A stretch of DNA of 64,000 nt from Paenibacillus lentus. Its GTDB lineage: Bacteria > Bacillota > Bacilli > Paenibacillales > Paenibacillaceae. Location: contig NZ_CP034248.1 of the NCBI RefSeq assembly GCF_003931855.1, positions 620,001 through 684,000 of the forward strand, given 5' to 3'. The notes beneath the pieces are model-generated. The model saw only the letters and a list, made by a program, of their open reading frames with translations, was not told the DNA's origin and did no database searches. Below, piece after piece: positions 1 through 64,000 of the stretch (position 1 is the stretch's first letter; each line of letters starts with the position of its first letter). The position numbers and the translations under genes are program-made.

Positions 1-2
1 AG

Positions 3-2015
3 ATTCATAATTCACTCGCAGAAGAGGAGGAGCTGCCCTCCTCTTCTTTCCCTGATCCTGTACAAGAACAAGCTGAGGACGAGGATGAGATTTCGGAGGA
101 TCAGAGAAAAGATAGCGAAAATGAGTGGGAAGACGAGGAGATAACGGAACAAGACATGCCCCGAATTCCTCGTCTTCCAAAGTGGAGCACCTTCGACACG
201 GATGCAAAGTTTAGAGAACGTAGTGAAGAAAACAACGATGAAGAGTTAGATTACAACGGCGATTTTGAAGTTAATTATGACGAAGGCGAAGATGAAGATG
301 AGGATGAGGATGAATTCGAAGATAATTCCGAAGATGACTTCGAAGACGAAGATGAGGCAAGCAGTGAATTCGAACTCGATGAGGATTTCGACGAAGATTA
401 CGATGATCCTGCGCATCCCGTAAGTACATTTATGGATCAGGTAAATACCTTGTATTCAAACTTCACGGCCCGCATGGACACCCATCCCTGGTTGGAACTG
501 TTAAGCTCAGATACACTTTGGAACGTCGAATATCAACGAGCCACCTCCGATATCCTGCTCGACTATTTCGAGCAGCATTATTTCCTGCCTACTGAAGTGT
601 GGCATCTTCTAGAGGACTCCTTCCAATGGCGGGCACGAAGCGTGGAAGATGAAGAGTTTGCCGAGCGATATCCAAAAATATACGCCTATGCCATCATGGA
701 GTTCCCGGGGCTCCAGATGGATTACAGTTCGCTCTTGCAGGCGCAGCATATCCACGTTGGCCAGGAAGAATTTCTCCGCTACCGGGAAGCCGTCGCCCTG
801 GCGCTTCTAGAGAACGATATCCGATCAGCTCATGTTCATTTAATCAAAGCGCTTAGCATCTTTAAGGAGGACAAGGATCTAATCCGCCTGCAAACCGAGT
901 TCTATCGGCGAACTAGCGATTGGGATAAAGCGCTATCGTCCTGCAATGAATATATTCGGCTAGCCCCCGATGACTATGAGGCTGTACTATTACGAGCCCG
1001 CTTCCTGCTTAAGATGGATAAAACTGACGAGGCACTTCAGGATCTGCACCAAGTTCTGGCGCAAATCCCGAATTACACGGAGGCTCTTTCCCTAGCAGGG
1101 CAATGTCATCTCAGGCAGGGACGGCTGGAACAGGCCAAAGATACTTTCCATCAAGTGTTAACGATAGATCCAGAGGAGATCGAGGCCGTGCTCTATCTGG
1201 CACAGATCCACCGCCATACCGAAGAGAATTTGCAGCAGATGAAAGGAGCAGAGCGGAAGAATACGCAGCGTGAAATCAACGAAGAGCTGGGTCGGCTGCC
1301 TTTACGAAGCCGGCTTCAGAGAGCGGCAGTACTGCTTCTTTCGCGTAGATGGCATATCCTGGCCATAATTATCGTTCTTCATCTCCTCATTGGGCAGACT
1401 ATAGTCAAGCACACTGGCCTATCAGTTTGGGCCTATGCTAGGCATGCATTTCTTCCGCCAAAGGTGATTACGATCGATAATGCGATGGATTTTGAGGCAT
1501 TACCAGCCGGAGATCATGCCGTTCAGATGAAGCTGACGAACACGAGATATATGGGTATTCTGGAAATTAAGGACGATGGAGCTCATGGTGGGCCTTATCA
1601 ATATTTTCATGCGAACGAAGCCAAGAAGCTTGGGCTTTTGGATCAATTAAGCGGGTACGTCTGTATCGGATATGTGGGGGATGCCTCCGTAATCATCATT
1701 GCAAATTATGAGCAAGCGATGTCAGCATACGAAGGCAAGACACTGGAAATTTCGGGTGAGGCGAGACCGGATCCATCTCATCAGTTGAAGCAGCAGCTGG
1801 AAAATTGGAAGCAAAATCAAGCGAGTTCTCAAAAGTACTTAAAGGATCATCCGTTGTCCGACTATTATGTCATCGCAAAGGACGGAATCAGCAGAGACAA
1901 CCCGGCTGGCAAACTGCCTGCAAGGGTCCTGTATCTATCTGCACTACTTCTTCTCTTCTACATCCCGTTCCTTCAGGAGCTGCGCAGACAATGGAGATAT
2001 CTTCGCTACAACTAA
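3..2015 (+). CDS. Acidic TPR-repeat membrane protein, 5' end outside window
   Basis: The reading frame is open from the first complete codon, so the true start lies upstream; 670 codons are visible and the ATG at 156 is only an internal Met. The first 130 or so residues are extremely rich in Asp/Glu, with long DE runs. TPR-like helix pairs follow at about residues 260-410 (codons at 780-1240). One hydrophobic membrane segment is encoded near 1350-1410, and about 200 further residues follow it. I infer a membrane-anchored scaffold or adaptor with a cytoplasmic acidic/TPR half and a C-terminal half on the other side of the membrane. A DUF1266 gene starts 22 bp downstream, probably in the same operon. 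Exact function unknown; an N-terminal J-domain is possible but cannot be seen here. Confidence 0.8.
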   Translation: MHNSLAEEEELPSSSFPDPVQEQAEDEDEISEDQRKDSENEWEDEEITEQDMPRIPRLPKWSTFDTDAKFRERSEENNDEELDYNGDFEVNYDEGEDEDEDEDEFEDNSEDDFEDEDEASSEFELDEDFDEDYDDPAHPVSTFMDQVNTLYSNFTARMDTHPWLELLSSDTLWNVEYQRATSDILLDYFEQHYFLPTEVWHLLEDSFQWRARSVEDEEFAERYPKIYAYAIMEFPGLQMDYSSLLQAQHIHVGQEEFLRYREAVALALLENDIRSAHVHLIKALSIFKEDKDLIRLQTEFYRRTSDWDKALSSCNEYIRLAPDDYEAVLLRARFLLKMDKTDEALQDLHQVLAQIPNYTEALSLAGQCHLRQGRLEQAKDTFHQVLTIDPEEIEAVLYLAQIHRHTEENLQQMKGAERKNTQREINEELGRLPLRSRLQRAAVLLLSRRWHILAIIIVLHLLIGQTIVKHTGLSVWAYARHAFLPPKVITIDNAMDFEALPAGDHAVQMKLTNTRYMGILEIKDDGAHGGPYQYFHANEAKKLGLLDQLSGYVCIGYVGDASVIIIANYEQAMSAYEGKTLEISGEARPDPSHQLKQQLENWKQNQASSQKYLKDHPLSDYYVIAKDGISRDNPAGKLPARVLYLSALLLLFYIPFLQELRRQWRYLRYN

Positions 2016-2037
2016 ACAATGGGAGGTGATATACCCA

Positions 2038-2679
2038 ATGAACCTGGATACGCAGGAAGAGCGCAAAGCCTGGATGCCTTATGTACATGCCGTACTTTCC
2101 TTGTGCTCCATCGGTCGAGAGGTAGGCTACTTCGTGGTGAACCCGAAGATGCAATACCAAATGTGGAATCGCATGCGCAGCTTTCTAAGTCAACATGAAA
2201 TCCGCGATAAAGAACAGCTTATAACGAATATAGAGTGGTATTTGGAGACAGGCCGCCGAGATGAATTTTTCCGAGATTCCTGCTACCTCTCCATGCTCTC
2301 CGCCGCGGAGCGCAGCCGATATATTCAGTTTCTAACCAATGAACAAAGAAGGCGACAGCTGTCCGTCGTCAACCGTTACTTGTGGAGTCTTTCCCCTGGG
2401 GGCATTGCCGCCTATGATTATTCCTGGACGATGTTAAAGTGTTTTGCCGGCAAGCAGGTAGGATATTTGTCGGAGGATGAAATGTGGAGGTATATCGGCC
2501 AAATCATCCCCATGATTAAGGAGAATTTCTCCGATTGGGATGCCTACATCGCCAGCTATGCGATTGGCCAGAGTTATTTGCAGCATGAGCATCCCTTCAG
2601 CTTTGTCAGTAAGAACCGGAAATATATTATGCAACTGATGAACTCCCTTCAAAACCCGATGCTTCAGTTCAAACCATAG
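2038..2679 (+). CDS. DUF1266-type protein
   Basis: A 213-residue soluble protein. The start is the ATG at 2038, preceded by a near-perfect Shine-Dalgarno (GGGAGGTGAT); the same frame is open further upstream inside the previous gene, but no ribosome site supports an earlier start. The pattern of aromatic and basic residues, with a central segment containing AYDYSWTMLKC, resembles DUF1266 proteins, which adopt an all-helical fold and have no known activity. It follows the acidic TPR protein with a 22-bp gap and is closed by a terminator, so the two form the end of one operon. The family call is from memory of the pattern and is moderately sure; function is not known. Confidence 0.7.
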   Translation: MNLDTQEERKAWMPYVHAVLSLCSIGREVGYFVVNPKMQYQMWNRMRSFLSQHEIRDKEQLITNIEWYLETGRRDEFFRDSCYLSMLSAAERSRYIQFLTNEQRRRQLSVVNRYLWSLSPGGIAAYDYSWTMLKCFAGKQVGYLSEDEMWRYIGQIIPMIKENFSDWDAYIASYAIGQSYLQHEHPFSFVSKNRKYIMQLMNSLQNPMLQFKP

Positions 2680-2712
2680 TTATCTCATAACCTTATAACC
2701 TTCAATATGCAT

Positions 2713-2747
2713 AAGGAGCCTCCCCCTGGTAGGGAAGGCTCCTTTTT
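2713..2747 (+). terminator. Rho-independent terminator after DUF1266 gene
   Basis: AAGGAGCC and GGCTCCTT arms with CCC/GGG continuing the stem, followed by TTTTT. It lies 33 bp after the DUF1266 stop codon and is the natural end of that operon. The fructokinase gene ends from the other side at 2861, but the minus-strand side lacks a good T tract. Confidence 0.85.
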
Positions 2748-2767
2748 GGCATAGGTTGGATAGAATA

Positions 2768-2860
2768 CTATTCAATTGTGAATTCTTGAATTCTGAATGG
2801 CCCAGCGGCAATTTGTCCAATGAACCGATTCCGTCCGTCTAGAGGCGTGCCGAATATAAA
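2768..2860 (-). pseudogene. Possible C-terminal remnant after fructokinase stop
   Basis: Directly after the fructokinase stop codon, and in the same frame, 30 codons remain open before a TAG at 2768. They read like the end of a beta-sandwich protein (…LDGRNRFIGQIAAGPF…FTIE) rather than random sequence. No start codon or ribosome site is placed for it. It could be the tail of a lost gene or of a longer ancestral protein. Weak evidence; could be chance. Confidence 0.3.
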
Positions 2861-3841
2861 TTAATGCTCTTCTCTTCCAAGAAAGGTCTCGACATCATGC
2901 AAGGACGGCAGCGCATCAATCGCTCCGGGGCGACTCGCGGTAATCGCTGCAGCGGCATTAGCGAACCTCAGCAGCTCCTCAGCCCGTTTGCGATCCACCA
3001 GCTCTAATTGCTCCAGCCATTGCGGCATCGAATGTGCTTGATACAGCAGCGCCCCGATAAACGAGTCGCCAGCCCCCGTCGTGTCCGCAACATCCACCCG
3101 ATTGCCGGGTACGGATACCTCCAGACCGCCGCGCGAGAACCAGGTTGCCCCCGCTGCGCCGCGCGTGTAAATCACATGCTGGACATCCCCGACGAATAGC
3201 GACGAGATCGCTTCCTTCTCATCAGCGATACCCGTAATGAACGTCAGCTCCTCATCGCTGATCTTTACAATATGACTGAGCGGAATAAACTCATGAATCG
3301 CGCGGCGGCATGACTCACCATCCGGCCATAGGGGAAGCCTGACATTCGGATCGAAGCTAATGGTTACTCCCGCTTTCCGCGCCAGCTCAATCGCCTTCCG
3401 ATGAGCGTATTTCACCGGGGCTTCGATCAAATCCACTGAGCAAAAGTGCAGGATATCCCCTTTCGCGAACCAGTCGCCGCTAATTTCATCTTCATGCAGC
3501 AGCATATCCGCGCTCGGATTACGATAGAAGGAGAAGTCCCGATCGCCGTCTTCCTTCAAGCTGACGAACGCGAGCGCTGTATTCGCTTCATTCGTGCGCA
3601 GCACGCGCGATACATTTACACCACTCGCCACCATCTTGTCCACTAGGAAGTCACCAAATGCATCTGCGCCGAGCTTGCCGATGAACGCCGCCTGGCCGCC
3701 AAGCTTGGCGACCGCACAAGCGACATTCGCCGGCGCACCGCCAGCCGCCTTAGTGAAGCTCTCTACGCTCTTCAGCTCCACCCCCCTCTCGGCAGGGATG
3801 AAGTCTATCAATGCCTCCCCAATCGTATACACCGTCGTCAT
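2861..3841 (-). CDS. scrK: Fructokinase, PfkB family
   Basis: Phosphorylates fructose (ATP-dependent) released by the adjacent GH32 hydrolase. The protein has the PfkB N-terminal signature GGAPANV (about residues 34-40) and the C-terminal signature DTTGAGDSF (about 253-261), which holds the catalytic Asp and the anion hole. I place the start at 3841 because GAGGGGG lies 9 bases upstream; a GTG or ATG a few codons earlier would overlap that site. Length (326 aa) is normal for the family. It is the last gene of the minus-strand sucrose unit, 113 bp after the GH32 gene. Specificity for fructose is inferred from context; PfkB proteins also include other sugar and nucleoside kinases. Confidence 0.85.
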   Translation of the reverse strand: MTTVYTIGEALIDFIPAERGVELKSVESFTKAAGGAPANVACAVAKLGGQAAFIGKLGADAFGDFLVDKMVASGVNVSRVLRTNEANTALAFVSLKEDGDRDFSFYRNPSADMLLHEDEISGDWFAKGDILHFCSVDLIEAPVKYAHRKAIELARKAGVTISFDPNVRLPLWPDGESCRRAIHEFIPLSHIVKISDEELTFITGIADEKEAISSLFVGDVQHVIYTRGAAGATWFSRGGLEVSVPGNRVDVADTTGAGDSFIGALLYQAHSMPQWLEQLELVDRKRAEELLRFANAAAAITASRPGAIDALPSLHDVETFLGREEH

Positions 3842-3954
3842 TTGCATGCGCCCCCTCATATGTCATGCTCTGAACTTGCAAGCAAGCCTTCGAGCTTGAT
3901 TTCCCATCTAGCCCAAGCGCTGAAACAGTGAATACAAATATTCGACCGCTGTCG

Positions 3955-5436
3955 TTACGCTTGGGAAATATCCCATTTCCGCAACATCGTTACCTGGCTC
4001 TCACCTGTCGAGAATAGCTTGATGCCCCGGGAATCCGCACCAGGGTAAATCCGTGCCGTCATAACTACTTCCCCTTCACCAGCGAACACCTCTACCGAAG
4101 ATTTATCTACAAAAATCCGCAGAGAAAGCTTGCCGTCCTTAAGGGGTACTGCGGCTTTGCGCTGGCCGCCAGGGCCAATGCCTGCCCGCTCCCGATCGAG
4201 CAGAAGCATTCCTTCTTCCTTATGATAAGCGATAACCGTCTCTTCTTGCCCCGTCTCATCCGTCCGAAGCTTAAGGCCGAATTCTAGCGCGTTCCCAGCT
4301 TCGAACTCAACTTGCAGCTCGTAGCTATCACCATCGACCGTCAATTGCTGCTCTCCGCTTAGCTTGACATTCGTCAGCTCATAAGCGTTACTGCGTCTTG
4401 ATTCGATCTCTTCCACCGGGCTAAACAAGATCCGGTCGCCGTCCAGCACCGCAACGCGCGGCAAGCTCATCGCGCCTGCCCAATGATGTCCTTGCTGGGT
4501 CGGCATATCCTCTTCCCACATATCCATCCAGCCGATAACGATTCGTCTCCCCTGATCATCCAGTGTAGACTGCGGGGCGTAGAAGTCGAAGCCATGATCG
4601 ACCTGAGCATAACGTTCAAACGTGAATGTCCCGGCTTCAGAGTCGAATTCACCCACCATATACATGTTGGAATGTAGATTGTTGTATTGCTCTCCTTGTG
4701 CTGGCATCCGCTGCGGCGACATCATCAGAATTGCTTTGTCCCCAAGCAGGAATAAGTCCGGGCATTCCCAGTTATCGCCAAAGGTACCGTCGCTCTTGGC
4801 TAATATGTTAACAAACGACCAGCTCAGTAAATCATCCGAGCGGTACAGCAGGACTAGACCGTTGCCCTGTGCATCATTCGAGCCTAGCACCATATAGTAC
4901 TGGTTGTTGTACTCCATCACCTTAGGATCGCGGAAGTCCTTCCGACTAACCCCTTCCGGGATTTGATCAAGGCCAATGATCGGGTTGCCTTCGTACTTAT
5001 GGAAGTTCACCCCATCCTTCGAGAATGCTATCGCTTGAACCTGTTCATAATCTTGATCCGGATTAGGCCCGGTTACCACATGTCCCGTATACAACAGCAC
5101 AAGCTGACCGTCCTTCGCAACCGCACTGCCCGAAAAGCAGCCATCCTTGTCATATTCTTGATCTGGAGCCAATGCCACAGGGTGGTACTTCCAGTTCACT
5201 AGATCCCGGCTGACCGCATGGCCCCAGTGCATCGGCCCCCATACTGGTTTGTAAGGATAGTGCTGATAGAATAAATGATACTCCCCATTATAATGGATAA
5301 AACCATTCGGATCATTCATCCAGCCGAATTCGGCCATGAGATGATAATTAAGTCGATAATCGTCCTTTAGCAAATGCTTTGAATCCCTGATGAATTCATT
5401 TGCTCTCTCCAACGTATAAGTTTTTAGGATAGTCAT
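3955..5436 (-). CDS. GH32 sucrose(-6-phosphate) hydrolase / fructan hydrolase
   Basis: A glycoside hydrolase family 32 enzyme that cleaves beta-fructosides. All three catalytic motifs are visible: WMNDPNG (nucleophile Asp42), FRDP (Asp170, transition-state stabiliser) and ECPD (acid/base Glu224). A C-terminal beta-sandwich follows (about residues 330-490). There is no signal peptide, so it is cytoplasmic and acts on an imported substrate. Because the cassette uses an ABC importer and not a phosphotransferase system, the substrate is more likely free sucrose or a short fructo-oligosaccharide than sucrose-6-phosphate. The gene lies 20 bp after the permease stop codon, in the same operon. Confidence 0.92.
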   Translation of the reverse strand: MTILKTYTLERANEFIRDSKHLLKDDYRLNYHLMAEFGWMNDPNGFIHYNGEYHLFYQHYPYKPVWGPMHWGHAVSRDLVNWKYHPVALAPDQEYDKDGCFSGSAVAKDGQLVLLYTGHVVTGPNPDQDYEQVQAIAFSKDGVNFHKYEGNPIIGLDQIPEGVSRKDFRDPKVMEYNNQYYMVLGSNDAQGNGLVLLYRSDDLLSWSFVNILAKSDGTFGDNWECPDLFLLGDKAILMMSPQRMPAQGEQYNNLHSNMYMVGEFDSEAGTFTFERYAQVDHGFDFYAPQSTLDDQGRRIVIGWMDMWEEDMPTQQGHHWAGAMSLPRVAVLDGDRILFSPVEEIESRRSNAYELTNVKLSGEQQLTVDGDSYELQVEFEAGNALEFGLKLRTDETGQEETVIAYHKEEGMLLLDRERAGIGPGGQRKAAVPLKDGKLSLRIFVDKSSVEVFAGEGEVVMTARIYPGADSRGIKLFSTGESQVTMLRKWDISQA

Positions 5437-5456
5437 AATTCCTCCTGTACAACTGC

Positions 5457-6290
5457 TTATTTAATAGAACCCTGCATAACGCCCTGAATGATATATCTTT
5501 GAGCGAATAAATAAACCAGCATTACCGGTAAAATGGTAAGCACGAGCCCGGCCATTAGCGGCCCATATTCTACGGAATACGTCCCATAGAAACTGAATGT
5601 CGAGAGCGGCAGCGTCCGATTTTGCGGAGATACCAAAATGAGAGACGGCAGGAGGAAGTCATTCCAGATCCACAGTACGTTCAGAATCGAAATAGTCGCG
5701 GTAGTCGGAGTCAACACGGGAAACACGATCCGAAAGAACGTTTGCGTTCGCGTACAGCCATCAATCAAGGCCGCTTCCTCCAGCTCGGCGGGCACGCCCT
5801 TCACAAATCCGTGATAAATGAACACCGCCAGCGGACTCCCAAATCCTAAATACATGTAGATGAGGGCCCATTTGTTATCCAGCATGCCTAGCGTTCCGTA
5901 AATTTTGACTAGCGGAATCATGATCGCCTGAAATGGAATAATCATCGCAGCAACCATGATCATGAAGGTATATTGATTAAATTTAGTTTGATTACGTACG
6001 AAGTAATGCGCTGTCATAGCGGCAAAAAGCGAAATTAACGCTACGCCTAAAATCGTTACAGTAAGCGAGTTTATAAATGAAGCTGTATAGTTCATCTTCT
6101 CAAACGCGTTGCGATAATTCGTCCAGTCTAAGCTTTGCGGCAGGGATAACGGATTTGAAGTAATCGCCGTATTCGCTTTGAATGAATTGATCAACAAAAA
6201 GACAAATGGAAAAACAAATAGTAAGAGCACTAGAGTTAGCCCAATCGTTTTCAACCATACCCCAGCAAGTCCTCTTCGAGCCGTGTCCAT
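5457..6290 (-). CDS. Sugar ABC transporter permease (MalG type)
   Basis: Inner-membrane permease of 277 residues with six predicted membrane segments. The cytoplasmic EAA loop, which docks the ATPase, is visible as EEAALIDG at residues 171-178. Its ATG overlaps the stop of the upstream permease by one base (TAATG), so the two are translationally coupled and probably form a heterodimer. It belongs to the sucrose-type import unit. No ATPase gene is nearby; as in many Gram-positive CUT1 systems a shared MsmX-type ATPase elsewhere in the genome is the likely partner (inference). Confidence 0.92.
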   Translation of the reverse strand: MDTARRGLAGVWLKTIGLTLVLLLFVFPFVFLLINSFKANTAITSNPLSLPQSLDWTNYRNAFEKMNYTASFINSLTVTILGVALISLFAAMTAHYFVRNQTKFNQYTFMIMVAAMIIPFQAIMIPLVKIYGTLGMLDNKWALIYMYLGFGSPLAVFIYHGFVKGVPAELEEAALIDGCTRTQTFFRIVFPVLTPTTATISILNVLWIWNDFLLPSLILVSPQNRTLPLSTFSFYGTYSVEYGPLMAGLVLTILPVMLVYLFAQRYIIQGVMQGSIK

Positions 6291-7174
6291 TAGGCTTCCA
6301 CCTCCATCTTCTTCCCAAAATACACCTGAAGCAGCGTAATTACTGCGACAAGAAGGAAGAGTACTAGCGCTTCCGCTTGTCCTAGACCGTAATCACGAGA
6401 GAGGAACGCTTTTTCATAGACATGCATCGACACCATTTCCGTACTCTTGAAGGGCCCGCCCTTTGTCAGCGATAGGTTGACGTCATAGACCATAAAACCG
6501 CGCTGCAGGGTCAAAAATATACAAACGATAAACGAAGGAACCATCAGCGGCAAAGTCATCGTCCGCAGCTTCGTCCAACCATTTGCGCCATCAATGCTCG
6601 CTGCCTCCAATACATCGTTAGGCACACTCATGAGTCCAGCGATATAAATGACCATCATATACCCGGCATACTGCCAAATGGTCACAATGACGAGAGCCCA
6701 GAATGCCTTCTGTGGATCAGCCAGCCAGGATGTGCTAAATAGCGGAATCCCCGTCTTCTCCCCCACGAATACCAGAACATTTGAGAAAATAAACTGCCAG
6801 ATCAAACCTAGCACGATGCCGCCGACCAGATTCGGTACGAAGAACCCGGCCCGGAATATATTCTGGCCTTTCAACCCTCTCGTAAGCCCGAAGGCTAATA
6901 GGAAGGCAACGCTATTGACCAGGATAACCGTAAATAATACATATTTCAGCGTCAAACCGAAGGACTTCCAAAATACCTTGTCCTGAAACACTTTTCCATA
7001 GTTCTCGAATCCTACTAACGTATGCGTCGTCGCGATACCGTCCCAATTCGTGAAGGTCAGATAAATACCATATATAAATGGAACGATCATTACGGTAAGA
7101 AAAGCGAATAAGGTCGGACCGGTAAATAGTAATCTCGTCTTAAGCCGTGGCCACCATTCCTTTTCTTTGATCAT
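6290..7174 (-). CDS. Sugar ABC transporter permease (MalF/UgpA type)
   Basis: Inner-membrane permease of 294 residues, first of the two permeases in the unit. Six hydrophobic segments and the EAA loop (EAASIDGA at residues 190-197) identify the CUT1 binding-protein-dependent family. It ends in a one-base overlap with the second permease. Upstream, a 105-bp gap with a stem-loop separates it from the binding-protein gene, which is the usual arrangement when the binding protein must be made in excess. Confidence 0.92.
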   Translation of the reverse strand: MIKEKEWWPRLKTRLLFTGPTLFAFLTVMIVPFIYGIYLTFTNWDGIATTHTLVGFENYGKVFQDKVFWKSFGLTLKYVLFTVILVNSVAFLLAFGLTRGLKGQNIFRAGFFVPNLVGGIVLGLIWQFIFSNVLVFVGEKTGIPLFSTSWLADPQKAFWALVIVTIWQYAGYMMVIYIAGLMSVPNDVLEAASIDGANGWTKLRTMTLPLMVPSFIVCIFLTLQRGFMVYDVNLSLTKGGPFKSTEMVSMHVYEKAFLSRDYGLGQAEALVLFLLVAVITLLQVYFGKKMEVEA

Positions 7175-7208
7175 AACGATTCCTCTTTTCCTCTGTCGTT
7201 GTGAAGAA

Positions 7209-7250
7209 GTGATGGATAAGAACCACGATACATGTGCTCTTACCCATCAC
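7209..7250 (-). promoter_or_regulatory. Intercistronic stem-loop between binding protein and permease genes
   Basis: GTGATGGATAAGA and TCTTACCCATCAC arms around a 16-base loop, without a T tract. It lies between the binding-protein stop and the first permease. By analogy with other sugar importers I infer that it protects the upstream mRNA from 3' decay or causes partial termination, raising binding protein over permease. Confidence 0.6.
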
Positions 7251-7279
7251 TATCGTCTTATCAGCCGATGTAAGATAAA

Positions 7280-8617
7280 TTACTTCACGCTTGTCCAGTA
7301 CTCTTCGATTTCTTTAATCAGTGTAGCCCGATCGCCAGCATCCCCTAAATATTTCTGCATCGATGCTCCGAGTTTTGCCCAGTGATCTGCTGGAAGCGTA
7401 CTCATCGACTCTTGGGATTTGCCCTCGGCAATGTAATACTGAATGGACTGGCCAAGCGGATCAGCAGCTGGAAGTGTGATATTCTTGAACGCTGGAATGA
7501 TGCTCGCTTGGTTAACTAGGAAATCCTGGCCTTTCTCTTCATATACAAGCCAATTCAGGAACTTCTTAGCGGCCTCCTGCTGTTCAGGCGTACTCTTCTC
7601 TTTATCTAGGATAATCCGCTTGGAAACAGCCGATGAAATTTCCTGGTTACCGAAATCGTCCGGATTGTTGCTAATCGGTACTGGAAGGAAGCCATATTCT
7701 CCGTTTGCCGTATCGAAATCATGAATCTGCGGCCATGCCCAGTTGCCCTGGAACCAAATACCAACTTCACCTTTACCGAGAACCTCAGGTCCGCGCTCAT
7801 ATACTCCTGCTAATGGAGACTTCTTGTCGATATTGTAATTTTTCATCATATCAAACGTATCCAAGAGGCCATTCAGCACGGCATTACCCGATAAGTCCTC
7901 TGTGCCAGCCTTCAGCGAATCTATAAATTTGTCCACCTCGGCCATGTCCCTGTCTTGACCTGCATAAGCCAATGGCAGGAAATGTGCTCCGAGCGACCAA
8001 TCCATCGGAGAAATGATCAGCGCCTTTTTGCCTGTCGCTTCAATTTGCTTGAACAAATTCTCCAGGTCGTCTCTAGTCTTAATCGTCGATGGATCAAAGC
8101 TGCCGCCAACCGCTTCATCTAGGACGGCTTTGTTGTAAATGAAGCCATAGCCTTCGATTGCTAGCGGGAAGCCATAGTTCTTACCGTCGAATGTCGTCAA
8201 TTTTGTCGCGTTCTCGACAGCATCCGCATTCCACTTTTCGCCGCTCAAATCAAGAATCCGATCCTTAAACTTCTCTACGTCTCCGGTATCAAGCATCATC
8301 ATCGTTGGCGGATTTCCAGAGGCATACAAAGTGGAAGCCCTTTCGAAAGGAGAGGTTCCAGCAGGTGCAGCCATAATTTCTAGAGTAATATTCGGGTTAT
8401 CCTCCTGAAACGTCTTCGCCGCTTCTTCAAGCTGCGTCTGAATTTCGCCTTTTGAGTTCAATAGCGAAATTTTGATTGCTTCACCTGAAGTGCTGGCTCC
8501 ATCTGAGGAATTTGACGTTCCTGCATTATTGCCTCCGCCATTCCCTCCACACGCTGATACAACCAGTGCCATAAGTACAACCATCGCCGTCATGCTTAAC
8601 CAATTCAATCGCTTCAT
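7280..8617 (-). CDS. Sugar-binding lipoprotein of ABC importer
   Basis: Extracellular solute-binding protein of family 1. The start at 8617 gives a proper lipoprotein signal: basic MKRLNW, a hydrophobic core and a lipobox ending at Cys23 (LVVSAC), then a Gly/Asn/Ser-rich linker. GGGGGG lies 7 bases upstream of this ATG. An earlier in-frame start would add 24 unneeded residues. The mature part (about 420 aa) has the family pattern (DTGDVEKFKD, WFQGNWAWPQ). It delivers the sugar to the two downstream permeases. Sucrose or fructo-oligosaccharide is inferred from the GH32 and fructokinase genes of the operon. Confidence 0.92.
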   Translation of the reverse strand: MKRLNWLSMTAMVVLMALVVSACGGNGGGNNAGTSNSSDGASTSGEAIKISLLNSKGEIQTQLEEAAKTFQEDNPNITLEIMAAPAGTSPFERASTLYASGNPPTMMMLDTGDVEKFKDRILDLSGEKWNADAVENATKLTTFDGKNYGFPLAIEGYGFIYNKAVLDEAVGGSFDPSTIKTRDDLENLFKQIEATGKKALIISPMDWSLGAHFLPLAYAGQDRDMAEVDKFIDSLKAGTEDLSGNAVLNGLLDTFDMMKNYNIDKKSPLAGVYERGPEVLGKGEVGIWFQGNWAWPQIHDFDTANGEYGFLPVPISNNPDDFGNQEISSAVSKRIILDKEKSTPEQQEAAKKFLNWLVYEEKGQDFLVNQASIIPAFKNITLPAADPLGQSIQYYIAEGKSQESMSTLPADHWAKLGASMQKYLGDAGDRATLIKEIEEYWTSVK

Positions 8618-8698
8618 TTTTTTCCCCCCGTTGCTAAAGTCGCTAGAAATTATAATATAGTTTGTTACTAACAGGCGCCCTCGATTCATTTGCTAAAA

Positions 8699-8712
8699 TG
8701 TAATCGCTTGCA
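8699..8712. promoter_or_regulatory. cre box downstream of sucrose operon promoter
   Basis: TGTAATCGCTTGCA matches the Bacillus cre consensus TGWAANCGNTNWCA at 13 of 14 positions. It lies about 10-20 bases downstream of the predicted transcription start, where CcpA binding would block elongation. This suggests carbon catabolite repression of the operon. Confidence 0.65.
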
Positions 8713-8728
8713 ACCTGTTTGTAATCTA

Positions 8729-8758
8729 ATTGTATGTCAAACCTTTATCATATGTCAA
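8729..8758 (-). promoter_or_regulatory. SigA-type promoter of sucrose operon
   Basis: On the minus strand: -35 TTGACA (8753-8758), 18-base spacer, -10 TACAAT (8729-8734). The -35 box lies inside the palindromic operator at 8751-8770, so a bound repressor would exclude RNA polymerase. Confidence 0.65.
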
Positions 8759-8770
8759 TCGTTTGACATA
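8751..8770. promoter_or_regulatory. Palindromic operator, probable LacI-family site
   Basis: TATGTCAATCGTTTGACATA: two perfect 8-base arms (TATGTCAA / TTGACATA) around a 4-base centre TCGT. It overlaps the -35 box of the operon. A further half-site ATGTCAAAC is present at 8734-8742. The LacI-type regulator encoded just upstream is the obvious candidate to bind it (inference from position). Confidence 0.7.
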
Positions 8771-8797
8771 AATTTTTTAAAAATTTCTTCCTAGCCT

Positions 8798-8851
8798 AAA
8801 AAAACAGGGCTGCCAGTAGTCAGTTTCACTGACTTTCTGGACAGCCCCGTT
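8798..8851 (-). terminator. Double-stem terminator after LacI gene; repeated element
   Basis: On the minus strand a GGGGCTGTCC…GGCAGCCC outer stem with an inner GTCAGT/ACTGAC stem, then a run of seven T. It ends the LacI-type regulator gene. The same structure with very similar sequence recurs at 30409-30462 behind an unrelated operon. Confidence 0.85.
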
Positions 8852-8864
8852 CCTATACGCTTAT

Positions 8865-9842
8865 TTAAGCTGTACCCCGTATAACTAGCTCCACAGGCAA
8901 AGCGTTTCTAATTTCAACGGTTTCACCTTCCACCTGCTTACTAAGCAGTTCGACAGCCAGCTTGCCAAAGTCATCAATCGGCTGGCGAATAGTGGTCAAC
9001 TCCGGTGATAGCCAACGAGCCGCGTTTACATCATCATAGCCGATGATTTTGACGTCCTCTGGCACTCGCTTCCCTGCCAGCTCGCATTCTTTCAATGCAA
9101 ATGCGCCGATAATATCGCTTGTCGCAAATATGCCGTCAATGTCCGGATGCGCGACCAGCAGCTCACGCAGCAGCTGCTCATAACGCGCTTGGTCAAATAC
9201 GTTCATATCCGTCTGAATAATGAGATGGGCGACGCCATGCCGCTGAACAACATCACGAAACGCATCCGTTCTGCGATTTGCCAGCAGATCGAGCTGTAAA
9301 TTACCGCAAATATGGGCGATCTTGCGGCAGCCTTGGCTGACTAACCTTTCCGTAGCTAGTCTGCCCCCCTCGTAATTGTCTGAGCTGATGTAAGGGATAT
9401 CCTCTCTGATCTGCCGGTCAAATGTAATAATCGGCGAACGAAGGCTCATGAAATCATCTACCTCCAAGGTGTGACTCCCCATCATAATCCCATCGACGCG
9501 ATTGCGCTTCAGCATTTCGATATAGTCCCGCTCCTTCACGGGATCAAGCTGCGAGTTGCACAACAGCACCTTATACCCTTTCTGATAAGCGTAATATTCT
9601 ATGCGATCCGCCAGTTCGCTAAAAAACGGATGAGACACACTAGGAACAATGAGGCCTAATATGTTCGACTGCTTGCGAAGCAGGGAGCGAGCAATCTCAT
9701 TGGGCTGGTACCCCAGTTCGTCCATAGCCGCATATACCTTGGTGCGCGTAGCTTCACTGATATAACCCCGATTATTCATTACGCGGGATACCGTCGTGAC
9801 GGATACCCCGGCCTTTAATGCCACATCATGAATCGTTGCCAT
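8865..9842 (-). CDS. LacI-family repressor of sucrose-type operon
   Basis: A 325-residue LacI/GalR regulator. The N-terminus carries the helix-turn-helix (IHDVALKAGVSVTTVSRVMN, about residues 4-23) and the hinge helix region (ARSLLRK, near 53-59); a periplasmic-binding-protein-like sugar domain follows. It lies directly upstream of, and in the same direction as, the binding-protein/permease/GH32/fructokinase operon, separated by its own terminator and by an operator-promoter region. I infer that it represses this operon until fructose, sucrose or a related sugar binds. AAAGGGAAC lies before the ATG. Effector not established by sequence. Confidence 0.9.
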   Translation of the reverse strand: MATIHDVALKAGVSVTTVSRVMNNRGYISEATRTKVYAAMDELGYQPNEIARSLLRKQSNILGLIVPSVSHPFFSELADRIEYYAYQKGYKVLLCNSQLDPVKERDYIEMLKRNRVDGIMMGSHTLEVDDFMSLRSPIITFDRQIREDIPYISSDNYEGGRLATERLVSQGCRKIAHICGNLQLDLLANRRTDAFRDVVQRHGVAHLIIQTDMNVFDQARYEQLLRELLVAHPDIDGIFATSDIIGAFALKECELAGKRVPEDVKIIGYDDVNAARWLSPELTTIRQPIDDFGKLAVELLSKQVEGETVEIRNALPVELVIRGTA

Positions 9843-9950
9843 GCTTGTTCCCTTTCATAATCGTATTATTCAATAAGTCAATAACTCAACTATACCCGAC
9901 GGATTATTTTGGGACAAGGAACAAGGAGCGAAGAGTACCGTCTCACGGAC

Positions 9951-11186
9951 TCATTCATGCTGTCTGCGTCTGGCTGTAATAGCAAGCAGTAGAACCGGAA
10001 CTAAGGCGACCGCGCCGCATAGTATCCAGGATATTTGAATCGGGGTCTGATCGGATGTCAAATCCGTAAAATTCCGGCCGATGATCCCGGTGACAATCAG
10101 GCCAATGCATACCCCAAGCTGAGAAACTGCTGAGTCAAAAGATAATAGGGTGGAACGATACTCATCAGAAATTCTTTTGTTCAAGTAAATTTGCTTCGCC
10201 GCCGGGTACATTCCCCGACCCACCTCATAAATCAAGAAAGTCATCAGCACCGGATAAAACGTATTGAGAGAGCCCGCAAAAATAAGCCAAACGCCGATCA
10301 TCCCGCAAGCATACATAAGCACTCTAATGTCGCTATTGTTCTTGCTCAACTTTCGTACGATGTAACTGCCCAATGTCATACAAAGGGAATAAGCTGCCTT
10401 GATGATGCCCATAATCCAAACTCCCTGTTCAGAGAGCCCTACAAGTCGAGGCTGTTGAAAGGTATTGCCCGCAGAATTGGAGAAGCTGATAAACAGTCCG
10501 ATTATAAAAATGATCCATATCGACTTGTTTTGCAGACTAATTCCGACACTTTCCCGAATGATGGCGAATATATTTCTACTCTTGATTCGAGCAAATCCTC
10601 TTTTATTCTCATGCATATAGAAGACACATAACAAGATTGCTAACAAAGTAGATAGAATACTGGCGAGCCAGGGGAGGGAGTAACTATACATAGCGAGAAA
10701 CGCCCCCAATAAACCGCAAATAAATCCAGCAATATACTGGATACTATTCACCGTCGTAAATAGAACCTCCATCGGCTGATGACTATTCTCCACGGCCCAT
10801 GACTCCAGTGAACCCGATTGCAGACATATCGCCAAACCGCCAAATATTTGGGCAACAACCAGCACTTCCATCCGCTCCGATTGCATAAATAAAATGCTGT
10901 ATATGAGAAAGCAGACGAGCCCTAGAATGATAGAGATCTTACGGCCATATTTATCGGCTATAGCGCCCGTCGGAATTTCAAACAGAAAAATGCTAACAAA
11001 AAAAATAACAAGCAAAAAATTTGCGGTTTGTAGCGACAGCCCCTTGGCCAGGAGAAATAAAATTAACGTGGTGCCCGTAATCTCACTCATGAAAAACTGA
11101 AGGAACCCCACCGTATAAAATAATTTATGAGCTTGAACCCGCAACCGCACCTCTTCCTTTCTTTTCTGAAATCGATCTTCTTCCAA
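9951..11186 (-). CDS. MFS transporter, 12 membrane segments
   Basis: A 411-residue major facilitator protein. The conserved loop between segments 2 and 3 reads IADKYGRKISI (motif A, G-x-x-x-D-R/K-x-G-R-R/K), and about 12 hydrophobic segments can be counted. Substrate cannot be read from the sequence; the drug/peptide-efflux type is as likely as nutrient uptake. The TTG at 11186 has no clear ribosome site; a TTG at 11144 preceded by GGAAGAGG is an alternative start that would remove 14 residues. It is separated from the LacI gene by about 108 bp and its regulation is not evident. Confidence 0.8.
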   Translation of the reverse strand: MEEDRFQKRKEEVRLRVQAHKLFYTVGFLQFFMSEITGTTLILFLLAKGLSLQTANFLLVIFFVSIFLFEIPTGAIADKYGRKISIILGLVCFLIYSILFMQSERMEVLVVAQIFGGLAICLQSGSLESWAVENSHQPMEVLFTTVNSIQYIAGFICGLLGAFLAMYSYSLPWLASILSTLLAILLCVFYMHENKRGFARIKSRNIFAIIRESVGISLQNKSIWIIFIIGLFISFSNSAGNTFQQPRLVGLSEQGVWIMGIIKAAYSLCMTLGSYIVRKLSKNNSDIRVLMYACGMIGVWLIFAGSLNTFYPVLMTFLIYEVGRGMYPAAKQIYLNKRISDEYRSTLLSFDSAVSQLGVCIGLIVTGIIGRNFTDLTSDQTPIQISWILCGAVALVPVLLLAITARRRQHE

Positions 11187-11274
11187 GGAATGCAGTTAAT
11201 TATATGGGTAAAAGTGGAACTTCAATATGACTTTCGTAACAATTTCACATTTATACTTATCCGTAATACACACG

Positions 11275-11317
11275 AAAAAACTCATATCCACATCGGGAAC
11301 GATGTCGATATGAGTTT
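11275..11317 (-). terminator. Terminator after CPBP protease gene
   Basis: On the minus strand a long stem (ACTCATATCGACATCG / CGATGTGGATATGAGT, one mismatch) followed by TTTTTT. It lies 35 bases after the stop of the CPBP gene. Confidence 0.88.
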
Positions 11318-11351
11318 CAGAGAAATTACATATCCGAATGAGATCTCGTTA

Positions 11352-12245
11352 TTATTTCCGCAGCGAAGGTACGGCTGTCTCGTCAAGCTGCTTCCTTCTA
11401 TTCCGATACAACATATTTACGGCCATGGTGCCCAGGATTAATACCACTACGGATATTACACTACCCTCGATACCAAAGATCCCTCCCGATATCCAGGCAG
11501 GCCCTTGATCCGTGGCACTCAGCAAAGAGTATTCGGAAACCGTTCCCGAGACATTAAAGCCATATATGTAGCCTTGAAAGTAATTCCAGGTTAAATGCAA
11601 GCCGATCGGCCACCATAACCCGCCAGTAACCTCGCGCGCGACCGCCATAATCACTCCAGCCATGAACAGATTGGCGATGGGCAACGGGGTACTGAATACG
11701 CCCGGGTTCATGCTATGTAATAGTGCAAACAAGATTGAGCTTACTACAATGGCAGGCGTTTTCCCATAATGATAGCGCAGTAGACCCTGGATATATCCGC
11801 GTGAGTAAATTTCCTCCGATATGGCCACACCCACGAACAGAACCGCTCCCTTCAGCATAGGAACAAGCATATCCTGATCCCACGCCGCCGTCTGCCAAGC
11901 GATTCCGCCACAAGCCCAGATGAAGACAGCCGAGAGCGAGATCAGAATAATGCCTCCCACAGCACCATGTAGAGCGAATGCCGCTCCATGCGGCTGCTTT
12001 AACCCAAATGACCATCCTTTCCTCCGTTCAAAGAACGCGTACATTGCAAAGGAGCTCGCAATAAACAATATCATTTGCAGGTAATGAACCAGCAGACTCT
12101 CCCCGATCGAGGTTCCCAATTCATCCAAGTTCTTTCCCGAAGCAACGCCTACAACCGCAAAAATAAATGAAACGATCGTCATCGCCACCATAACCATCAC
12201 AAAGCTTAGTACAATTTTACCCAGCACAGAGGCATGAGTCTTCAT
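11352..12245 (-). CDS. CPBP-family intramembrane metalloprotease (Abi)
   Basis: A polytopic membrane protein of 297 residues. The CPBP/Abi signature is present: the EExxxR motif in SEEIYSRGYIQGLL, followed by a second motif with LLHSMNP and a third with GLHLTWNY, which together hold the glutamate and histidine catalytic residues. In bacteria, members act in bacteriocin self-immunity, protein processing or stress signalling; the exact role here is unknown. The start at 12245 is preferred because AAGGAAGGTGG lies just upstream; nine extra codons are open before it. Single-gene transcript with its own terminator. Confidence 0.88.
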   Translation of the reverse strand: MKTHASVLGKIVLSFVMVMVAMTIVSFIFAVVGVASGKNLDELGTSIGESLLVHYLQMILFIASSFAMYAFFERRKGWSFGLKQPHGAAFALHGAVGGIILISLSAVFIWACGGIAWQTAAWDQDMLVPMLKGAVLFVGVAISEEIYSRGYIQGLLRYHYGKTPAIVVSSILFALLHSMNPGVFSTPLPIANLFMAGVIMAVAREVTGGLWWPIGLHLTWNYFQGYIYGFNVSGTVSEYSLLSATDQGPAWISGGIFGIEGSVISVVVLILGTMAVNMLYRNRRKQLDETAVPSLRK

Positions 12246-12431
12246 AAGCCACCTTCCTTCCCCACCATGCAATCCTTAATTGCAGTAATGATTTCCGATA
12301 CAACTATAGCCTTGGTTTCTTTATGCTGTCAATCCAAATTATAGGCGGCTTAGCCGCGACATATATTCAACAGCGGTAGTCCCATACCCATTCTTGAAAT
12401 GCTTGTTTCAAATGGGCTAGATCTACTTGCC

Positions 12432-12469
12432 TTGCCAAGCCCATTTAAATCGTGTACGATTTAATCGTA
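12432..12469 (+). promoter_or_regulatory. Promoter with two overlapping OhrR-like operators
   Basis: TACGATTTAATCGTA (12455-12469) is a near-perfect palindrome close to the TACAATT-AATTGTA pattern bound by Bacillus OhrR. A second, perfect 18-base palindrome TAAATCGTGTACGATTTA (12446-12463) overlaps it and shares its left half. Both cover a promoter-like pair, TTGCCA (12432-12437) and TACGAT (12455-12460) with a 17-base spacer. The two genes downstream are a peroxidase and an OhrR-like regulator, so peroxide-inducible autoregulation is likely. Confidence 0.7.
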
Positions 12470-12533
12470 AGCGATATATATATAAAGATATGATCGTTCT
12501 CTAAATAAATGAAAATATCAGGGAGGTTTATCA

Positions 12534-13010
12534 ATGAATAGCGTATATGATTTCCAGGTTAAAATGACGAATGGGAAGCAGAAGTCGCTTCAAGACTACA
12601 AAGGACATCCTTTAATTATCGTGAACACCGCCAGCAAATGCGGATTTGCACCTCAATTTGGCGGGCTTCAGGAGCTATACAGCAAGTATCAGGATCAGGG
12701 ATTAGTCATCCTGGGATTCCCCAGCGATCAATTCAACAATCAGGAGTATGATAATATAGATGAGACGACGCAGTTCTGCCAGATCAATTACGGCGTAACC
12801 TTCCCGATTTTTGCCAAAGTCGATGTCAACGGGGAGCATGAGGACGCCTTATTCACATATTTGAAGCAGCAGCAAAAGGGCGTACTGTCCAGCAAAATCA
12901 AATGGAATTTCACCAAATTCCTCGTTGACCGGGAAGGGAAAGTCGTCAAGAGATACAGCCCAACGGTCGTGCCTAGTAAAATCGAAAAAGATCTCATCCC
13001 ATTGCTATAA
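12534..13010 (+). CDS. Glutathione peroxidase-family thiol peroxidase
   Basis: A 158-residue peroxidase of the GPx fold (BsaA-like) that reduces hydroperoxides with a thiol donor, probably thioredoxin or bacillithiol and not glutathione. The catalytic residues are visible: peroxidatic Cys36 in NTASKCGF, Gln70 in FNNQEYDN, and Trp124-Asn125 in KWNFTKF. Cys82 is the likely resolving cysteine. GGGAGG lies upstream of the ATG. An ohrR-like gene follows 66 bp later, and OhrR-type palindromes lie in the promoter, which places the gene in an organic-peroxide response. Confidence 0.92.
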   Translation: MNSVYDFQVKMTNGKQKSLQDYKGHPLIIVNTASKCGFAPQFGGLQELYSKYQDQGLVILGFPSDQFNNQEYDNIDETTQFCQINYGVTFPIFAKVDVNGEHEDALFTYLKQQQKGVLSSKIKWNFTKFLVDREGKVVKRYSPTVVPSKIEKDLIPLL

Positions 13011-13076
13011 GACGTTTCAACGCTTCATAAACCCATTTCGAATAACCTAATTTTAAACATAAACAAGGTGAACATT

Positions 13077-13514
13077 GTGGAAGATTTTTTGACGCTAAAA
13101 AAACAGCTCTGCTTTGCCGTCTATGAGACAGCTAGTGAATTTAACAAGCTCTATGCCGGCATACTCCAGCCCTTCGGGTTAACCTACCCTCAGTATTTAG
13201 TTCTGCTTGCGCTATGGGAGAAGGATGGGATCACTGTCAAGGAGCTAGGAGAGAAGCTGGATCTGGGAACGGGTACGTTAACCCCTATGCTCGCTCGGAT
13301 GGAAGCCAACGGCTGGGTGCAAAAAAGACGCTCCGAGTTGGATGAAAGGAAAGTATTTATCTATTTACAGCCTAAGGCATTAGAGGAAAAGTCGGATATT
13401 ACGCTTAAAATCAGTGAAGAAATACGTTCCTGCCAGATCGGGCTTGAAGATTATGAGCAATTGATGCGGCAGTTGAATGACCTGCACAGAAAATTGAAAG
13501 ACAGAAGCTCATAA
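13077..13514 (+). CDS. ohrR: OhrR-like MarR-family peroxide sensor
   Basis: A 145-residue MarR-family repressor. Alignment by eye with Bacillus OhrR is good across the protein: the reactive Cys is at residue 12 (KKQLCFAVYETAS), and the TYPQYLVLLALWE segment and the winged helix (LGTGTLTPMLARMEANGWV, then the RRSELDERK wing) follow. A single conserved cysteine near the N-terminus fits the one-Cys OhrR mechanism. I choose the GTG at 13077, because the GTG at 13068 lies inside the ribosome site AAGGTGA. It is downstream of the peroxidase and probably represses the shared promoter. Confidence 0.88.
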   Translation: MEDFLTLKKQLCFAVYETASEFNKLYAGILQPFGLTYPQYLVLLALWEKDGITVKELGEKLDLGTGTLTPMLARMEANGWVQKRRSELDERKVFIYLQPKALEEKSDITLKISEEIRSCQIGLEDYEQLMRQLNDLHRKLKDRSS

Positions 13515-13538
13515 AGCCTTGGAAAAGGAAATGACTGA

Positions 13539-13568
13539 GACGCGAACCTTATGCGGTTCGCGTCTTTA
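13539..13568 (+). terminator. Terminator after ohrR
   Basis: Perfect 10-base arms GACGCGAACC / GGTTCGCGTC around TTATGC, then TTTATT. It ends the peroxidase-ohrR unit and may also serve the LacI-type gene that ends at 13635 from the other strand. Confidence 0.85.
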
Positions 13569-13634
13569 TTACTATGAGAAGATCAACACCAACGCCTAGT
13601 TAGTGCTTCTTTGCTTTTTCTCATCATATCCTCC

Positions 13635-14645
13635 TTACTCTGCCCCTTTGGAAGATTCCTTAACAACTAGCCTCGCGTCTACTTTGAAGCTCCGTTTATC
13701 CGCCCACACATTATCGTTCATCTGATCGATCAGCTTCTCTGTCATCACAGCTCCCATCGCATAAAGCGGCTGCTCCACCGAGCTGATTCGTGGCCTGACG
13801 TAATTAGTCAGCCTAATATTATCGACCCCGGCGACAGCCAATTGATCTGGGATAGATATGCCTAGCTCAGCGCATGCTTTGTATACCCCAAGCGCCATCT
13901 CGTCGTTCGCGGCAAATACAGCGGTAAAGTCGGATCGATGGCTTCGCAGTCTTTTGAATGCCTCGCAGCCCCCCTCTTCTGAAAAATCCCCGTTGTCCAC
14001 CAAATCGTCTTCATAAGGGATTCCCGCCTCTTGGAGCGCTTTCATATACCCTTCTAAACGTGCCTGACTGTCCATTGCATCAGCATATCCGCAAAGAAAA
14101 GCGATTTTCCGATGTCCCTGCTCTACGAAGTGAACTATCACCTCTCTCGCAAGCTTAACATTATCCGTAAAAGAGCAAGGCATCTGCGGATGTTCAATCT
14201 TGCGGCCGATCAGGCCAATCGTGTACCCGTTGTCGGCATAAACAGCAATCTCCTCGTCCGATAAATTTGGTGTCACCAAAATTAAAGCGTCCACGGTCCG
14301 GTTCATCAATAAAGAGAGAAATTCGAACTCCTTCGCCTTCTGGTTCTGTGCATCACAAATGAGTACCTTATAATGAAGCGAATTAGCCATATTTTCGATG
14401 CCCTTGATAATTTCTGCATAATAAGAAACACGAATATCGGAAACGACGACAGCCAAAGTCATCGTTTTACGGGAACGCAGCTGCTTGCCCATATTGTTGG
14501 GAATATAGTCCAATTCGCGAATGGCCTGCATTACTTTTGCCTTGGTCTTGGCATTCACGAGATTACTCCCGTTCAATACACGGGATACCGTAGCGGGAGA
14601 TACATCGGCTTTCTTCGCCACGTCAATGATTTTACTAACCTTCAT
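13635..14645 (-). CDS. LacI-family regulator
   Basis: A 336-residue LacI/GalR regulator. The helix-turn-helix is at the N-terminus (IIDVAKKADVSPATVSRVLN) with the hinge at QLRSRKTMTLAV, followed by the ligand-binding domain. The start at 14645 is supported by GGGAG 9 bases upstream; a longer GTG form exists but would lack a ribosome site. It lies 61 bp downstream of a truncated GH30 gene in the same direction. I infer that the two once formed one unit, so this regulator may now control genes elsewhere. Confidence 0.87.
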   Translation of the reverse strand: MKVSKIIDVAKKADVSPATVSRVLNGSNLVNAKTKAKVMQAIRELDYIPNNMGKQLRSRKTMTLAVVVSDIRVSYYAEIIKGIENMANSLHYKVLICDAQNQKAKEFEFLSLLMNRTVDALILVTPNLSDEEIAVYADNGYTIGLIGRKIEHPQMPCSFTDNVKLAREVIVHFVEQGHRKIAFLCGYADAMDSQARLEGYMKALQEAGIPYEDDLVDNGDFSEEGGCEAFKRLRSHRSDFTAVFAANDEMALGVYKACAELGISIPDQLAVAGVDNIRLTNYVRPRISSVEQPLYAMGAVMTEKLIDQMNDNVWADKRSFKVDARLVVKESSKGAE

Positions 14646-14706
14646 AAGCGCAAGCTCCCACACTTTCGAGAATGATAATTCTATATATTTTACCGGATTA
14701 CGTGCC

Positions 14707-15789
14707 TTACCATTTGAAGGTCATCATCGATTTGGCGGGGATGTTATAAGTAAAGGCTTGGCTGCCCCACTGAATTTTGATGTTCTGATCGGAGAATTGC
14801 GGGTTGTATACAACCACGACTTTGGAGCCGTCCGGGTTCTTGAACGCCACATTCTTCATATCTCCATAGGTGTTGGATTCAACCCGGTACGCGCCGGGAA
14901 CAACGAATTTACTGTAATGGCCCAGCAGATAGTACTGCTTCTTGAAAATAACGCTATTCTCCGGATTATCACTCCGATTATCCGAATTCTGAATCGTGAT
15001 CATCCCACGGTTGCTATTATTCGGCGCTAGCAGGGTCGGACCGCTTCGCTGATCCAGCGCGAGATTCCACGTAATGATCGATTTTGACCAGTTGCGGGTA
15101 ATGTTGATGAATTCATTCGCCATGTTGTCGAAGCCAGAATGGGTGGCGTTCTCTGGATCATTCCATGTGCCGAAGCCACCTTCTGTGAACCAGATGTCCT
15201 TATCCGGATGGGCATTATGAAGACTCGTCATCTGCGAGCCGTCTCCAATGTCATAATGGTGGAATGCGCTCCCATCAACAAAGTGGCCTTTCCCGGCATT
15301 TTTCAAATCCGTAATTACTTTATTCGGGAAGTTCCAGTCCAGATAATTATGGTCAAAAGTGATGATCTTCGTGTTCAGTCCCGCATTGCGAAACGTTGGA
15401 CCTATGAAATCGCCAATCGCACCGATTTGATCCTGCTCATTCATTTTCATCGTCGGATAGGTGTTCGTTTCATGTAACGGCTCGTTTTGTACCGTAATCG
15501 CGTAAATCGGAATGCCTTCATTTTGATAGGCTTCGACGAATTTTTTCAAATAATCAGCAAAAGTCTGGTAATGCTCCGCCTTCAGCTTGCCGCCGTTTAG
15601 CGTATTCGAATACTTCATCCAGGCCGGGGCACTCCATGTGGAGGCGAACACTTTGATGTTCGGGTTCTTGGCCAAAGCCTGCTTCACCATCGGGACGATG
15701 TACGGCATGTCCCTGCTGATGGAGAAATTGTGCAAATTGTTGTCGTTCGGGGTATCGGCATAAGTGTAGGCATTTGGATGATAGCATGT
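14707..15789 (-). pseudogene. GH30 glucosylceramidase-type hydrolase, N-terminus lost
   Basis: About 350 codons of a GH30 enzyme remain. They include the acid/base Glu in VQNEPLHET, the nucleophile Glu in WFTEGGFG, and the C-terminal beta domain (FVVPGAYRVES, VVVVYNPQ, PAKSMMTFKW). Homology continues upstream of any plausible start (NAYTYADTPND) until a stop at 15790-15792. The signal peptide and the first strands of the barrel (about 100-150 residues) are absent, and an unrelated sequence follows. The shortened frame could only start at an internal TTG (15735) without a ribosome site. I infer a deletion and no active enzyme. Confidence 0.75.
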
Positions 15790-15879
15790 TTATATCGATT
15801 TTTAAAGGAACAAAATTTCGGGTGGGTTCGCAAAAAGCGTTTAAAATGGAGGCCAAACGGCTAATCATGCTCCGTACAT

Positions 15880-15920
15880 AAAAAAACGATGCCTTCGGCT
15901 CGAATGAACTGAAAGCATCG
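15880..15920 (-). terminator. Terminator after aldo/keto reductase gene
   Basis: On the minus strand CGATGCTTTC and GAAGGCATCG arms (one mismatch) around a 14-base loop, followed by seven T. It lies 55 bp after the reductase stop codon. Confidence 0.8.
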
Positions 15921-15974
15921 CTCTAATATCCTATTTTACACGTGCTAAGGCCAACGAATGGACCTTAAAAGCAA

Positions 15975-16958
15975 TTAATAAGCCCCGCGAATATGCTCCG
16001 CTACCTCGCTCCGATAAAAGGCTTGAAGACGCTCCAACTCTTCAGGACGGAATGCTGGAACCTGCAGCGTACCGAGGTTGTCCTCGACCTGGCGAACATT
16101 CTTAAATCCAGGAATGACGCAGGTCACTTCCGGATGATCGAGAATCCAACGCATCGAAGCACGAGCCATATCCCCGCGGCCCTCGGCAATCCAGGACAAC
16201 TGGGAAACCAGCTCAACACCTTTGACAAAAGGTAGGCCCGCAAAGGTCTCACCTACGTTGAATTGCTCGCCGTTCGCGTTGAAATTCCGGTGATCGTCCT
16301 CGCTAAATTTCGTCTCCTTCGTAAATTTGCCCGTCAACAGACCGCTCGCCAGCGGCAACCTCGCCAAAATGCCGACTCCCGCTGCCCTGGCCTCCACGAA
16401 CAATTTCTCCGCTGGCTTCTGGCGGAATATATTGAAGATAACCTGCAGCGCTTTGACGCCAGGCACACTTAAGCAGAACAGCCCCTCTTCCACTGTCTCC
16501 ACAGAGACGCCGTAGTGGCGGATTTTGCCTTCCGCCTTCAGCTTATCCAGCACCTCAAACACCTTGCCATCCTTCAGCACCGCTAGAGGCGGACAGTGAA
16601 TTTGATAAAGGTCAATCCGCTCGCGCTGCAGATGCTTCAAGCTGGCTTCGCAGTAGGCGCGCACCGATGCCTCGGAATACGTGTTGAGGTCATGGATGTC
16701 GCCCGCCCGGCAAAATTTGGTGGCAATATGGATCTCGTCCTCTTTGCCTTTGGTCGCTTTAGCCAGAAGCTCTTCCGCATGACCCGACCCGTATACATCC
16801 GCTGTGTCAAAAAAATTGACGCCATGCTCCATCGCCGTCGCCAAACCACGCAACGCTTCCTGGTCATCCGAGTGACCCCAGCTCCCGCCGATCGCCCATG
16901 TCCCAAAGCTCAGCTCGCTGACTCGTAACTCTGTATCTCCCAATTGCCGATAATTCAT
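15975..16958 (-). CDS. Aldo/keto reductase
   Basis: A 327-residue NAD(P)H-dependent reductase of the aldo/keto reductase superfamily. Catalytic residues are recognisable: Asp and Tyr in FFDTADVYGSGHAEELLAK, Lys in IHIATKF, and His in LYQIHCPP. The C-terminal IPGFKNVRQVEDNL is the usual cofactor-binding segment. The start at 16958 has AAGGAGGA 8 bases upstream. It stands alone between two GH30-related loci with its own terminator. Substrate not predictable; sugar-aldehyde or general carbonyl reduction are options. Confidence 0.9.
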   Translation of the reverse strand: MNYRQLGDTELRVSELSFGTWAIGGSWGHSDDQEALRGLATAMEHGVNFFDTADVYGSGHAEELLAKATKGKEDEIHIATKFCRAGDIHDLNTYSEASVRAYCEASLKHLQRERIDLYQIHCPPLAVLKDGKVFEVLDKLKAEGKIRHYGVSVETVEEGLFCLSVPGVKALQVIFNIFRQKPAEKLFVEARAAGVGILARLPLASGLLTGKFTKETKFSEDDHRNFNANGEQFNVGETFAGLPFVKGVELVSQLSWIAEGRGDMARASMRWILDHPEVTCVIPGFKNVRQVEDNLGTLQVPAFRPEELERLQAFYRSEVAEHIRGAY

Positions 16959-17079
16959 TGTCCCATCCTCCTTAGTACCCACTCTATTCTGAGCATAGCC
17001 AAAAAAGCGCTTTCCCGCAACATGATAGCAGAAATGCGCTTAATATTAACGGATTTTGGAGCTTTTATCCCTATGATTC

Positions 17080-17393
17080 CTACTTGGCTGCAGCAAACCG
17101 TTGGTACTGATCCATAAATGCCCCTACGCTCTGGACAGGCACGAGATACTTTGCCGTCTTGGTATGGATGATGATCTTATCCATCGAACGGTTAAAACCG
17201 ATCGGAGTAACATTTCCACTATATATTAATCCGTAACTTCAATACGATCAATTTCCTGTTTGCTAAGAGCAAACTTACTGAATATATGTCGGATGACAAC
17301 ATGCTCCCCTTGGAAAGTGACCCGCACCGTGAATAACCGGACAAACACGAAAATAATGGCGGCCGCAATCCCTAAAGACAGAATAATATACAT
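17080..17393 (-). pseudogene. Small membrane protein gene broken by one missing base
   Basis: From ATG 17393 (ribosome site GGAGAG) the frame gives a hydrophobic start (MYIILSLGIAAAIIFVFVR) and a beta-rich stretch, then stops at 17226-17228. If one T is restored at about 17228 (GATTAA to GATTTAA), the frame continues through SGNVTPIGFNRSMDKIIIH to a stop at 17080, giving 104 residues. The continuation reads like the end of a membrane-anchored PH-like domain. The change is a single-base loss in a short T run, so a sequencing error is possible. Confidence 0.65.
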
Positions 17394-17456
17394 TTGGCAT
17401 CTCTCCTCGCTATAATCTAAAACACACTTTCATTCCGTTTAGTTTCATTTAAATTC

Positions 17457-17495
17457 GGAAAGCAGTGACGCTTTCCCAAGCGATTTTATAAAATC
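17457..17495. repeat. Hairpin and palindrome in xynC upstream region
   Basis: GGAAAGC/GCTTTCC arms (17457-17476) and a perfect 14-base palindrome GATTTTATAAAATC (17482-17495). They lie in the roughly 300-bp gap between the broken membrane gene and xynC. Apart from the cre box, nothing else stands out in the gap. Either could be an operator; no regulator can be assigned. Confidence 0.4.
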
Positions 17496-17651
17496 AAGCT
17501 ATTTTATTGCTAAAATACATATTTTTTGGAAGGAAATTGTAAGTTTATCGCTAATTAAGTAATCAGGCACTTATTATTGGTTTTCCCACCGGGAAGGAGG
17601 TCGTTTAGAACGCTAGAACAGCCGAAAACAGGAAGTGACTCAGTCAAGAAA

Positions 17652-17665
17652 CTAAAGCGCTTACA
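17652..17665. promoter_or_regulatory. cre-like box upstream of xynC
   Basis: CTAAAGCGCTTACA matches the cre consensus TGWAANCGNTNWCA at 12 of 14 positions, with the core AAGCGCTTAC intact. It lies 32 bp upstream of the xynC start and suggests catabolite repression of the xylanase. Confidence 0.55.
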
Positions 17666-17696
17666 AGTAGTGTTATTTTGAGAGGAGATGAAGGTC

Positions 17697-19373
17697 ATGT
17701 TTTCATGTGTAAAAAAATCAATTCATGTTTTATTGGCGTTCGTAATTACGCTGCCACTGATGTTAACCATGCCAGCAGTTACTGAAGTTTCGGCAGCAAG
17801 TGATGCTGTCATTCATTTATCGGCAGAAAAACAAACGATTCGCGGTTTTGGAGGCATGAATCACCCGGCATGGATTGGAGATTTGACAGCGGCACAAAGA
17901 GAAACCGCTTTCGGTAATGGACCGAATCAATTAGGATTTTCAATAGTAAGGATTTATGTGGACGACAACAGAAATAATTGGAACAGAGAAGTGGCGACTG
18001 CAAAAAAAGCGATTGAACACGGCGCACTAGTCATTGCTTCGCCGTGGAATCCTCCAAGTGATATGGTTGAGACCTTCAATCGTAATGGGGATACTAAGGC
18101 AAAACGACTTAAATACGATAAGTACGCAGCGTATGCACAGCACCTTAACGATTTCGTTTCATACATGAGAAATAATGGCGTCGATCTATATGCTATTTCT
18201 GTCCAAAATGAGCCGGATTACGCGCATGACTGGACGTGGTGGACTCCACAGGAAATGCTTCGTTTTATGAAGGAAAATGCCGGGTCCATCAATGCCCGAA
18301 TTATCGCACCCGAGTCTTTTTCTTACCTTAAAAACATATCAGACCCGATTTTGAATGATCCACAGGCCCTTGCTAATATGGATATTCTCGGCGCTCACAC
18401 TTATGGCACTCCGTTCAGCAATTTCACTTATCCTCTTTTCAAGCAAAAAGGAGCGGGAAAAGAGCTTTGGATGACAGAGGTCTATTACCCGAATAGTGAC
18501 AATAACTCGGCGGACCGCTGGCCGGAGGCATTGGACGTTGCGCATCATATCCACCACAATATGGTTGACGCAGAATTCCAGGCCTATATCTGGTGGTACA
18601 TTCGCAGGCAATACGGTCCTATGAAAGAGGACGGTAATATCAGCAAGCGCGGATATGCCATGGCTCATTACTCGAAATTCATTCGTCCCGGATATGTAAG
18701 GGTTGATGCAACCAAGAACCCTGATACCCACGTATTCACTTCTGCCTACAAAGGCGACAACAAGCTTGTTATTGTTGCAGTGAACAGAGGCACTACAGCA
18801 GTAAACCAAAACTTTGTCTTGCAAAATGGGACGGCAGCGAGCGTATCGAGATGGATTACGAACAGCAGCAGTAATCTGACAGCCGGAACACCATTGGATG
18901 CATCAAGCGGCTCCTTTTTTGCCCATCTTCCTGCCCAGAGCATCACAACCTTTGTTGCTGAACTCAGCGGCGGCAGCGGTGACAGTGGCACCACATATGA
19001 TGCGGAAACCAATACAATATTGTCCAACGCAGCCGTAGAGACCATCCATTCAGGGTATAACGGTGCAGGATATGTCAACTTTAATGCATCTACCGATGCG
19101 AGCATTGAATGGAATAATATCTACTGTGCTGTTACAGGAACTAAAAACGTGAAGTTCCGGTATGCCCTGGAGAACGGGACAAGAAATCTGGATGTCTACG
19201 TTAACGGATCGAAGGTAGTGAGTAATACTGCCTTTGCAGCGACTGGAGGTTGGGCGACCTGGGGCGAGAAAACGATCCAAGTGCCTATGAATACCGGAAC
19301 CAACACTTTAAAAGTAGTCACTACCGGTACGGAGGGACCGAACATCGATAGCATACATGTCTCGGCCCAATAG
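17697..19373 (+). CDS. xynC: Secreted GH30 glucuronoxylanase with C-terminal CBM
   Basis: Endo-xylanase that cuts glucuronoxylan next to methylglucuronate-substituted xylose. A signal peptide (about 34 residues, ending near SAAS) is followed by the GH30 subfamily-8 catalytic domain, almost superposable on Bacillus XynC. The acid/base Glu172 is in SVQNEPDYAHDW and the nucleophile Glu261 in ELWMTEVYYPNS; the IRRQYG segment belongs to the glucuronate pocket. After a Gly/Ser linker (SGGSGDSG) a beta-sandwich of about 120 residues resembles CBM6/CBM35. I choose ATG 17697, since the ATG at 17688 overlaps the ribosome site GAGAGGAG. Exported; acts on plant cell wall xylan. Confidence 0.93.
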   Translation: MFSCVKKSIHVLLAFVITLPLMLTMPAVTEVSAASDAVIHLSAEKQTIRGFGGMNHPAWIGDLTAAQRETAFGNGPNQLGFSIVRIYVDDNRNNWNREVATAKKAIEHGALVIASPWNPPSDMVETFNRNGDTKAKRLKYDKYAAYAQHLNDFVSYMRNNGVDLYAISVQNEPDYAHDWTWWTPQEMLRFMKENAGSINARIIAPESFSYLKNISDPILNDPQALANMDILGAHTYGTPFSNFTYPLFKQKGAGKELWMTEVYYPNSDNNSADRWPEALDVAHHIHHNMVDAEFQAYIWWYIRRQYGPMKEDGNISKRGYAMAHYSKFIRPGYVRVDATKNPDTHVFTSAYKGDNKLVIVAVNRGTTAVNQNFVLQNGTAASVSRWITNSSSNLTAGTPLDASSGSFFAHLPAQSITTFVAELSGGSGDSGTTYDAETNTILSNAAVETIHSGYNGAGYVNFNASTDASIEWNNIYCAVTGTKNVKFRYALENGTRNLDVYVNGSKVVSNTAFAATGGWATWGEKTIQVPMNTGTNTLKVVTTGTEGPNIDSIHVSAQ

Positions 19374-19427
19374 GCACGTTAAGAAGTAACCGAGAAATTC
19401 TGCGATCAACGTAACAGTGAATAAAGA

Positions 19428-19472
19428 AGGCTGTCGAGACGTTCTCGACAGCCTGAACACCTCGAAAGGTGT
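19428..19472 (+). terminator. Tandem terminator hairpins after xynC
   Basis: First hairpin AGGCTGTCGAGA / TCTCGACAGCCT (19428-19454), then a second, ACACCT-CGAA-AGGTGT (19457-19472), followed by ATTTTAT. The first stem is symmetrical and may also stop the minus-strand chemoreceptor transcript. Confidence 0.8.
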
Positions 19473-19508
19473 ATTTTATCTTAAGCTTATTAAAAAAACC
19501 TCCGGCCT

Positions 19509-21494
19509 TTAGACCTTGAATACATGGATTAACTGCTTAAGCTCCTGCATCATTTCATCTAGAGCTTTAGAAGACTCAGAAATAGTCTCCATAATCGCGC
19601 TTTGTTGCTTAGATGTGACCGATACGGACTCCGAATTTGTAGCAGATTCCTGAGCGGCTCTGAACATTTCCTCCACCGAGGCCGTGATCTCTTCGGAGCT
19701 GGCGGACAGCTGCTGTGTGGTCGAGGATACATCATGCATTTGAGTCGACACTGCCCGAATCGAGGAGAGAATATGCCCAAAGGTCTTCCCAATGTTCTCT
19801 ACACGTGAAATCCCTTCACCCATCACTTGAATACTATGCTCAACGGCTTCGGCCGTCGTAGTCGTGGAATTCTGTATCACATTAATGAGCTCAACGATGC
19901 CCGAGACCGATTCATTCGTTTGCTCTGCCAGCTTCTTCACCTCATTGGCCACGACCGCAAAGCCTCGGCCATGCTCCCCGGCTCTAGCCGCCTCGATCGA
20001 GGCATTAAGCGCCAGAAGAGCGGTCTGGTTGGAAATCATCGAAATGACGTCAACGATCTGGCCGATTTCCTTAGAATGACTGGCCAATTCCTGTATTCCT
20101 TTAGCAGTATGCTGTGAAGCTTCACCGATGATGTTCATTTGAGCAATTGCCGACTGAACCTCTTCATACCCGCGTTCCACTTCATTGGTCACGGCTTCCG
20201 ATTGATCGGTAACGTCTACGGCCGTTTCCGATATTCGCTGCACACCGATAGACATTTCCTCCATCGCTCTTGCCGATTGCTCAGCGCCCATAAGCTGTGT
20301 CCGAGCGCCCAGAGCCACCTCGCCAATAGCTAAGGCAATCTGGCCAGAAGCCTCTGCAGATTGATTCGCCGATGTGTGAAGCTCGGAGGATGCCGTAGAT
20401 ACTTGATTTACCGTCAGATTTATTTTTTGCACAATATTGGACAAAGAGTCAATCATGGCGTTGATATTTATACCCATTTGGCCGATCTCGTCTTTCGATT
20501 GCACTGGTATTCTCTGCTTCAAATCTCCCTCGGCTACATATTTCATTACATTCGACACACGAACAATTGGTTTGGCAATAAGACGGGTAAACAATAAGGA
20601 TATGATTGACACAACCACTACAGAAATAATAATTGTAATGATGGAAATAGTTCGCGCGTTCAGTACCTTCGTGTTAATTTCACTTTCTGGCACGGTAATG
20701 ATCAGCTTCCAATCCGTATTCGGAACGGTGCCAAAATAACTGATCAGCTTCTCTCCATTCTCATCCCGGTAGCTAACCGAACCATCGTTCTGGCTTAAAA
20801 CTGTATCAAAAGCCGCCTTTTTCTCTGGCGTATTCTCGAACTCTTCAATTGATTTACCGATCCGCTCAGAATCCGGAGAACTATAGTACACTCCCTTGCT
20901 GGAAATAAAGTATCCATACCCGCTTTCCCCTAATTTGATCCGTTCGCTCATTTGTCCAAGGGTATCGGGCGTCAGTGAGAAGGCAACGCCGCCAAGGAAA
21001 TCTCCATTATTGCCGACGATAGGAACAATTACCGGAATGATGTAAATATCTAGTGGTTCCAAGTAGGACATATCCGCAACAGAAGGCTGCTTCGTCTCCT
21101 TAGCTTTCAAAAAATAAGCCGCATCACTCATATCCGAACTCATACCGAGCATATTCGTTAGGAGTCCCTTGTCATCAATAAGGCTGTATCCCTCTGACTG
21201 GTTGTCACTATGATCCAAAATAGTAAGCAAGGGAAATATTTCCTCCGCCTTCATGGTCTTAAATTCTTCATGCTCAGAGATAAGTCCCTCTACGGCACTT
21301 GTCTTGCTTTTGATCCATTCGTCAATTCGGTCTATATTCATTTGAAGTGTCTGCTCCGCCATCTCTTTGGTATCGTCACGGACCACACCACTAAAATAGC
21401 TCGTGAAGAAAATTGTAGATATCAACAGTGGTACGATTGATAAGGTTAGCAAAACCGCCGACCACTTCCATTGAATAGAATTAAACTTTTTCAT
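19509..21494 (-). CDS. Methyl-accepting chemotaxis protein with dCache sensor
   Basis: A 661-residue chemoreceptor. It has a membrane segment near residues 13-33, a large extracellular double-Cache ligand domain (about 40-280), a second membrane segment (about 287-308), a HAMP domain ([20 protein letters not shown]) and a cytoplasmic signalling helix bundle. The hairpin tip is recognisable in [21 protein letters not shown], interrupted here only for length by its flanks. It senses a small ligand outside the cell and feeds the CheA/CheY system. It lies next to a xylanase gene, so a plant-derived ligand is possible, but there is no direct evidence. Confidence 0.92.
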
Positions 21495-21947
21495 AATGGA
21501 ACCTCCTGGTATGTTAGGTCTATATCCCTAATAAAGTAATAGAGCACTCAAATTATATCGGCCTAAACACCGCTATTTTCTGTGAATAATTGTTGAATAT
21601 TATGAACTTTGTGAGAATTTTCACCTACTGCTATATTCCAAAAGAACCACAAACCAACTAGGAATACCTGCGATTTTACTAGAGACGAGGGTATGAAAAT
21701 CCTATACAGGTGGTACAAAACAAATCCAGCGATCCTGGTAAGGATCGCTGGATTTGTGAATGATTCCGTATGGAGCATGCTTCATTTCTATGCGTGCCGC
21801 TTTGTTTTTAGAACCGGACAAGCCAAAGGCCTGCTCCTGTGGAGTGGATTAAATTATGATTTAATTTCATACTTCCGCACCACCTATGTGCGGATGCCAT
21901 ATTATACCTTTGAGATGTGTGATTATAACTAAGTGAGGGATACATCG
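21495..21947. other. Intergenic region with inverted repeats
   Basis: No gene is supported in this 450-bp gap. It holds a perfect hairpin with 15-base arms, CAAATCCAGCGATCC / GGATCGCTGGATTTG (about 21721-21757), which could terminate minus-strand transcription because a T-rich run follows on that side. It also holds an AT-rich palindromic stretch ATTAAATTATGATTTAAT (about 21849-21866) and a short CCGCAC/GTGCGG hairpin just upstream of the SGNH hydrolase gene. The last two could be regulatory, but no partner is evident. Confidence 0.5.
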
Positions 21948-22595
21948 ATGATCTATACCGCTCTTGGAGATTCCATTACATTTGGGGAAAATGCCTCTTC
22001 TTTCGCAAAATCTTATCCTCGATTAGCCGCATCCCTGTTAAATGCTTCAGGGTCCCATAAGGTGATAGGGTACGTTCTGGCACGCCCAGGCTGGAACACC
22101 TATGGTTTATTAGATGCCGCGGTATGGCAAGGTTCCTCCGTCATCAGCCGATCGGACGTCGTCTCGGTCTGGATTGGCGGGGTGGATTTAGCGAGCTCAG
22201 CCTTGTCTTCACTAAGGAGCAAGCAGCCATTAAACGCCAAGCAACTCCTAAGCCGCTATCGGCAAAATTTCCATGCCCTGCTGACGCAGATCCGAAATAG
22301 CAGTCCTGCCCGAATCATCTGCTGCACGCAGTATAATCCTTTTCCGAGCAGTCCTCTTGCCGCCGAAGCCATCACAGCCCTGAACCAAACTACAAAAGAG
22401 GTCGCGCACAGCTATAAGGCAAAAGTCGCACCCGTTCATAAATGGTTCGAAGGCAAGCAAAAGAAGCTCATTTACGGATACCGGCAAGGAAAAATGGAGG
22501 ACGCCTTAAGCGGGTTCTTCCCCATTCACCCTAATGATCAGGGGCATCAAGTGATCGCGAAGGGATTGGTTCCTTATCTTGACCCTAATTCTTAA
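21948..22595 (+). CDS. SGNH/GDSL-type hydrolase
   Basis: A 215-residue esterase or lipase-like protein. Block I is at the N-terminus (ALGDSITFGE, nucleophile Ser9), and block V near the C-terminus (IHPNDQGH, Asp197 and His200) completes the triad. The Gly and Asn of the oxyanion hole are less clear. The ATG at 21948 has GAGGGA 7 bases upstream; an in-frame GTG at 21933 overlaps that region and is rejected. There is no signal peptide, so it is cytoplasmic. It may remove acyl groups from imported sugars, but its isolated position gives no substrate. Confidence 0.85.
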   Translation: MIYTALGDSITFGENASSFAKSYPRLAASLLNASGSHKVIGYVLARPGWNTYGLLDAAVWQGSSVISRSDVVSVWIGGVDLASSALSSLRSKQPLNAKQLLSRYRQNFHALLTQIRNSSPARIICCTQYNPFPSSPLAAEAITALNQTTKEVAHSYKAKVAPVHKWFEGKQKKLIYGYRQGKMEDALSGFFPIHPNDQGHQVIAKGLVPYLDPNS

Positions 22596-22618
22596 CATCA
22601 AAGCCATATTATTAGGAA

Positions 22619-22645
22619 AGGCACCAGCCTAATTGGTTGATGCCT
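22619..22645 (+). terminator. Likely terminator after SGNH hydrolase
   Basis: Imperfect arms AGGCACCA / TGATGCCT around a short loop, then ATTTCTATT. It lies 24 bp after the stop codon. The stem is short and has mismatches, so confidence is moderate. Confidence 0.55.
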
Positions 22646-22836
22646 ATTTCTATTCATTTTTCTCTATATTCTTTACATATTTAAATATGTGGTTTCCATA
22701 AACCTAGAGCCGTAACATGCTATAATATAACTAATACACGACCCAATCAGGAAATTATAAACGCCCGAGTTGGAGAGTTTAACCCTGTACATATAAAAAC
22801 TGAATTTACCGTAATGTTTCTGAAGGAGTCATAACC

Positions 22837-24549
22837 ATGAAGACGGGAATTTCCATTTTTAAAAAGCTGATGCTGGGTGTACTTCTCATGTTTAGCTTAA
22901 TCATCATTATTTTCTGGGTGATTTATCGGTTAAATATCAATGATATCCAGACTGAATTGAAGAAGAACAAAATCTCTGAAGTGAAGTTCATTACTTTGCA
23001 GCTTACGAATCAATTCGAGCAAGTTCTTATGAATACGATTACATTATCCGAAGACCAATCTGTTCGAAAATATCCTTACGAGCTGGAGTATGGCAATCTA
23101 TATTCCAGACATGAGACGAAGCTCATGATTATTGATAAACTGTCTCTGAATAGTACATACACGCCTTGGAATAATTCGATTACGTTATATTATCCTGATT
23201 TTGAGGAAACCATCTCCTCTGACCCTGCTTATAACATAGATAAATACAATCCTCCAACCCAAACATTAAATAAATGGACTTTACATTTGGAGAAGGATGG
23301 CTCTGGCTATTACTCTAACTTAACTCAAAGTCATATTGGCCCCCTACTTATAGAAACGAGGGTGTCACTGGATCAACTGCGCAAAATGATACGGCAATAT
23401 ACATCGGGGACTCCCCTGCTCTACGACTCTTATAACAACAAGACGATCCAGAGCGAACCAGCGCTATTATCGGAGGATATCATAAACCGAATCACGCCTT
23501 TAATCACCGGAGAAAGCGGCTTCTTATCCCTAGAGGTAGACGGCATCGAACATATTGTTACTTATATGAAGTCGGACATGCTCGATTTATACTTCATTGA
23601 CTATCATCCTAAACACCAATTCATTAAGCCGATTTACCGGAATAATACTCTTTTTATAAGTGCTATCGTTGTCTTGCTATTAATTTCACTGATATACAGC
23701 CTTGTACTTCGCAAACAGGTGCGTACGCCTATCATTCATCTAAGGAAAGCCATATCTCTATTTGATCGCGGGGATTTCTCAAGTCGCGTAAGTAGTCTTG
23801 ACGCTGAGGAATTCAGAATGCTAGGCAACTCCTTCAACCGAATGGCAGAAAACACCCAAAAGCTCATTGAACAGGTTCTAGTCGGCGAGTTAGAGCTCAA
23901 AGAAGCACGTTTAAAGCAATTTCAGGCTCAGATCAACCCCCATTTCCTGTACAACTGCCTGAATTTTATACAGAGCAAGGCCGGCATCGAGGACTATGAT
24001 TCCGTTACAGCCATGACACTTCATCTCAGTGCTTATTACCGGTATGTCCATAAAATTGAACATATTGACTCGACGATCAGGGAAGAACTCAGGTTCGTTG
24101 AAAATTACCTTTCTATTATACAATTACGCAAAAGTACATTGACCTTCTCGATCGAGATTCCAACCGAGATAGGCACACATTCGCTACCGCGGATGATTCT
24201 TCAGCCACTTGTTGAGAATTGTGTTCAGCATGGCATAGAGAATTCCTTGGGTCCCGGTCATATTGAAATCAGAGCAAGGAATGACGAGACATCTATTCAA
24301 ATTTCTATCAAAGATAACGGCGCAGGTATGTCTGCTGATAAACTCTCTCTTATTCGCCAACGCATGGAAGAATCTAAAGAACTAGAAGATATATCGGGGA
24401 TAGGTATCCGCAATGTATATCAGCGTCTCAAGCTTTATTTTGGTCCGCAAGCCGGGCTTAGTATAACTTCGAGTTTATCAGAAGGAACATGTTATACCCT
24501 TACAATCCAAAAGCAGGAGGAAGATTATGCTGCAGCTGCTATTAGTTGA
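22837..24549 (+). CDS. YesM-type sensor histidine kinase
   Basis: A 570-residue membrane kinase. It has a membrane segment at about residues 10-30, an extracellular sensor region (about 31-270), a second segment (271-291), a HAMP linker, and then a His_kinase (LytS/YesM) domain. The phosphorylated His369 lies in QAQINPHFLYNCLNF. The ATP-binding G box reads DNGAGMS. This family responds to oligosaccharides in cell-wall and plant-polymer degraders. It overlaps the response-regulator gene by 23 bp, so the two are co-translated. Together they converge on an LplABC-type importer, the probable target (inference). Confidence 0.93.
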   Translation: MKTGISIFKKLMLGVLLMFSLIIIIFWVIYRLNINDIQTELKKNKISEVKFITLQLTNQFEQVLMNTITLSEDQSVRKYPYELEYGNLYSRHETKLMIIDKLSLNSTYTPWNNSITLYYPDFEETISSDPAYNIDKYNPPTQTLNKWTLHLEKDGSGYYSNLTQSHIGPLLIETRVSLDQLRKMIRQYTSGTPLLYDSYNNKTIQSEPALLSEDIINRITPLITGESGFLSLEVDGIEHIVTYMKSDMLDLYFIDYHPKHQFIKPIYRNNTLFISAIVVLLLISLIYSLVLRKQVRTPIIHLRKAISLFDRGDFSSRVSSLDAEEFRMLGNSFNRMAENTQKLIEQVLVGELELKEARLKQFQAQINPHFLYNCLNFIQSKAGIEDYDSVTAMTLHLSAYYRYVHKIEHIDSTIREELRFVENYLSIIQLRKSTLTFSIEIPTEIGTHSLPRMILQPLVENCVQHGIENSLGPGHIEIRARNDETSIQISIKDNGAGMSADKLSLIRQRMEESKELEDISGIGIRNVYQRLKLYFGPQAGLSITSSLSEGTCYTLTIQKQEEDYAAAAIS

Positions 24550-26140
24550 TGATGAATCTTATGTGGTCGATGATATGGAAATTGCCTTCCCCTGGAGCCA
24601 ATATGGGATCGCCAAAGTCCACAAAGCTTACTCTGGAGTAGAGGCACTTCAATTAGTTAAGGATCATACGATTGATATAGTCATTACGGATATTGCCATG
24701 CCAACGATGAATGGACTTGAGCTTATTAGCCATATTAAAAAACACAACAAGTCGATAAAATGTATCCTCCTAACAGGTTACGCAGAATTTGAATACGCTC
24801 AGGAAGCCATACAGCAGGGAGCCGTCGACTACTTACTGAAGCCTCTAGAGCACAGTAAGCTCGCGCTTTGTCTGGAAAAGACCATTCACAGTATCAAAGC
24901 CGAGCTCGAGCAAATCGCTTCCTACGAGAAGGTACTATTTACATTCAAAGAGCATCTTCCTGTGTTGAAGGATAAGCTGCTAAATGAATTGTTACTAGGT
25001 AAATCTTTCTCCGATGAAGCTTTAGAGGACAAGTTATCGGATTATTCGCTTTCTTTTCGTCAAGACGAAGATATTTTCCTCATGGTCATTCGCCTGGAGG
25101 AGCACTTTATCCAATACGGTTCGAGCAGTCTGCTGCTCTTCGAATATGCGGTGACTAATATCGCTTGCGAATTGCTTGAGGAAGATTTTGAAACGTGGCA
25201 TTGTAGAGATTCATATGATTATCTGGTATTGCTATTAAAAGCAAAGCAATCGGATGAACAGAAGGATACTGAAAGATTGATGAAGGAACTTACCCACCGC
25301 TGCCTCCAATTGCACCGTAATGTGAACGATTACTTAGGCGGCGGCATATCGGTCATCCTTTCCTATCCAGGAAAGTTCAGATCAGATATTCGCCTGATGT
25401 ATGATCATGCTGTTGCGGCGATTCGGAAGCAGCTTGGGAACGAGACAGGTTATTTCTCTGCTTTGACCGAGCCACCGGAAATGTCCTCCGTGAGTGTGTT
25501 AAGTGTATTATATAACCCTCCGACCTTCATACAGCTTTTGGAAACCAATCAATGGGATGGATTTAGAGATCGATTGGATCATATCGAGAAGGCATTCAAC
25601 GCCCTATCCGAGCAAACTCAGGAACATTTAGATGCAATCCGAACGGTCATCATGACCTCGTTTCATTACATCGCACATAGAAACACTACGCTTCTATCCG
25701 ATCTAGTCGGAAGCGAATTCATGAACCGGCAGAGCTTTCACACTTTGCCCCAGCTTATGGAATGGACGAGGCAGTTTGTTAATAAACTACAGGAGAAGCT
25801 GGAGAAGGATGCATCTGATCAGCAGCAGGATATCATTCGGAAAATTCAGGCGTTTATTTCCGAGAATCTATCCACAGTATGTCTGCAATCGATAGCAGAT
25901 CATGTAGCCCTCCATCCCGTCTACGTATCTAAGCTATTTAAGCAAATATGTAACATCAACCTAAGCGAATATATTCATAGCATCAAGATGGAGCAAGCCG
26001 TTGTCTGGCTCCGGGATACGACAGACAAAATCTATGAAATTTCCAAAAAACTCGGTTATTCCAATTCACAATATTTTATTAAAGTATTCAAAGATAAGTA
26101 TCAGATGACTCCGCAGGATTACCGGGATCAGTTCAGTTAG
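24527..26140 (+). CDS. YesN-type response regulator, AraC DNA-binding domain
   Basis: A 537-residue regulator. An N-terminal receiver domain has the phosphoacceptor Asp55 in IVITDIAMPTMNG. A long central region (about 130-430) of unknown fold follows, and a C-terminal AraC-type double helix-turn-helix (about 440-535; SLQSIADHVALHPVYVSK-type segment, then ISKKLGYSNSQYFIKVFK). AGGAGGAAG lies 5 bases before the ATG. It is encoded with the YesM-type kinase and faces the importer operon across a shared terminator. It probably activates transcription of that operon when phosphorylated. Confidence 0.93.
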   Translation: MLQLLLVDDESYVVDDMEIAFPWSQYGIAKVHKAYSGVEALQLVKDHTIDIVITDIAMPTMNGLELISHIKKHNKSIKCILLTGYAEFEYAQEAIQQGAVDYLLKPLEHSKLALCLEKTIHSIKAELEQIASYEKVLFTFKEHLPVLKDKLLNELLLGKSFSDEALEDKLSDYSLSFRQDEDIFLMVIRLEEHFIQYGSSSLLLFEYAVTNIACELLEEDFETWHCRDSYDYLVLLLKAKQSDEQKDTERLMKELTHRCLQLHRNVNDYLGGGISVILSYPGKFRSDIRLMYDHAVAAIRKQLGNETGYFSALTEPPEMSSVSVLSVLYNPPTFIQLLETNQWDGFRDRLDHIEKAFNALSEQTQEHLDAIRTVIMTSFHYIAHRNTTLLSDLVGSEFMNRQSFHTLPQLMEWTRQFVNKLQEKLEKDASDQQQDIIRKIQAFISENLSTVCLQSIADHVALHPVYVSKLFKQICNINLSEYIHSIKMEQAVVWLRDTTDKIYEISKKLGYSNSQYFIKVFKDKYQMTPQDYRDQFS

Positions 26141-26154
26141 GCTTACATACCAAT

Positions 26155-26184
26155 AAGGAGGGGGCTGATCTCAGCCCCCTCCTT
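26155..26184. terminator. Bidirectional terminator between regulator and importer operon
   Basis: GGAGGGGGCTGA / TCAGCCCCCTCC arms with a two-base centre and flanking AA/TTT. It lies between the response-regulator stop (26140) and the binding-protein stop (26200) and can serve both. Confidence 0.85.
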
Positions 26185-26199
26185 TATCGGAGATGTTCA

Positions 26200-27909
26200 C
26201 TATTTAACCGATTCATACCACTCATTTACTTCTTCCGCGATCTTTATGCCGCCGGAAGAATTATACTTCTCAACAAAGGAATCAAACTCATCGATAGAAG
26301 ACTGACCATAAATAATTTTGTTCTGGACTTCCTTCTCCAGCTTGCTAAGCATGTCTCCTCTGGAAACCTGGGTTGGCGTAGGTTTACCCGTGAACATTTC
26401 CATCATAACCGCATCCTTCTGATCGACAATGATCTTCGCGGCTTGCATTTGCTCAGGAATTGCTTTAGCCAATGATTCTTCGTAAGGAGTTGACGGCTGT
26501 TCGCCATTCGCCAACTTGGCAAGTCCATTAATACGCAGGTAAGGAATAATGGCTCCATCGAATGTCAAGGTGTACCGTATAGCATCAACCCATCCTCCAG
26601 GAATCTTATCACTGTCTTGTTCACCGTAGATCTCGCCGTTCGGGCCGATCGCATAATCGTAACCTTCTGCGAACCCATTCGCAAACGGACCCTCCCCGTC
26701 AGGGTTAGCCCAATTATCGAATAAGTAATTCTGGTATACAAAGAACGCGTCTTTGTGTTTCATTTTTTTGTTAATTAGAACAGCACCGCTGCTGATTGGC
26801 GTTCCATGACGCCCAACTTTGCCGTCAGGCCCTGCTGGAAGTGGGTAGGGCTTGTATTCAGCTCCAGGCACATTACTCTTTAAATCTGAAAGCGGCCAAC
26901 CTGTCATCCAATAAGGCCCCACGATAATACCGGCCTTTCCTGCCGTGAATGCTTCGGTTGCTTTTACTTCATCGTACAAGCCAGATTCTTTGGATATGTA
27001 CCCCTTCTTCATCCACTCTTGTAGTTTAAGAAGCCCTGGCTTCATCTCAGGTTGTGTAGAACCATAAACTAACTTACCGTCACTCCCTACATTCCACTGG
27101 TTAGGCATCGCGCCAAACATTCCGAACACCCAGCCTGTATCAGACATCCAAGTATTTAGGTTATTTTTAAACCCAATGGACAGCGCTATAGTATCCTTTT
27201 TGCCATTTCCATCAGGATCCCCGTTTGTAAACGCCTCCATAACAGTTTCAAGCTCGTCAAGCGTTTCCGGGGCTTTTAAATTCAGCTTCTTGAGCCAATC
27301 TTCGCGTATATACATGACCGGATCATTGTTATAGGCATTTTCCAAAATCGGAATCCCCATTCTCACTCCGTCACGAATGTAAGGGTTCCAGGCTGTTGGA
27401 TCCTGAGCCATAGCTTCCTTGTAAGCATCGGATGCATATTTATCGAATAACTCACCGGCATCCGCAAATTGGCCGCTATCAATCAAATCATTGATGAGTT
27501 TGATATCTCCTCTAAAAGCAATGATATCCGGCATCTCTTGTCCCGATGAGAGCATCAATCGAAGCTTTGTAGCGTAGGCATTATTCTGCTCACTAACCGT
27601 CCATAAATATTTAATATCGATTCCCAGGGTTTCTTTGGCCCATTTCGTATGCACGTTATTCTCAATGTTCTCGCCATTCTTAAATTTCATATTTGTTGTA
27701 ATCGGGAACACGGTTGTGATGGATACAGGCTCTACATACTTCCCATTCTCGAACTTAGCAGAATACATTGAATCGCCTGTAGCAGCGCCATCTCCGGTAT
27801 TGCCAGTGTTTGCATTATTGACGGAACTTCCTCCACAGGCCGCCAATGATGTCATCAGCATTGCACTTGTCAGGACAGTGACAAAGGATTTTTTGAACTT
27901 CTTCATCAT
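26200..27909 (-). CDS. LplA/YtcQ-type sugar-binding lipoprotein
   Basis: A 569-residue extracellular solute-binding protein of the large LplA/YtcQ kind, usually used for complex oligosaccharides. A lipoprotein signal starts at ATG 27909 (MMKKFKKS, hydrophobic core, lipobox LAAC with Cys25). A GTGGGGG site lies 8 bases upstream; the longer open frame is rejected because it would bury the signal. It is the third and last gene of the minus-strand importer: permease, permease, binding protein. No hydrolase is attached, so the substrate is unknown. Confidence 0.92.
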   Translation of the reverse strand: MMKKFKKSFVTVLTSAMLMTSLAACGGSSVNNANTGNTGDGAATGDSMYSAKFENGKYVEPVSITTVFPITTNMKFKNGENIENNVHTKWAKETLGIDIKYLWTVSEQNNAYATKLRLMLSSGQEMPDIIAFRGDIKLINDLIDSGQFADAGELFDKYASDAYKEAMAQDPTAWNPYIRDGVRMGIPILENAYNNDPVMYIREDWLKKLNLKAPETLDELETVMEAFTNGDPDGNGKKDTIALSIGFKNNLNTWMSDTGWVFGMFGAMPNQWNVGSDGKLVYGSTQPEMKPGLLKLQEWMKKGYISKESGLYDEVKATEAFTAGKAGIIVGPYWMTGWPLSDLKSNVPGAEYKPYPLPAGPDGKVGRHGTPISSGAVLINKKMKHKDAFFVYQNYLFDNWANPDGEGPFANGFAEGYDYAIGPNGEIYGEQDSDKIPGGWVDAIRYTLTFDGAIIPYLRINGLAKLANGEQPSTPYEESLAKAIPEQMQAAKIIVDQKDAVMMEMFTGKPTPTQVSRGDMLSKLEKEVQNKIIYGQSSIDEFDSFVEKYNSSGGIKIAEEVNEWYESVK

Positions 27910-28005
27910 GTGCTCTACCCCCACTAATTTTATTGATTCTTCCAATGTACCATTCATTAAATAGTTTCTTAAGAGCAGCATCACCTCCCAGCTATAAATC
28001 GCAAG

Positions 28006-28884
28006 TTACTCTTTCACAGCTCCCAATACGATCCCTTTGACAAAGAACCGCTGCAAATATGGATAAACTAGCAAGATAGGCAGCATCCCGATAAAGATCT
28101 GGGCTGCTTTTACCGTTCTATTCGATATATTTTCTAAATCCTCTGGACGTACCGCCACTTTACTAAAATCCTGCTGGACTATAATAGTCTGCAAAAACGT
28201 GGCTAATGGGTAATTTTTGTGATCTGTCATAAAGATCAGCCCGTCAAACCAATTGTTCCAATGTCCGACCATTGTAAATAAAGATAACGTAGCAATGGCA
28301 GGAAGTGACACAGGCAGATAAATACTGAACAGGGTTCGGAGGTGACCTGCACCGTCGATAAATGCAGCCTCCTCCAGTTCCTTAGGCACCCCGCGAAAAA
28401 AATTAAGCAAGAGAATCATATTCCAAACCGATACGGCCCCAGGGAGAATAAGAACCCAAAGCGTATTCATCATATTCAGCTTCTGGATCAAAATATAGAA
28501 CGGGATTAAACCTCCATTGAACAACATCGTAAAGACAAAGAACCAGGTGTAAATATTTCTGCGCTTAAACTTATGGCTTTCCTTAGATAGCGGGTATGCC
28601 GCAAGCGTAATGAGAGTCATACTGATAAGCGTCCCGAGTACCGTCCTTTGAACAGCTACCCATAAAGAACGCAGGAAATTCTCATTCGCCAAGGTCTTAG
28701 CATAAGCCTCAAATGTAAAGTTCACAGGAAACAAACCAACCAAATTGGCATTGGCAGCGGCTTTACCACTGAATGAAACAGCCAATATGTGTACCATCGG
28801 AATAATACAAAGTAGTGATATCAATATAAGGAATGTATAGTTAAAGAATGAGAATATTTTGTAGGATCTGGATTTATAGTACAT
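28006..28884 (-). CDS. LplC/YtcP-type ABC permease
   Basis: Permease of 292 residues with six membrane segments and the EAA loop (EEAAFIDGAGHLRTLF). The long N-terminal periplasmic stretch and the C-terminal GIVLGAVKE ending are typical of the LplC/YtcP group. It pairs with the permease encoded just upstream, 18 bp away. GGGAGG precedes the ATG. As elsewhere in the window, no ATPase is encoded nearby. Confidence 0.92.
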   Translation of the reverse strand: MYYKSRSYKIFSFFNYTFLILISLLCIIPMVHILAVSFSGKAAANANLVGLFPVNFTFEAYAKTLANENFLRSLWVAVQRTVLGTLISMTLITLAAYPLSKESHKFKRRNIYTWFFVFTMLFNGGLIPFYILIQKLNMMNTLWVLILPGAVSVWNMILLLNFFRGVPKELEEAAFIDGAGHLRTLFSIYLPVSLPAIATLSLFTMVGHWNNWFDGLIFMTDHKNYPLATFLQTIIVQQDFSKVAVRPEDLENISNRTVKAAQIFIGMLPILLVYPYLQRFFVKGIVLGAVKE

Positions 28885-28902
28885 GTCAGCGGTTCCTCCC
28901 TT

Positions 28903-29868
28903 CTAGAAAATGCGATAATTGGCCAGTTTGTACGCCAACCGGTATGCGATAATGATGAGTATGAAACCTACAACCGACTTGAACAAGCCAACCGCAGTGG
29001 AGAATCCGAAGTTGCCGTCAATAATACCCATCCGATAGACAAATGTATCAATAATGTCCCCTTTGTCATACACTAGCGCATTATACAAGTTAAATATTTG
29101 GTCGAAGCCAGCGTTGAGAATGTTGCCCAGCGACAGCGTACCAACCACGATCGTAATGGGAATCAGAGCCGGAATCGTAATGTACTTGACTTGCTCCCAG
29201 CGACTCGCTCCATCTACTTCTGCAGCTTCATACAAAGAGGGATTAATTGCAGCGAGCGAAGCAAGGAATACAATCGTCCCAAATCCAAATTCCTTCCACA
29301 CATCACTTAGTACAACGATAAAGCGGAACCAGTCACCGTCACCTAAGAAGAATATTGGCTCCAGACCGAACACAGCGCCCAAAAATTGATTGACAAGCCC
29401 TTCCGTGGCCAGCATATCTAGCAAGATCCCGCCCAAGATAACCCAAGACAGAAAATGCGGCAAATATACAAGTGTCTGCACCGTTTTCTTAAAGGTTGCT
29501 CGTCTAACCTCATTGAGTAGGAGCGCGAAAGTAAATGGGGCAATTAATCCTGTGACCATCTTTAGCCCGGCGATAATCAGCGTGTTCCAAATGACCTGCA
29601 CGTACTCTGGCGTGCTAAACAGGAAACGAAAGTACTCCAAACCGACCCAATTAGACTTTCCAAATCCAAGCCAAGGCTTGAAATCCTGGAAAGCGATCAC
29701 GAGACCAGCCATCGGAATATAGGAAAAAATCAGTACTAGAATGATTGCTGGCAGCAGCATTGCATCCAGCACCAGTGTTCTTCGCCATTTCGAGCTTCGC
29801 TCGGTACGTTGAGGCAGTTGTACGGCGGAATCAGCAAGAGCAGTTACAGGTTTCTTTTTGATCTTCAT
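28903..29868 (-). CDS. LplB/YteP-type ABC permease
   Basis: Permease of 321 residues, first gene of the importer operon. Membrane segments and the EAA loop (YEAAEVDGASRWEQVKYI) place it in the LplB/YteP group. A roughly 50-residue N-terminal stretch rich in Lys, Ser and Thr precedes the first segment. AAGGGAAG lies upstream of the ATG. A promoter for the operon must lie in the 29869-30000 region, but none could be assigned with confidence. Confidence 0.92.
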   Translation of the reverse strand: MKIKKKPVTALADSAVQLPQRTERSSKWRRTLVLDAMLLPAIILVLIFSYIPMAGLVIAFQDFKPWLGFGKSNWVGLEYFRFLFSTPEYVQVIWNTLIIAGLKMVTGLIAPFTFALLLNEVRRATFKKTVQTLVYLPHFLSWVILGGILLDMLATEGLVNQFLGAVFGLEPIFFLGDGDWFRFIVVLSDVWKEFGFGTIVFLASLAAINPSLYEAAEVDGASRWEQVKYITIPALIPITIVVGTLSLGNILNAGFDQIFNLYNALVYDKGDIIDTFVYRMGIIDGNFGFSTAVGLFKSVVGFILIIIAYRLAYKLANYRIF

Positions 29869-30073
29869 ATGCGTGCTTCCCTTCTATGAATATGACTCTA
29901 ACCCTTCTCTCCATTGGTATATTTTAAGTATAGGATGGGAGTGGTGGCGGTTACATGATAATTCGGGGACTCAGATAACAAATTATTAATATTACAAGTT
30001 CATAGAGACGCTTAAGCACAAATAAGACAAACAAAAGCCAGCGAAGGTTAATCCCAACGCCAGCTTCTTGCAC

Positions 30074-30115
30074 TGAAATGCATGCACCGAGCGGCTGTAC
30101 ACTAAATGCATTTCA
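30074..30115. repeat. Perfect 10-bp inverted repeat
   Basis: TGAAATGCAT (30074-30083) and ATGCATTTCA (30106-30115) with a 22-base spacer. It sits in the 660-bp gap between the importer operon and the ydj operon, just ahead of a larger imperfect inverted repeat. No coding frame is supported in the gap. Confidence 0.5.
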
Positions 30116-30146
30116 TGTATCCAGTTACTGATCTAACGAACATATT

Positions 30147-30290
30147 GAAGGAATAGATGGATTTTATGCAGCTAAAATCAAGGTTTCAGCCCATAATCGG
30201 CTATTTCCCCTTTTCTAAGGACATGAAATCCATTTAAATCTATTTTCCCTGCCCTGCGGCTGAAACTAACTACTATAAATCCATGTAAAT
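30147..30290. repeat. Imperfect long inverted repeat, possible MITE or structured RNA
   Basis: The two halves match when one is reverse-complemented: outer arms TAGATGGATTTTAT (30154-30167) with ATAAATCCATGTA (30275-30287), then inner arms GTTTCAGCC (30183-30191) with GGCTGAAAC (30258-30266). A third related stretch ATGAAATCCAT lies between them. The 145-bp size, lack of coding frame and nested symmetry fit a miniature inverted-repeat element or a folded noncoding RNA. Copy number in the genome cannot be seen here. Confidence 0.45.
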
Positions 30291-30408
30291 AAATTGAACT
30301 ATTAAAATGGACATAGGGCAAACTCGTACACACCCCTTTGGATCACTCTTGCTCAAACCAGTCACTAAGGCAACCATAAGCCCCTATTCCCGAGGCAGCT
30401 TTCTCTCT

Positions 30409-30462
30409 AAAAACGGGGCTGTCCAGCAGTCAGTTTCCACTGACTTTCTGGATAGCCCCGTC
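30409..30462 (-). terminator. Double-stem terminator after ydj operon; repeated element
   Basis: On the minus strand GGGGCTATCCAG…CTGGACAGCCCC with an inner GTCAGT/ACTGAC stem, then TTTTT. It ends the pspA-ydjGHI operon. It is nearly identical to the terminator at 8798-8851. Confidence 0.85.
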
Positions 30463-30530
30463 CGTTGAATTGAAATCAATTTTCTCCCTTATCTGCTTCT
30501 ACTTTCTTTTGCTCAGCTTATAAATTAATT

Positions 30531-31628
30531 TTAATTCAGCTTCTGGCCGCAATTCGGGCAAAAATTCGCCCCTTCGTTCTTCGTACCGCAGTTCGGGCAG
30601 AAGTTAGGACGCTTGCCTCCTTCAGGAGCAGATGGAACACCCGTGGTAGACTGCTGGCCTTGACTATGCGGCTGGTTGAAGTGTTGATTAGTCTGGTGAT
30701 GATGCTGATGTTGATTTGCTCCTGAGTTGGAGTTCTGACCTTGGTTCTGATGGTGCTGGTTCTGATTCTGCTGCTGACCCGGATTCATGTTTATGTTCTT
30801 CATCATTTCATTCGCCATGGTCATGCCCATCATCATGCCCGCCATGTCCGAGGCCATGCCGCCGCCCTGTACTTTGCCGGATGCAATGCCATCCGTCATG
30901 CTGACTTGTTGGTATTTCTGCAAGTTACCGATCATTTCATGAGACGCTGTCTTCGTAATCATCTCCTGAATTTCCTGAGGGTAATTGAAGCTCATCACCT
31001 GGAAGCCCGTAATCGTCATGCCATTGCCCAGCATCTCCATATCCAAATCCTCGCGAATTCCCCTCGCAATATCCACGGCGTTCGCCTGTAGATTGAACAT
31101 GTCCTTACCTTCCCGGCTGATCCATTTCATGAGCAGCTGATCCAGTACGGAAGTGATGCGGATCTTAACATCCTCAACCAAATAGCTGCCCTTCATCCCG
31201 GCGATATTATCGATCAACGTCACATAGTCATTGACTTTAAAGTTGAACGTACCGTTGGCGCGAATCGGCATGCCGCCCGGCAGCTGAGGCGTCGGAATCA
31301 AGATCGGGTTCTGCGTTCCCCATCTGACCGTAAATTCCTTTGTATTGACGAACAGTACCTCGACCCGCATACCGCTGTTGAAGCCAAATTTAAATCCTTT
31401 TAATGTGGATAGAAATGGAATGATCTCAGACTCAATGTTATAAGAGCCTTCATCCTCAAAAATCCCCTCGATCTTGCCATTGTTCACAAAAATTGCGTCC
31501 TGCCCCGCCTGAATGATCAGCTTACTGCCCTTCTTAATCTCCCGGTTGCTCCACTTCCAGAAGATCATATCATCTCTGAATTCTTCCCATTCTACGACGT
31601 TGGCAAATTGATTTCTAAAAAAACTCAT
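30531..31628 (-). CDS. ydjI: SPFH-domain protein with C-terminal zinc ribbon (YdjI type)
   Basis: A 365-residue protein with an N-terminal SPFH (stomatin/flotillin-like, 'virion core') domain of about 240 residues. A Met-rich segment and a Gln/Asn/His-rich low-complexity linker follow, and the protein ends in a double zinc ribbon (FCPNCGTKNEGANFCPNCG). It is the last gene of a four-gene operon in the order of Bacillus subtilis ydjF-ydjG-ydjH-ydjI. In that system the products support membrane recruitment of PspA under envelope stress. Function here is inferred from the conserved order. The His/Gln linker is long and probably disordered. Confidence 0.87.
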   Translation of the reverse strand: MSFFRNQFANVVEWEEFRDDMIFWKWSNREIKKGSKLIIQAGQDAIFVNNGKIEGIFEDEGSYNIESEIIPFLSTLKGFKFGFNSGMRVEVLFVNTKEFTVRWGTQNPILIPTPQLPGGMPIRANGTFNFKVNDYVTLIDNIAGMKGSYLVEDVKIRITSVLDQLLMKWISREGKDMFNLQANAVDIARGIREDLDMEMLGNGMTITGFQVMSFNYPQEIQEMITKTASHEMIGNLQKYQQVSMTDGIASGKVQGGGMASDMAGMMMGMTMANEMMKNINMNPGQQQNQNQHHQNQGQNSNSGANQHQHHHQTNQHFNQPHSQGQQSTTGVPSAPEGGKRPNFCPNCGTKNEGANFCPNCGQKLN

Positions 31629-31649
31629 GCTGCTTCCCCGTCCCTTCGA

Positions 31650-32471
31650 TTAAAATTTCCCTCTGCTGCCGCTATGCGAATGGCCGCCTCTGGTAATTCC
31701 GCCACCGCCACCGCCACCACCGCCACGCCCACCGGAGCTACCGCCCGTGTTTCGCTCAATCTTCCGTTTCGTTGTCGTCGTTCTAAGGTATCGATCCTGG
31801 TGATCCACTATTCCTGAAGTGCTGGCATCCTCATAGGTGCGCCGATTAATCGTAATACGACCGCCCGAGCGGTAAGCCATCGTACTGACGACAATACCGC
31901 CAAAGATTCCTGCTGCTGCCAGTTGAAACCAAATGTTAAACAGCGGGTTGTCCGGGTTCACTCCCGGCTTCAAGCCCATATATTTATGGGCCGTTTTAAT
32001 GTATTTTTCAAAAGCTCGCTTATAATCCCCACTGGATAAATCCGGTGCGAACTTGTTTCGTATTTTGTCGAGCCTGTCGTCATCCAGATATTTTTTTGCC
32101 TTTTGAAATCCGCCCACATATACATCCCGGTTCTTTATGTCCAGCATTAGAATTACCGCATTGCCATGGGGCTTATCATAACCGGGGGCCTCATTGTCGT
32201 AAAAATCCTGGGTCATTTCCTTAACGTCGATATTATTCGCGTTATTTGAAGTAATAATGATGATATCTGTCTCTCTCTTCGCCCCGTACTCATTCGCCAT
32301 CGCGTTCAACGCATCATATTCCTCCGCGCTGAGCAGGTTCGCTTCATCATGGATCAATGTTTTCATCGGTGCTGTCGCTACCGTCTGAATAGGCGCTGCG
32401 ACAGATACGACGAGAAAGATTAGAATGACCAGTATGGCCGGTATTGTCGGTGCTGCATCAATCTTTTTCAC
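31650..32471 (-). CDS. ydjH: TPM-domain membrane protein (YdjH type)
   Basis: A 273-residue protein: N-terminal membrane segment or signal, a TPM domain (about 35-175; IHDEANLLSAEEYDALN, ITSNNANNIDVKEMTQD), a second membrane segment (about 180-205), and a Gly/Ser/His-rich tail (GGGGGGGGG stretch). It starts with GTG overlapping the stop of the upstream gene by 4 bases (GTGA), showing tight coupling. Known homologues are part of the PspA-YdjG-YdjH membrane-stress module. The Gly-rich tail is unusual but common in TPM proteins. Confidence 0.87.
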   Translation of the reverse strand: MKKIDAAPTIPAILVILIFLVVSVAAPIQTVATAPMKTLIHDEANLLSAEEYDALNAMANEYGAKRETDIIIITSNNANNIDVKEMTQDFYDNEAPGYDKPHGNAVILMLDIKNRDVYVGGFQKAKKYLDDDRLDKIRNKFAPDLSSGDYKRAFEKYIKTAHKYMGLKPGVNPDNPLFNIWFQLAAAGIFGGIVVSTMAYRSGGRITINRRTYEDASTSGIVDHQDRYLRTTTTKRKIERNTGGSSGGRGGGGGGGGGITRGGHSHSGSRGKF

Positions 32472-33499
32472 AAAAATCCTCCCCCCATTATCCAGGAGAT
32501 CAGCTTCAAGATCAGAAGCGTTGCACCCGCTACGCCAGCGAACCAGGCCGTAATTTTCCCTTTACTGAGCGGAGGCTTGCCAACAACCTTGCCCGTCTGG
32601 CCGTTCATGGCAAATACGTATTCCTTTTGGTTGTAGTCATACTTCACCATCCACACCGGAATCAAGCAATAGTCCGCCTGCTTTAAGGTCGTATCAATAT
32701 CCTTATTGGTGAAGCTGACAGACGTATATCCAGACACCGCAGATGAAATCGAAGCTTCGATAAAACCTCTAATTTTCTCCTTGGCCCGCGGGAGCAGCTC
32801 CCGATCGTCGTAGCTGTATTTGTCCGCAATATAACCAGCGAGGTAGGGGCTCTTGAAGCCCTTCATCCGCTCATATGGAAAAGGCTCCAGCTTATCCATC
32901 AGTTCGTCATTCATCTTATGCGATGCATCGATCGGCAAATTAACGTAATTCAGGCGGAGCTTCCGGTATATCGCGAAATGTTGGGTTTCCGTATACTGAT
33001 AATCGCCCCGCGTATAGGTTCTTACTTTCGTCGCCTGGCCATGAACCTCAACCCGATTATGCAGTTCATACAGCCAGAAGGGAACATACACTCCCGTAAT
33101 TCCTTTGACGCGGTCCGCAGTCATAAACCCGCCGGGGGTAAGCAGGCCGTTCCTGCACCATTTTCGAAAGGTCTCCATCGCCTCTTCCTTGCTAATCAAA
33201 AAGGGGAGCACCTTCGCCGGGGCCAGCTCCCCAGTCAAACGGTCGCCAAGAACAACGGCCGATCCACAGAAGCTGCACAGCGTGGCGGTCGTTACCTCGT
33301 CGGCTGTAATAGCAGCCCCGCAGCTGTTACATTGATACCCCTTCCCTGTCTCCTCTGAAAATAACCGCTGCTCGAGAGGATCAGGGATTTGCTCAATATT
33401 GTCTTGTCTCCCGCAGCCTTGGCAGGTCAATGCTCCCGTTCTACCGTTAAAGACCATGCCGCTGCCGCAATTAGGACATTTGTAGTCGATTACCGGCAT
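32468..33499 (-). CDS. ydjG: Zinc-ribbon membrane protein (YdjG type)
   Basis: A 343-residue protein with two N-terminal zinc ribbons (YKCPNCGSGM … CQGCG, and YQCNSCGAAI … CSFCG), a middle beta-rich domain of about 200 residues, and a C-terminal membrane segment (TAWFAGVAGATLLILKLIS). The order with pspA, ydjH and ydjI matches Bacillus subtilis, where YdjG and YdjH bring PspA to the membrane. Starts 34 bp after the pspA stop codon. Confidence 0.87.
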   Translation of the reverse strand: MPVIDYKCPNCGSGMVFNGRTGALTCQGCGRQDNIEQIPDPLEQRLFSEETGKGYQCNSCGAAITADEVTTATLCSFCGSAVVLGDRLTGELAPAKVLPFLISKEEAMETFRKWCRNGLLTPGGFMTADRVKGITGVYVPFWLYELHNRVEVHGQATKVRTYTRGDYQYTETQHFAIYRKLRLNYVNLPIDASHKMNDELMDKLEPFPYERMKGFKSPYLAGYIADKYSYDDRELLPRAKEKIRGFIEASISSAVSGYTSVSFTNKDIDTTLKQADYCLIPVWMVKYDYNQKEYVFAMNGQTGKVVGKPPLSKGKITAWFAGVAGATLLILKLISWIMGGGFL

Positions 33500-33533
33500 T
33501 TACTCACCTCAGGTATAAAAAAGTAGCTTTTGA

Positions 33534-34337
33534 TCATGATTGCTTTTTGTTGATTCTTGCCTTGATAGTCGCTAGTTCAGCCTCTACGCTCGCAGAAGTG
33601 CTGTCATTAATGGGGGCGGCTGCATTTGGGCCAGCGCTGCTGCTTGTGTGCGCTCCTTCATCAGGGCTAGTACCTTGAACTGGACTCGTGTCTGAATTCG
33701 CACCGCTCTCCGCACTTGTTGCCTGTTCGTTATACACTGACCGTTCAGGTGCGTTAGAAGGATCGCTTGGGCTCACCCCTGTTGATTTCAGCTCCGCCAG
33801 GGCGATCGCCTCTTCTGCAGCAAGGTATGCCTTCTCCTCGAGCTCATCGAAGGAGTCCGCCGACGTGCTTCTGCCCGCCCCGAAGCCTTGCTGCAGCTTA
33901 GCGGCAGCAAGTTTTTCCTTCAGCTCAGAATGCCGGGCCTCCAGCTGTCCAATGTCGGACATCAGCTTCTCCTGCAGCTGCTTCATGCTTGCTACCTTAG
34001 AAGCAGCCAGCTCATGAGTCTTTTGCAGCTCGCTCAATTTCTCCGCCTGCTGCGCTTTCCGCTCTAGGAATTTTATAGCATCATCCTCGCGGCCCGCCTC
34101 TACCGTTTTCTCGGCATAACGCTGCAGCTTCTTAATCTCCGCCTCGCACTCGTTCCATGAGGCCTTCGCCCTTCGCTCATCTGCAAGCACAGCATTCATT
34201 TCCGCTTTAACCTGGCCCAGATCCCTGTGCAAGCTCCGCATATATTCATCCATGGCCTTCGCCGGATCCTCTGCCCGATCCATGAACGAATTCACATTGG
34301 CCCGCATAATATCTCTAAACCTCGACAAGATTCCCAT
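33534..34337 (-). CDS. pspA: PspA/IM30-family phage-shock protein
   Basis: A 267-residue PspA/Vipp1-type protein. The N-terminal helix (MGILSRFRDIMRANVNSFMD) binds membranes, and the long coiled-coil (about 25-165) forms the ESCRT-III-like polymers. After residue 180 a Ser/Thr/Ala/Pro-rich tail of about 60 residues follows, ending in a short helix (VEAELATIKARIN). The tail is longer than in E. coli PspA. The ATG at 34337 has AGGGAGG upstream; nine more codons are open but not used. First gene of the pspA-ydjGHI operon, so it likely responds to envelope stress. Confidence 0.9.
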   Translation of the reverse strand: MGILSRFRDIMRANVNSFMDRAEDPAKAMDEYMRSLHRDLGQVKAEMNAVLADERRAKASWNECEAEIKKLQRYAEKTVEAGREDDAIKFLERKAQQAEKLSELQKTHELAASKVASMKQLQEKLMSDIGQLEARHSELKEKLAAAKLQQGFGAGRSTSADSFDELEEKAYLAAEEAIALAELKSTGVSPSDPSNAPERSVYNEQATSAESGANSDTSPVQGTSPDEGAHTSSSAGPNAAAPINDSTSASVEAELATIKARINKKQS

Positions 34338-34494
34338 CGTTAGTCCTCCCTTCGAAAGTTGCATTACCTATTAATACATGAAATTCGACAAAAAGGTTTC
34401 ATTTCCGTAGAAAGTGTGGCGTAGACTCTAAATAAAAAGGACTGTAAGATGTATCAATTTATATACGAGTTTAAAGACTATTTTAAAACGAACA

Positions 34495-34522
34495 AATCCA
34501 CAACCTGGAGCGATTGTGGATT
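34495..34522 (-). terminator. Terminator after small membrane-protein gene
   Basis: AATCCACAA / TTGTGGATT perfect 9-base arms with a 10-base loop; on the minus strand it is followed by TGTTCGTTTT. It lies 46 bp after the small gene at 34569-34673 and supports a real transcript there. Confidence 0.65.
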
Positions 34523-34568
34523 AAGATGTTGTTGAGGTGGATAATTTCTAGCTTTTAACCTAAAGATT

Positions 34569-34673
34569 CTATTTTTTCATAATGTACTTCCAACAGGCAA
34601 CGATAAAGGAAATAATAGCTATACATGCTAAAAGTGATATAACTAGTAAGATATAGGTTGGTAGCATGCTCAT
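34569..34673 (-). CDS. Small single-span membrane protein, 34 aa
   Basis: A short open frame (MSMLPTYILLVISLLACI…) with one strongly hydrophobic segment and a basic end (KYIMKK). AAAGGAGG lies 14 bases upstream of the ATG, longer than ideal; an ATT six bases before the ATG would give a better spacing. A terminator follows on the same strand. No homologue is recognised; tiny membrane proteins of this size are often regulators or toxin-like peptides, but no such role is claimed. Confidence 0.45.
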   Translation of the reverse strand: MSMLPTYILLVISLLACIAIISFIVACWKYIMKK

Positions 34674-34840
34674 ATTAATTCGTCGTCCCTCCTTTAGAAA
34701 GCTCCTCTTAAATCAACTTTAGTGCAAATTAAAATCATTGTAAAACAACAAAGATTTTCCTCATATTTGATTAGTGTATGATATAGTCGCATAGCAAGGA
34801 GGTAAGATATGTAAAAAAACTACATTAGGAGATTATTTTT

Positions 34841-34990
34841 TTGAGGAAAATTCTTACTACTTTACTATCTACTATTCTTCTGCTCACTTTTTCGGTTCCA
34901 GCTTTTGCTTTAGAGAATATTTTCAAAGAACAAAGACCCCTCATTGCCAGAGAGGTCTTTGTTCTCTTTCTACTTAATCCCCGGTTTTAA
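34841..34990 (+). CDS. Short ORF: orphan signal peptide running into a terminator
   Basis: TTG start at 34841 with TAGGAGA 8 bases upstream. The first 23 residues form a clean signal peptide (MRKILTTLLSTILLLTFSVP, then AFA), but only about 26 residues follow, and they are encoded by the terminator hairpin itself. A nearby AAGGAGGTAAGATATG is followed at once by a stop codon. I read this as a secreted-protein gene whose middle was deleted, leaving signal and terminator, or as a very short secreted peptide. The first is more likely. Confidence 0.4.
   Translation: MRKILTTLLSTILLLTFSVPAFALENIFKEQRPLIAREVFVLFLLNPRF
34927..34965. terminator. Bidirectional hairpin terminator
   Basis: AGAACAAAGACC / GGTCTTTGTTCT arms (12 bases) around a loop, with CTTTC following on the plus strand. 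It can end the short plus-strand ORF and, on the minus strand, transcripts from the GH3 gene (stop at 35077). Confidence 0.75.
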
Positions 34991-35076
34991 AATTAAATTG
35001 ATTATTCATCTCCTGCTTTAGATATAAAGGTGATTCTTAAACCCTATGTCCCCTCGTTGTTGATTTGAGCAGCCTC

Positions 35077-37866
35077 TCACACCTGATTAAACTCGATCCA
35101 ACCGATCTGCAGACCCTGCTTGAGGAAGTCCAGCTTCAGCTCATATAGTCCCGCTTCCAGCTCAATCTTCACCAGCCGCTGCCGAATCCATTTGCCTTCC
35201 GTTCCGTTCGTCTGAATGGTGACCATTGGCTGGCCGTTCAGCATGACGTTGCATACACTTTGCGCTAGCTCTGGCTCCGGGGACATGATATTGACGATAA
35301 TCCGGTACTGTCCAGCCTGGTCCACCTTTATATAGGTCGGGCCCGTTGCCGAAGGCTTGATCTGCGCGTCTTGGGACAGCTCCTGAACCAGCTCCGCCGT
35401 CAACGCAGGATTAGCCTTAAATGCATGAACCGTCTCCACAATTTCCTGCTTCCGGGAGAACACGGGAGCCTGCATCAAGAATTCGCAAATATTGATCGCG
35501 CAGCGCTGCAACTCTCCGCGGGTTAACGTACCCTTCTCCAAGGATTCCAGCGTATTGTCATCATAAGCATTGACCTCAGCGCCATAGTTGGTGACAACCA
35601 TATAAAGATCGTTCTGCGCGCGCACCATCCAATTCGTATATTTACGATCCGCCGCGCCTCCATGGACAACGTCATTCATGACCGCCCACCAGTCCGTCAT
35701 TACAATACCCTTAAAGCCCCATTCTCCACGTAGAATCGTCGTGTTCAAATCGTAGTTGGAAGCGGCCCAATGCCCGTTGACTGGGTTATACGAAGTCATG
35801 ATCGAATTCGCACCGCCTTCCTTTACGGCGATTTCGAAGCCCTTGAGGTAGATTTCCCGCAGGGCGCGTTCGGATACGACCGCATCCACTTTGTTCCGAT
35901 ACTTCTCCTGGTTGTTGCAGGCAAAATGCTTCAGTGTGGCGTTAGATCCGCCTTTAATAATTCCCCGAGTACAAGCAGCGGCGAAAACTCCCGAGACTAG
36001 CGGATCTTCCGAAAAATACTCAAAGTTACGGCCATTGAGCGGACTGCGCCGGATATTCAGACCAGGGCCGAGCAAGGCGTCAATATTATTGCGCAATAAT
36101 TCTTGCCCCTCCATGACATAAAGCTCTTCCACCAGCTCTACATCCCAAGTAGCTGCCAGCAGGGTGCCGATGGATACCTGGGTCGCTTTGTCCCCGCTAT
36201 CCATACGGATGCCGGACGGCCCGTCCGCCGTACAGCCAACCGGGATTCCAAAGTTCAGCAGCCGATCGCTCACTCCGCCAAAGGCCGAAGCCGTACCTGG
36301 CGTCACCAGCGGGCTGACCATGCCTTCGCCGCGGACAATCGTAGCCAGGTCTTGATCACTAAGCTGGGCAATGAAAGCTTCCATACTCACCTTGCCTTCA
36401 TGAACGTCTCTCAGCTTATATCCTTGATCCCCTGTCTGCTCCAAAGTTCTAGGAAGATTCTTCTCAATGCGCTCCGCTAAAGAGATTTTCCGTTTCGGCA
36501 CCGCTTCGAACGTAAGCTCATAAGAGCCATCTTCCTTCCGGGCACCCGGCTTCATTCGGGTGAAATCCTCCGTTGGCGCAAGCGCCTCCTCCAACTGCTC
36601 TATCACTTGAAGGGCTTCAATGGTATAACCAGCCTGTCCACCTTCAACGCCGATCTGTACTGCATTCTTCACACTGTTTCCTACATAGAAATGATAGACC
36701 CCTGGCTCCAGCACATAGGCGGAAGGATAACCAGTCACGCCCCCGTCATCATAAGAGGCCATGGTTTCGACAGCGAAGCTTAGCGTTAGGCGCTGCGTTT
36801 CTCCCGGCTCAAGCCGCTTCGTCTTGCCGAATGCGGCCAATACTCGGGCCGGCTGGCCCAGCTTGCCTTGCGGTGCTTCATAATAGGCTTGAACCACCTC
36901 TTTGCCCGCAAAGACAGCCCCCGTATTCGTCACGGTTACGCCGATTTCAACCCAAGGCTTCCCGTCCCGGGAGACCAGCTTCGCCTCTTCCGGCTCGACA
37001 TCAAATTCCGTATAAGATAAGCCGTAACCAAATTCAAATTGAACCTTATCAGGGCAAAACGTCTCAAAATACCGGTACCCCACATAAATATCTTCCTGGT
37101 ACAGGTTCTTAAATTCATGGCCATAGTTGCGGGTGGACGGATAATCGGCAATAGAATAAGCGATCGTATCGGTTAATTTGCCGCCCGGCGTGACGTCTCC
37201 AACGAGCACATCCGCAATGGCATTCCCGCCCTCCATGCCGCCCTGCCAAGCATAAATGACACATGGAATCGGATGAACATAATCCGCATCGTCCATCCAG
37301 CTCATATCGATGATGTTCGACACATTCAGCACCACGATCGTCTGCTCGAAATGGGCCGTGACCTGTTTCAGCATGGTCTTCTCCTCTAATGTCAACTGAT
37401 AGCTGCCCGGCTCATCGGCATTATCCTGATCCTCGCCCGCCGTGCGCCCGATGACCACAATTGCTTTAGCGGATTTGCTTCTGGCTTCGCGCACGAGCTC
37501 ATCGGTTAATGGCATTTCCTTCTGATGCCAAGGCTCTGCTGCCCAACCGCCGCCGCCATTATCAAAAGGGTTCTGTTCAATCCACTTCTCGTATACGGCC
37601 GCGAGCTCCTCGTTAACGGTAATGTTCTTCTTGCCGCGAAGACCGTCCAGCAGATTCGTCGTATAAGCAACATTCACACTGCCGCCAGAGCCTGTGCCGC
37701 TGCGATAGTAATCAATCTGAATCCGGCCGAAAATGGCCACGTTTTCATTGTTTTGCAGCGGAAGGGCATGGCCTTCATTTTTTAACAGCACAGCGCCTTC
37801 GGCGGCTACTTTTCTACTAAACTCAGCGAAGCCTTCTAGTGGAATTCCCAGTTTGCTCATCGTCAC
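35077..37866 (-). CDS. GH3 beta-glucosidase-type enzyme, domain order reversed
   Basis: A 929-residue GH3 enzyme in which the usual C-terminal alpha/beta domain comes first (EGAVLLKNEGHALPL at about 25-39), then a fibronectin-like module (about 290-400). The (beta/alpha) barrel follows last, with nucleophile Asp725 in GIVMTDWW. About 120 C-terminal residues form a CBM6-like beta-sandwich. The reversed order is known in a minority of GH3 enzymes (first reported in Ruminococcus albus). No signal peptide, so it acts on imported oligosaccharides. GTG at 37866 has GGGAG 8 bases upstream; the ATG at 37860 is less well spaced. The DUF1349 gene lies just upstream in the same direction. Confidence 0.9.
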   Translation of the reverse strand: MTMSKLGIPLEGFAEFSRKVAAEGAVLLKNEGHALPLQNNENVAIFGRIQIDYYRSGTGSGGSVNVAYTTNLLDGLRGKKNITVNEELAAVYEKWIEQNPFDNGGGGWAAEPWHQKEMPLTDELVREARSKSAKAIVVIGRTAGEDQDNADEPGSYQLTLEEKTMLKQVTAHFEQTIVVLNVSNIIDMSWMDDADYVHPIPCVIYAWQGGMEGGNAIADVLVGDVTPGGKLTDTIAYSIADYPSTRNYGHEFKNLYQEDIYVGYRYFETFCPDKVQFEFGYGLSYTEFDVEPEEAKLVSRDGKPWVEIGVTVTNTGAVFAGKEVVQAYYEAPQGKLGQPARVLAAFGKTKRLEPGETQRLTLSFAVETMASYDDGGVTGYPSAYVLEPGVYHFYVGNSVKNAVQIGVEGGQAGYTIEALQVIEQLEEALAPTEDFTRMKPGARKEDGSYELTFEAVPKRKISLAERIEKNLPRTLEQTGDQGYKLRDVHEGKVSMEAFIAQLSDQDLATIVRGEGMVSPLVTPGTASAFGGVSDRLLNFGIPVGCTADGPSGIRMDSGDKATQVSIGTLLAATWDVELVEELYVMEGQELLRNNIDALLGPGLNIRRSPLNGRNFEYFSEDPLVSGVFAAACTRGIIKGGSNATLKHFACNNQEKYRNKVDAVVSERALREIYLKGFEIAVKEGGANSIMTSYNPVNGHWAASNYDLNTTILRGEWGFKGIVMTDWWAVMNDVVHGGAADRKYTNWMVRAQNDLYMVVTNYGAEVNAYDDNTLESLEKGTLTRGELQRCAINICEFLMQAPVFSRKQEIVETVHAFKANPALTAELVQELSQDAQIKPSATGPTYIKVDQAGQYRIIVNIMSPEPELAQSVCNVMLNGQPMVTIQTNGTEGKWIRQRLVKIELEAGLYELKLDFLKQGLQIGWIEFNQV

Positions 37867-37911
37867 TTTATTCTCTCCCGTCCTTTTTTATGATAAATAT
37901 AAATTTCACGA

Positions 37912-37925
37912 TTAAAGCGATTACA
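37912..37925. promoter_or_regulatory. cre box upstream of GH3 gene
   Basis: TTAAAGCGATTACA matches the cre consensus TGWAANCGNTNWCA at 13 of 14 positions. It lies between the DUF1349 stop codon (37946) and the GH3 start (37866). CcpA binding here would reduce expression in the presence of preferred sugars. Confidence 0.6.
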
Positions 37926-37945
37926 ATCCCTGCGGGCTAAGGCGT

Positions 37946-38518
37946 CTATTTACCGACTCTAATATTCTGCATCGTTACCTGCTCCAGCTGAATATCCGAG
38001 AAATCACTGACCAGCCCCTCACCGGTTGGCGATTGAGAGACGATTCCTACTTTCAACGTATCGGAAGCCTTCAGATTAAATACTCTGACCATCTGATAGT
38101 TTGTCCCATCGGTAGAGTAATGCATCGCAAATGTATCGCCTTTTCGGCCGATTTGCAGCCAGACGCTGGTATCATTCAGGTTGACTCCGTTGGCATCATC
38201 TGACACGCCATCCGTCACGACGCTAACCACAGTGTATGTATCAAAATCACTGTATTCATGGCACAGCTTCGCCCAGCGGTTATCGCGATCCATGATAAAG
38301 AGTGCTGCCCCATCGTAGGTAGAGATGAAATCATGCCTTACTTTGGCGCGCAATACAAAGTCCCCTTGGACCTCGGTATATAAAAATGGCGCATTGCTCT
38401 TGACATCCCCAGTCTCCGGATTAATGAAATAATCGGTCTTTCCTGGTGCGGGAATTTGAAGCAAATGATCCTTCTCAATGATTTGAGATTCATTCAGCCA
38501 CTTATCGAATGGGTGCAT
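37946..38518 (-). CDS. DUF1349 concanavalin-like domain protein
   Basis: A 190-residue all-beta protein of the DUF1349 group (concanavalin-A-like fold, related to yeast 'regulation of enolase 1'). The recognisable core is DFVLRAKVRHDF, SDFDTYTVVSVVTDGVSDDAN and VRVFNLKASDT. It probably binds carbohydrate. Cytoplasmic, with no signal peptide. AGGAGAGAG lies upstream. The GH3 gene follows after 79 bp, with a cre box between them. Function beyond sugar binding is not known. Confidence 0.8.
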   Translation of the reverse strand: MHPFDKWLNESQIIEKDHLLQIPAPGKTDYFINPETGDVKSNAPFLYTEVQGDFVLRAKVRHDFISTYDGAALFIMDRDNRWAKLCHEYSDFDTYTVVSVVTDGVSDDANGVNLNDTSVWLQIGRKGDTFAMHYSTDGTNYQMVRVFNLKASDTLKVGIVSQSPTGEGLVSDFSDIQLEQVTMQNIRVGK

Positions 38519-38614
38519 ATACTCTCTCTCCTAACATTTAAATTTTCTTTAGTATAACTCATAATTGGAAGCCCTAACAGACGCTAACCTAGCTGTAGTT
38601 GCTAAAAGTTATTT

Positions 38615-38818
38615 TTAATCCGGCACATGACGCAAATGCCTCGCTACTTCTACAAACATCGGGAGTGCCAGGCCCGGAGACATCCGCCGCTGTGCTGTAT
38701 GATGCTTTTCCAAGAAAAGGAATCTAGATCTCCTCCCCAGTTCCTGCCGTTCCCAGATCGGCACATGGGTGTCCCTTTGTAGCACCATCCCGTCGCTGAG
38801 CATGCTGTGCAGCTTCAT
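38615..38818 (-). pseudogene. Fragment of sialate O-acetylesterase gene, 5' end
   Basis: The first 22 codons from 38818 (MKLHSMLSDGMVLQRDTHVP, then IW) match the start of the full esterase at 54812 (MRLSSMLSDGMVLQRNARVM, then IW). After residue 45 or so the similarity fades into a frame with no recognisable domain and a stop at 38615. The upstream 79-bp block is also shared. This is a decayed 5' copy of that gene. Confidence 0.7.
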
Positions 38819-38909
38819 CCCCGACCGCTCCCCTTCCATAGATGAATCTATTATCACCACTCTTCCTGGGTACCTTTCCATATACACTCTTTCATAACAC
38901 TTTTCTATA

Positions 38910-38988
38910 GGTACACTTGATTCGATCTTACTTCATTCGTATGCCTAGGGAAATGGCTCATTTTTAAGATCAAGCCCCAAAATTTTAA
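38910..38988 (-). repeat. Upstream block shared with esterase gene (copy 1)
   Basis: A 79-bp stretch that aligns without gaps to 54837-54915; by eye about three-quarters of positions agree, with the ends CGATCTTAC and CCCCAAAATTTTAA identical. It lies upstream of the esterase gene fragment, as the second copy lies upstream of the full esterase, so it probably holds a promoter or regulator site. Confidence 0.6.
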
Positions 38989-39050
38989 GTTTCATTCATA
39001 AATTAGACGCGAGGCAGCCAATTCTGCAGCACCGAACTCACCCGACAAAC

Positions 39051-39085
39051 AATAAATCCACACCTCTAAGAGGTATGGATTTATT
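39051..39085 (-). terminator. Terminator after GH2 gene
   Basis: AATAAATCCA-ACCTCT / AGAGGT-TGGATTTATT arms with one bulge on each side. It lies about 47 bp after the GH2 stop codon. It can work in both directions. Confidence 0.75.
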
Positions 39086-39131
39086 ATTGAGGCCAGGGAG
39101 GCACGCCCCTATGGCTCCTCCCTCGTTGCTT

Positions 39132-41891
39132 CTATTTCGTGCGGATCGAGACGGATCCTTGAATGCCCGGGCTGTACATATCGGGCGTGATTCCGATCAA
39201 CACGGAAATCGTGACTTGATTCTTCAGTTCGACTCCCTGTAGCGGAACCTCCAGACTCTCAGGCCAAAGAATGAATTGCTTCAGCTGCAGCCTGCCATCC
39301 ACATAAATCTCCACATCGCCGCTGATCGAATGGAACCAAAGATAAGGCCGCCCCGATCCCTCTACATCCGACACCGGTGCCTGGTTGCGGTAAATGACAT
39401 AACCGCTGGCACCACGCAGCATCTGAAGGGCGCCGAAGCTGACATCGACCTTCTCCCACGAGTTCATGTCCGTAGGATGAATCGTCACATTCGGATCCGG
39501 ACGTGCCTCAGCAATCTCCTGCGTGATCAGCCAGTTGTTGATATACCGCTCGTCTATGGACGGAACAAAAGGCGGCTCCTCTGCCGGTTGAACCGGGATG
39601 ACATAAGATACGGGCTGCAATCCGTTTCCTTCGATCGTAAGCACGATGTCCTCTTCCCCGGCCTGGCTTCCGACAATAAGCTGGCAGCATCCGTTAAACA
39701 AGCTGCGCTCCTCAGCACGATCCGGCTCATGACAGTTCGGGTCTCCGTTGCCTACACCAAGTATGACCCCGCTTCCCTTCATCGAGAAGGACACTTTGCT
39801 TTGCTCCGTCGGAACAAATCGGCCTTGCCCATCCACCGCATAGACATTGACCGCCATCGCATCTCTGCCGTCGCCCGCTAAAACTGGCTTCTGTGTCTCG
39901 ACGCGCAACGTATGAGCCTCATCCGTAGTTTGAATCTCCGATACTTTGACGAGCTGGCCGTCCTGATATCCCTCCATCTTTAAGGTTCCCGGCTCGTACG
40001 CCACATCCCATTCATATTGCTCATAGATATCAATAGGCTGTCGATCGATGAGAATATCGTTCAGGTACAGCGCGACCTCATCGCAATTCGTGTGCGCCAT
40101 GATTTTAACCTTCTGCCCCTCTTGGCCAGGCCAGTTCCAATGTCCCACAATGTGCAGCACCGGCTCATCCAGCCAGAAGGCTTGATATAAATAGTAAGAA
40201 TCCTTCGCGAACCCGCAGGTATCCAAGATTCCAAAGTGTGTGCTGACACTCGGCCATTCATACGGCGTAGGCTCGCCGCGATAATCAAACCCCGTCCATA
40301 CAAAGGTTCCCATGACAAAATCACGAGTGTTAATGGTCTTCCACGACTCTCTTACGCTATTCCCCCAGCTAGCCTTCTCCCGGTCATAACTGTCGAATAT
40401 TTGCCGGTTGTTGTCGCTGATATAGTTGCCACGGGTCGAAAAGGCGCTGACCGTCTCAGAGCCGATGATCGGCTGATTTGGATGCTTCTCCCTGAACTTG
40501 TCGTATCCGCCATTCATATAGTTGAAGCCTGCAATATCCGTGACATCCACCGTCCCCTCGTCCTCCATCACCCCGCCATTCATGGCGCCCAGGATAGGCC
40601 GAGTAGAATCCAGTTTCTTCACGGCACGGATCATCCGTTTTACCATTTTGCGTCCAATTGGCGTCCCTTGGAGCGGCTCTTCATTGAATAGGCTGTAAAA
40701 TACAACGGATGGGTGGTTGCGATCCCGAGTCACCATGTTCCCCAGTTGCCGCAGCCCCTCCCGGGAGCTGTCAAAGTTCCTGTTCTCGTCCATGACCAGC
40801 ATCCCCAGCCGATCGCAAGCCTCCAAGAGCTCCGGCGTCGGGTTGTGGTGAGCGCAGCGGTACGCATTGCTGCCCATGTCCTTCAAGCGCTGAATACGAT
40901 ACTCCTGAATGCCATCCGGCAGGGCGACGCCTACTCCCGCATGATCCTGGTGATTGCACGTGCCTTTTATTTTTAGCGGCCTATCGTTTAAATAAAAGCC
41001 GGTATCGGAACAGATGCGGATGGTGCGGTACCCGTAATTCGTAACGGTCGTATCCACCTCTTCCCCATTCACGACAAGAGTGGAGTGCAGCTTGTATAGA
41101 TGAGGGGCATCCACGTCCCACAATGCCGGGTCCTCGATCGGAAGATCCTGCGTAATCACGGCGGATTGTCCCGCTCCGCAGCTCCCGTTCGTCAGCTCCT
41201 CCGCGAGGATATTGCCGTCCGCTTGCGCGACGCGGGAAATGAGCTGGTATTCTACAGCCGCCTCCGATTCATTCCCCATTGTCGTCTCTACATTCGTAAG
41301 CCAGCGACCAGCGACCTGCCTGATTGGACTCACCCATATGCCGCGATGGACTATATGAACAGGCGCTGTTTTCGTTAACCAGACATGCCGGTATATTCCC
41401 GCACCCTCGTACCACCAGCCCTCTGATACAGTGGCATCAATCTTCACGACGAGCAAATTCGGTTGATCGCCGAAATAGGCACGGTCGGTAATATCCACGA
41501 CAAAGCTCGTATATCCGCAAAAATTTCTTTCAAGGATGCTCCCGTTGAAATACACCGTAGCATGCGTGGCAATCCCGTCAAACTCCAGAAGAAGCTGCTT
41601 CCCTTTGTCAGCGGGATCTAGTTTAAATTTTTTGCGGTACCAGCCTATCCCGCGAGGATAATAACCAAAGTCCGGAACCCCGTTCTCGCGATCCAACGGC
41701 TGCCGGTAGGACCAATCATGTGGCAAGTGCACGGTGTCCCACTCGTTGTCATTCCACTCAATCCCTGCGGGCCCTCGGCTCCCGCCTGCTTTGGCATGGC
41801 CGTACACAGCCTTATGGCTGCTTTCCTTCGCTTGAACAGGATCCCCTAAATGGAACCGCCAATCTTTATCCATGCTCAGTCTTTCTCTCAT
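39132..41891 (-). CDS. GH2 beta-galactosidase-type glycosidase
   Basis: A 919-residue GH2 enzyme. Sugar-binding, immunoglobulin-like and barrel domains follow in order; acid/base Glu404 lies in YSLFNEEPLQG and nucleophile Glu479 in IIGSETVSAF. A Big/CBM-like C-terminal part extends to residue 919. No signal peptide, so it acts inside the cell on imported oligosaccharides. Beta-galactosidase is the commonest activity, but the subgroup also contains beta-glucuronidases and others. It is transcribed away from an AraC-type regulator gene that starts 211 bp away. AAGGA lies 9 bases before the ATG at 41891. Confidence 0.9.
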   Translation of the reverse strand: MRERLSMDKDWRFHLGDPVQAKESSHKAVYGHAKAGGSRGPAGIEWNDNEWDTVHLPHDWSYRQPLDRENGVPDFGYYPRGIGWYRKKFKLDPADKGKQLLLEFDGIATHATVYFNGSILERNFCGYTSFVVDITDRAYFGDQPNLLVVKIDATVSEGWWYEGAGIYRHVWLTKTAPVHIVHRGIWVSPIRQVAGRWLTNVETTMGNESEAAVEYQLISRVAQADGNILAEELTNGSCGAGQSAVITQDLPIEDPALWDVDAPHLYKLHSTLVVNGEEVDTTVTNYGYRTIRICSDTGFYLNDRPLKIKGTCNHQDHAGVGVALPDGIQEYRIQRLKDMGSNAYRCAHHNPTPELLEACDRLGMLVMDENRNFDSSREGLRQLGNMVTRDRNHPSVVFYSLFNEEPLQGTPIGRKMVKRMIRAVKKLDSTRPILGAMNGGVMEDEGTVDVTDIAGFNYMNGGYDKFREKHPNQPIIGSETVSAFSTRGNYISDNNRQIFDSYDREKASWGNSVRESWKTINTRDFVMGTFVWTGFDYRGEPTPYEWPSVSTHFGILDTCGFAKDSYYLYQAFWLDEPVLHIVGHWNWPGQEGQKVKIMAHTNCDEVALYLNDILIDRQPIDIYEQYEWDVAYEPGTLKMEGYQDGQLVKVSEIQTTDEAHTLRVETQKPVLAGDGRDAMAVNVYAVDGQGRFVPTEQSKVSFSMKGSGVILGVGNGDPNCHEPDRAEERSLFNGCCQLIVGSQAGEEDIVLTIEGNGLQPVSYVIPVQPAEEPPFVPSIDERYINNWLITQEIAEARPDPNVTIHPTDMNSWEKVDVSFGALQMLRGASGYVIYRNQAPVSDVEGSGRPYLWFHSISGDVEIYVDGRLQLKQFILWPESLEVPLQGVELKNQVTISVLIGITPDMYSPGIQGSVSIRTK

Positions 41892-42102
41892 CTCCTCAAA
41901 TCCTTCTCCCTATGATATCCCCATTTTATGAAAGTTTGAGGAGCGTAAGTTAGGACAAAAGCGGACGGATAATAGTACAAAATGAACATCCCTCGATTTA
42001 TCTATTGTTCTTTCCCCCAAGTAAGTTTAAGTATATTAGTAGTAGACTTTAATATTTAGTAGACGATTAGACCCATTATGTGGATGAATTGGAGTAGACG
42101 CT

Positions 42103-42963
42103 ATGCTGATGCCTTTTCGACTGTTTCCAAACCCCTCTTCCAATCCGCTGCCTTTAGCGCTCTATAGCTGCGGACTGCATGAACAGAATTATCAATACAG
42201 GCCGATGGGATATCCGACCCTGCAATGCTTCATTAACTTTGGCGGATATGGCACATTTCACTTTCCCAATGATAAAGAACTCGTTTTGACTCCCAATCAT
42301 GCCCTATTGCTGCCAGCTCAGGCTGCCCACGAGTACTATCCTGGTTCGGGTCAGACCTGGCTTCTGGGGTTTATAAGCATTTATGGTACGGCGGTAGAGC
42401 CTATGATCAAAGGCTTCGACCTCCCGTTCATGACCAGCATTCCACTAAAGCCGGCAGCCCTTAATGTTATGAGCCACAAATTAACCACGATCTGGCAGGC
42501 TTGTATGAACGGCTCCCCGGGTATCCAGGGGCAGCTGTCCATCCAACTATATGAATTTATGCTTCTTTTATCCGAGCATGTCATTAGCCATAAGAATCCT
42601 ATCCTGCCGAACCAGCCCAAAGCATCGCAGGATGCGCTACAGCAGGCCGTTCAATTCATGAAGCAACATTATGACGAAAACCTGCTCATCTCCAATATCG
42701 CCCATGCTGTAGGCTACTCCGTCCAGCACTTTCAGCGCCTCTTCCACGAAGCCTACGGCGTGAGTCCCCACGCCTATTTGCAGCGCGTCCGCTTGGAGCA
42801 GGCGGCAGCCTGGCTCGAGAGCTATCCGGAATATTCCGTTCAGGAAATCTCTCACCGGCTGGGGATGGAAACCAGCTACTTTATACGTATTTTCAAGAAA
42901 AAATACGGCGTAACACCAAGAAACTACAAAAATACATATGCCTATAGACATCAATTGCAGTAA
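42103..42963 (+). CDS. AraC-family transcriptional regulator
   Basis: A 286-residue activator with an N-terminal cupin-like AraC sensor domain (PNHALLLPAQAAHEYYPGSG) and a C-terminal AraC double helix-turn-helix (LISNIAHAVGYSVQHFQRLF, IRIFKKKYGVTPRNYKN). It is encoded between the divergent GH2 gene and a kinase/regulator pair, with which it may be co-transcribed (30-bp gap). It probably senses a sugar directly and activates the GH2 gene or the local glycan genes. Confidence 0.9.
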   Translation: MLMPFRLFPNPSSNPLPLALYSCGLHEQNYQYRPMGYPTLQCFINFGGYGTFHFPNDKELVLTPNHALLLPAQAAHEYYPGSGQTWLLGFISIYGTAVEPMIKGFDLPFMTSIPLKPAALNVMSHKLTTIWQACMNGSPGIQGQLSIQLYEFMLLLSEHVISHKNPILPNQPKASQDALQQAVQFMKQHYDENLLISNIAHAVGYSVQHFQRLFHEAYGVSPHAYLQRVRLEQAAAWLESYPEYSVQEISHRLGMETSYFIRIFKKKYGVTPRNYKNTYAYRHQLQ

Positions 42964-42993
42964 ACCTATTTCTGTTCCATTGGGAGTGCAGCT

Positions 42994-44763
42994 ATGTTAT
43001 TCAAAATCAAGAAAAACAGCATCATGGTCAAAATGATCATCGTATACACCATTCCATTTATCCTGCTGTCCCTGATCCTCATCTGGAATAGCCAAAAATC
43101 AACGCAAAATATTCAGGACAGCTTCATTTCGAATATGTCCCATGCCTTCGATCAAGCTTCGCAGGAAATCCAAAAACGCATCGATATGGCGTATGACTTA
43201 ACCGAGATCGTCAGCAAGAACAGTAAAATCATTACGTTCATAGGCGATCCCTTCCTGGGAGATGAGGCGGACTTTCTCAGCCAATACCTGGACGGCATCA
43301 TTCCGATCATTCAATATGCCACTGCCTTCACGGAGACCGACAACTATTCCATTCGCATCTATATGATGAATGAACAAATTCCAGAATCCTGGCCGTACTT
43401 TTTGCATTTGCAAAGGCAGGCCTCCCATACAAAGCTGCAGACGTTCATCGCGCAGGAGAGTGAGACGCAAATGTGGCTCCGGCCGGATGACCTTCAGCTC
43501 GGGCCAAGCTCCTTGAATTCGGATCGCAGCAAGTACACACTCCTTACCAAGCTATACTCCCCTTCGCGCGAATTGTTAGGGCTGGTCGCCGTTATGGTAG
43601 CCGAGGATCATCTACTGAGCTCGAATGAAGACGCTTACCCCTCAGATATTGCGCAATTTTTGTATCACGAGCCGAATATTGCGCTAGCTGCGCCCAATAT
43701 GGATGAAGCCGCCGAAGCAGAAATTCTGCAGCAGCATCTGACTGAAGCCGAAGCTCATTTCATTTACGATCAGCATCTGTATTTGCACCGAGCCTTCGAT
43801 GCCATCCAGCAGACCTTTGTGTACAAGGTATCCCTGGAGCAGTTGAATCAATCGATTCACAAAAGTATGCTTAACCAGCTGTTGCTCATCATTTTCAGCG
43901 TGATGCTGCTGATCGTGACATGCTACTTCATGTTCAAGACGATTTTCCTGCGGCTGAATCGCATCGTATCGATCATGAGGAAGGTCATTAACGGCAACCC
44001 ACATTTACGTATTATGGACACCAAGCCGGATGAGCTGGGACAGCTCGCGCAGGACTTTAATGGTCTGATTGAGACGAACAATCACTTAATTGAACGCATT
44101 GTCATGAAGGAGCGATTAAGAAAGGAAGCGCAAATCCAAGCGCTGCAATATCAAATCAATCCTCACTTCATCTACAATACGCTGGATATTTTCCGCATGC
44201 AGCTCATCAAAGAGCGCATGTTCAGCACAGCAGACCGAATGGCCGATTTCGGAAAAATACTTCGGTACAATCTCAGCAGCAATACCCTGCATACCACGCT
44301 GAAGGAGGAAATCGAGCTGATTCGCAAATATGTCAGCCTCCAATCGCTAGGCAGCAGTCAGTCGATTCAGCTCGAAGTCGAAATTACAGAGGAGCTGAAA
44401 TCATATCCGGTGATCAAATTCCTGCTGCAGCCGATCGTGGAGAATAGCATAAAGTACGGGAAAACCGTGCAAAGAGATTCGCTGCAGATTCAAATCCACT
44501 GCTATGTGCATAAGCAGCAGGTTTGGCTGGATATCATCGACAATGGCGCGGGAATAAGCGAAGCGAAGATGAACGCGCTTAACGAACACTTTCAAGCTCC
44601 GCTCCATTATGACGAAGCTGCCCCGAATCCGCCCGGACGCTCCATTGGACTGTATAATATCAACTCCCGGCTGCGTTTGTATTATGGGGAGTCCTACTAT
44701 ATCACCATCGAAAGCAAGGACAACGACTATACCAAAGTACAGATCAAATTACCTTATGAATGA
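42994..44763 (+). CDS. YesM-type sensor histidine kinase
   Basis: A 589-residue kinase with two membrane segments (about 13-32 and 295-315), an extracellular sensor between them, a HAMP linker, and a His_kinase domain with phosphorylated His391 in YQINPHFIYNTLDIF. The G box reads DNGAGIS. GGGAG lies 7 bases before the ATG. The response-regulator gene starts 13 bp after the stop codon, so the two are one system. It likely senses a glycan outside the cell and controls the importer and enzymes around it. Confidence 0.93.
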   Translation: MLFKIKKNSIMVKMIIVYTIPFILLSLILIWNSQKSTQNIQDSFISNMSHAFDQASQEIQKRIDMAYDLTEIVSKNSKIITFIGDPFLGDEADFLSQYLDGIIPIIQYATAFTETDNYSIRIYMMNEQIPESWPYFLHLQRQASHTKLQTFIAQESETQMWLRPDDLQLGPSSLNSDRSKYTLLTKLYSPSRELLGLVAVMVAEDHLLSSNEDAYPSDIAQFLYHEPNIALAAPNMDEAAEAEILQQHLTEAEAHFIYDQHLYLHRAFDAIQQTFVYKVSLEQLNQSIHKSMLNQLLLIIFSVMLLIVTCYFMFKTIFLRLNRIVSIMRKVINGNPHLRIMDTKPDELGQLAQDFNGLIETNNHLIERIVMKERLRKEAQIQALQYQINPHFIYNTLDIFRMQLIKERMFSTADRMADFGKILRYNLSSNTLHTTLKEEIELIRKYVSLQSLGSSQSIQLEVEITEELKSYPVIKFLLQPIVENSIKYGKTVQRDSLQIQIHCYVHKQQVWLDIIDNGAGISEAKMNALNEHFQAPLHYDEAAPNPPGRSIGLYNINSRLRLYYGESYYITIESKDNDYTKVQIKLPYE

Positions 44764-44776
44764 GAGGCATTCCGTC

Positions 44777-46294
44777 ATGTATAAACTGCTTATCGTCGAC
44801 GATGAAGAAATCGTACGCGAAGGACTTCGGGACATTGTCGCGTACTTGCAGATTCAACCTATCGAGCAAATCCTGACGGCAAAGGACGGCGCGGACGCGC
44901 TGTCCATCATTGAAAAGGGAAATCCGCAAATCATACTCACTGATCTGAATATGCCGATATTAGACGGGATTGAATTGATCAAGCAGCTGCAAGGGAAGCA
45001 CGGACATAAAATCATTGTGATTAGCGGATATGATGACTTCCATCTCGTCAAAGAGAGCTTCAAGCTGGGCGTGCGCGATTATTTGCTCAAACCGGCCCAT
45101 TCGGAAGAGCTACTGGAGGTATTGGATAAAATTGTCCGAGAGCTTCAGCAGGAGGAGCAGCAGTACAAGAAGGGCGAATCAGAGAAAAAATTAACCCAGA
45201 TGGAGAGAATCAGCAGAAGCATGAATTGGGCGATCCAAAACACCGAGCAGGATGAGCATGCTTTAGAAAGCGCATTCATCGAATTGGGTTTTCGCCTGCC
45301 TTATCCGAATACAGCGGCGGCAATTCTCTCCCCCATTCATTCCGCCTCAAACGCGGAAACTTTGGGCGCCACTTGGGATACACTCCTGATTACGCCGGAT
45401 ACAAATCGTTTACCCATGAAGCTGTACTCCTTCTATAACAGGCAAAATGACCTTGTCGTATGGATCAACTACGATGGGCAGCAGCATGATATATCCACCG
45501 TCAAGCAGGTTTTGGAGCAATTCATAGGGAGCAATCCCGAACTCCTCATCGTGATTGCCGTAGGCAAGACAGTCTCTGCGGCAACGGCGCTGGCACAAGC
45601 ATATCAGAGCGCACTAGAAGTACTGAGCTACAAGCTGACCGCAAGTCCGCAATCCATCCTGCTCCACGACGATATTCTGACAAGGGAAGACCAGCCTATC
45701 GCGCCGGCGGATTTGAGGTTGTTGGCCGAAATGATCGATATGGGACGGAAGGATCAGGTGCTCCCCTTTATTCAAAAACACTTCAATGACGAATCATTAA
45801 GAAGAAGCACCTTGAACAGCATTCGCAGCAATTATGACGCGATCCTGCACACCATCAGCTGGGTTCCCCATCAAAAGCAGGAGTTTTCTGTATTTGAACA
45901 GAGTGAACCATTGCGCTTATATCTCATGTCCCGAATACTGCAAACGATTGAGGCACGACAGAGCTTAATCCGCAGCTATGATATCGTAGAGATCGCCAAG
46001 AAGTACGTCGATGAGCAATTGCTAGGCGAGATTAATATGGCCGTCATCGCCAATTATTGCAATGTCAGCTACACCTACTTTAGCAAGATGTTCAAAGAGA
46101 GCACGGGTGTGAACTTTCAGGATTATGTCACGATGAAGCGGATGGACTATGCCAAGAAAGCCTTGAACGGCATCAATGTCAAAATTTACGACGTCGCTTC
46201 CGCATTGGGATACAGCAATCCGAAAAATTTCACCCGTGTGTTCAAAAATTATTGCGGCATGAGCCCAAAGGAATACCAGAAGCTCATGAAGTAG
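44777..46294 (+). CDS. YesN-type response regulator, AraC DNA-binding domain
   Basis: A 505-residue regulator. The receiver domain has the phosphoacceptor Asp56 in QIILTDLNMPILDG; the C-terminus has an AraC-type double helix-turn-helix (MAVIANYCNVSYTYFSKMFK, then ASALGYSNPKNFTRVFKNY). The frame is open upstream into the kinase gene, but the ATG at 44777 gives the standard start (MYKLLIVDDEE) with GAGAGGC upstream. It is followed by an unusual 10-bp tandem repeat and a terminator, and then by the importer operon. Confidence 0.92.
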   Translation: MYKLLIVDDEEIVREGLRDIVAYLQIQPIEQILTAKDGADALSIIEKGNPQIILTDLNMPILDGIELIKQLQGKHGHKIIVISGYDDFHLVKESFKLGVRDYLLKPAHSEELLEVLDKIVRELQQEEQQYKKGESEKKLTQMERISRSMNWAIQNTEQDEHALESAFIELGFRLPYPNTAAAILSPIHSASNAETLGATWDTLLITPDTNRLPMKLYSFYNRQNDLVVWINYDGQQHDISTVKQVLEQFIGSNPELLIVIAVGKTVSAATALAQAYQSALEVLSYKLTASPQSILLHDDILTREDQPIAPADLRLLAEMIDMGRKDQVLPFIQKHFNDESLRRSTLNSIRSNYDAILHTISWVPHQKQEFSVFEQSEPLRLYLMSRILQTIEARQSLIRSYDIVEIAKKYVDEQLLGEINMAVIANYCNVSYTYFSKMFKESTGVNFQDYVTMKRMDYAKKALNGINVKIYDVASALGYSNPKNFTRVFKNYCGMSPKEYQKLMK

Positions 46295-46330
46295 TTGGGC
46301 TGCTTTGACATTTTATACTGAGCTTGATGG

Positions 46331-46467
46331 AGGCTTATGCGGCTTTATGCGGCTTTATGCTGCTTTATGCTGCTTTATGCTGCTTTATGCTGCTTCATGC
46401 TGCTTTATGCTGCTTTATGCTGCTTCATGCTGCTTTATGCTGCTTTATGCTGCTTCATGCTGCTTTA
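46331..46467. repeat. 10-bp tandem repeat with 30-bp higher-order pattern
   Basis: About 13 and a half copies of TGCTTTATGC in exact 10-base steps. The first three are AGGCTTATGC, GGCTTTATGC, GGCTTTATGC; later ones alternate TGCTTTATGC and TGCTTCATGC as T, T, C, giving three exact 30-bp repeats from 46371. It starts 37 bp after the response-regulator stop codon and ends 54 bp before its terminator, so it is in the 3' untranslated part of that mRNA. The 330-bp frame across it is not believed to be coding. Confidence 0.9.
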
Positions 46468-46520
46468 GTATGCAGATTTATGTAGCTTTATGTTGGCTAT
46501 GGCCTTCCTGGCAAGTTTCC

Positions 46521-46557
46521 AACCTTCACGTTCATTGTGGCGAATGTGAAGGTTTTT
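46521..46557 (+). terminator. Terminator between regulator and importer operon
   Basis: AACCTTCAC / GTGAAGGTT arms with part-paired inner bases and a following TTTTT. It separates the response-regulator transcript from the downstream importer genes, which therefore have their own promoter. A weak cre-like site lies at 46631-46644 (11 of 14 positions). Confidence 0.75.
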
Positions 46558-46684
46558 GCACGTCGATGGAAGCTTTTCGGATGACGAATAATGATACCTT
46601 TTCGCAAACCCGAGCCCTATATCTCCTCAAATAATGCGCTTACAATTTAGTTATACAGCAAAAGAGAGAGGGGTATAGAGAGAG

Positions 46685-47653
46685 ATGGCAGACTCGGAAG
46701 CTTCAACAGCGAATTCAAATCTAGCTTTGGCACGAGAGAAACGGTCTTCCCGCAATCGTGACCAGCTTTCGCTCCAATCGATGATTATACCGGGCATCTT
46801 ATTTATTCTAATCTTCACGTTCATTCCGCTTTACGGTGTCATTATCGCCTTTAAGGACTACAACATCGTCACGGGAATCCAGGGGATTTTCTCATCAGAA
46901 TGGGTCGGACTGGCGAACTTCAAAGAATTCATTTCCGATATTAATTTTTGGAACATGCTGCGCAATACCCTCGGGATCAACTTATTGGGCCTCTGCATCA
47001 CCTTCCCGGTCACGATCCTGTTTGCATTGTTTCTGAATGAACTCACTTTCCCGCGCTTTAAGAAGCTAACGCAGACAATCACTTATCTGCCGCACTTTAT
47101 TTCCTGGAGCATCTTCGGGGGATTAATCATCAACATCCTGTCGCCGAGCAATGGCGTATTGAACTACCTGCTCGTGAACTTCGGCATCCTTTCCGAGCCG
47201 ATTCATTTCCTCGCCGAGAAGGATTACTTCTGGATGCTGGCGGTGCTTACGAATTTAGTCAAGGAATTGGGCTGGGGCGCCATTCTATATCTTGCGGCGA
47301 TTGCCAGCATCGATCAGGAAATGTACGAAGCCGCCTATATGGACGGTGCCTCGCGGTTTCGCCGCATTTGGCATATTACGCTGCCGGCAATTACAGGTAC
47401 GATCGTCATCCTGCTCGTCTTCTCCATTAGCAACATTCTGAATAGCGGCTTTGATCAGTTCTTCGTCCTGCAGAATCCACTGAACATTGACGCCAGTGAG
47501 GTTATCGACACTTACGTGTATAAGGTCGGATTACGAGAATTTCGTATGGAGTACGCGACAGCCGTCGGATTAATGAAAACCGTTATTGCGCTATTCCTGC
47601 TGTATCTGGCTAATTTCATCGCGAAGAAAATAACCGGGAAAGGGATTTTTTAA
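46685..47653 (+). CDS. LplB/YteP-type ABC permease
   Basis: Permease of 322 residues, first gene of the glycan-locus importer. About six membrane segments and the EAA loop (YEAAYMDGASRFRRIWHI) are seen. Its first 30 residues are polar. GAGAGGGG lies 8-10 bases before the ATG. The second permease follows after 10 bp. Similar in kind to the permease at 28903-29868, but too different to be a recent copy. Confidence 0.92.
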   Translation: MADSEASTANSNLALAREKRSSRNRDQLSLQSMIIPGILFILIFTFIPLYGVIIAFKDYNIVTGIQGIFSSEWVGLANFKEFISDINFWNMLRNTLGINLLGLCITFPVTILFALFLNELTFPRFKKLTQTITYLPHFISWSIFGGLIINILSPSNGVLNYLLVNFGILSEPIHFLAEKDYFWMLAVLTNLVKELGWGAILYLAAIASIDQEMYEAAYMDGASRFRRIWHITLPAITGTIVILLVFSISNILNSGFDQFFVLQNPLNIDASEVIDTYVYKVGLREFRMEYATAVGLMKTVIALFLLYLANFIAKKITGKGIF

Positions 47654-47663
47654 GGAGGTACTT

Positions 47664-48554
47664 ATGGTTAAAGATCATTCATGGCCCAACCGGCTGTTCA
47701 ATATGTTCAACGTATTCATTATGGCTTGCTTAATCGTACTCACCTTGTACCCCTTCTGGTATTCCGTCATCGGCTCTTTCAATGATGGCCTCGACTATGC
47801 CAAGGGCGGCGTTTATCTATGGATAAGACAGTTCACATGGGACAATTATAGCGCGCTGTTCAGCGATACCGCCTTAGTGAAATCCTTTGTTGTGACTTTA
47901 TCCAGAACGGTGATCGGAACCGTCACCCATGTACTTTTTACCGCCTTGTTCGCTTATGCCTTCTCGCGGAGGAATCTGAAGTTTAAAAGGCTGTATTCGA
48001 CACTCGGGCTGATGAGCATGTATTTAAGCGGCGGTCTAATCCCTTACTTCATTCTAATTAACGCGCTAGGGCTCTATAACAACTTCCTCGTCTTTATTAT
48101 TCCGACACTGTTCAGCTTCTGGAATGTGATCCTGTTCCATTCTTATTTTGCCGAGCTTCCCGAAGCATTGATTGAATCGGCGAAAATTGACGGCGCAGGC
48201 GAGTACACGATATTTTTCCGCATTATTCTCTCGCTGTCGAAGCCTGTTATTGCTGCCATTTCTTTATTTACGGCGGTTGGACACTGGAATGCCTACTACG
48301 ATGCCATGATTTTCACCCAGGGCGACAGCCTGCAAACCGTGCAGCTGTATATCCTGAAATTGATTCAGAGCACGGAGGCGGCCCTATTGCTTGCGAATAT
48401 GTCAGGCTCCCTCGGAGCGGCACAGGGTTCTGTCACTACCACCACCCTGCAGTTAGCCGCCATGGTTGCTGCATCACTGCCGATTGTGCTGGTTTATCCT
48501 TTCGTACAGAAATTCTTTATTAAAGGAATGCTCATTGGTTCTGTCAAAGGTTAA
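47664..48554 (+). CDS. LplC/YtcP-type ABC permease
   Basis: Permease of 296 residues with six membrane segments and the EAA loop (IESAKIDGAGEYTIFFRI). The ending FIKGMLIGSVKG is typical of the LplC group. AAGGAGG lies 5 bases before the ATG. It is coupled to the permease upstream and followed by the binding-protein gene. Confidence 0.92.
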   Translation: MVKDHSWPNRLFNMFNVFIMACLIVLTLYPFWYSVIGSFNDGLDYAKGGVYLWIRQFTWDNYSALFSDTALVKSFVVTLSRTVIGTVTHVLFTALFAYAFSRRNLKFKRLYSTLGLMSMYLSGGLIPYFILINALGLYNNFLVFIIPTLFSFWNVILFHSYFAELPEALIESAKIDGAGEYTIFFRIILSLSKPVIAAISLFTAVGHWNAYYDAMIFTQGDSLQTVQLYILKLIQSTEAALLLANMSGSLGAAQGSVTTTTLQLAAMVAASLPIVLVYPFVQKFFIKGMLIGSVKG

Positions 48555-48612
48555 GCGGCATTTGAGGATTGATGATATAAAGCTTACTATTTTATAAATA
48601 GGGGGAAATACG

Positions 48613-50358
48613 ATGAACAAAGCATCACTACGATTCATGGCAATTGCGCTGGCTCTAACGGTCATGATCACCGGCTGCTCCAGCCAAAAAGGAGCGGGCA
48701 ACAGCACGTCGGCCGAGCCGAATGCTTCTCAGGCAGCAGCAACCACCCAGTCTGCCAGCGAGCCTGGCTGGAAATCGAACACCTCGCCCGTGTCCCTGTC
48801 CTGGTACACCGGAGTGGCCGGATATTCTAAGAAGTGGGACGCCAAAAACAACTACGTGGATAAGCTGATCACCGAAGAAACCGGGGTCAGCGTGGACTTC
48901 ATTCATGCGGGAAACGATGTGAACGCGGAGTTCAACGTTATGATGGCGACCAGCAATCTGCCCGATATCATTACGCTGGATCGCTGGAACAGCACTTCGC
49001 TCATCCAGACGCTGATGAATAGTGGGATGGTAGCTCCGCTGAATGAATTAATGGAGCAATACGATCCTTACCTGTCTACAATTCTGCCGGAGACGATGGT
49101 CGATTGGTATACGCAGGCAGACGGGAATCTCTACGCGATTCCAAACTACTACGTGTCGCCAGAAATGCTGGAGCAGTATCCTGACGTCAAGAAATTCTAT
49201 AATGAACGCTCCAACGGCCAGATTATCGTCAGAAAAGACATCATGGATCAACTAGGAATCACAGTAGAGGACTTGCAGCAGGAGGACTCTTTCATCGCGG
49301 CCCTGAAGAAAGTGAAAGAGGCGAATATTCAATACAATGGCATGACCGTACTGCCGCTGTATTTTGATGACAAGGATAAATACATCAATGACTCCTTAGG
49401 CGTGCTGGCCGGCTCCTTCGGTGCGGTACCCGAAGCGGAAGACGGCTCTTACGTAGACTTCCGCAGAACGGAGGAATTCAAGCATGTGCTGGAGTTCGCC
49501 AATCGATTATATTCCGAAGGTCTACTGTCTCTGGAGAACTTCACCAGCGCACGGAACCAAATTGAAGAGAAAATGACGCAAGGTACTGTCTTCATGAAGA
49601 TCGGAAGCTACGCCGACTATACGACGCCTATCAGCCAGCTGTATATCTCCGATCCTAATGCGAAATACATTACGATTGATGCCATCAAGTCCAACAAGGG
49701 TACACTGCCTCAGTACGGCAGATCCTTGAACAAAGGCTGGACGCTGACCTTCGTGAACAAGAAGTCCAAGCACGCAGACCGTGCGATTCAATTTCTTGAA
49801 TACCTGTATAGTGAACAGGGACATAAAGTAAGCTTCTTTGGTAAAGAAGGCGAGACGTTTACAGTTACCTCCGATGGCAAGTTCAAGCGCAATCCGGAGA
49901 TCGATCAGGAGTTTAACGCGGACTGGAACGCCGCTACGAAGAAATGGGGCTTCGAATCCATCTGGTGGTTAACGAACGAGGTATGGCTAAAAAGCGTCAG
50001 AGAAGCCGAAGAGAACGAGCAAACCCAATACATGGAAGGTCTATTCTATGGCTCAGCCAAATACATGTACAGCAACGATGTCTTAGACTCCGGCAACCTG
50101 TTCGATGCTTATGAGCCAGGCTCCAAAGAGGCCAACGCCGAAGCCAAGATCACTGTCTACTGGGCGCAGATCGTTCCGAAGATGATTTTGGCCAAGAACG
50201 CCGCAGAGTTCGAGTCCCTCTACAGCGAAGCTATGGCTACGCTGGACAAACTTGGTCTGGGCAGCATTGAAGCAGCGAAGAATACACGTGTCCAAGAGTT
50301 TAAGCAAGCAACGGGCGTCAACCTGGTATCTCCGAAATACACGGGTGAATATAAATAG
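48613..50358 (+). CDS. LplA-type sugar-binding lipoprotein
   Basis: A 581-residue binding lipoprotein with lipobox Cys22 (MITGCSS) and a Ser/Ala/Asn-rich linker. The mature part resembles LplA/YtcQ proteins (TLDRWNSTSLIQTL, IPNYYVSPE). AGGGGGA lies before the ATG. Third gene of the importer operon, ended by a strong hairpin. Substrate: probably an oligosaccharide later cut by the nearby GH2 or GH3 enzymes (inference). Confidence 0.92.
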   Translation: MNKASLRFMAIALALTVMITGCSSQKGAGNSTSAEPNASQAAATTQSASEPGWKSNTSPVSLSWYTGVAGYSKKWDAKNNYVDKLITEETGVSVDFIHAGNDVNAEFNVMMATSNLPDIITLDRWNSTSLIQTLMNSGMVAPLNELMEQYDPYLSTILPETMVDWYTQADGNLYAIPNYYVSPEMLEQYPDVKKFYNERSNGQIIVRKDIMDQLGITVEDLQQEDSFIAALKKVKEANIQYNGMTVLPLYFDDKDKYINDSLGVLAGSFGAVPEAEDGSYVDFRRTEEFKHVLEFANRLYSEGLLSLENFTSARNQIEEKMTQGTVFMKIGSYADYTTPISQLYISDPNAKYITIDAIKSNKGTLPQYGRSLNKGWTLTFVNKKSKHADRAIQFLEYLYSEQGHKVSFFGKEGETFTVTSDGKFKRNPEIDQEFNADWNAATKKWGFESIWWLTNEVWLKSVREAEENEQTQYMEGLFYGSAKYMYSNDVLDSGNLFDAYEPGSKEANAEAKITVYWAQIVPKMILAKNAAEFESLYSEAMATLDKLGLGSIEAAKNTRVQEFKQATGVNLVSPKYTGEYK

Positions 50359-50361
50359 AAT

Positions 50362-50400
50362 AAAACAGCTCCATACCTAAGCAGGTATGGAGCTGTTTTT
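50362..50400. terminator. Strong hairpin terminator after importer operon
   Basis: AAAACAGCTCCATACCT / AGGTATGGAGCTGTTTT: 17-base perfect arms with a four-base loop AAGC. It works on both strands; on the minus strand it overlaps the end of the yvrJ-like remnant. Confidence 0.9.
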
Positions 50401-50553
50401 AGATTACCTGTAACAATTGATTTAACGATTTATCTAGTTGATCAAATTTATCTCCAATCGATTGCAACATGTAATAAATTAAAATATAGATAATGTAACA
50501 GGAAATCCTACATTTGTTGCTAACGATATCACATTTAAAATTTCCATATCCAT
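50399..50553 (-). pseudogene. YvrJ-like small protein gene with a one-base frameshift
   Basis: From the ATG at 50547 or 50553 (site GGAAGGGTG) the frame reads MEILNVISLATNVGFPVTLS and stops at 50479-50481. If one T is restored near 50493 (ACATTATC to ACATTTATC), the frame continues as IYILIYYMLQSIGDKFDQLD through to a stop at 50399. The joined product has the YvrJ-family look: NVGFP motif, one hydrophobic segment, amphipathic end. In Bacillus subtilis yvrJ lies next to sigO and rsoA, as here. A sequencing error or true decay are both possible; no slippery site for programmed frameshifting is seen. Confidence 0.6.
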
Positions 50554-50591
50554 CACCCTTCCACTTCAGAACTCTTCCACTAATTAGGGAA

Positions 50592-50620
50592 ATTATAGTT
50601 TGTTTTTACAACTAGCACAA
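50592..50620 (-). promoter_or_regulatory. SigA-type promoter of yvrJ-like gene
   Basis: On the minus strand: -35 TTGTGC (50615-50620), 17-base spacer, -10 TATAAT (50592-50597). It lies back-to-back with the promoter of the sigma-like genes. Confidence 0.55.
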
Positions 50621-50651
50621 AAAATATGATATAATACAAGAACAAACGTTC
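50605..50651 (+). promoter_or_regulatory. Promoter with LexA-type (SOS) box before split sigma genes
   Basis: Plus strand: -35 TTTACA (50605-50610), 19-base spacer, -10 TATAAT (50630-50635). GAACAAACGTTC (50640-50651) fits the Bacillus LexA/DinR pattern GAAC-N4-GTTC and covers the predicted transcription start. It suggests that the operon is turned on by DNA damage. The spacer is two bases longer than ideal. Confidence 0.6.
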
Positions 50652-50736
50652 CCATCATGTGTATCAGTTGTAAAATTACTCCCACATTTTCCCTATACTT
50701 AGACATTAACTTTTTACATAAAAGGGGTGCCATATT

Positions 50737-51087
50737 TTGGAAAAAGAAGAGAAGCGACAAACAACAATCTATGATTATTACAAAAGCGAAATTTATCGTA
50801 TTGGCTGGAGAATTCAATATCAAGCAAAAAAAGTCAGAAAACGAGAATGTCCTTTTTATGACTATAACTTTAGCTATCCTAATTTCGCCTCTATAACTGA
50901 GGATAAGATATGGATTAATGAAATTATGGATTCATTACCTCCCCAAGGAAAACTAGTTATAGATAAGCTATATTTTCAAGATTTAACTGAATCCGATGTG
51001 GCTCAGCAACTTAAAATTAGTCAACAGGCGGTGAACAAATGGAAACAAAAGATGCTCGAAAAGTTATCTCAGACGATAAATTATTAG
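50737..51087 (+). CDS. SigO-like sigma subunit (region 4)
   Basis: A 116-residue protein whose C-terminal half is a sigma-70 region-4-like helix-turn-helix (LPPQGKLVIDKLYFQDLTES, then DVAQQLKISQQAVNKWKQK). No region 2 is present, so it cannot be a complete sigma factor. The TTG start has AAAGGGG 8 bases upstream. The next gene overlaps it by 49 bp and supplies a region-2-like part, as in the Bacillus subtilis SigO-RsoA pair, where two proteins together make a working sigma factor. A LexA-type box precedes it. Clearly AT-richer than its neighbours. Confidence 0.7.
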   Translation: MEKEEKRQTTIYDYYKSEIYRIGWRIQYQAKKVRKRECPFYDYNFSYPNFASITEDKIWINEIMDSLPPQGKLVIDKLYFQDLTESDVAQQLKISQQAVNKWKQKMLEKLSQTINY

Positions 51088-51269
51088 AATTACTTAATTT
51101 GGCAAAAAAACAAGATCCTGAAGCTATGTTGCGACTCATTGATTTGTATAAAGAAGAAATCCAACAGGTTAGCAAATTTATCCGTCTACCTGAGGAAGAT
51201 GCAATTTCTACAATTATCCTTGAATTCTTAGAATTAATCCAAGATTCTGAATACAATACAGTCCAATAA
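51039..51269 (+). CDS. RsoA-like region-2 co-sigma protein
   Basis: A 76-residue protein overlapping the end of the SigO-like gene by 49 bp in another frame; AGGCGGTGA lies 5 bases before its ATG. The helix pattern (LLELLNLAKKQDPEAMLRLI, then DLYKEEIQQVSKF, and IRLPEEDAISTIILEFLELI) resembles the small region-2-like proteins of the RsoA / HTH_16 type that contact core RNA polymerase. I infer that it joins the SigO-like protein to form a two-piece sigma factor. Tight overlap suggests equal production of the two. Confidence 0.65.
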   Translation: METKDARKVISDDKLLELLNLAKKQDPEAMLRLIDLYKEEIQQVSKFIRLPEEDAISTIILEFLELIQDSEYNTVQ

Positions 51270-51338
51270 ATATTCTTCTTATTTCTAAAATTTCTGATTG
51301 ATTTGGTTGTTAAACTATCTTTTAAAATACCTATATAG

Positions 51339-51368
51339 TTGAGAGACAATTAAGCGCGCAACTCTCAA
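51339..51368 (+). repeat. Hairpin in leader of the unknown 150-aa gene
   Basis: TTGAGAG / CTCTCAA arms with a 16-base loop ACAATTAAGCGCGCAA. It lies 31 bp upstream of the ATG at 51400. TATATAG just before it could be a -10 box, which would put the hairpin in the 5' untranslated leader. It could be an operator or RNA control element. Confidence 0.45.
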
Positions 51369-51399
51369 ATCTATTTAAATCGGAAAGGGAGTAATAATT

Positions 51400-51852
51400 A
51401 TGGCAAGTTATCAAACAAGAGAGTTTAAGAAAAAGGTAACAATGACTTATGAACAAGCAAAAATGGCTAGAGATGCTCAAACTAACATGTATGAGCATGG
51501 AATTGTTAAACCAAACTCAAACTCATTGATTTCAGGTCTGGGCACTAGCGCATCGATCCTCACATTGTTTTTTACGCTAAGCAAAGCAGCTGTAATCGCT
51601 ACAGGTTTAACAACGCTTCTCTTCAGTGCATCACCGAATGAGAAAGAGGTTCTAAAAGATATGGTACAAACGGGTCTTCGAGAATTTAATAAAATCATAA
51701 AGCTATTTGAGGATAACCCTTCTTATAAAATGGTTGAAGTAGAACTACCATTTATTGAGTATAAACAACACGGTGAACTCCTAGCTCAATTCTTTACTGG
51801 AGCAGGTAATGTTATTCGAATTAACACAGGGAAGGGCTGGATTGTTTTATAA
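51400..51852 (+). CDS. Unrecognised protein with hydrophobic core, 150 aa
   Basis: No family recognised. Residues about 46-80 form a hydrophobic, small-residue-rich stretch (SGLGTSASILTLFFTLSKAA, then VIATGLTTLLFSA) that could be one or two membrane spans. The remainder is polar, with a basic N-terminus and a beta-rich end (VELPFIEYKQHGELLAQFF … GKGWIVL). AAAGGGAG lies 9 bases before the ATG. A strong terminator follows. Directly after the split sigma genes, it is a candidate target or effector of that sigma factor; a holin- or bacteriocin-related role is possible but unproven. Confidence 0.75.
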   Translation: MASYQTREFKKKVTMTYEQAKMARDAQTNMYEHGIVKPNSNSLISGLGTSASILTLFFTLSKAAVIATGLTTLLFSASPNEKEVLKDMVQTGLREFNKIIKLFEDNPSYKMVEVELPFIEYKQHGELLAQFFTGAGNVIRINTGKGWIVL

Positions 51853-51864
51853 ACCTGTAAAGTT

Positions 51865-51909
51865 TAGCGATCTGTTAATGGGCATTTATTGCCCATTAAC
51901 AGATCGCTA
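51865..51909 (+). terminator. Very strong terminator after 150-aa gene
   Basis: TAGCGATCTGTTAATGGGCA / TGCCCATTAACAGATCGCTA: 20-base perfect arms with a five-base loop, then CTTTATT. One of the longest perfect hairpins in the window. Confidence 0.92.
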
Positions 51910-52269
51910 CTTTATTATGAATTCTAATAGTGGCAACAATTGTTATTTTACTGTAAAATGATTTACTAAATGAGCATTTTTCAAAAATCTGATAACTATA
52001 ACTGCAAGTTTTTTGGGACATGAAAAGGGAGATTTGCACAATCAAGAAAATCACTTCACTTTGATATTCTCTTAGATAATTTATTTACGATAAAAAATAG
52101 ATAGTACACCCGATTTCATTTAGCCAACGTGACTTATGCACTTGCATGTTTTTCCCTTATCAATGTTTCAATCTTACTTAGTGAATGTGTATTTAAGGTG
52201 AATCCTATGCTTTCCCTTTCCAACAAACGGAATGATGCCAAGTAATATAATAGGTTAGGAGTGGCTGTA
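51910..52269. other. AT-rich intergenic region
   Basis: About 360 bp without a supported gene. Two small symmetries are seen near 51935-51965 (AACAATTGTT and ATTTTACTGTAAAAT). On the minus strand, 52134-52250 reads like a piece of protein (…SFRLLERESIGFT…), but has no start or ribosome site and may be a remnant. Confidence 0.5.
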
Positions 52270-52743
52270 TTGAAAACTAGAATCTCAAGCAATATGATTT
52301 TAAAGGTGGTTTTTACGATCATCGTGCTTTTCGTTTTATTTTACAAATACATTCCCCAGCATACGACTTTCCAAAAAGTCGTTTCTGACAAAATCTCACT
52401 ATCTGAGGTTGAAGAAATTAGAATTATAAAAACGTCTTACACCACATCCAAAGAACCCAAACAAGAAGAAGTAGTCATTCATGAATCGGATCAAATAAAG
52501 TCGATCATGAATAGCTTCAAGGATCTACAATTAACGACAGTCGTCGACCCAAGTATTAAGGATTCTACTACGGTCTATCATTTATATATCCAAGTATCTA
52601 AAGAAAGTAGGTTTCTTCTTAACTTTTACGATGGCACGATCTTAGAAGTTTACGACAGTAAAGCCAAGAAGAGACTTACGAATTATAAGATAAAAAATGA
52701 TTATAGCCCTGATAATGATATTGGGGGATACCTTGATCTATAA
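52270..52743 (+). CDS. Membrane-anchored protein of unknown function, 157 aa
   Basis: An N-terminal membrane anchor (ILKVVFTIIVLFVLFYK) is followed by an outside domain of about 125 residues with alternating beta strands (EEIRIIKTSY, TTVYHLYIQVSKE, FLLNFYDGTILEVYD). No family recognised; the pattern is like small extracytoplasmic beta-domains of Bacillales. The TTG at 52270 has AGGAG 8 bases upstream; a GTG nine bases earlier overlaps that site. It lies between the split-sigma island and the esterase gene, in the same AT-rich stretch, with about 33 bp to the convergent esterase. Confidence 0.6.
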   Translation: MKTRISSNMILKVVFTIIVLFVLFYKYIPQHTTFQKVVSDKISLSEVEEIRIIKTSYTTSKEPKQEEVVIHESDQIKSIMNSFKDLQLTTVVDPSIKDSTTVYHLYIQVSKESRFLLNFYDGTILEVYDSKAKKRLTNYKIKNDYSPDNDIGGYLDL

Positions 52744-52775
52744 ATAATTTAACAAGGTTTGCTTCCCGGTAGGCC

Positions 52776-54812
52776 TCACAACGTACTAAACGGCGACGCC
52801 GGGAGCCCCTCCCGGTTGTACAAATTTGCACGGGCAGGATTGTTCGACCACGCATACCTGACATGGACAGGCTGCCGGATCTCATCATGCTTCACGATGA
52901 CGGTGTCGCCGGAGATAACCGCATTTGCAGGGAAGAAGCGCCCGTCCGGGCCGCATACGGCAAACCCTTGGAGTTCTCCGCCGTCCCGCGTGGTCAGTCC
53001 ACTGCCAATATGGTCGAAATGCACGACAATCGTACTCGCATCCTCCGCCGTAGTCACATCTGCCGCATTCGCACCCCCAATACGCTCCATGCTTTTGAAC
53101 ATCGGGCCGCTGTACACCAATTGTTCCTCGCCATAGGCCAGCTTACGAGCACACAGTGCGAGCCGTTGACCCACCGTTTTCTTGTCCTGCGGATGCAGGT
53201 CGTTATATTCTCCGACATCAATGGTTACAGCCATCGCGGTATTCGGTACCGTTAAGCCCTTCCGCTGCTCCTCTCGAAGCTCTGCCCAATTTACCTGAGA
53301 GTCATCCTCTTCTCCCAAATTGGCAAGCTGCGCATAAATGAACGGGATTTCGTCGCTTCCCCAATTGCGCCGCCAATCCTGAACTAATCTTGCGAATAAT
53401 TCGCTATATCCCGCAGGCTGACCTGTGTTGGACTCACCTTGATACCATAGAATCCCTTTGATCGGATAGTCTCGCAAAGGCGCGATCATGCTGTTGTAAA
53501 CGCCGGAAGGCATATACTGAAAAAACGTCTGGGACTCTAATGCTTCGGTGACCGCACCGATCCGATATTTCCAAGCGCCCCTCAAATCTAGCTCCCGGCT
53601 GCCTGCAACTATCTTATACGGCATGTCCTTCACGAAGCCCCCTGTATTCTGTGTACTGATCACGCGAACAGTAAGCATATTTCTTCCCGGCTGCAACAGC
53701 CCTTCAGGGAGTGGATAGCGTCTGGGCGGATACATATATCCGGTCTTGCCAATACAAACCCCGTTGATGTACGTATCATCCGCATCCACGACTGTTCCGA
53801 GCTTCAACATTAATTCACGATTCCGTATTTCATCATGCAACATTTCAACATTCAACAATTCACCATTACGCATTTGATCATTCAACATTTCACTATTCCG
53901 CATTCCATTATTACGCACTCCACCCTCCAGCATGGAGACAGGCACGTCGAATTCTCTACGCAACCAAACCGCGCCGCGCACCGAGGCCAGCTTACTTCCC
54001 GACCAGGAGCCCGGAACCTGGATGTCTTCCCAACCCGAGGTGTCACACAATACTCGGAACCAGCCTTCCTTCAGCCCCAGGTCATTGTCGTTCAATTGCT
54101 CATACCATAGTTGATTGCGCTCTTCATCCCTAAGCTTGGTTTCGCTTACATAATGATCATCCTTACACTGCTCAAGTACAGCTTCATAACCGCCGATGGC
54201 TCTAAGCGTCGGCTCGCTAATCCAGGCTTCGATTGGCGTCCCGCCTACCGCGGCGTGAATCAAACCAATCGGCACCTGATATTTTTCATATAACGCCTTA
54301 GCAAAAAAGAACCCAACCGCGCTGAAATCGAGCACATTCCTCGGAGTTGCCGTGATCCATCCTTCCCCTTGCGCCGCATCACGGTGTTCAGCCCGAGGAA
54401 GCTCATGCTGCGGCCCGTGAAAGTTGTAAGTCTGCGGTACAGCAAACTGGCGAATGAAGGGAAGATTTACGTTTGCCACCTCCTCCGCCAACACATCGAG
54501 TGTTCTCCGCACAGGCAGCTCCATATTGGACTGCCCGCCAAGCACCCATACATCGCCGATCAGGATATCACGAATGACGCTTTGAACGATGCTCTCCTGA
54601 TGCTCCATGGATATCGTCATTTCATACGGGCCGCCAGGCTGCAGCTTCTCCAATGCCACACGCCAATCTCCATTAGAGTCGGCTGTGGTGCCGTATTCTT
54701 GTCCGAGAAAAGAAACCTGTACCTTCCTGCCGCTCTCGGCAGTCCCCCATATCATCACCCTTGCATTCCTCTGCAATACCATGCCATCACTCAGCATGCT
54801 AGATAGCCTCAT
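52776..54812 (-). CDS. Sialate O-acetylesterase-type SASA protein with repeat insert
   Basis: A 678-residue carbohydrate acetylesterase of the SASA/SGNH type. Block I (VLGGQSNMELP, nucleophile Ser95) and the C-terminal HPQDK block (catalytic His) are visible; a sugar-binding jelly-roll insert splits the domain (about 250-420). In this insert, residues 299-333 are seven tandem pentapeptides M-(R/L)-N-x-(E/G/Q), encoded by a 15-bp repeat. The enzyme probably removes acetyl groups from plant oligosaccharides; no signal peptide, so cytoplasmic. Start at 54812 with GAGGAGG upstream. A decayed second copy of its 5' end lies at 38615-38818. Confidence 0.87.
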   Translation of the reverse strand: MRLSSMLSDGMVLQRNARVMIWGTAESGRKVQVSFLGQEYGTTADSNGDWRVALEKLQPGGPYEMTISMEHQESIVQSVIRDILIGDVWVLGGQSNMELPVRRTLDVLAEEVANVNLPFIRQFAVPQTYNFHGPQHELPRAEHRDAAQGEGWITATPRNVLDFSAVGFFFAKALYEKYQVPIGLIHAAVGGTPIEAWISEPTLRAIGGYEAVLEQCKDDHYVSETKLRDEERNQLWYEQLNDNDLGLKEGWFRVLCDTSGWEDIQVPGSWSGSKLASVRGAVWLRREFDVPVSMLEGGVRNNGMRNSEMLNDQMRNGELLNVEMLHDEIRNRELMLKLGTVVDADDTYINGVCIGKTGYMYPPRRYPLPEGLLQPGRNMLTVRVISTQNTGGFVKDMPYKIVAGSRELDLRGAWKYRIGAVTEALESQTFFQYMPSGVYNSMIAPLRDYPIKGILWYQGESNTGQPAGYSELFARLVQDWRRNWGSDEIPFIYAQLANLGEEDDSQVNWAELREEQRKGLTVPNTAMAVTIDVGEYNDLHPQDKKTVGQRLALCARKLAYGEEQLVYSGPMFKSMERIGGANAADVTTAEDASTIVVHFDHIGSGLTTRDGGELQGFAVCGPDGRFFPANAVISGDTVIVKHDEIRQPVHVRYAWSNNPARANLYNREGLPASPFSTL
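53814..53918 (-). repeat. 15-bp in-frame tandem repeat inside esterase gene
   Basis: Seven imperfect copies of a 15-base unit encode VRNNG, MRNSE, MLNDQ, MRNGE, LLNVE, MLHDE and IRNRE (residues 299-333). The copies differ at several codon positions, so the array is not brand new. Homologous enzymes would have a short loop here between two strands of the jelly-roll insert. Confidence 0.85.
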
Positions 54813-54836
54813 CGTCGAGCAGCCTCCTCTTTCAAA

Positions 54837-54915
54837 GGTATACCTGTTTCGATCTTACTCTATCCCTGTATCAAGGGAAATGGTCGAATCTATAGATCAA
54901 ACCCCAAAATTTTAA
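54837..54915 (-). repeat. Upstream block shared with esterase fragment (copy 2)
   Basis: The 79-bp stretch upstream of the full esterase gene that aligns, without gaps, with 38910-38988. The strongest conservation is at the distal end (CCCCAAAATTTTAA) and near the gene (CGATCTTAC), which suggests a regulator site and a promoter. The minus-strand terminator of the neighbouring MFS gene begins 13 bp further out. Confidence 0.6.
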
Positions 54916-54927
54916 CAAGATGATGCC

Positions 54928-54974
54928 AAAAAAGCCCGAAGCTGCAGTCATAAGACTATCACTTCGAGCTTTTG
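54928..54974 (-). terminator. Terminator after MFS efflux gene
   Basis: On the minus strand AAGCTCGAAG / CTTCGGGCTT arms (one mismatch) with an inner AGTC-TTAT-GACT stem, followed by TTTTTT. It lies just after the stop codon at 54997. Confidence 0.8.
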
Positions 54975-54996
54975 GGGTTAAGTTATGTCACCCTAC

Positions 54997-56493
54997 TTAC
55001 TTCGTTCCAGGCACAGGCTCGCTTTCAATCTTAGCAAGAGCCTCCTTACTTACGTCCACACGCTTCACGAATAGAGTAAGAATCATAGCAACTACGGTCG
55101 TGGCGGCTGCAATCAAGAAGGAGAATTGAATGCCCTCAAGTAGCGCTGTTTGTCCGATTTGAGCTTGTACCTGCTCTGTAATCGTGGTTGGATCCATGGC
55201 AGCTAGTTGATCAGCAGCACTTGCCTTTGTCTTGGAGTTCATAATCGATACAAAGATTGCCGTACCAATCGCGCCAGCGACCTGTTGAATCGTGTTATTA
55301 GCCGCTGTACCATGCGGATTCAGGCGAGTAGGCAGCTGGTTCAAACCATTCGTCATAATCGGCATCATGACCATGGAGATCCCAAACATGCGAATGGAAT
55401 ATATTAGAATAATATAGTTATAAGTTGTGTGGAGATCGAATCTCGACATCAGGAATGTTGTTGCCACCGTGATCGCTAAACCAACAAAACCAAGGATACG
55501 CGGTCCGAATTTATCGAATAATTTACCGGTTATAGGCGACATAATTCCCATCACGATGGCGCCTGGCAGCAACATTAAACCGGATTCCAGCGGCGTAATC
55601 CCGCGAACATTCTGCACATAAGCAGGCGTTAAAATCATACCTGAGAATAGTGCCGCCGCATTTACGGCCGAAATGATCGAAGCCATCGAGTACATCGGAT
55701 ATTTATAAATGCCCAGATCTAATAATGGAATTTCAAGACGCAATTGACGAATAATAAATAGTGCAAGTGCAACTGTCCCGGCAATTAAGCAGGTAATAAC
55801 TACAGGGTCACCCCAGCCAGCGCTGCTGGCATCACTGAATCCGTAGAGCAGTCCGCCAAAACCGATCGTACTCAGAACAACAGATAGGTAATCAAGCTGC
55901 GTCGGTCGAGTCGGCATAACACTGCGAAATTTCCAAATCGCCAGGAGTAAGGCAATTACGGCGAACGGAAGAATCATTTCAAACAGAACGCGCCAGTTAT
56001 AATATTGAACAATATAACCGGAAAGTGTAGGTCCGATAGCCGGAGCCACGATCATCACCAGACCGAAGATTCCCATAGCCGCACCGCGCTTCTCACGCGG
56101 AAAGCTGATTAACATAATGTTCATCAACAAGGGCGACATCACGGAGGAGCCTCCAGCTTGAATCATACGGCCAGCGATTAACCAACCAAAGTTCGGAGAA
56201 TAAGCGGCGATTATCGTACCTAAAGTAAAGATAGATAAGGCCGTAATAAACAAACTGCGGTTCGTAAATCGCGTGAGTAAAAAGGCAGATACGGGAATCA
56301 GAATCCCGCTGACGAGCATATAGCCAGTAGTCAACCACTGCACGGCGGAATAATCAATCTTGAAATCGTGCATGATGGTCGGCAAGGCGACGTTTAACAA
56401 TGAATTATTAAGAAATGCAACAAAGGTTGCGAAAAATAACAAGCCTAGCATTAAATAGGGTGGTTTTTCTAACTGTTTAACCGTATTGCTCAT
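54997..56493 (-). CDS. MFS multidrug efflux pump, DHA2 (EmrB/QacA-like)
   Basis: A 498-residue proton/drug antiporter with about 14 membrane segments. Motif C of drug exporters is seen in VMIVAPAIGPTLSGYIVQYY, and motif A follows segment 2 (here FTNRSLFITALSIF is a diverged form). The protein ends in a soluble tail (KIESEPVPGTK). The divergent TetR-type gene starts 162 bp away, with a palindrome between the two genes, so substrate-inducible control is likely. AGGAGA lies before the ATG. Confidence 0.92.
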   Translation of the reverse strand: MSNTVKQLEKPPYLMLGLLFFATFVAFLNNSLLNVALPTIMHDFKIDYSAVQWLTTGYMLVSGILIPVSAFLLTRFTNRSLFITALSIFTLGTIIAAYSPNFGWLIAGRMIQAGGSSVMSPLLMNIMLISFPREKRGAAMGIFGLVMIVAPAIGPTLSGYIVQYYNWRVLFEMILPFAVIALLLAIWKFRSVMPTRPTQLDYLSVVLSTIGFGGLLYGFSDASSAGWGDPVVITCLIAGTVALALFIIRQLRLEIPLLDLGIYKYPMYSMASIISAVNAAALFSGMILTPAYVQNVRGITPLESGLMLLPGAIVMGIMSPITGKLFDKFGPRILGFVGLAITVATTFLMSRFDLHTTYNYIILIYSIRMFGISMVMMPIMTNGLNQLPTRLNPHGTAANNTIQQVAGAIGTAIFVSIMNSKTKASAADQLAAMDPTTITEQVQAQIGQTALLEGIQFSFLIAAATTVVAMILTLFVKRVDVSKEALAKIESEPVPGTK

Positions 56494-56535
56494 GCTGTAT
56501 GCTTCTCCTATCTTTATTTAAAATTTAAAGTCACT

Positions 56536-56554
56536 TGATGATTTTATATCATCA
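56536..56554. promoter_or_regulatory. Palindromic operator between efflux and TetR genes
   Basis: TGATGAT-TTTAT-ATCATCA: 7-base perfect arms around a five-base centre, with more distant ACTTGAT/ATCAAG arms outside. It lies between the divergent genes. I infer that the TetR-type regulator binds it and controls both. Confidence 0.6.
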
Positions 56555-56654
56555 GTCTAATAAAATCAAGTTTTTATACCGATAGTACAAAGTGCGTTGT
56601 TTTTTTGCTTCATCGTAGATATACTTGTTGGTATCAGATTGTACGGAGGAGCTC

Positions 56655-57530
56655 ATGAATCGACGAAAAACTCAAGTAGTTAACCATGCATTTGCCTTAT
56701 TTATTGAAAAAGGAATCATGCCAACCTCTATTCAAGATATTATTGAGCGGGCGGGCATTTCTAAAGGAACATTCTACAATTACTTCGCCTCGAAGAATGA
56801 ATGCGTCAGTGCCGTGCTGGAGCAGCTCCGGTATGAAGCGCATATGAGTAGAAGCGAGCTGCAGATCGGCAAGGACCCCAGTGATGTCGATGTCTTAATC
56901 GAACAAATTTCGATGATTGCGCAAAGCAGCCAAAAATACGGTTTATCCGCGTTGTTCGAAGAAATCCTGCATTCTCGCGATAAGGAAATGAAGCAATACG
57001 TCATGCACTACCGCCTCTTCGAAATCGAATGGCTCGCGGGTCGCCTGGTTGACGTGTACGGCGAGAAATTGCGCCGACATGCCTATGAAGCGGCCGTCAT
57101 TTTTATGGGAATCCAGCAGCACTTGATGTTCACGGCCAAATCGATCAACCAGACCAATATCGATTCCAAGCAGGTCGCCCGTACGGTATTGCTGCACTAC
57201 ATGAGCTATATTATCGATTGCCTGGTTGAGAAGAACACCTCCGTCATTGACGATGAGAAGCTGTATGTGGCGAAGAGCTTAGTGACGCAGGAGGAGATCA
57301 AGCAAGAGGTTATTCTCCAGGCAATGGACGAGTCCGCATGCCAGCTGAGATTCACCAAGTCGCAGGCCGATCTCACAGCAGCGCTGCGTTATGAAATCGA
57401 GCAGCAGCCTCTGCGCGAATCGGTGGTCAATGCCCTGCTGAAGCCATATGTCGAGGCCTTTAAGGGCTTAGAGGGTTATGACCAAGCTAAAGATATTATG
57501 ACCATGATCTGGAGATATATGAAGCAATAG
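56655..57530 (+). CDS. TetR-family regulator, long C-terminal domain
   Basis: A 291-residue TetR-type repressor. The N-terminal helix-turn-helix reads TSIQDIIERAGISKGTFYNY (about residues 24-43). The ligand-binding part, about 230 residues, is longer than usual for TetR proteins (about 150), and no family could be assigned to it. The ATG at 56655 has GGAGGAG 5 bases upstream. It is divergent from the efflux pump gene and probably represses it until a drug or signal binds. Confidence 0.88.
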   Translation: MNRRKTQVVNHAFALFIEKGIMPTSIQDIIERAGISKGTFYNYFASKNECVSAVLEQLRYEAHMSRSELQIGKDPSDVDVLIEQISMIAQSSQKYGLSALFEEILHSRDKEMKQYVMHYRLFEIEWLAGRLVDVYGEKLRRHAYEAAVIFMGIQQHLMFTAKSINQTNIDSKQVARTVLLHYMSYIIDCLVEKNTSVIDDEKLYVAKSLVTQEEIKQEVILQAMDESACQLRFTKSQADLTAALRYEIEQQPLRESVVNALLKPYVEAFKGLEGYDQAKDIMTMIWRYMKQ

Positions 57531-57544
57531 ATGAATTGCTGGAA

Positions 57545-57574
57545 AAAGCCCAATCCTTATCGGGACTGGGCTTT
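57545..57574 (+). terminator. Terminator after TetR gene
   Basis: AAAGCCCAATCC / GGGACTGGGCTTT arms (with two mismatches), loop TTATC, ending in TTT. It lies 15 bp after the stop codon. Confidence 0.8.
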
Positions 57575-57600
57575 CATCGTGGAATCGAGCAACAAAAATT

Positions 57601-57821
57601 ATACCGCCAGCGGCGGCGTCAGCTGCTGGCGGTATTGTTTATACATACGCCTGAAGTTGTGCGGCTAGTTGCCCCTTACCTTATAGGTTAGACACTCTAC
57701 AGATAGGAATCACGCCAGACATACAGAAGCATAGGGGTTTAGGCCAACCAGAAATCTCTGGCTGACCTACTAATACGAAACAGGACAATCATGGTGGTAT
57801 CTGACCATAATCGCCCTGTTT
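57601..57821. repeat. Cluster of three hairpins in a gene-free stretch
   Basis: ATACCGCCAGC / GCTGGCGGTAT (57601-57635, perfect 11-base arms), TAGGCCAACCAGA / TCTGGCTGACCTA (57740-57769, two mismatches) and AAACAGG … CCTGTTT with an inner ATCATGG/CCATAAT stem (57778-57821). They fill most of a 435-bp gap between the TetR and the toxin operon (57531-57965). They look like successive terminator or recombination remnants; only the first is followed by a TTGTTTAT tract. Confidence 0.6.
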
Positions 57822-57965
57822 AATGTAACGGAATAGCGTTATTTAGGGTATAATATTCAAGCATTTGATGTGCGTACAACCGATATGAAGAAATCTTTAT
57901 ACGGGTATTACAAGGGTTATATGTGTTATTGGTTGAATGATGGGTTCATTTGTGACTGGGTAGCC

Positions 57966-58508
57966 TTATGTGTAGTACCTATGATACTCCTGTATTCTTC
58001 TTAATTTATTCGACCTAAGCAAATCACTGTTCAGATCATTTATTTGTTGCAACAATTTTAATGTGCTATTCATGATTTCATTTTTAAACTCCGCATGGTC
58101 TATAAGTATATCTCCCCACTCCTTGTTGTCAGTATGTAGAAGTGGTGTTTTGGTAATAAAACCCTGTATCTCTGTCATACTGGGAATATTAATTAAACTA
58201 ACTCGCAGTCCCCCCTCCTTAACAAATTCAACCCATTGATTACCTCCCATTATATTCATAGCGACATAATGAGAACTATCCCTGCTTTCAAGACCCTCAA
58301 GAACTTCAAATAACCTACAGAACCAATGAAATATCAATTCATTTCCAAAAGGAACTTCTTCATGATAAAACCCAACAGAGCGATCACCGAATATCAATTC
58401 AATTTGTCCAGAAATATCACCACCAAAATCCTTATCAAATTGTTCAGAGTTTATTTTGCTAAACTGCTGAATATCTTCGTCTACAAGTCTAAAATTAATT
58501 TTAAACAA
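57966..58508 (-). CDS. Probable immunity protein of the toxin operon
   Basis: A 180-residue protein without recognised family. It follows the toxin gene by 12 bp in the same direction, starts with TTG (site AGGGGG), and is rich in acidic and aromatic residues (FGDRSVGFYHEEVPFGNELI, MNIMGGNQWVEF). Position directly downstream of a polymorphic-toxin gene, size and AT-rich composition shared with the toxin's C-terminal domain all fit an immunity protein. The function is inferred from context only. Confidence 0.6.
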   Translation of the reverse strand: MFKINFRLVDEDIQQFSKINSEQFDKDFGGDISGQIELIFGDRSVGFYHEEVPFGNELIFHWFCRLFEVLEGLESRDSSHYVAMNIMGGNQWVEFVKEGGLRVSLINIPSMTEIQGFITKTPLLHTDNKEWGDILIDHAEFKNEIMNSTLKLLQQINDLNSDLLRSNKLRRIQEYHRYYT

Positions 58509-58520
58509 AGATTACACCCC

Positions 58521-60548
58521 CTAGTAACCAAAATCTGATAGTTTATATTTATGCGATCCCCATGCAGTCTGAAATAAGCCGTTATCGAATGCAACTGTTA
58601 TCAATTCTCCATCTATCATAGTAGAATATTGTCCATGGGTTATTCCCTTCGCTACCGCTTCATTCGACGCTCTTTCAACCTGAGAGACAACTTGATCTTT
58701 ACTTAAATTCTTATTAAAGAAACTAACATTGGATAATTGTTTTTCCACTTCTTCTATTGATTTGACTTTCAACAAATAAGGAATTTGCTTACTAAATGAC
58801 TCGAAAGAATGTCCACTCCAGAAGTGTTTAATGTTACCCAAACTTAGCTCAACTTTCCCCTTCCCCTCAAGCCTACCCCCAGATCCCCCCAAATCAGGAC
58901 TGTCATGCTTGTTGAGGTTATTTGAAAAATCCTTAGGCACAATCATCCGGTGGCCCGTACTCGTCTCTAAAATGGTAAACGGCAGCAGATCCATGATTGA
59001 TTTCGGAGCCTCGAATAACTTATTGATGTCCTTGGCTTTGTCAGCAGCCTTCGCCGTACTCTGCAGCCCGTCTACCACTTTATTCGCTTTTCCGGCCTTC
59101 GTCAGCGTAACTCCCGGGATTAGATATGAAGCTGCTGATCCCAACATCTGAGCTCTTTCTTCAGGTGTTCCCTCGTTGAAGTTCTTGTACATGGTCTTGG
59201 CGGCTTCTACCAATACTTCAGGATTCTCGACCAAATAAGCGACGCTATCGACGACGCCCTCTACCGTATTCTCTGGGTCTACTACCAATTTGAAGGCAAA
59301 CTCTGCCGTGTCTATCACACCCATTACAGTCTCTTCCACTAACGCAAAAACAAACTCGGAGACAACCCGGTCGGCCATGACGACCTTCTTGCGCCATTCC
59401 GTCATGCCATAGGTGTCTTCCAACCATACATAGTACTCTAGCAGCAGGTTGGCATCGGGCTTGTTCGGGTCATAGATTTTCTCCATAAAATAATTATAGG
59501 TCGTCTCGTTCTCCTTATTATCCGGTGTGATCGGCGTTCCATCCGGGAGCTCCATTGGCGGACCATGCAGTCGGCGATACTCCTCTACCTGTCTTTCGAA
59601 TTCCCGGACCGCTTCCGCCCTCTTCACCGCCAGTTCAATCTCGTTATAATTTAACTTGGCCCAATTCCGGTACTTCTCATTGACCAGCCCGGCAGCAATC
59701 ACAAAGCGGAGTTCCCCCTGATCCGGCATCTTGGAGCCATCGGTCAACAGCGGATTGAAGTCGCAAGCGGAAATCGGGGAGCCTGTAAATTGTGATCTCA
59801 AATCGGTGCCTACAAAGTAGCGTTCATCTATACCCAGCTGCCTTAGAAGGGAGCGCTGCATTTCAGCATGCAGTTTCGCCTCCTCCATATAAGCGGTATT
59901 TCCATATTTCTCATAAATGTTATAAGCAACCTGACTCCGGCCAATTTCAGAGATGGCATGTGCAATCTTGCTCAGTTGGTCTTGCGCCCAGCCCTGCTCA
60001 TCCACACTGCCGTTGTTCATAATATGCAATAACGAAGCAATACGCGGGTCTTCTTCAAACGGCTTGAGCTGCTGGCTTAATGCCGCTCCCTTCATAGTAA
60101 GCAGCATTTCTTTCAATCGATTAATAAGAGAGAGGGGATTGTTTAAAAAACCACTTAACGCCCCTTTCCCCTGCTGCAACCCAGTCTGTGCCCAGCGACT
60201 CAGCAGGCCTGCCTTGTTCCAAGTGAATTTCCGGGCCATTCCAGTCAAGCTTCGGAATTGCTTCTCGGATGCATGGTATTGCCCGGCAGCCCAGCGCAGC
60301 GTTGATGCCTTGGCATCCATTTGATCGCTAATTGACTCCATCTTCCTCCGAATTTCCCCAAGCGCTCGCTCTAGTTCGGCTGCTGAGGACTGGACGTTAT
60401 TGCTTTCCGGGTAAGCAGACCTGGTGGAGCTCACCAATTGAGATAGCTCTCTATACAGCCCAATAACATCATTCTCTAGTACCCGCTTCAAATGCTTCAT
60501 TCCCTGTTCTAGACCGAGAATGCGGTCGGGATCTACCTTCAGCTGCAT
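58521..60548 (-). CDS. Polymorphic toxin, LXG/WXG-like N-terminus
   Basis: A 675-residue modular protein. Residues 1-110 are helical and resemble WXG/LXG secretion domains of the type VII (ESX-like) pathway. A helical middle (about 110-480) and a pre-toxin-like segment (SAASYLIPGVTLTKAGKANK) follow. At about 554 a Gly-rich joint (GGSGGRLEGKG) leads to a C-terminal domain of about 110 residues (IKHFWSGHSFESFSKQIPYL, then AWGSHKYKLSDFGY). The latter resembles small RNase-type toxin tips (BECR-like), but this is not certain. DNA beyond the joint is much AT-richer, as expected for swapped toxin tips. GGAGGTGA lies 4 bases before the ATG. Confidence 0.7.
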   Translation of the reverse strand: MQLKVDPDRILGLEQGMKHLKRVLENDVIGLYRELSQLVSSTRSAYPESNNVQSSAAELERALGEIRRKMESISDQMDAKASTLRWAAGQYHASEKQFRSLTGMARKFTWNKAGLLSRWAQTGLQQGKGALSGFLNNPLSLINRLKEMLLTMKGAALSQQLKPFEEDPRIASLLHIMNNGSVDEQGWAQDQLSKIAHAISEIGRSQVAYNIYEKYGNTAYMEEAKLHAEMQRSLLRQLGIDERYFVGTDLRSQFTGSPISACDFNPLLTDGSKMPDQGELRFVIAAGLVNEKYRNWAKLNYNEIELAVKRAEAVREFERQVEEYRRLHGPPMELPDGTPITPDNKENETTYNYFMEKIYDPNKPDANLLLEYYVWLEDTYGMTEWRKKVVMADRVVSEFVFALVEETVMGVIDTAEFAFKLVVDPENTVEGVVDSVAYLVENPEVLVEAAKTMYKNFNEGTPEERAQMLGSAASYLIPGVTLTKAGKANKVVDGLQSTAKAADKAKDINKLFEAPKSIMDLLPFTILETSTGHRMIVPKDFSNNLNKHDSPDLGGSGGRLEGKGKVELSLGNIKHFWSGHSFESFSKQIPYLLKVKSIEEVEKQLSNVSFFNKNLSKDQVVSQVERASNEAVAKGITHGQYSTMIDGELITVAFDNGLFQTAWGSHKYKLSDFGY

Positions 60549-60599
60549 GCTTCACCTCCGAGTAGTTAGGCATGTTTTATTTATTCGAATTTCGGCATT

Positions 60600-63374
60600 T
60601 TAGTTATTCAAATCATCAAACATCGAACCAGCCACGGTGACCTTGATGGTATCTATATCATCAACACCTTGTAATAGCTTAAGATCCTTGTAGGCGTGAT
60701 TCCCTGCTGTCATATCGACTGTATCAAACCATGCCTTAATATAGTAAGTTCCATTTGGCATGCTCGCATGGGTGTACAGCGCTGTGTTGCCCGGGTTAAC
60801 AACGATAGTAATGGTCGAGGTTTCCGTAATCTTGTACATATGCTGTCCGGCTTTCACGTATTCACGGTAGGCATAGTTCGTGTTGCTGCCCGCGGTAAAC
60901 GATTCGCTATAACCTTCCAGCACCATCTTCCAGAACGGATGCGAGTCGCCGCCGCGTTTGTCCGTATGCTTGATTTCCTCCACCTTTTTTGTGTAACGGG
61001 ATGGCTCCTTGCTTCGATCCAGCACGCTGATCAACGGGGTCGAGTTCACCGACTTGTTGTCCTTGACGGATATAAAGTCAGGTTTCCGCTCAAAGCCGCT
61101 GCCTTTTTCCTTAAGCCCATCGTTTTTGATGTTAACGGCGACCTTCTTATTGTTGATAAACATCAGGTCGGTTTCATAGCGGAAGGAATGGATGAGTCCG
61201 TTCACCAGATCTTTATGATCGTTCGTCATGTCATTCGCATTCGGCAGCTTATTCTTGAATACCTCTGTTTTGACGGTGAACGTATAGCTGCCTGCAGGGT
61301 TGAAATAATATCCCGACTTGATCGGGTAATCATATTTCTGAAGCTCCTTGTCTGTGGCGAATACCGCCTTATTGAAAAGCTTCTTATTGTTAACCCGTTT
61401 CGCTGCGGCATTTCGGGCTTGGGCGTATTCATCAGTCATGGAGCTTTCAACATTCCATTGCACGCTTCCACTGGCTTGTTGAATGAATGTCCGTATGTAC
61501 TGACCGGGCGCTTGTGTCCAATCGTATTTGTTCCCGTTCTCATCCTGATGGTGCATCCAGCGGATGACGTCGTAAGTGTAGGGTTCATTCTCCCAAAACA
61601 GTTTCTTGGCCACAGAATCCGTATGGTTTTCTTCGATTTCGTTACGATACTCCCGCTTTGGAACATCCTTCATCCCGTTGTAGACATACATATCATAGAC
61701 CTTGGTAAGGGTATCCGACGTAAAATGAGCAGTCGCGGTTCCTTCTCGGGTTTCTGATTTTGTCACACACGTTCTTTTTTCGCCTTCACCAGAGCATTCC
61801 GGCCAGGAGTGTGTATATTCGTACGGTCTGCTTACGGAGCCTTCATAATGAATCGTGCCTATCTTAGAAAGCGGGATTCCGGGTTTGTCCAAATTAAGCC
61901 ATAGCCTTCCTAACGGATTATCCTCGTAATCCTCTCTTTTGATCGTGTAAGTGACCACTGGCGTGCGGATAATCGTCGAGCTATTTACGTCCACATCCGG
62001 GTTATTATGAACCTCGAACTCCCTTAGCAATCCCGGCGATTGGTTAATTACGGCAAGTTTGCCTGTCGCATTCCCTGCCCACCTCGCATCGGTCAACTCA
62101 GGCAGCACCAATGTGGCGGTATTGCTCGGCAGATGAAGCTTAACCTTCTTCGTCAGCATGTCATAAGGCAGCTGCTGCGGGATGTTCAACTTGATATCGG
62201 AGCTAAGAACGTTGTTATCCAGAATGACCTCTTCAGGCTGCTTGCCGTCCTCATTAACCTTGAACTGAATTCGAACATCGCTCTCCGGCATCGTAAAAGA
62301 GACATCTAATCGTCTCTTCTCAGTTTTGGAAATCCCGATGGGTCCCGATTCAGCCGCTACCCCGCCTCCGAACAGCAACTGGTTTTCCGCTGCCGTCAGA
62401 GGGAGTCCATCGCTTTTGCGGGTAACACTCCACGTAAATTTAGCGGTTTCCCGTTCAGGGAATGTGGATTTTAACCATACAGAGACATGAACCTCATCTC
62501 CAGCCATGGCCTCAGACGGCAGGTCGACAAACTCTGCAGAGATATCACTGGGCTCGGTCTCGATAAACGCAGCGATCGGCACGTCCATATATGTACCCCT
62601 TTTTAAGTACACCCTTCCAGACCCCTGGGAGAGATACGTCGGCGGCTGGATCACGTGAACGTATTTAATCCAGCCCCCTTTGGGAGCGGTACCCCTGTCG
62701 TAAACCCTACTGCCTGCGTATTGTTTATTCTGATTGTTGTACATGAGGTACTCGCCATAAAGCTGAGTGGCGTACTCTTTATTCAGCGCCTCAATGATTT
62801 TGCCTTCAAAGGTTGCATCGGGCAGGTATTGCAGTAGTTGGTCGGGCAGCTCACCATCAAAGTTTTTGGGGAAATCATTAAATAGATTATCGAATTTCTT
62901 TGATATCCAAGGACTCGGTATCAACTGGAAGTTCTGTATCTTAGTTCCACTCCAGCCCGCGTCCCATGGGAATCCATCGGTTGATACCGGATCACCAAAA
63001 ACATTGTAACCGGAGTACCGCTGCATGGTTTGTCCCTTGTGTGTAATCGTGGTGCCATGACTTGTACCATATACTATATCGAAGCCTTTGAATTTCTTAG
63101 GATCTTTAATTGCCTCATCAATCTGTTGCTGGAGGAGCGCAGTATTTAACTGTCTCCCATATGCTTTTTGGGGATAGAAGTTTTTCTCTCCATACAATTC
63201 TTCCATATCCTTATTAGCTCTTTTCAGTACTTCTTCAGGAGTAAGGGTTTTTAAATACTCCTCTAGGGTTATCTTAGTCTTGGTTAATTCTTCTGACTCA
63301 GCGGATATATTGACTTGTGGTATAAAGCCGCAGATAAGTACAGTCAGAAGAAATGTAGCAATTCGTCTCTTCAT
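60600..63374 (-). CDS. Large secreted protein with Ig-like/beta domains, unknown function
   Basis: A 924-residue exported protein: signal peptide (MKRRIATFLLTVLICGFIPQ, cleavage near NISA), a helical N-terminal part (about 25-250), then several beta-rich, Ig- or CARDB-like segments (about 280-420 and 430-560) and a long C-terminal beta region. A Pro/Cys pair (WPECSGEGEKRTC) could form a disulfide. It is similar in kind to proteins sometimes labelled Athe_2463-domain proteins, a memory-based match. It starts 12 bp downstream of the stalk-domain gene and is followed 51 bp later by the toxin gene, so all are one operon. May be a cell-surface partner of the secretion step. Confidence 0.65.
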   Translation of the reverse strand: MKRRIATFLLTVLICGFIPQVNISAESEELTKTKITLEEYLKTLTPEEVLKRANKDMEELYGEKNFYPQKAYGRQLNTALLQQQIDEAIKDPKKFKGFDIVYGTSHGTTITHKGQTMQRYSGYNVFGDPVSTDGFPWDAGWSGTKIQNFQLIPSPWISKKFDNLFNDFPKNFDGELPDQLLQYLPDATFEGKIIEALNKEYATQLYGEYLMYNNQNKQYAGSRVYDRGTAPKGGWIKYVHVIQPPTYLSQGSGRVYLKRGTYMDVPIAAFIETEPSDISAEFVDLPSEAMAGDEVHVSVWLKSTFPERETAKFTWSVTRKSDGLPLTAAENQLLFGGGVAAESGPIGISKTEKRRLDVSFTMPESDVRIQFKVNEDGKQPEEVILDNNVLSSDIKLNIPQQLPYDMLTKKVKLHLPSNTATLVLPELTDARWAGNATGKLAVINQSPGLLREFEVHNNPDVDVNSSTIIRTPVVTYTIKREDYEDNPLGRLWLNLDKPGIPLSKIGTIHYEGSVSRPYEYTHSWPECSGEGEKRTCVTKSETREGTATAHFTSDTLTKVYDMYVYNGMKDVPKREYRNEIEENHTDSVAKKLFWENEPYTYDVIRWMHHQDENGNKYDWTQAPGQYIRTFIQQASGSVQWNVESSMTDEYAQARNAAAKRVNNKKLFNKAVFATDKELQKYDYPIKSGYYFNPAGSYTFTVKTEVFKNKLPNANDMTNDHKDLVNGLIHSFRYETDLMFINNKKVAVNIKNDGLKEKGSGFERKPDFISVKDNKSVNSTPLISVLDRSKEPSRYTKKVEEIKHTDKRGGDSHPFWKMVLEGYSESFTAGSNTNYAYREYVKAGQHMYKITETSTITIVVNPGNTALYTHASMPNGTYYIKAWFDTVDMTAGNHAYKDLKLLQGVDDIDTIKVTVAGSMFDDLNN

Positions 63375-63385
63375 AGGAGCTCCAC

Positions 63386-64000
63386 CTACTTATACCAGAT
63401 CGATACAATGATATTACCCCAATACTTCGACTCCACTTGAATTCCGTAAGTCTTGTCGCTGAATTCCTTCGCTTCTAAGATGTCATCCCTTTTGGTCTTT
63501 TGTTTCACATATTTCATGATATTGTCCACTGTTTTGGAGTCAATCTTTTGTCGCAAAATTTCCTCTAAATCTTTGATCTGCTGGTTATAATCCACACCGT
63601 CTCTGCCAAAATGGACACGAAGCTGTAGAAAAACCATATCCTTCTCTTTCTGTTTCATAGTTTCACCGGATCCACCTAATCCAGATTTGTAGGATTCGTA
63701 ATAGCTGAAACCCTCTGTTGATTTCTTTTCAGTCTCCCCCTCTATACTTCTCGAGGCTTTCCATTCTGCCCAAGGATCTTTGGGGGCCGCCGTTCCTTTC
63801 GAGGTTCCAGATTGCTCCGCTGCAAGCCCTGTCAGAATCTCCACACTGTATAGATCCGAATGCCAAATTACTTTAGCACCGAGCGCCTCGCTGACAAAAC
63901 GCAAAGGAACGAAAGTTCTGTTCTGTTTTTCCTGGGCAACCGTGTCCATTTGCTTCGTTTGACCGTTCACGGTAAACGCCTTTTTTCCCAGAGTTAGGAC
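63386..64000 (-). CDS. Copper-amine-oxidase-N-type stalk protein, 5' end outside window
   Basis: The frame is open to the right edge of the window, so the start lies outside; 204 residues are visible. The first part carries the repeat unit known as the copper amine oxidase N-terminal (stalk) domain (RTFVPLRFVSEALGAKVIWH). After a Ser/Lys-rich linker a smaller alpha/beta domain of about 85 residues follows (LQLRVHFGRDGVDYNQQIKD, ending in YWGNIIVSIWYK). Such stalk domains are common in secreted surface proteins of Paenibacillus and thermophilic clostridia. First visible gene of the toxin operon. Confidence 0.75.
   Translation of the reverse strand, partial: VLTLGKKAFTVNGQTKQMDTVAQEKQNRTFVPLRFVSEALGAKVIWHSDLYSVEILTGLAAEQSGTSKGTAAPKDPWAEWKASRSIEGETEKKSTEGFSYYESYKSGLGGSGETMKQKEKDMVFLQLRVHFGRDGVDYNQQIKDLEEILRQKIDSKTVDNIMKYVKQKTKRDDILEAKEFSDKTYGIQVESKYWGNIIVSIWYK

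Follow-up and report, generated by a model that had tools for sequence, protein, structure and literature searches.

A LexA-type operator and a split SigO-RsoA-like sigma factor gene pair beside a predicted effector gene in Paenibacillus lentus and its relatives

The window studied here, by which we mean the whole 64-kb stretch of Paenibacillus lentus DNA that was analysed (620001-684000 of the single 5.29-Mb contig), contains a block with a GC content of only 32.4%; its flanks have 48-49% and the window as a whole 46.5%, and the AT-richness noted for this block in the initial annotation is thus borne out. Two strong hairpin terminators bracket the block. The first (50362-50399; -27.1 kcal/mol, z -8.3) has T/A runs on both sides and is predicted to end the transcripts of both the upstream gene and a yvrJ-like gene on the reverse strand (50400-50553), and the second (51865-51909, forward strand; -38.8 kcal/mol for 51855-51915, z -11.7) lies 3' of ORF3. 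Between them, on the forward strand, are a SigO-like gene (50737-51087), an RsoA-like gene (51039-51269) and ORF3 (51400-51852), a predicted effector gene. Beyond the second terminator, and therefore probably transcribed apart from ORF3, lies ORF4 (52261-52743, forward strand, with the start at 52261 or 52270), encoding a membrane-anchored DUF5301-like protein that is a candidate immunity partner of ORF3. A role in anti-phage defence was considered and rejected, as PADLOC, searched with the four window proteins, returned a single hit, between the sigma protein and a model of the CARF type (E 0.011).

The SigO-like gene starts with TTG, with AAAGGGG at 50721-50727, and its product of 116 aa contains sigma region 4 only. 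Residues 64-110 match Pfam Sigma70_r4 (E 7.8e-7), and only the C-terminal part of the sigma profiles is covered (TIGR02937 positions 101-163 of 165; 42.5 bits, with a cut-off of 42.9), whereas sigma factors of the UviA/TcdR type (group V) have regions 2 and 4 in one chain. The gene for the 76-aa partner overlaps it by 49 bp, and the SigO-RsoA layout proposed for the two genes in the initial annotation is confirmed. The profile match expected for both proteins was obtained for sigma region 4, but the partner stays just below the cut-off with HTH_16 (20.7 bits against 22); in other RsoA-like proteins the HTH_16 match is likewise below the cut-off or absent, and the window protein can be aligned with the partner proteins of relatives. 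The two small genes also co-occur in other genomes, and where a partner was detected in a relative the overlap is almost always 49-55 bp (85 bp in L069). Altogether 59 SigO-like loci were found in 46 of 146 genomes. The genome of the window has a second SigO-like copy, 48% identical to the first.

ORF3 encodes a protein of 150 aa with a hydrophobic stretch at about residues 43-76. Used as a single query it found three relatives besides itself, with an identity of 89% among close ones; the relative P0004 is short. When two diverged copies from the genus were added, at least 53 database proteins (ORF3 included) were recovered among the 8000 best candidates scored, from Paenibacillus, Brevibacillus, Cohnella, Bacillus, Priestia and Lysinibacillus, Paenibacillus being the main source. 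Similarly, a search of genome contigs with three close ORF3 sequences gave no loci and one with 27 sequences gave 14. The spread is patchy, ORF3 being present in 5 of 40 genomes of the genus, 40 of 394 of the family and 16 of 398 of a class sample, six of whose genomes also belong to the family set. Forms in the B. pumilus group are 216-217 aa long and begin, by eye, with an apparent signal peptide, and the ORF3 of the window is without one. An AlphaFold model based on three sequences (pLDDT 69.7, pTM 0.65) is made up of one strand, four helices and a sheet at the C-terminus. Its least reliable segment is a hydrophobic hairpin built from helices 40-57 and 60-76, and peak hydropathy is a borderline 1.66, within a range of 0.91-2.31 over 48 relatives. 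A known family or fold was rejected for ORF3, since no family match was obtained and the best Foldseek match of the modest-confidence model had an E of 0.34. A phage origin was likewise dropped: the phage collection held nothing similar to the relative P0009, and no relative turned up when IMG/VR was scanned with patterns from the alignment of ORF3, a procedure that distant or unpatterned relatives could escape. The earlier view of an unknown hydrophobic downstream protein therefore holds as regards an uncharacterised product with a hydrophobic stretch, but it lacked the sigma-type promoter of ORF3, its family and the linked ORF4, which lies outside the segment annotated at that time.

The surroundings of ORF3 relatives were compared in 49 loci, comprising 40 regions taken from the ORF3 matches of the family and class sets, the named loci L096, L099, L093 and L098 (which replaced the loci of G007, G020, G032 and G038), L091, L094, L097, L100 and the window. 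Matches in G202, G211, G222, G237, G333, G354, G362, G036, G505 and G470, and one of four in G352, were left out as fragments or broken frames. ORF3 exceeded 120 codons in 48 of the 49 loci, and L209 was dropped; near-copies occur among the 48, which fall into 35 clusters at 80% identity. A region-4 gene was present in 29 of these loci, an RsoA-like gene in 30, a YvrJ gene in 19 and an ORF4-like gene in 36, as detected with profiles built from sequences of this analysis, some from the same loci, which favours detection; by clusters, the sigma gene was found in 24 of 35 and ORF4 in 23 of 35. Neither a sigma nor an RsoA-like gene was found in the retrieved stretch of 16 of the 48. An ORF4-like gene lies within 500 bp downstream of ORF3 in 32 of the 48, convergent in 27 and on the same strand in five, the window among them, and in the named loci relatives of ORF4 adjoin those of ORF3 in 10 of 14 (nine convergent). 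Among genomes, ORF4-like genes occur in 33 of 40 with ORF3 and in 131 of 354 others (164 of 394 overall, counted by hand; Fisher P 3e-8). The pairing of ORF3 and ORF4 is thus real, yet not exclusive. Close relatives of ORF4 are 86% and 77% identical, and one member of its family is named DUF5301. Its N-terminus is hydrophobic (2.3), and by the positive-inside rule the domain should face outward. The ORF3 relative P0004 and the ORF4 relative P0059 are on contigs of 26660 each, probably one contig.

The genes of the block are connected by a promoter motif. A layout common to many relatives combines two SigO-type promoters, one divergent and one directed toward the sigma gene, with a TATAAT-like -10; the SigO-type promoter consists of GGTTGTAAA followed by CCCTATA, with about 24-25 bp between the first bases of the two. 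All three elements are present in the window: a SigO-type promoter facing yvrJ (50582-50613, reverse strand, in the same place as in relatives), TATAAT (50630-50635, forward strand) as the -10 of a presumed housekeeping promoter of the sigma operon, and a SigO-type promoter of the same operon (50666-50697, forward strand), which is predicted to provide feedback. An additional SigO-type promoter precedes ORF3 (51305-51335, forward strand). As one motif is common to the sigma gene, yvrJ and ORF3, the sigma pair is predicted to act on ORF3. Three matches to the strict pattern GTTGTWAA-N11-17-CCTATA exist in the 5.29-Mb genome, two of them in the module, and the reversed control has two. A motif score of 2 or below was found upstream of 28 of the 48 ORF3 relatives, compared to 212 of 3840 AT-rich control windows, which, like the 904 windows used below for the operator, were drawn from the same loci with the true sites included. 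A genome-wide scan of eleven relatives gave 12 matches, with controls about equal, and was not used to define a regulon; the matches were at sigma operons or, in the six inspected, near unrelated genes. One plausible target, in L122, was seen among these matches. The leader of ORF3 (51339-51368, forward strand) has a short inverted repeat and a motif common to relatives; analysed as RNA it gave three pairs, no covariation and a window hairpin with z -0.9, and a conserved RNA structure is consequently not claimed.

Between the housekeeping -10 and the second SigO-type promoter lies a palindrome, GAACAAACGTTC (50640-50651). Starting 4 bp 3' of TATAAT, it extends over the expected start site, in agreement with the initial annotation, which had described a LexA-type box at this position. 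The exact core GAACN4GTTC occurs four times in the window, with 0.75 expected, three of the occurrences being other than the sigma-operon site. The stricter GAACRNRYGTTC has nine distinct sites in the genome, and its rarity proves nothing because the reversed pattern is commoner (27 matches against 12). One GAACRNRYGTTC site is upstream of argR- and recN-like genes and another before a DinG-like gene (gene names by eye), and further sites fall inside genes. Both lexA and recA are present in the genome. Several variants with one mismatch to the core lie in the lexA intergenic region, and CGAATRTATGTTC, one mismatch from the operator core, is found 61-102 bp before the approximate start of recA in nine of nine genomes (that of the window and eight relatives). 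The half-sites thus correspond to those of LexA in these bacteria. It could also be that the palindrome is bound by another repressor, dedicated to SigO-type operons, and that the module answers a different signal. We regard this as improbable. The bases next to the core would fit it, as A or G precedes GAAC at the sigma genes (as a rule AAGAAC or AGGAAC) and C precedes GAAT at recA, and so would the commoner reversed pattern. However, the half-sites and the RNRY centre agree with the LexA consensus of Bacillus, A or G likewise stands before GAAC in the intergenic region of lexA and at sites in front of genes named by eye as recN-like and DinG-like, and no further regulator gene common to the loci was noticed by eye.

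The recurrence of the box is more informative than its rarity. The exact core lies within 260 bp upstream in 11 of the 59 SigO-like loci and a one-mismatch form in three more, the second SigO-like copy of the genome being without a box. Among the 62 SigO-like proteins placed in a tree, GAACN4GTTC is upstream of 15 of the genes, and 7 changes suffice for the box label, where shuffled labels need 13.4-13.5 and not one of 500 shuffles reached so low a value, on a tree of 116 columns made with a quick method, in which 25 of 54 inner branches are open and several branches are long. The five rows nearest to the SigO-like protein of the window (L050, L092a, L051, L090 and L053) are all boxed, whereas the box is found in none of the 31 rows of a genus-wide SigO clade, to which the second copy of the genome belongs, against 15 of the remaining 31; the tree does not distinguish gain from loss of the box. 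Among ORF3-linked sigma genes, 14 of 29 (12 of 24 clusters) have the core at -300 to +100 of the sigma start, compared to 26 of the 904 control windows of 400 bp, again from the same loci. The other 15 are without a counted box, a plasmid copy among them; in L100, which was counted as boxless, a box lies farther upstream, before a disrupted sigma frame. The box is therefore not a peculiarity of this locus, as it had first appeared, and a purely local oddity was rejected because related loci were found in other genomes. As the box recurs at the same place in distant relatives, its origin by chance is unlikely, and the sigma operon is likely to be under SOS control.

Individual relatives illustrate the arrangement. 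In Paenibacillus sinensis (L090) the set is complete, with an intact divergent yvrJ, AGAACAAATGTTCC, sigO, rsoA, a SigO-type promoter, ORF3 and a convergent ORF4. The same set occurs in P. brasilensis (L092), where GAACATTAGTTC follows the -10 with its half-sites kept and its centre changed, and a second, boxless set is on a 35-kb mobilizable plasmid. Cytobacillus firmus (L091) and Bacillus sp. NTK034 (L100) have a different, larger split sigma of the Bacillus type with the same box, followed by yvrJ and ORF3, and L100 has a convergent ORF4 besides. The arrangement also varies: the sigma gene is oriented away from yvrJ and ORF3 in L188, L190 and L194, ORF3 is in tandem copies in L195 and L196, no sigma gene was found beside rsoA in L175-L177, and ORF3 is without any partner in L178, L179 and L097. 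Other boxed sigma genes with the same promoter type have different cargo, namely a DUF4127 protein (L052) or a YkuD-domain protein (L060-L062).

A divergent yvrJ-like gene had been noted in the window, and its position stands but its integrity does not, since the reading frame is interrupted by a stop (50479-50481) and the remaining part is in another frame. The N-terminus is normal, the first 22 residues matching the YvrJ profile with an E of 0.017, below the cut-off. It is very unlikely, in our estimate, that the module in this strain is a decaying or silent remnant of an acquired element. The disrupted yvrJ, the AT-rich block and the rsoA genes of L175-L177, with no sigma gene found beside them, could be read in this way, but the reading frames of the sigma gene, the RsoA-like gene, ORF3 and ORF4 are undamaged in the window, as is every promoter and operator element of the module, and close relatives of ORF3 (89%) and ORF4 (86% and 77%) keep their frames, though the ORF3 relative P0004 is short. 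As for YvrJ proteins in general, four of eight gave a weak match to the BhlA holins (Holin_BhlA, PF10960) at E 0.1 or below, the best having an E of 0.0012 and 19.2 bits, below the cut-off of 22.6.

It seems somewhat probable that the module is an SOS-triggered, self-amplifying effector cassette, a split-sigma counterpart of UviA/UviB/Bcn5. This reading starts from the operator, the shared promoter motif, the gene layout and the linkage across genera, as they are seen in the sequences. In an undamaged cell, LexA on 50640-50651 would lie over the start site and block the housekeeping promoter of the sigO-rsoA-like operon. Upon DNA damage LexA would be removed and the two small proteins made, and their region-4 and region-2 halves would join as one sigma factor, which would act on its own second promoter (50666-50697) and lock the state; LexA binding, assembly and feedback are here inferred from SigO-RsoA of B. 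subtilis. The assembled sigma factor would also transcribe ORF3 via 51305-51335 and, where intact, yvrJ, encoding a small membrane protein. ORF3 is most likely a membrane-active, bacteriocin-like antibacterial effector, by which other cells would be killed, ORF4 most likely guards the producer, and YvrJ may help in release. The release of a toxin or peptide, which the initial annotation had suggested, would be consistent with the ORF3/ORF4 pairing and the weak similarity of the YvrJ and BhlA profiles. Counted against the cassette are the boxless sigma genes (15 of 29) and the boxless genus-wide clade, the ORF4-like genes in 131 genomes without ORF3, an ORF3 without signal peptide, family or structural match, the broken yvrJ and the sub-threshold RsoA match.

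The regulatory part could also be right and the cargo something else: a split sigma under SOS control would indeed act on ORF3, but ORF3 would be a membrane or envelope protein by which the damaged producer is protected, and the DUF5301-like ORF4 an envelope protein unconnected with it. ORF3 matched no family or fold of toxins, ORF4-like genes are common without it, and DUF4127 and YkuD-domain proteins are the cargo of other boxed sigma genes, all of which would suit a protector. We nevertheless find this rather unlikely, because ORF3 is patchy (40 of 394 and 16 of 398 genomes) and has plasmid and tandem copies (the latter in L195 and L196), the partner gene is mainly convergent (27 of 32), and YvrJ accompanies 19 of the 29 sigma-linked loci.

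Returning to the effector cassette, what appears to be new is a two-subunit sigma factor that is probably under SOS control and is predicted to drive a family of effectors without a name, the split sigma itself being already known, with SigO-RsoA as an example. A broader possibility, which we put forward only tentatively, is that split sigmas over much of Paenibacillaceae and relatives are SOS-armed switches, with ORF3/ORF4 as a new toxin/immunity pair, YvrJ as a release protein and the box-free clade as a derived, domesticated form. The two-subunit design could then function as a safety lock, because the harmful gene would stay off until both halves had accumulated. If many relatives do have such a damage switch for an effector/immunity pair, it would be clear what signal the split sigma answers, what cargo it serves and why it is divided. 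Moreover, about 50 unannotated proteins become candidate antibacterials, and the operator together with a split sigma gene could be used as a genetic marker for finding more.

In the literature searched, which included few subscription papers, SOS control of SigO-RsoA was not described, and no papers were found on two-subunit sigma factors and SOS or on SigO-RsoA and Paenibacillus. In pore-forming colicins, a LexA-controlled effector with a hydrophobic hairpin is accompanied by a convergent membrane immunity gene; LexA there acts directly on the toxin gene, whereas in the module it would act via a sigma factor, and no homology is claimed. According to two studies on SigO-RsoA (YvrI-YvrHa) of B. 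subtilis, whose two small proteins are region-4 and region-2 halves, the pair needs both of its halves and acts on the sigma and yvrJ operons (PMC10028694, PMC8103513). The module likewise has two small proteins, one with region 4 and the other a putative region-2 half, and the shared promoter motif suggests that its sigma operon and yvrJ are targets as well. In contrast, oxdC-yvrL is a target in B. subtilis and ORF3 the predicted one in the module. On the P. lentus side, a LexA-type operator is present. In the TcdR/BotR/UviA group, the sigma gene is beside the cargo gene and the promoters match, as in the module, but these are single-chain sigma factors of a different family (PMC4885068). The UviA-UviB-Bcn5 system of C. 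perfringens is induced by the SOS response with UV or mitomycin C and has a putative LexA site, a dedicated sigma factor, a bacteriocin (Bcn5) without a Sec signal, UviB of the BhlA family and plasmid copies (PMC4459074, PMC9527704); uviB is called a putative immunity-related gene in PMC4459074. An endolysin is also reported with Bcn5. UviA-UviB-Bcn5 is the closest in logic, sharing with the module a LexA-type site, a dedicated sigma factor, cargo without a Sec signal and plasmid copies, as well as a small membrane protein, for which YvrJ, with its weak likeness to BhlA, would be the candidate in the module. The two systems are not of one family, as UviA has regions 2 and 4 in one chain where the sigma factor of the module is split, and the cargo families differ.

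A second SigO-RsoA pair is encoded on the minus strand of the same genome (4811438-4811764, loci L002/L006), and its sigma protein is 48% identical to the sigma protein of the window. The yvrJ gene divergent from this second pair has an intact frame, and no LexA-type box (GAAC-N4-GTTC) was found at the pair. Exact matches to this pattern occur at three more positions in the window (20779, 24085 and 63907). Elsewhere in the genome, at position 1501 of locus L041 (genome 2888791), the site AAGAACAAATGTTCTA lies 3' of a -10-like sequence and upstream of a gene named by eye as a ComEC-like metallo-hydrolase lipoprotein. In locus L049, near 2391-2402, a G/C run of about 27 nt directly adjoins the LexA-type box of recA; it may reflect either variation in tract length or an artefact of the assembly.

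The leaders of ORF3, the predicted effector gene, and its relatives share the motif GAGA..GCGCGC-AGCTCTC directly 3' of the promoter (window 51339-51368; L090 of Paenibacillus sinensis, L092 of P. brasilensis, and the related loci L094 and L096), with no covariation support for an RNA structure. Two consecutive copies of ORF3 are present in the related loci L195, L196 and L206, and in L206 each copy has an ORF4-like partner of its own.

Other cargo was observed behind sigma genes carrying an upstream LexA-type box. In L060, L061 and L062 a YkuD-domain (L,D-transpeptidase-type) gene preceded by a SigO-type promoter lies 3' of rsoA, and in L052 a DUF4127 gene (4236-6085), likewise with a SigO-type promoter before it, is located downstream of the sigma gene.
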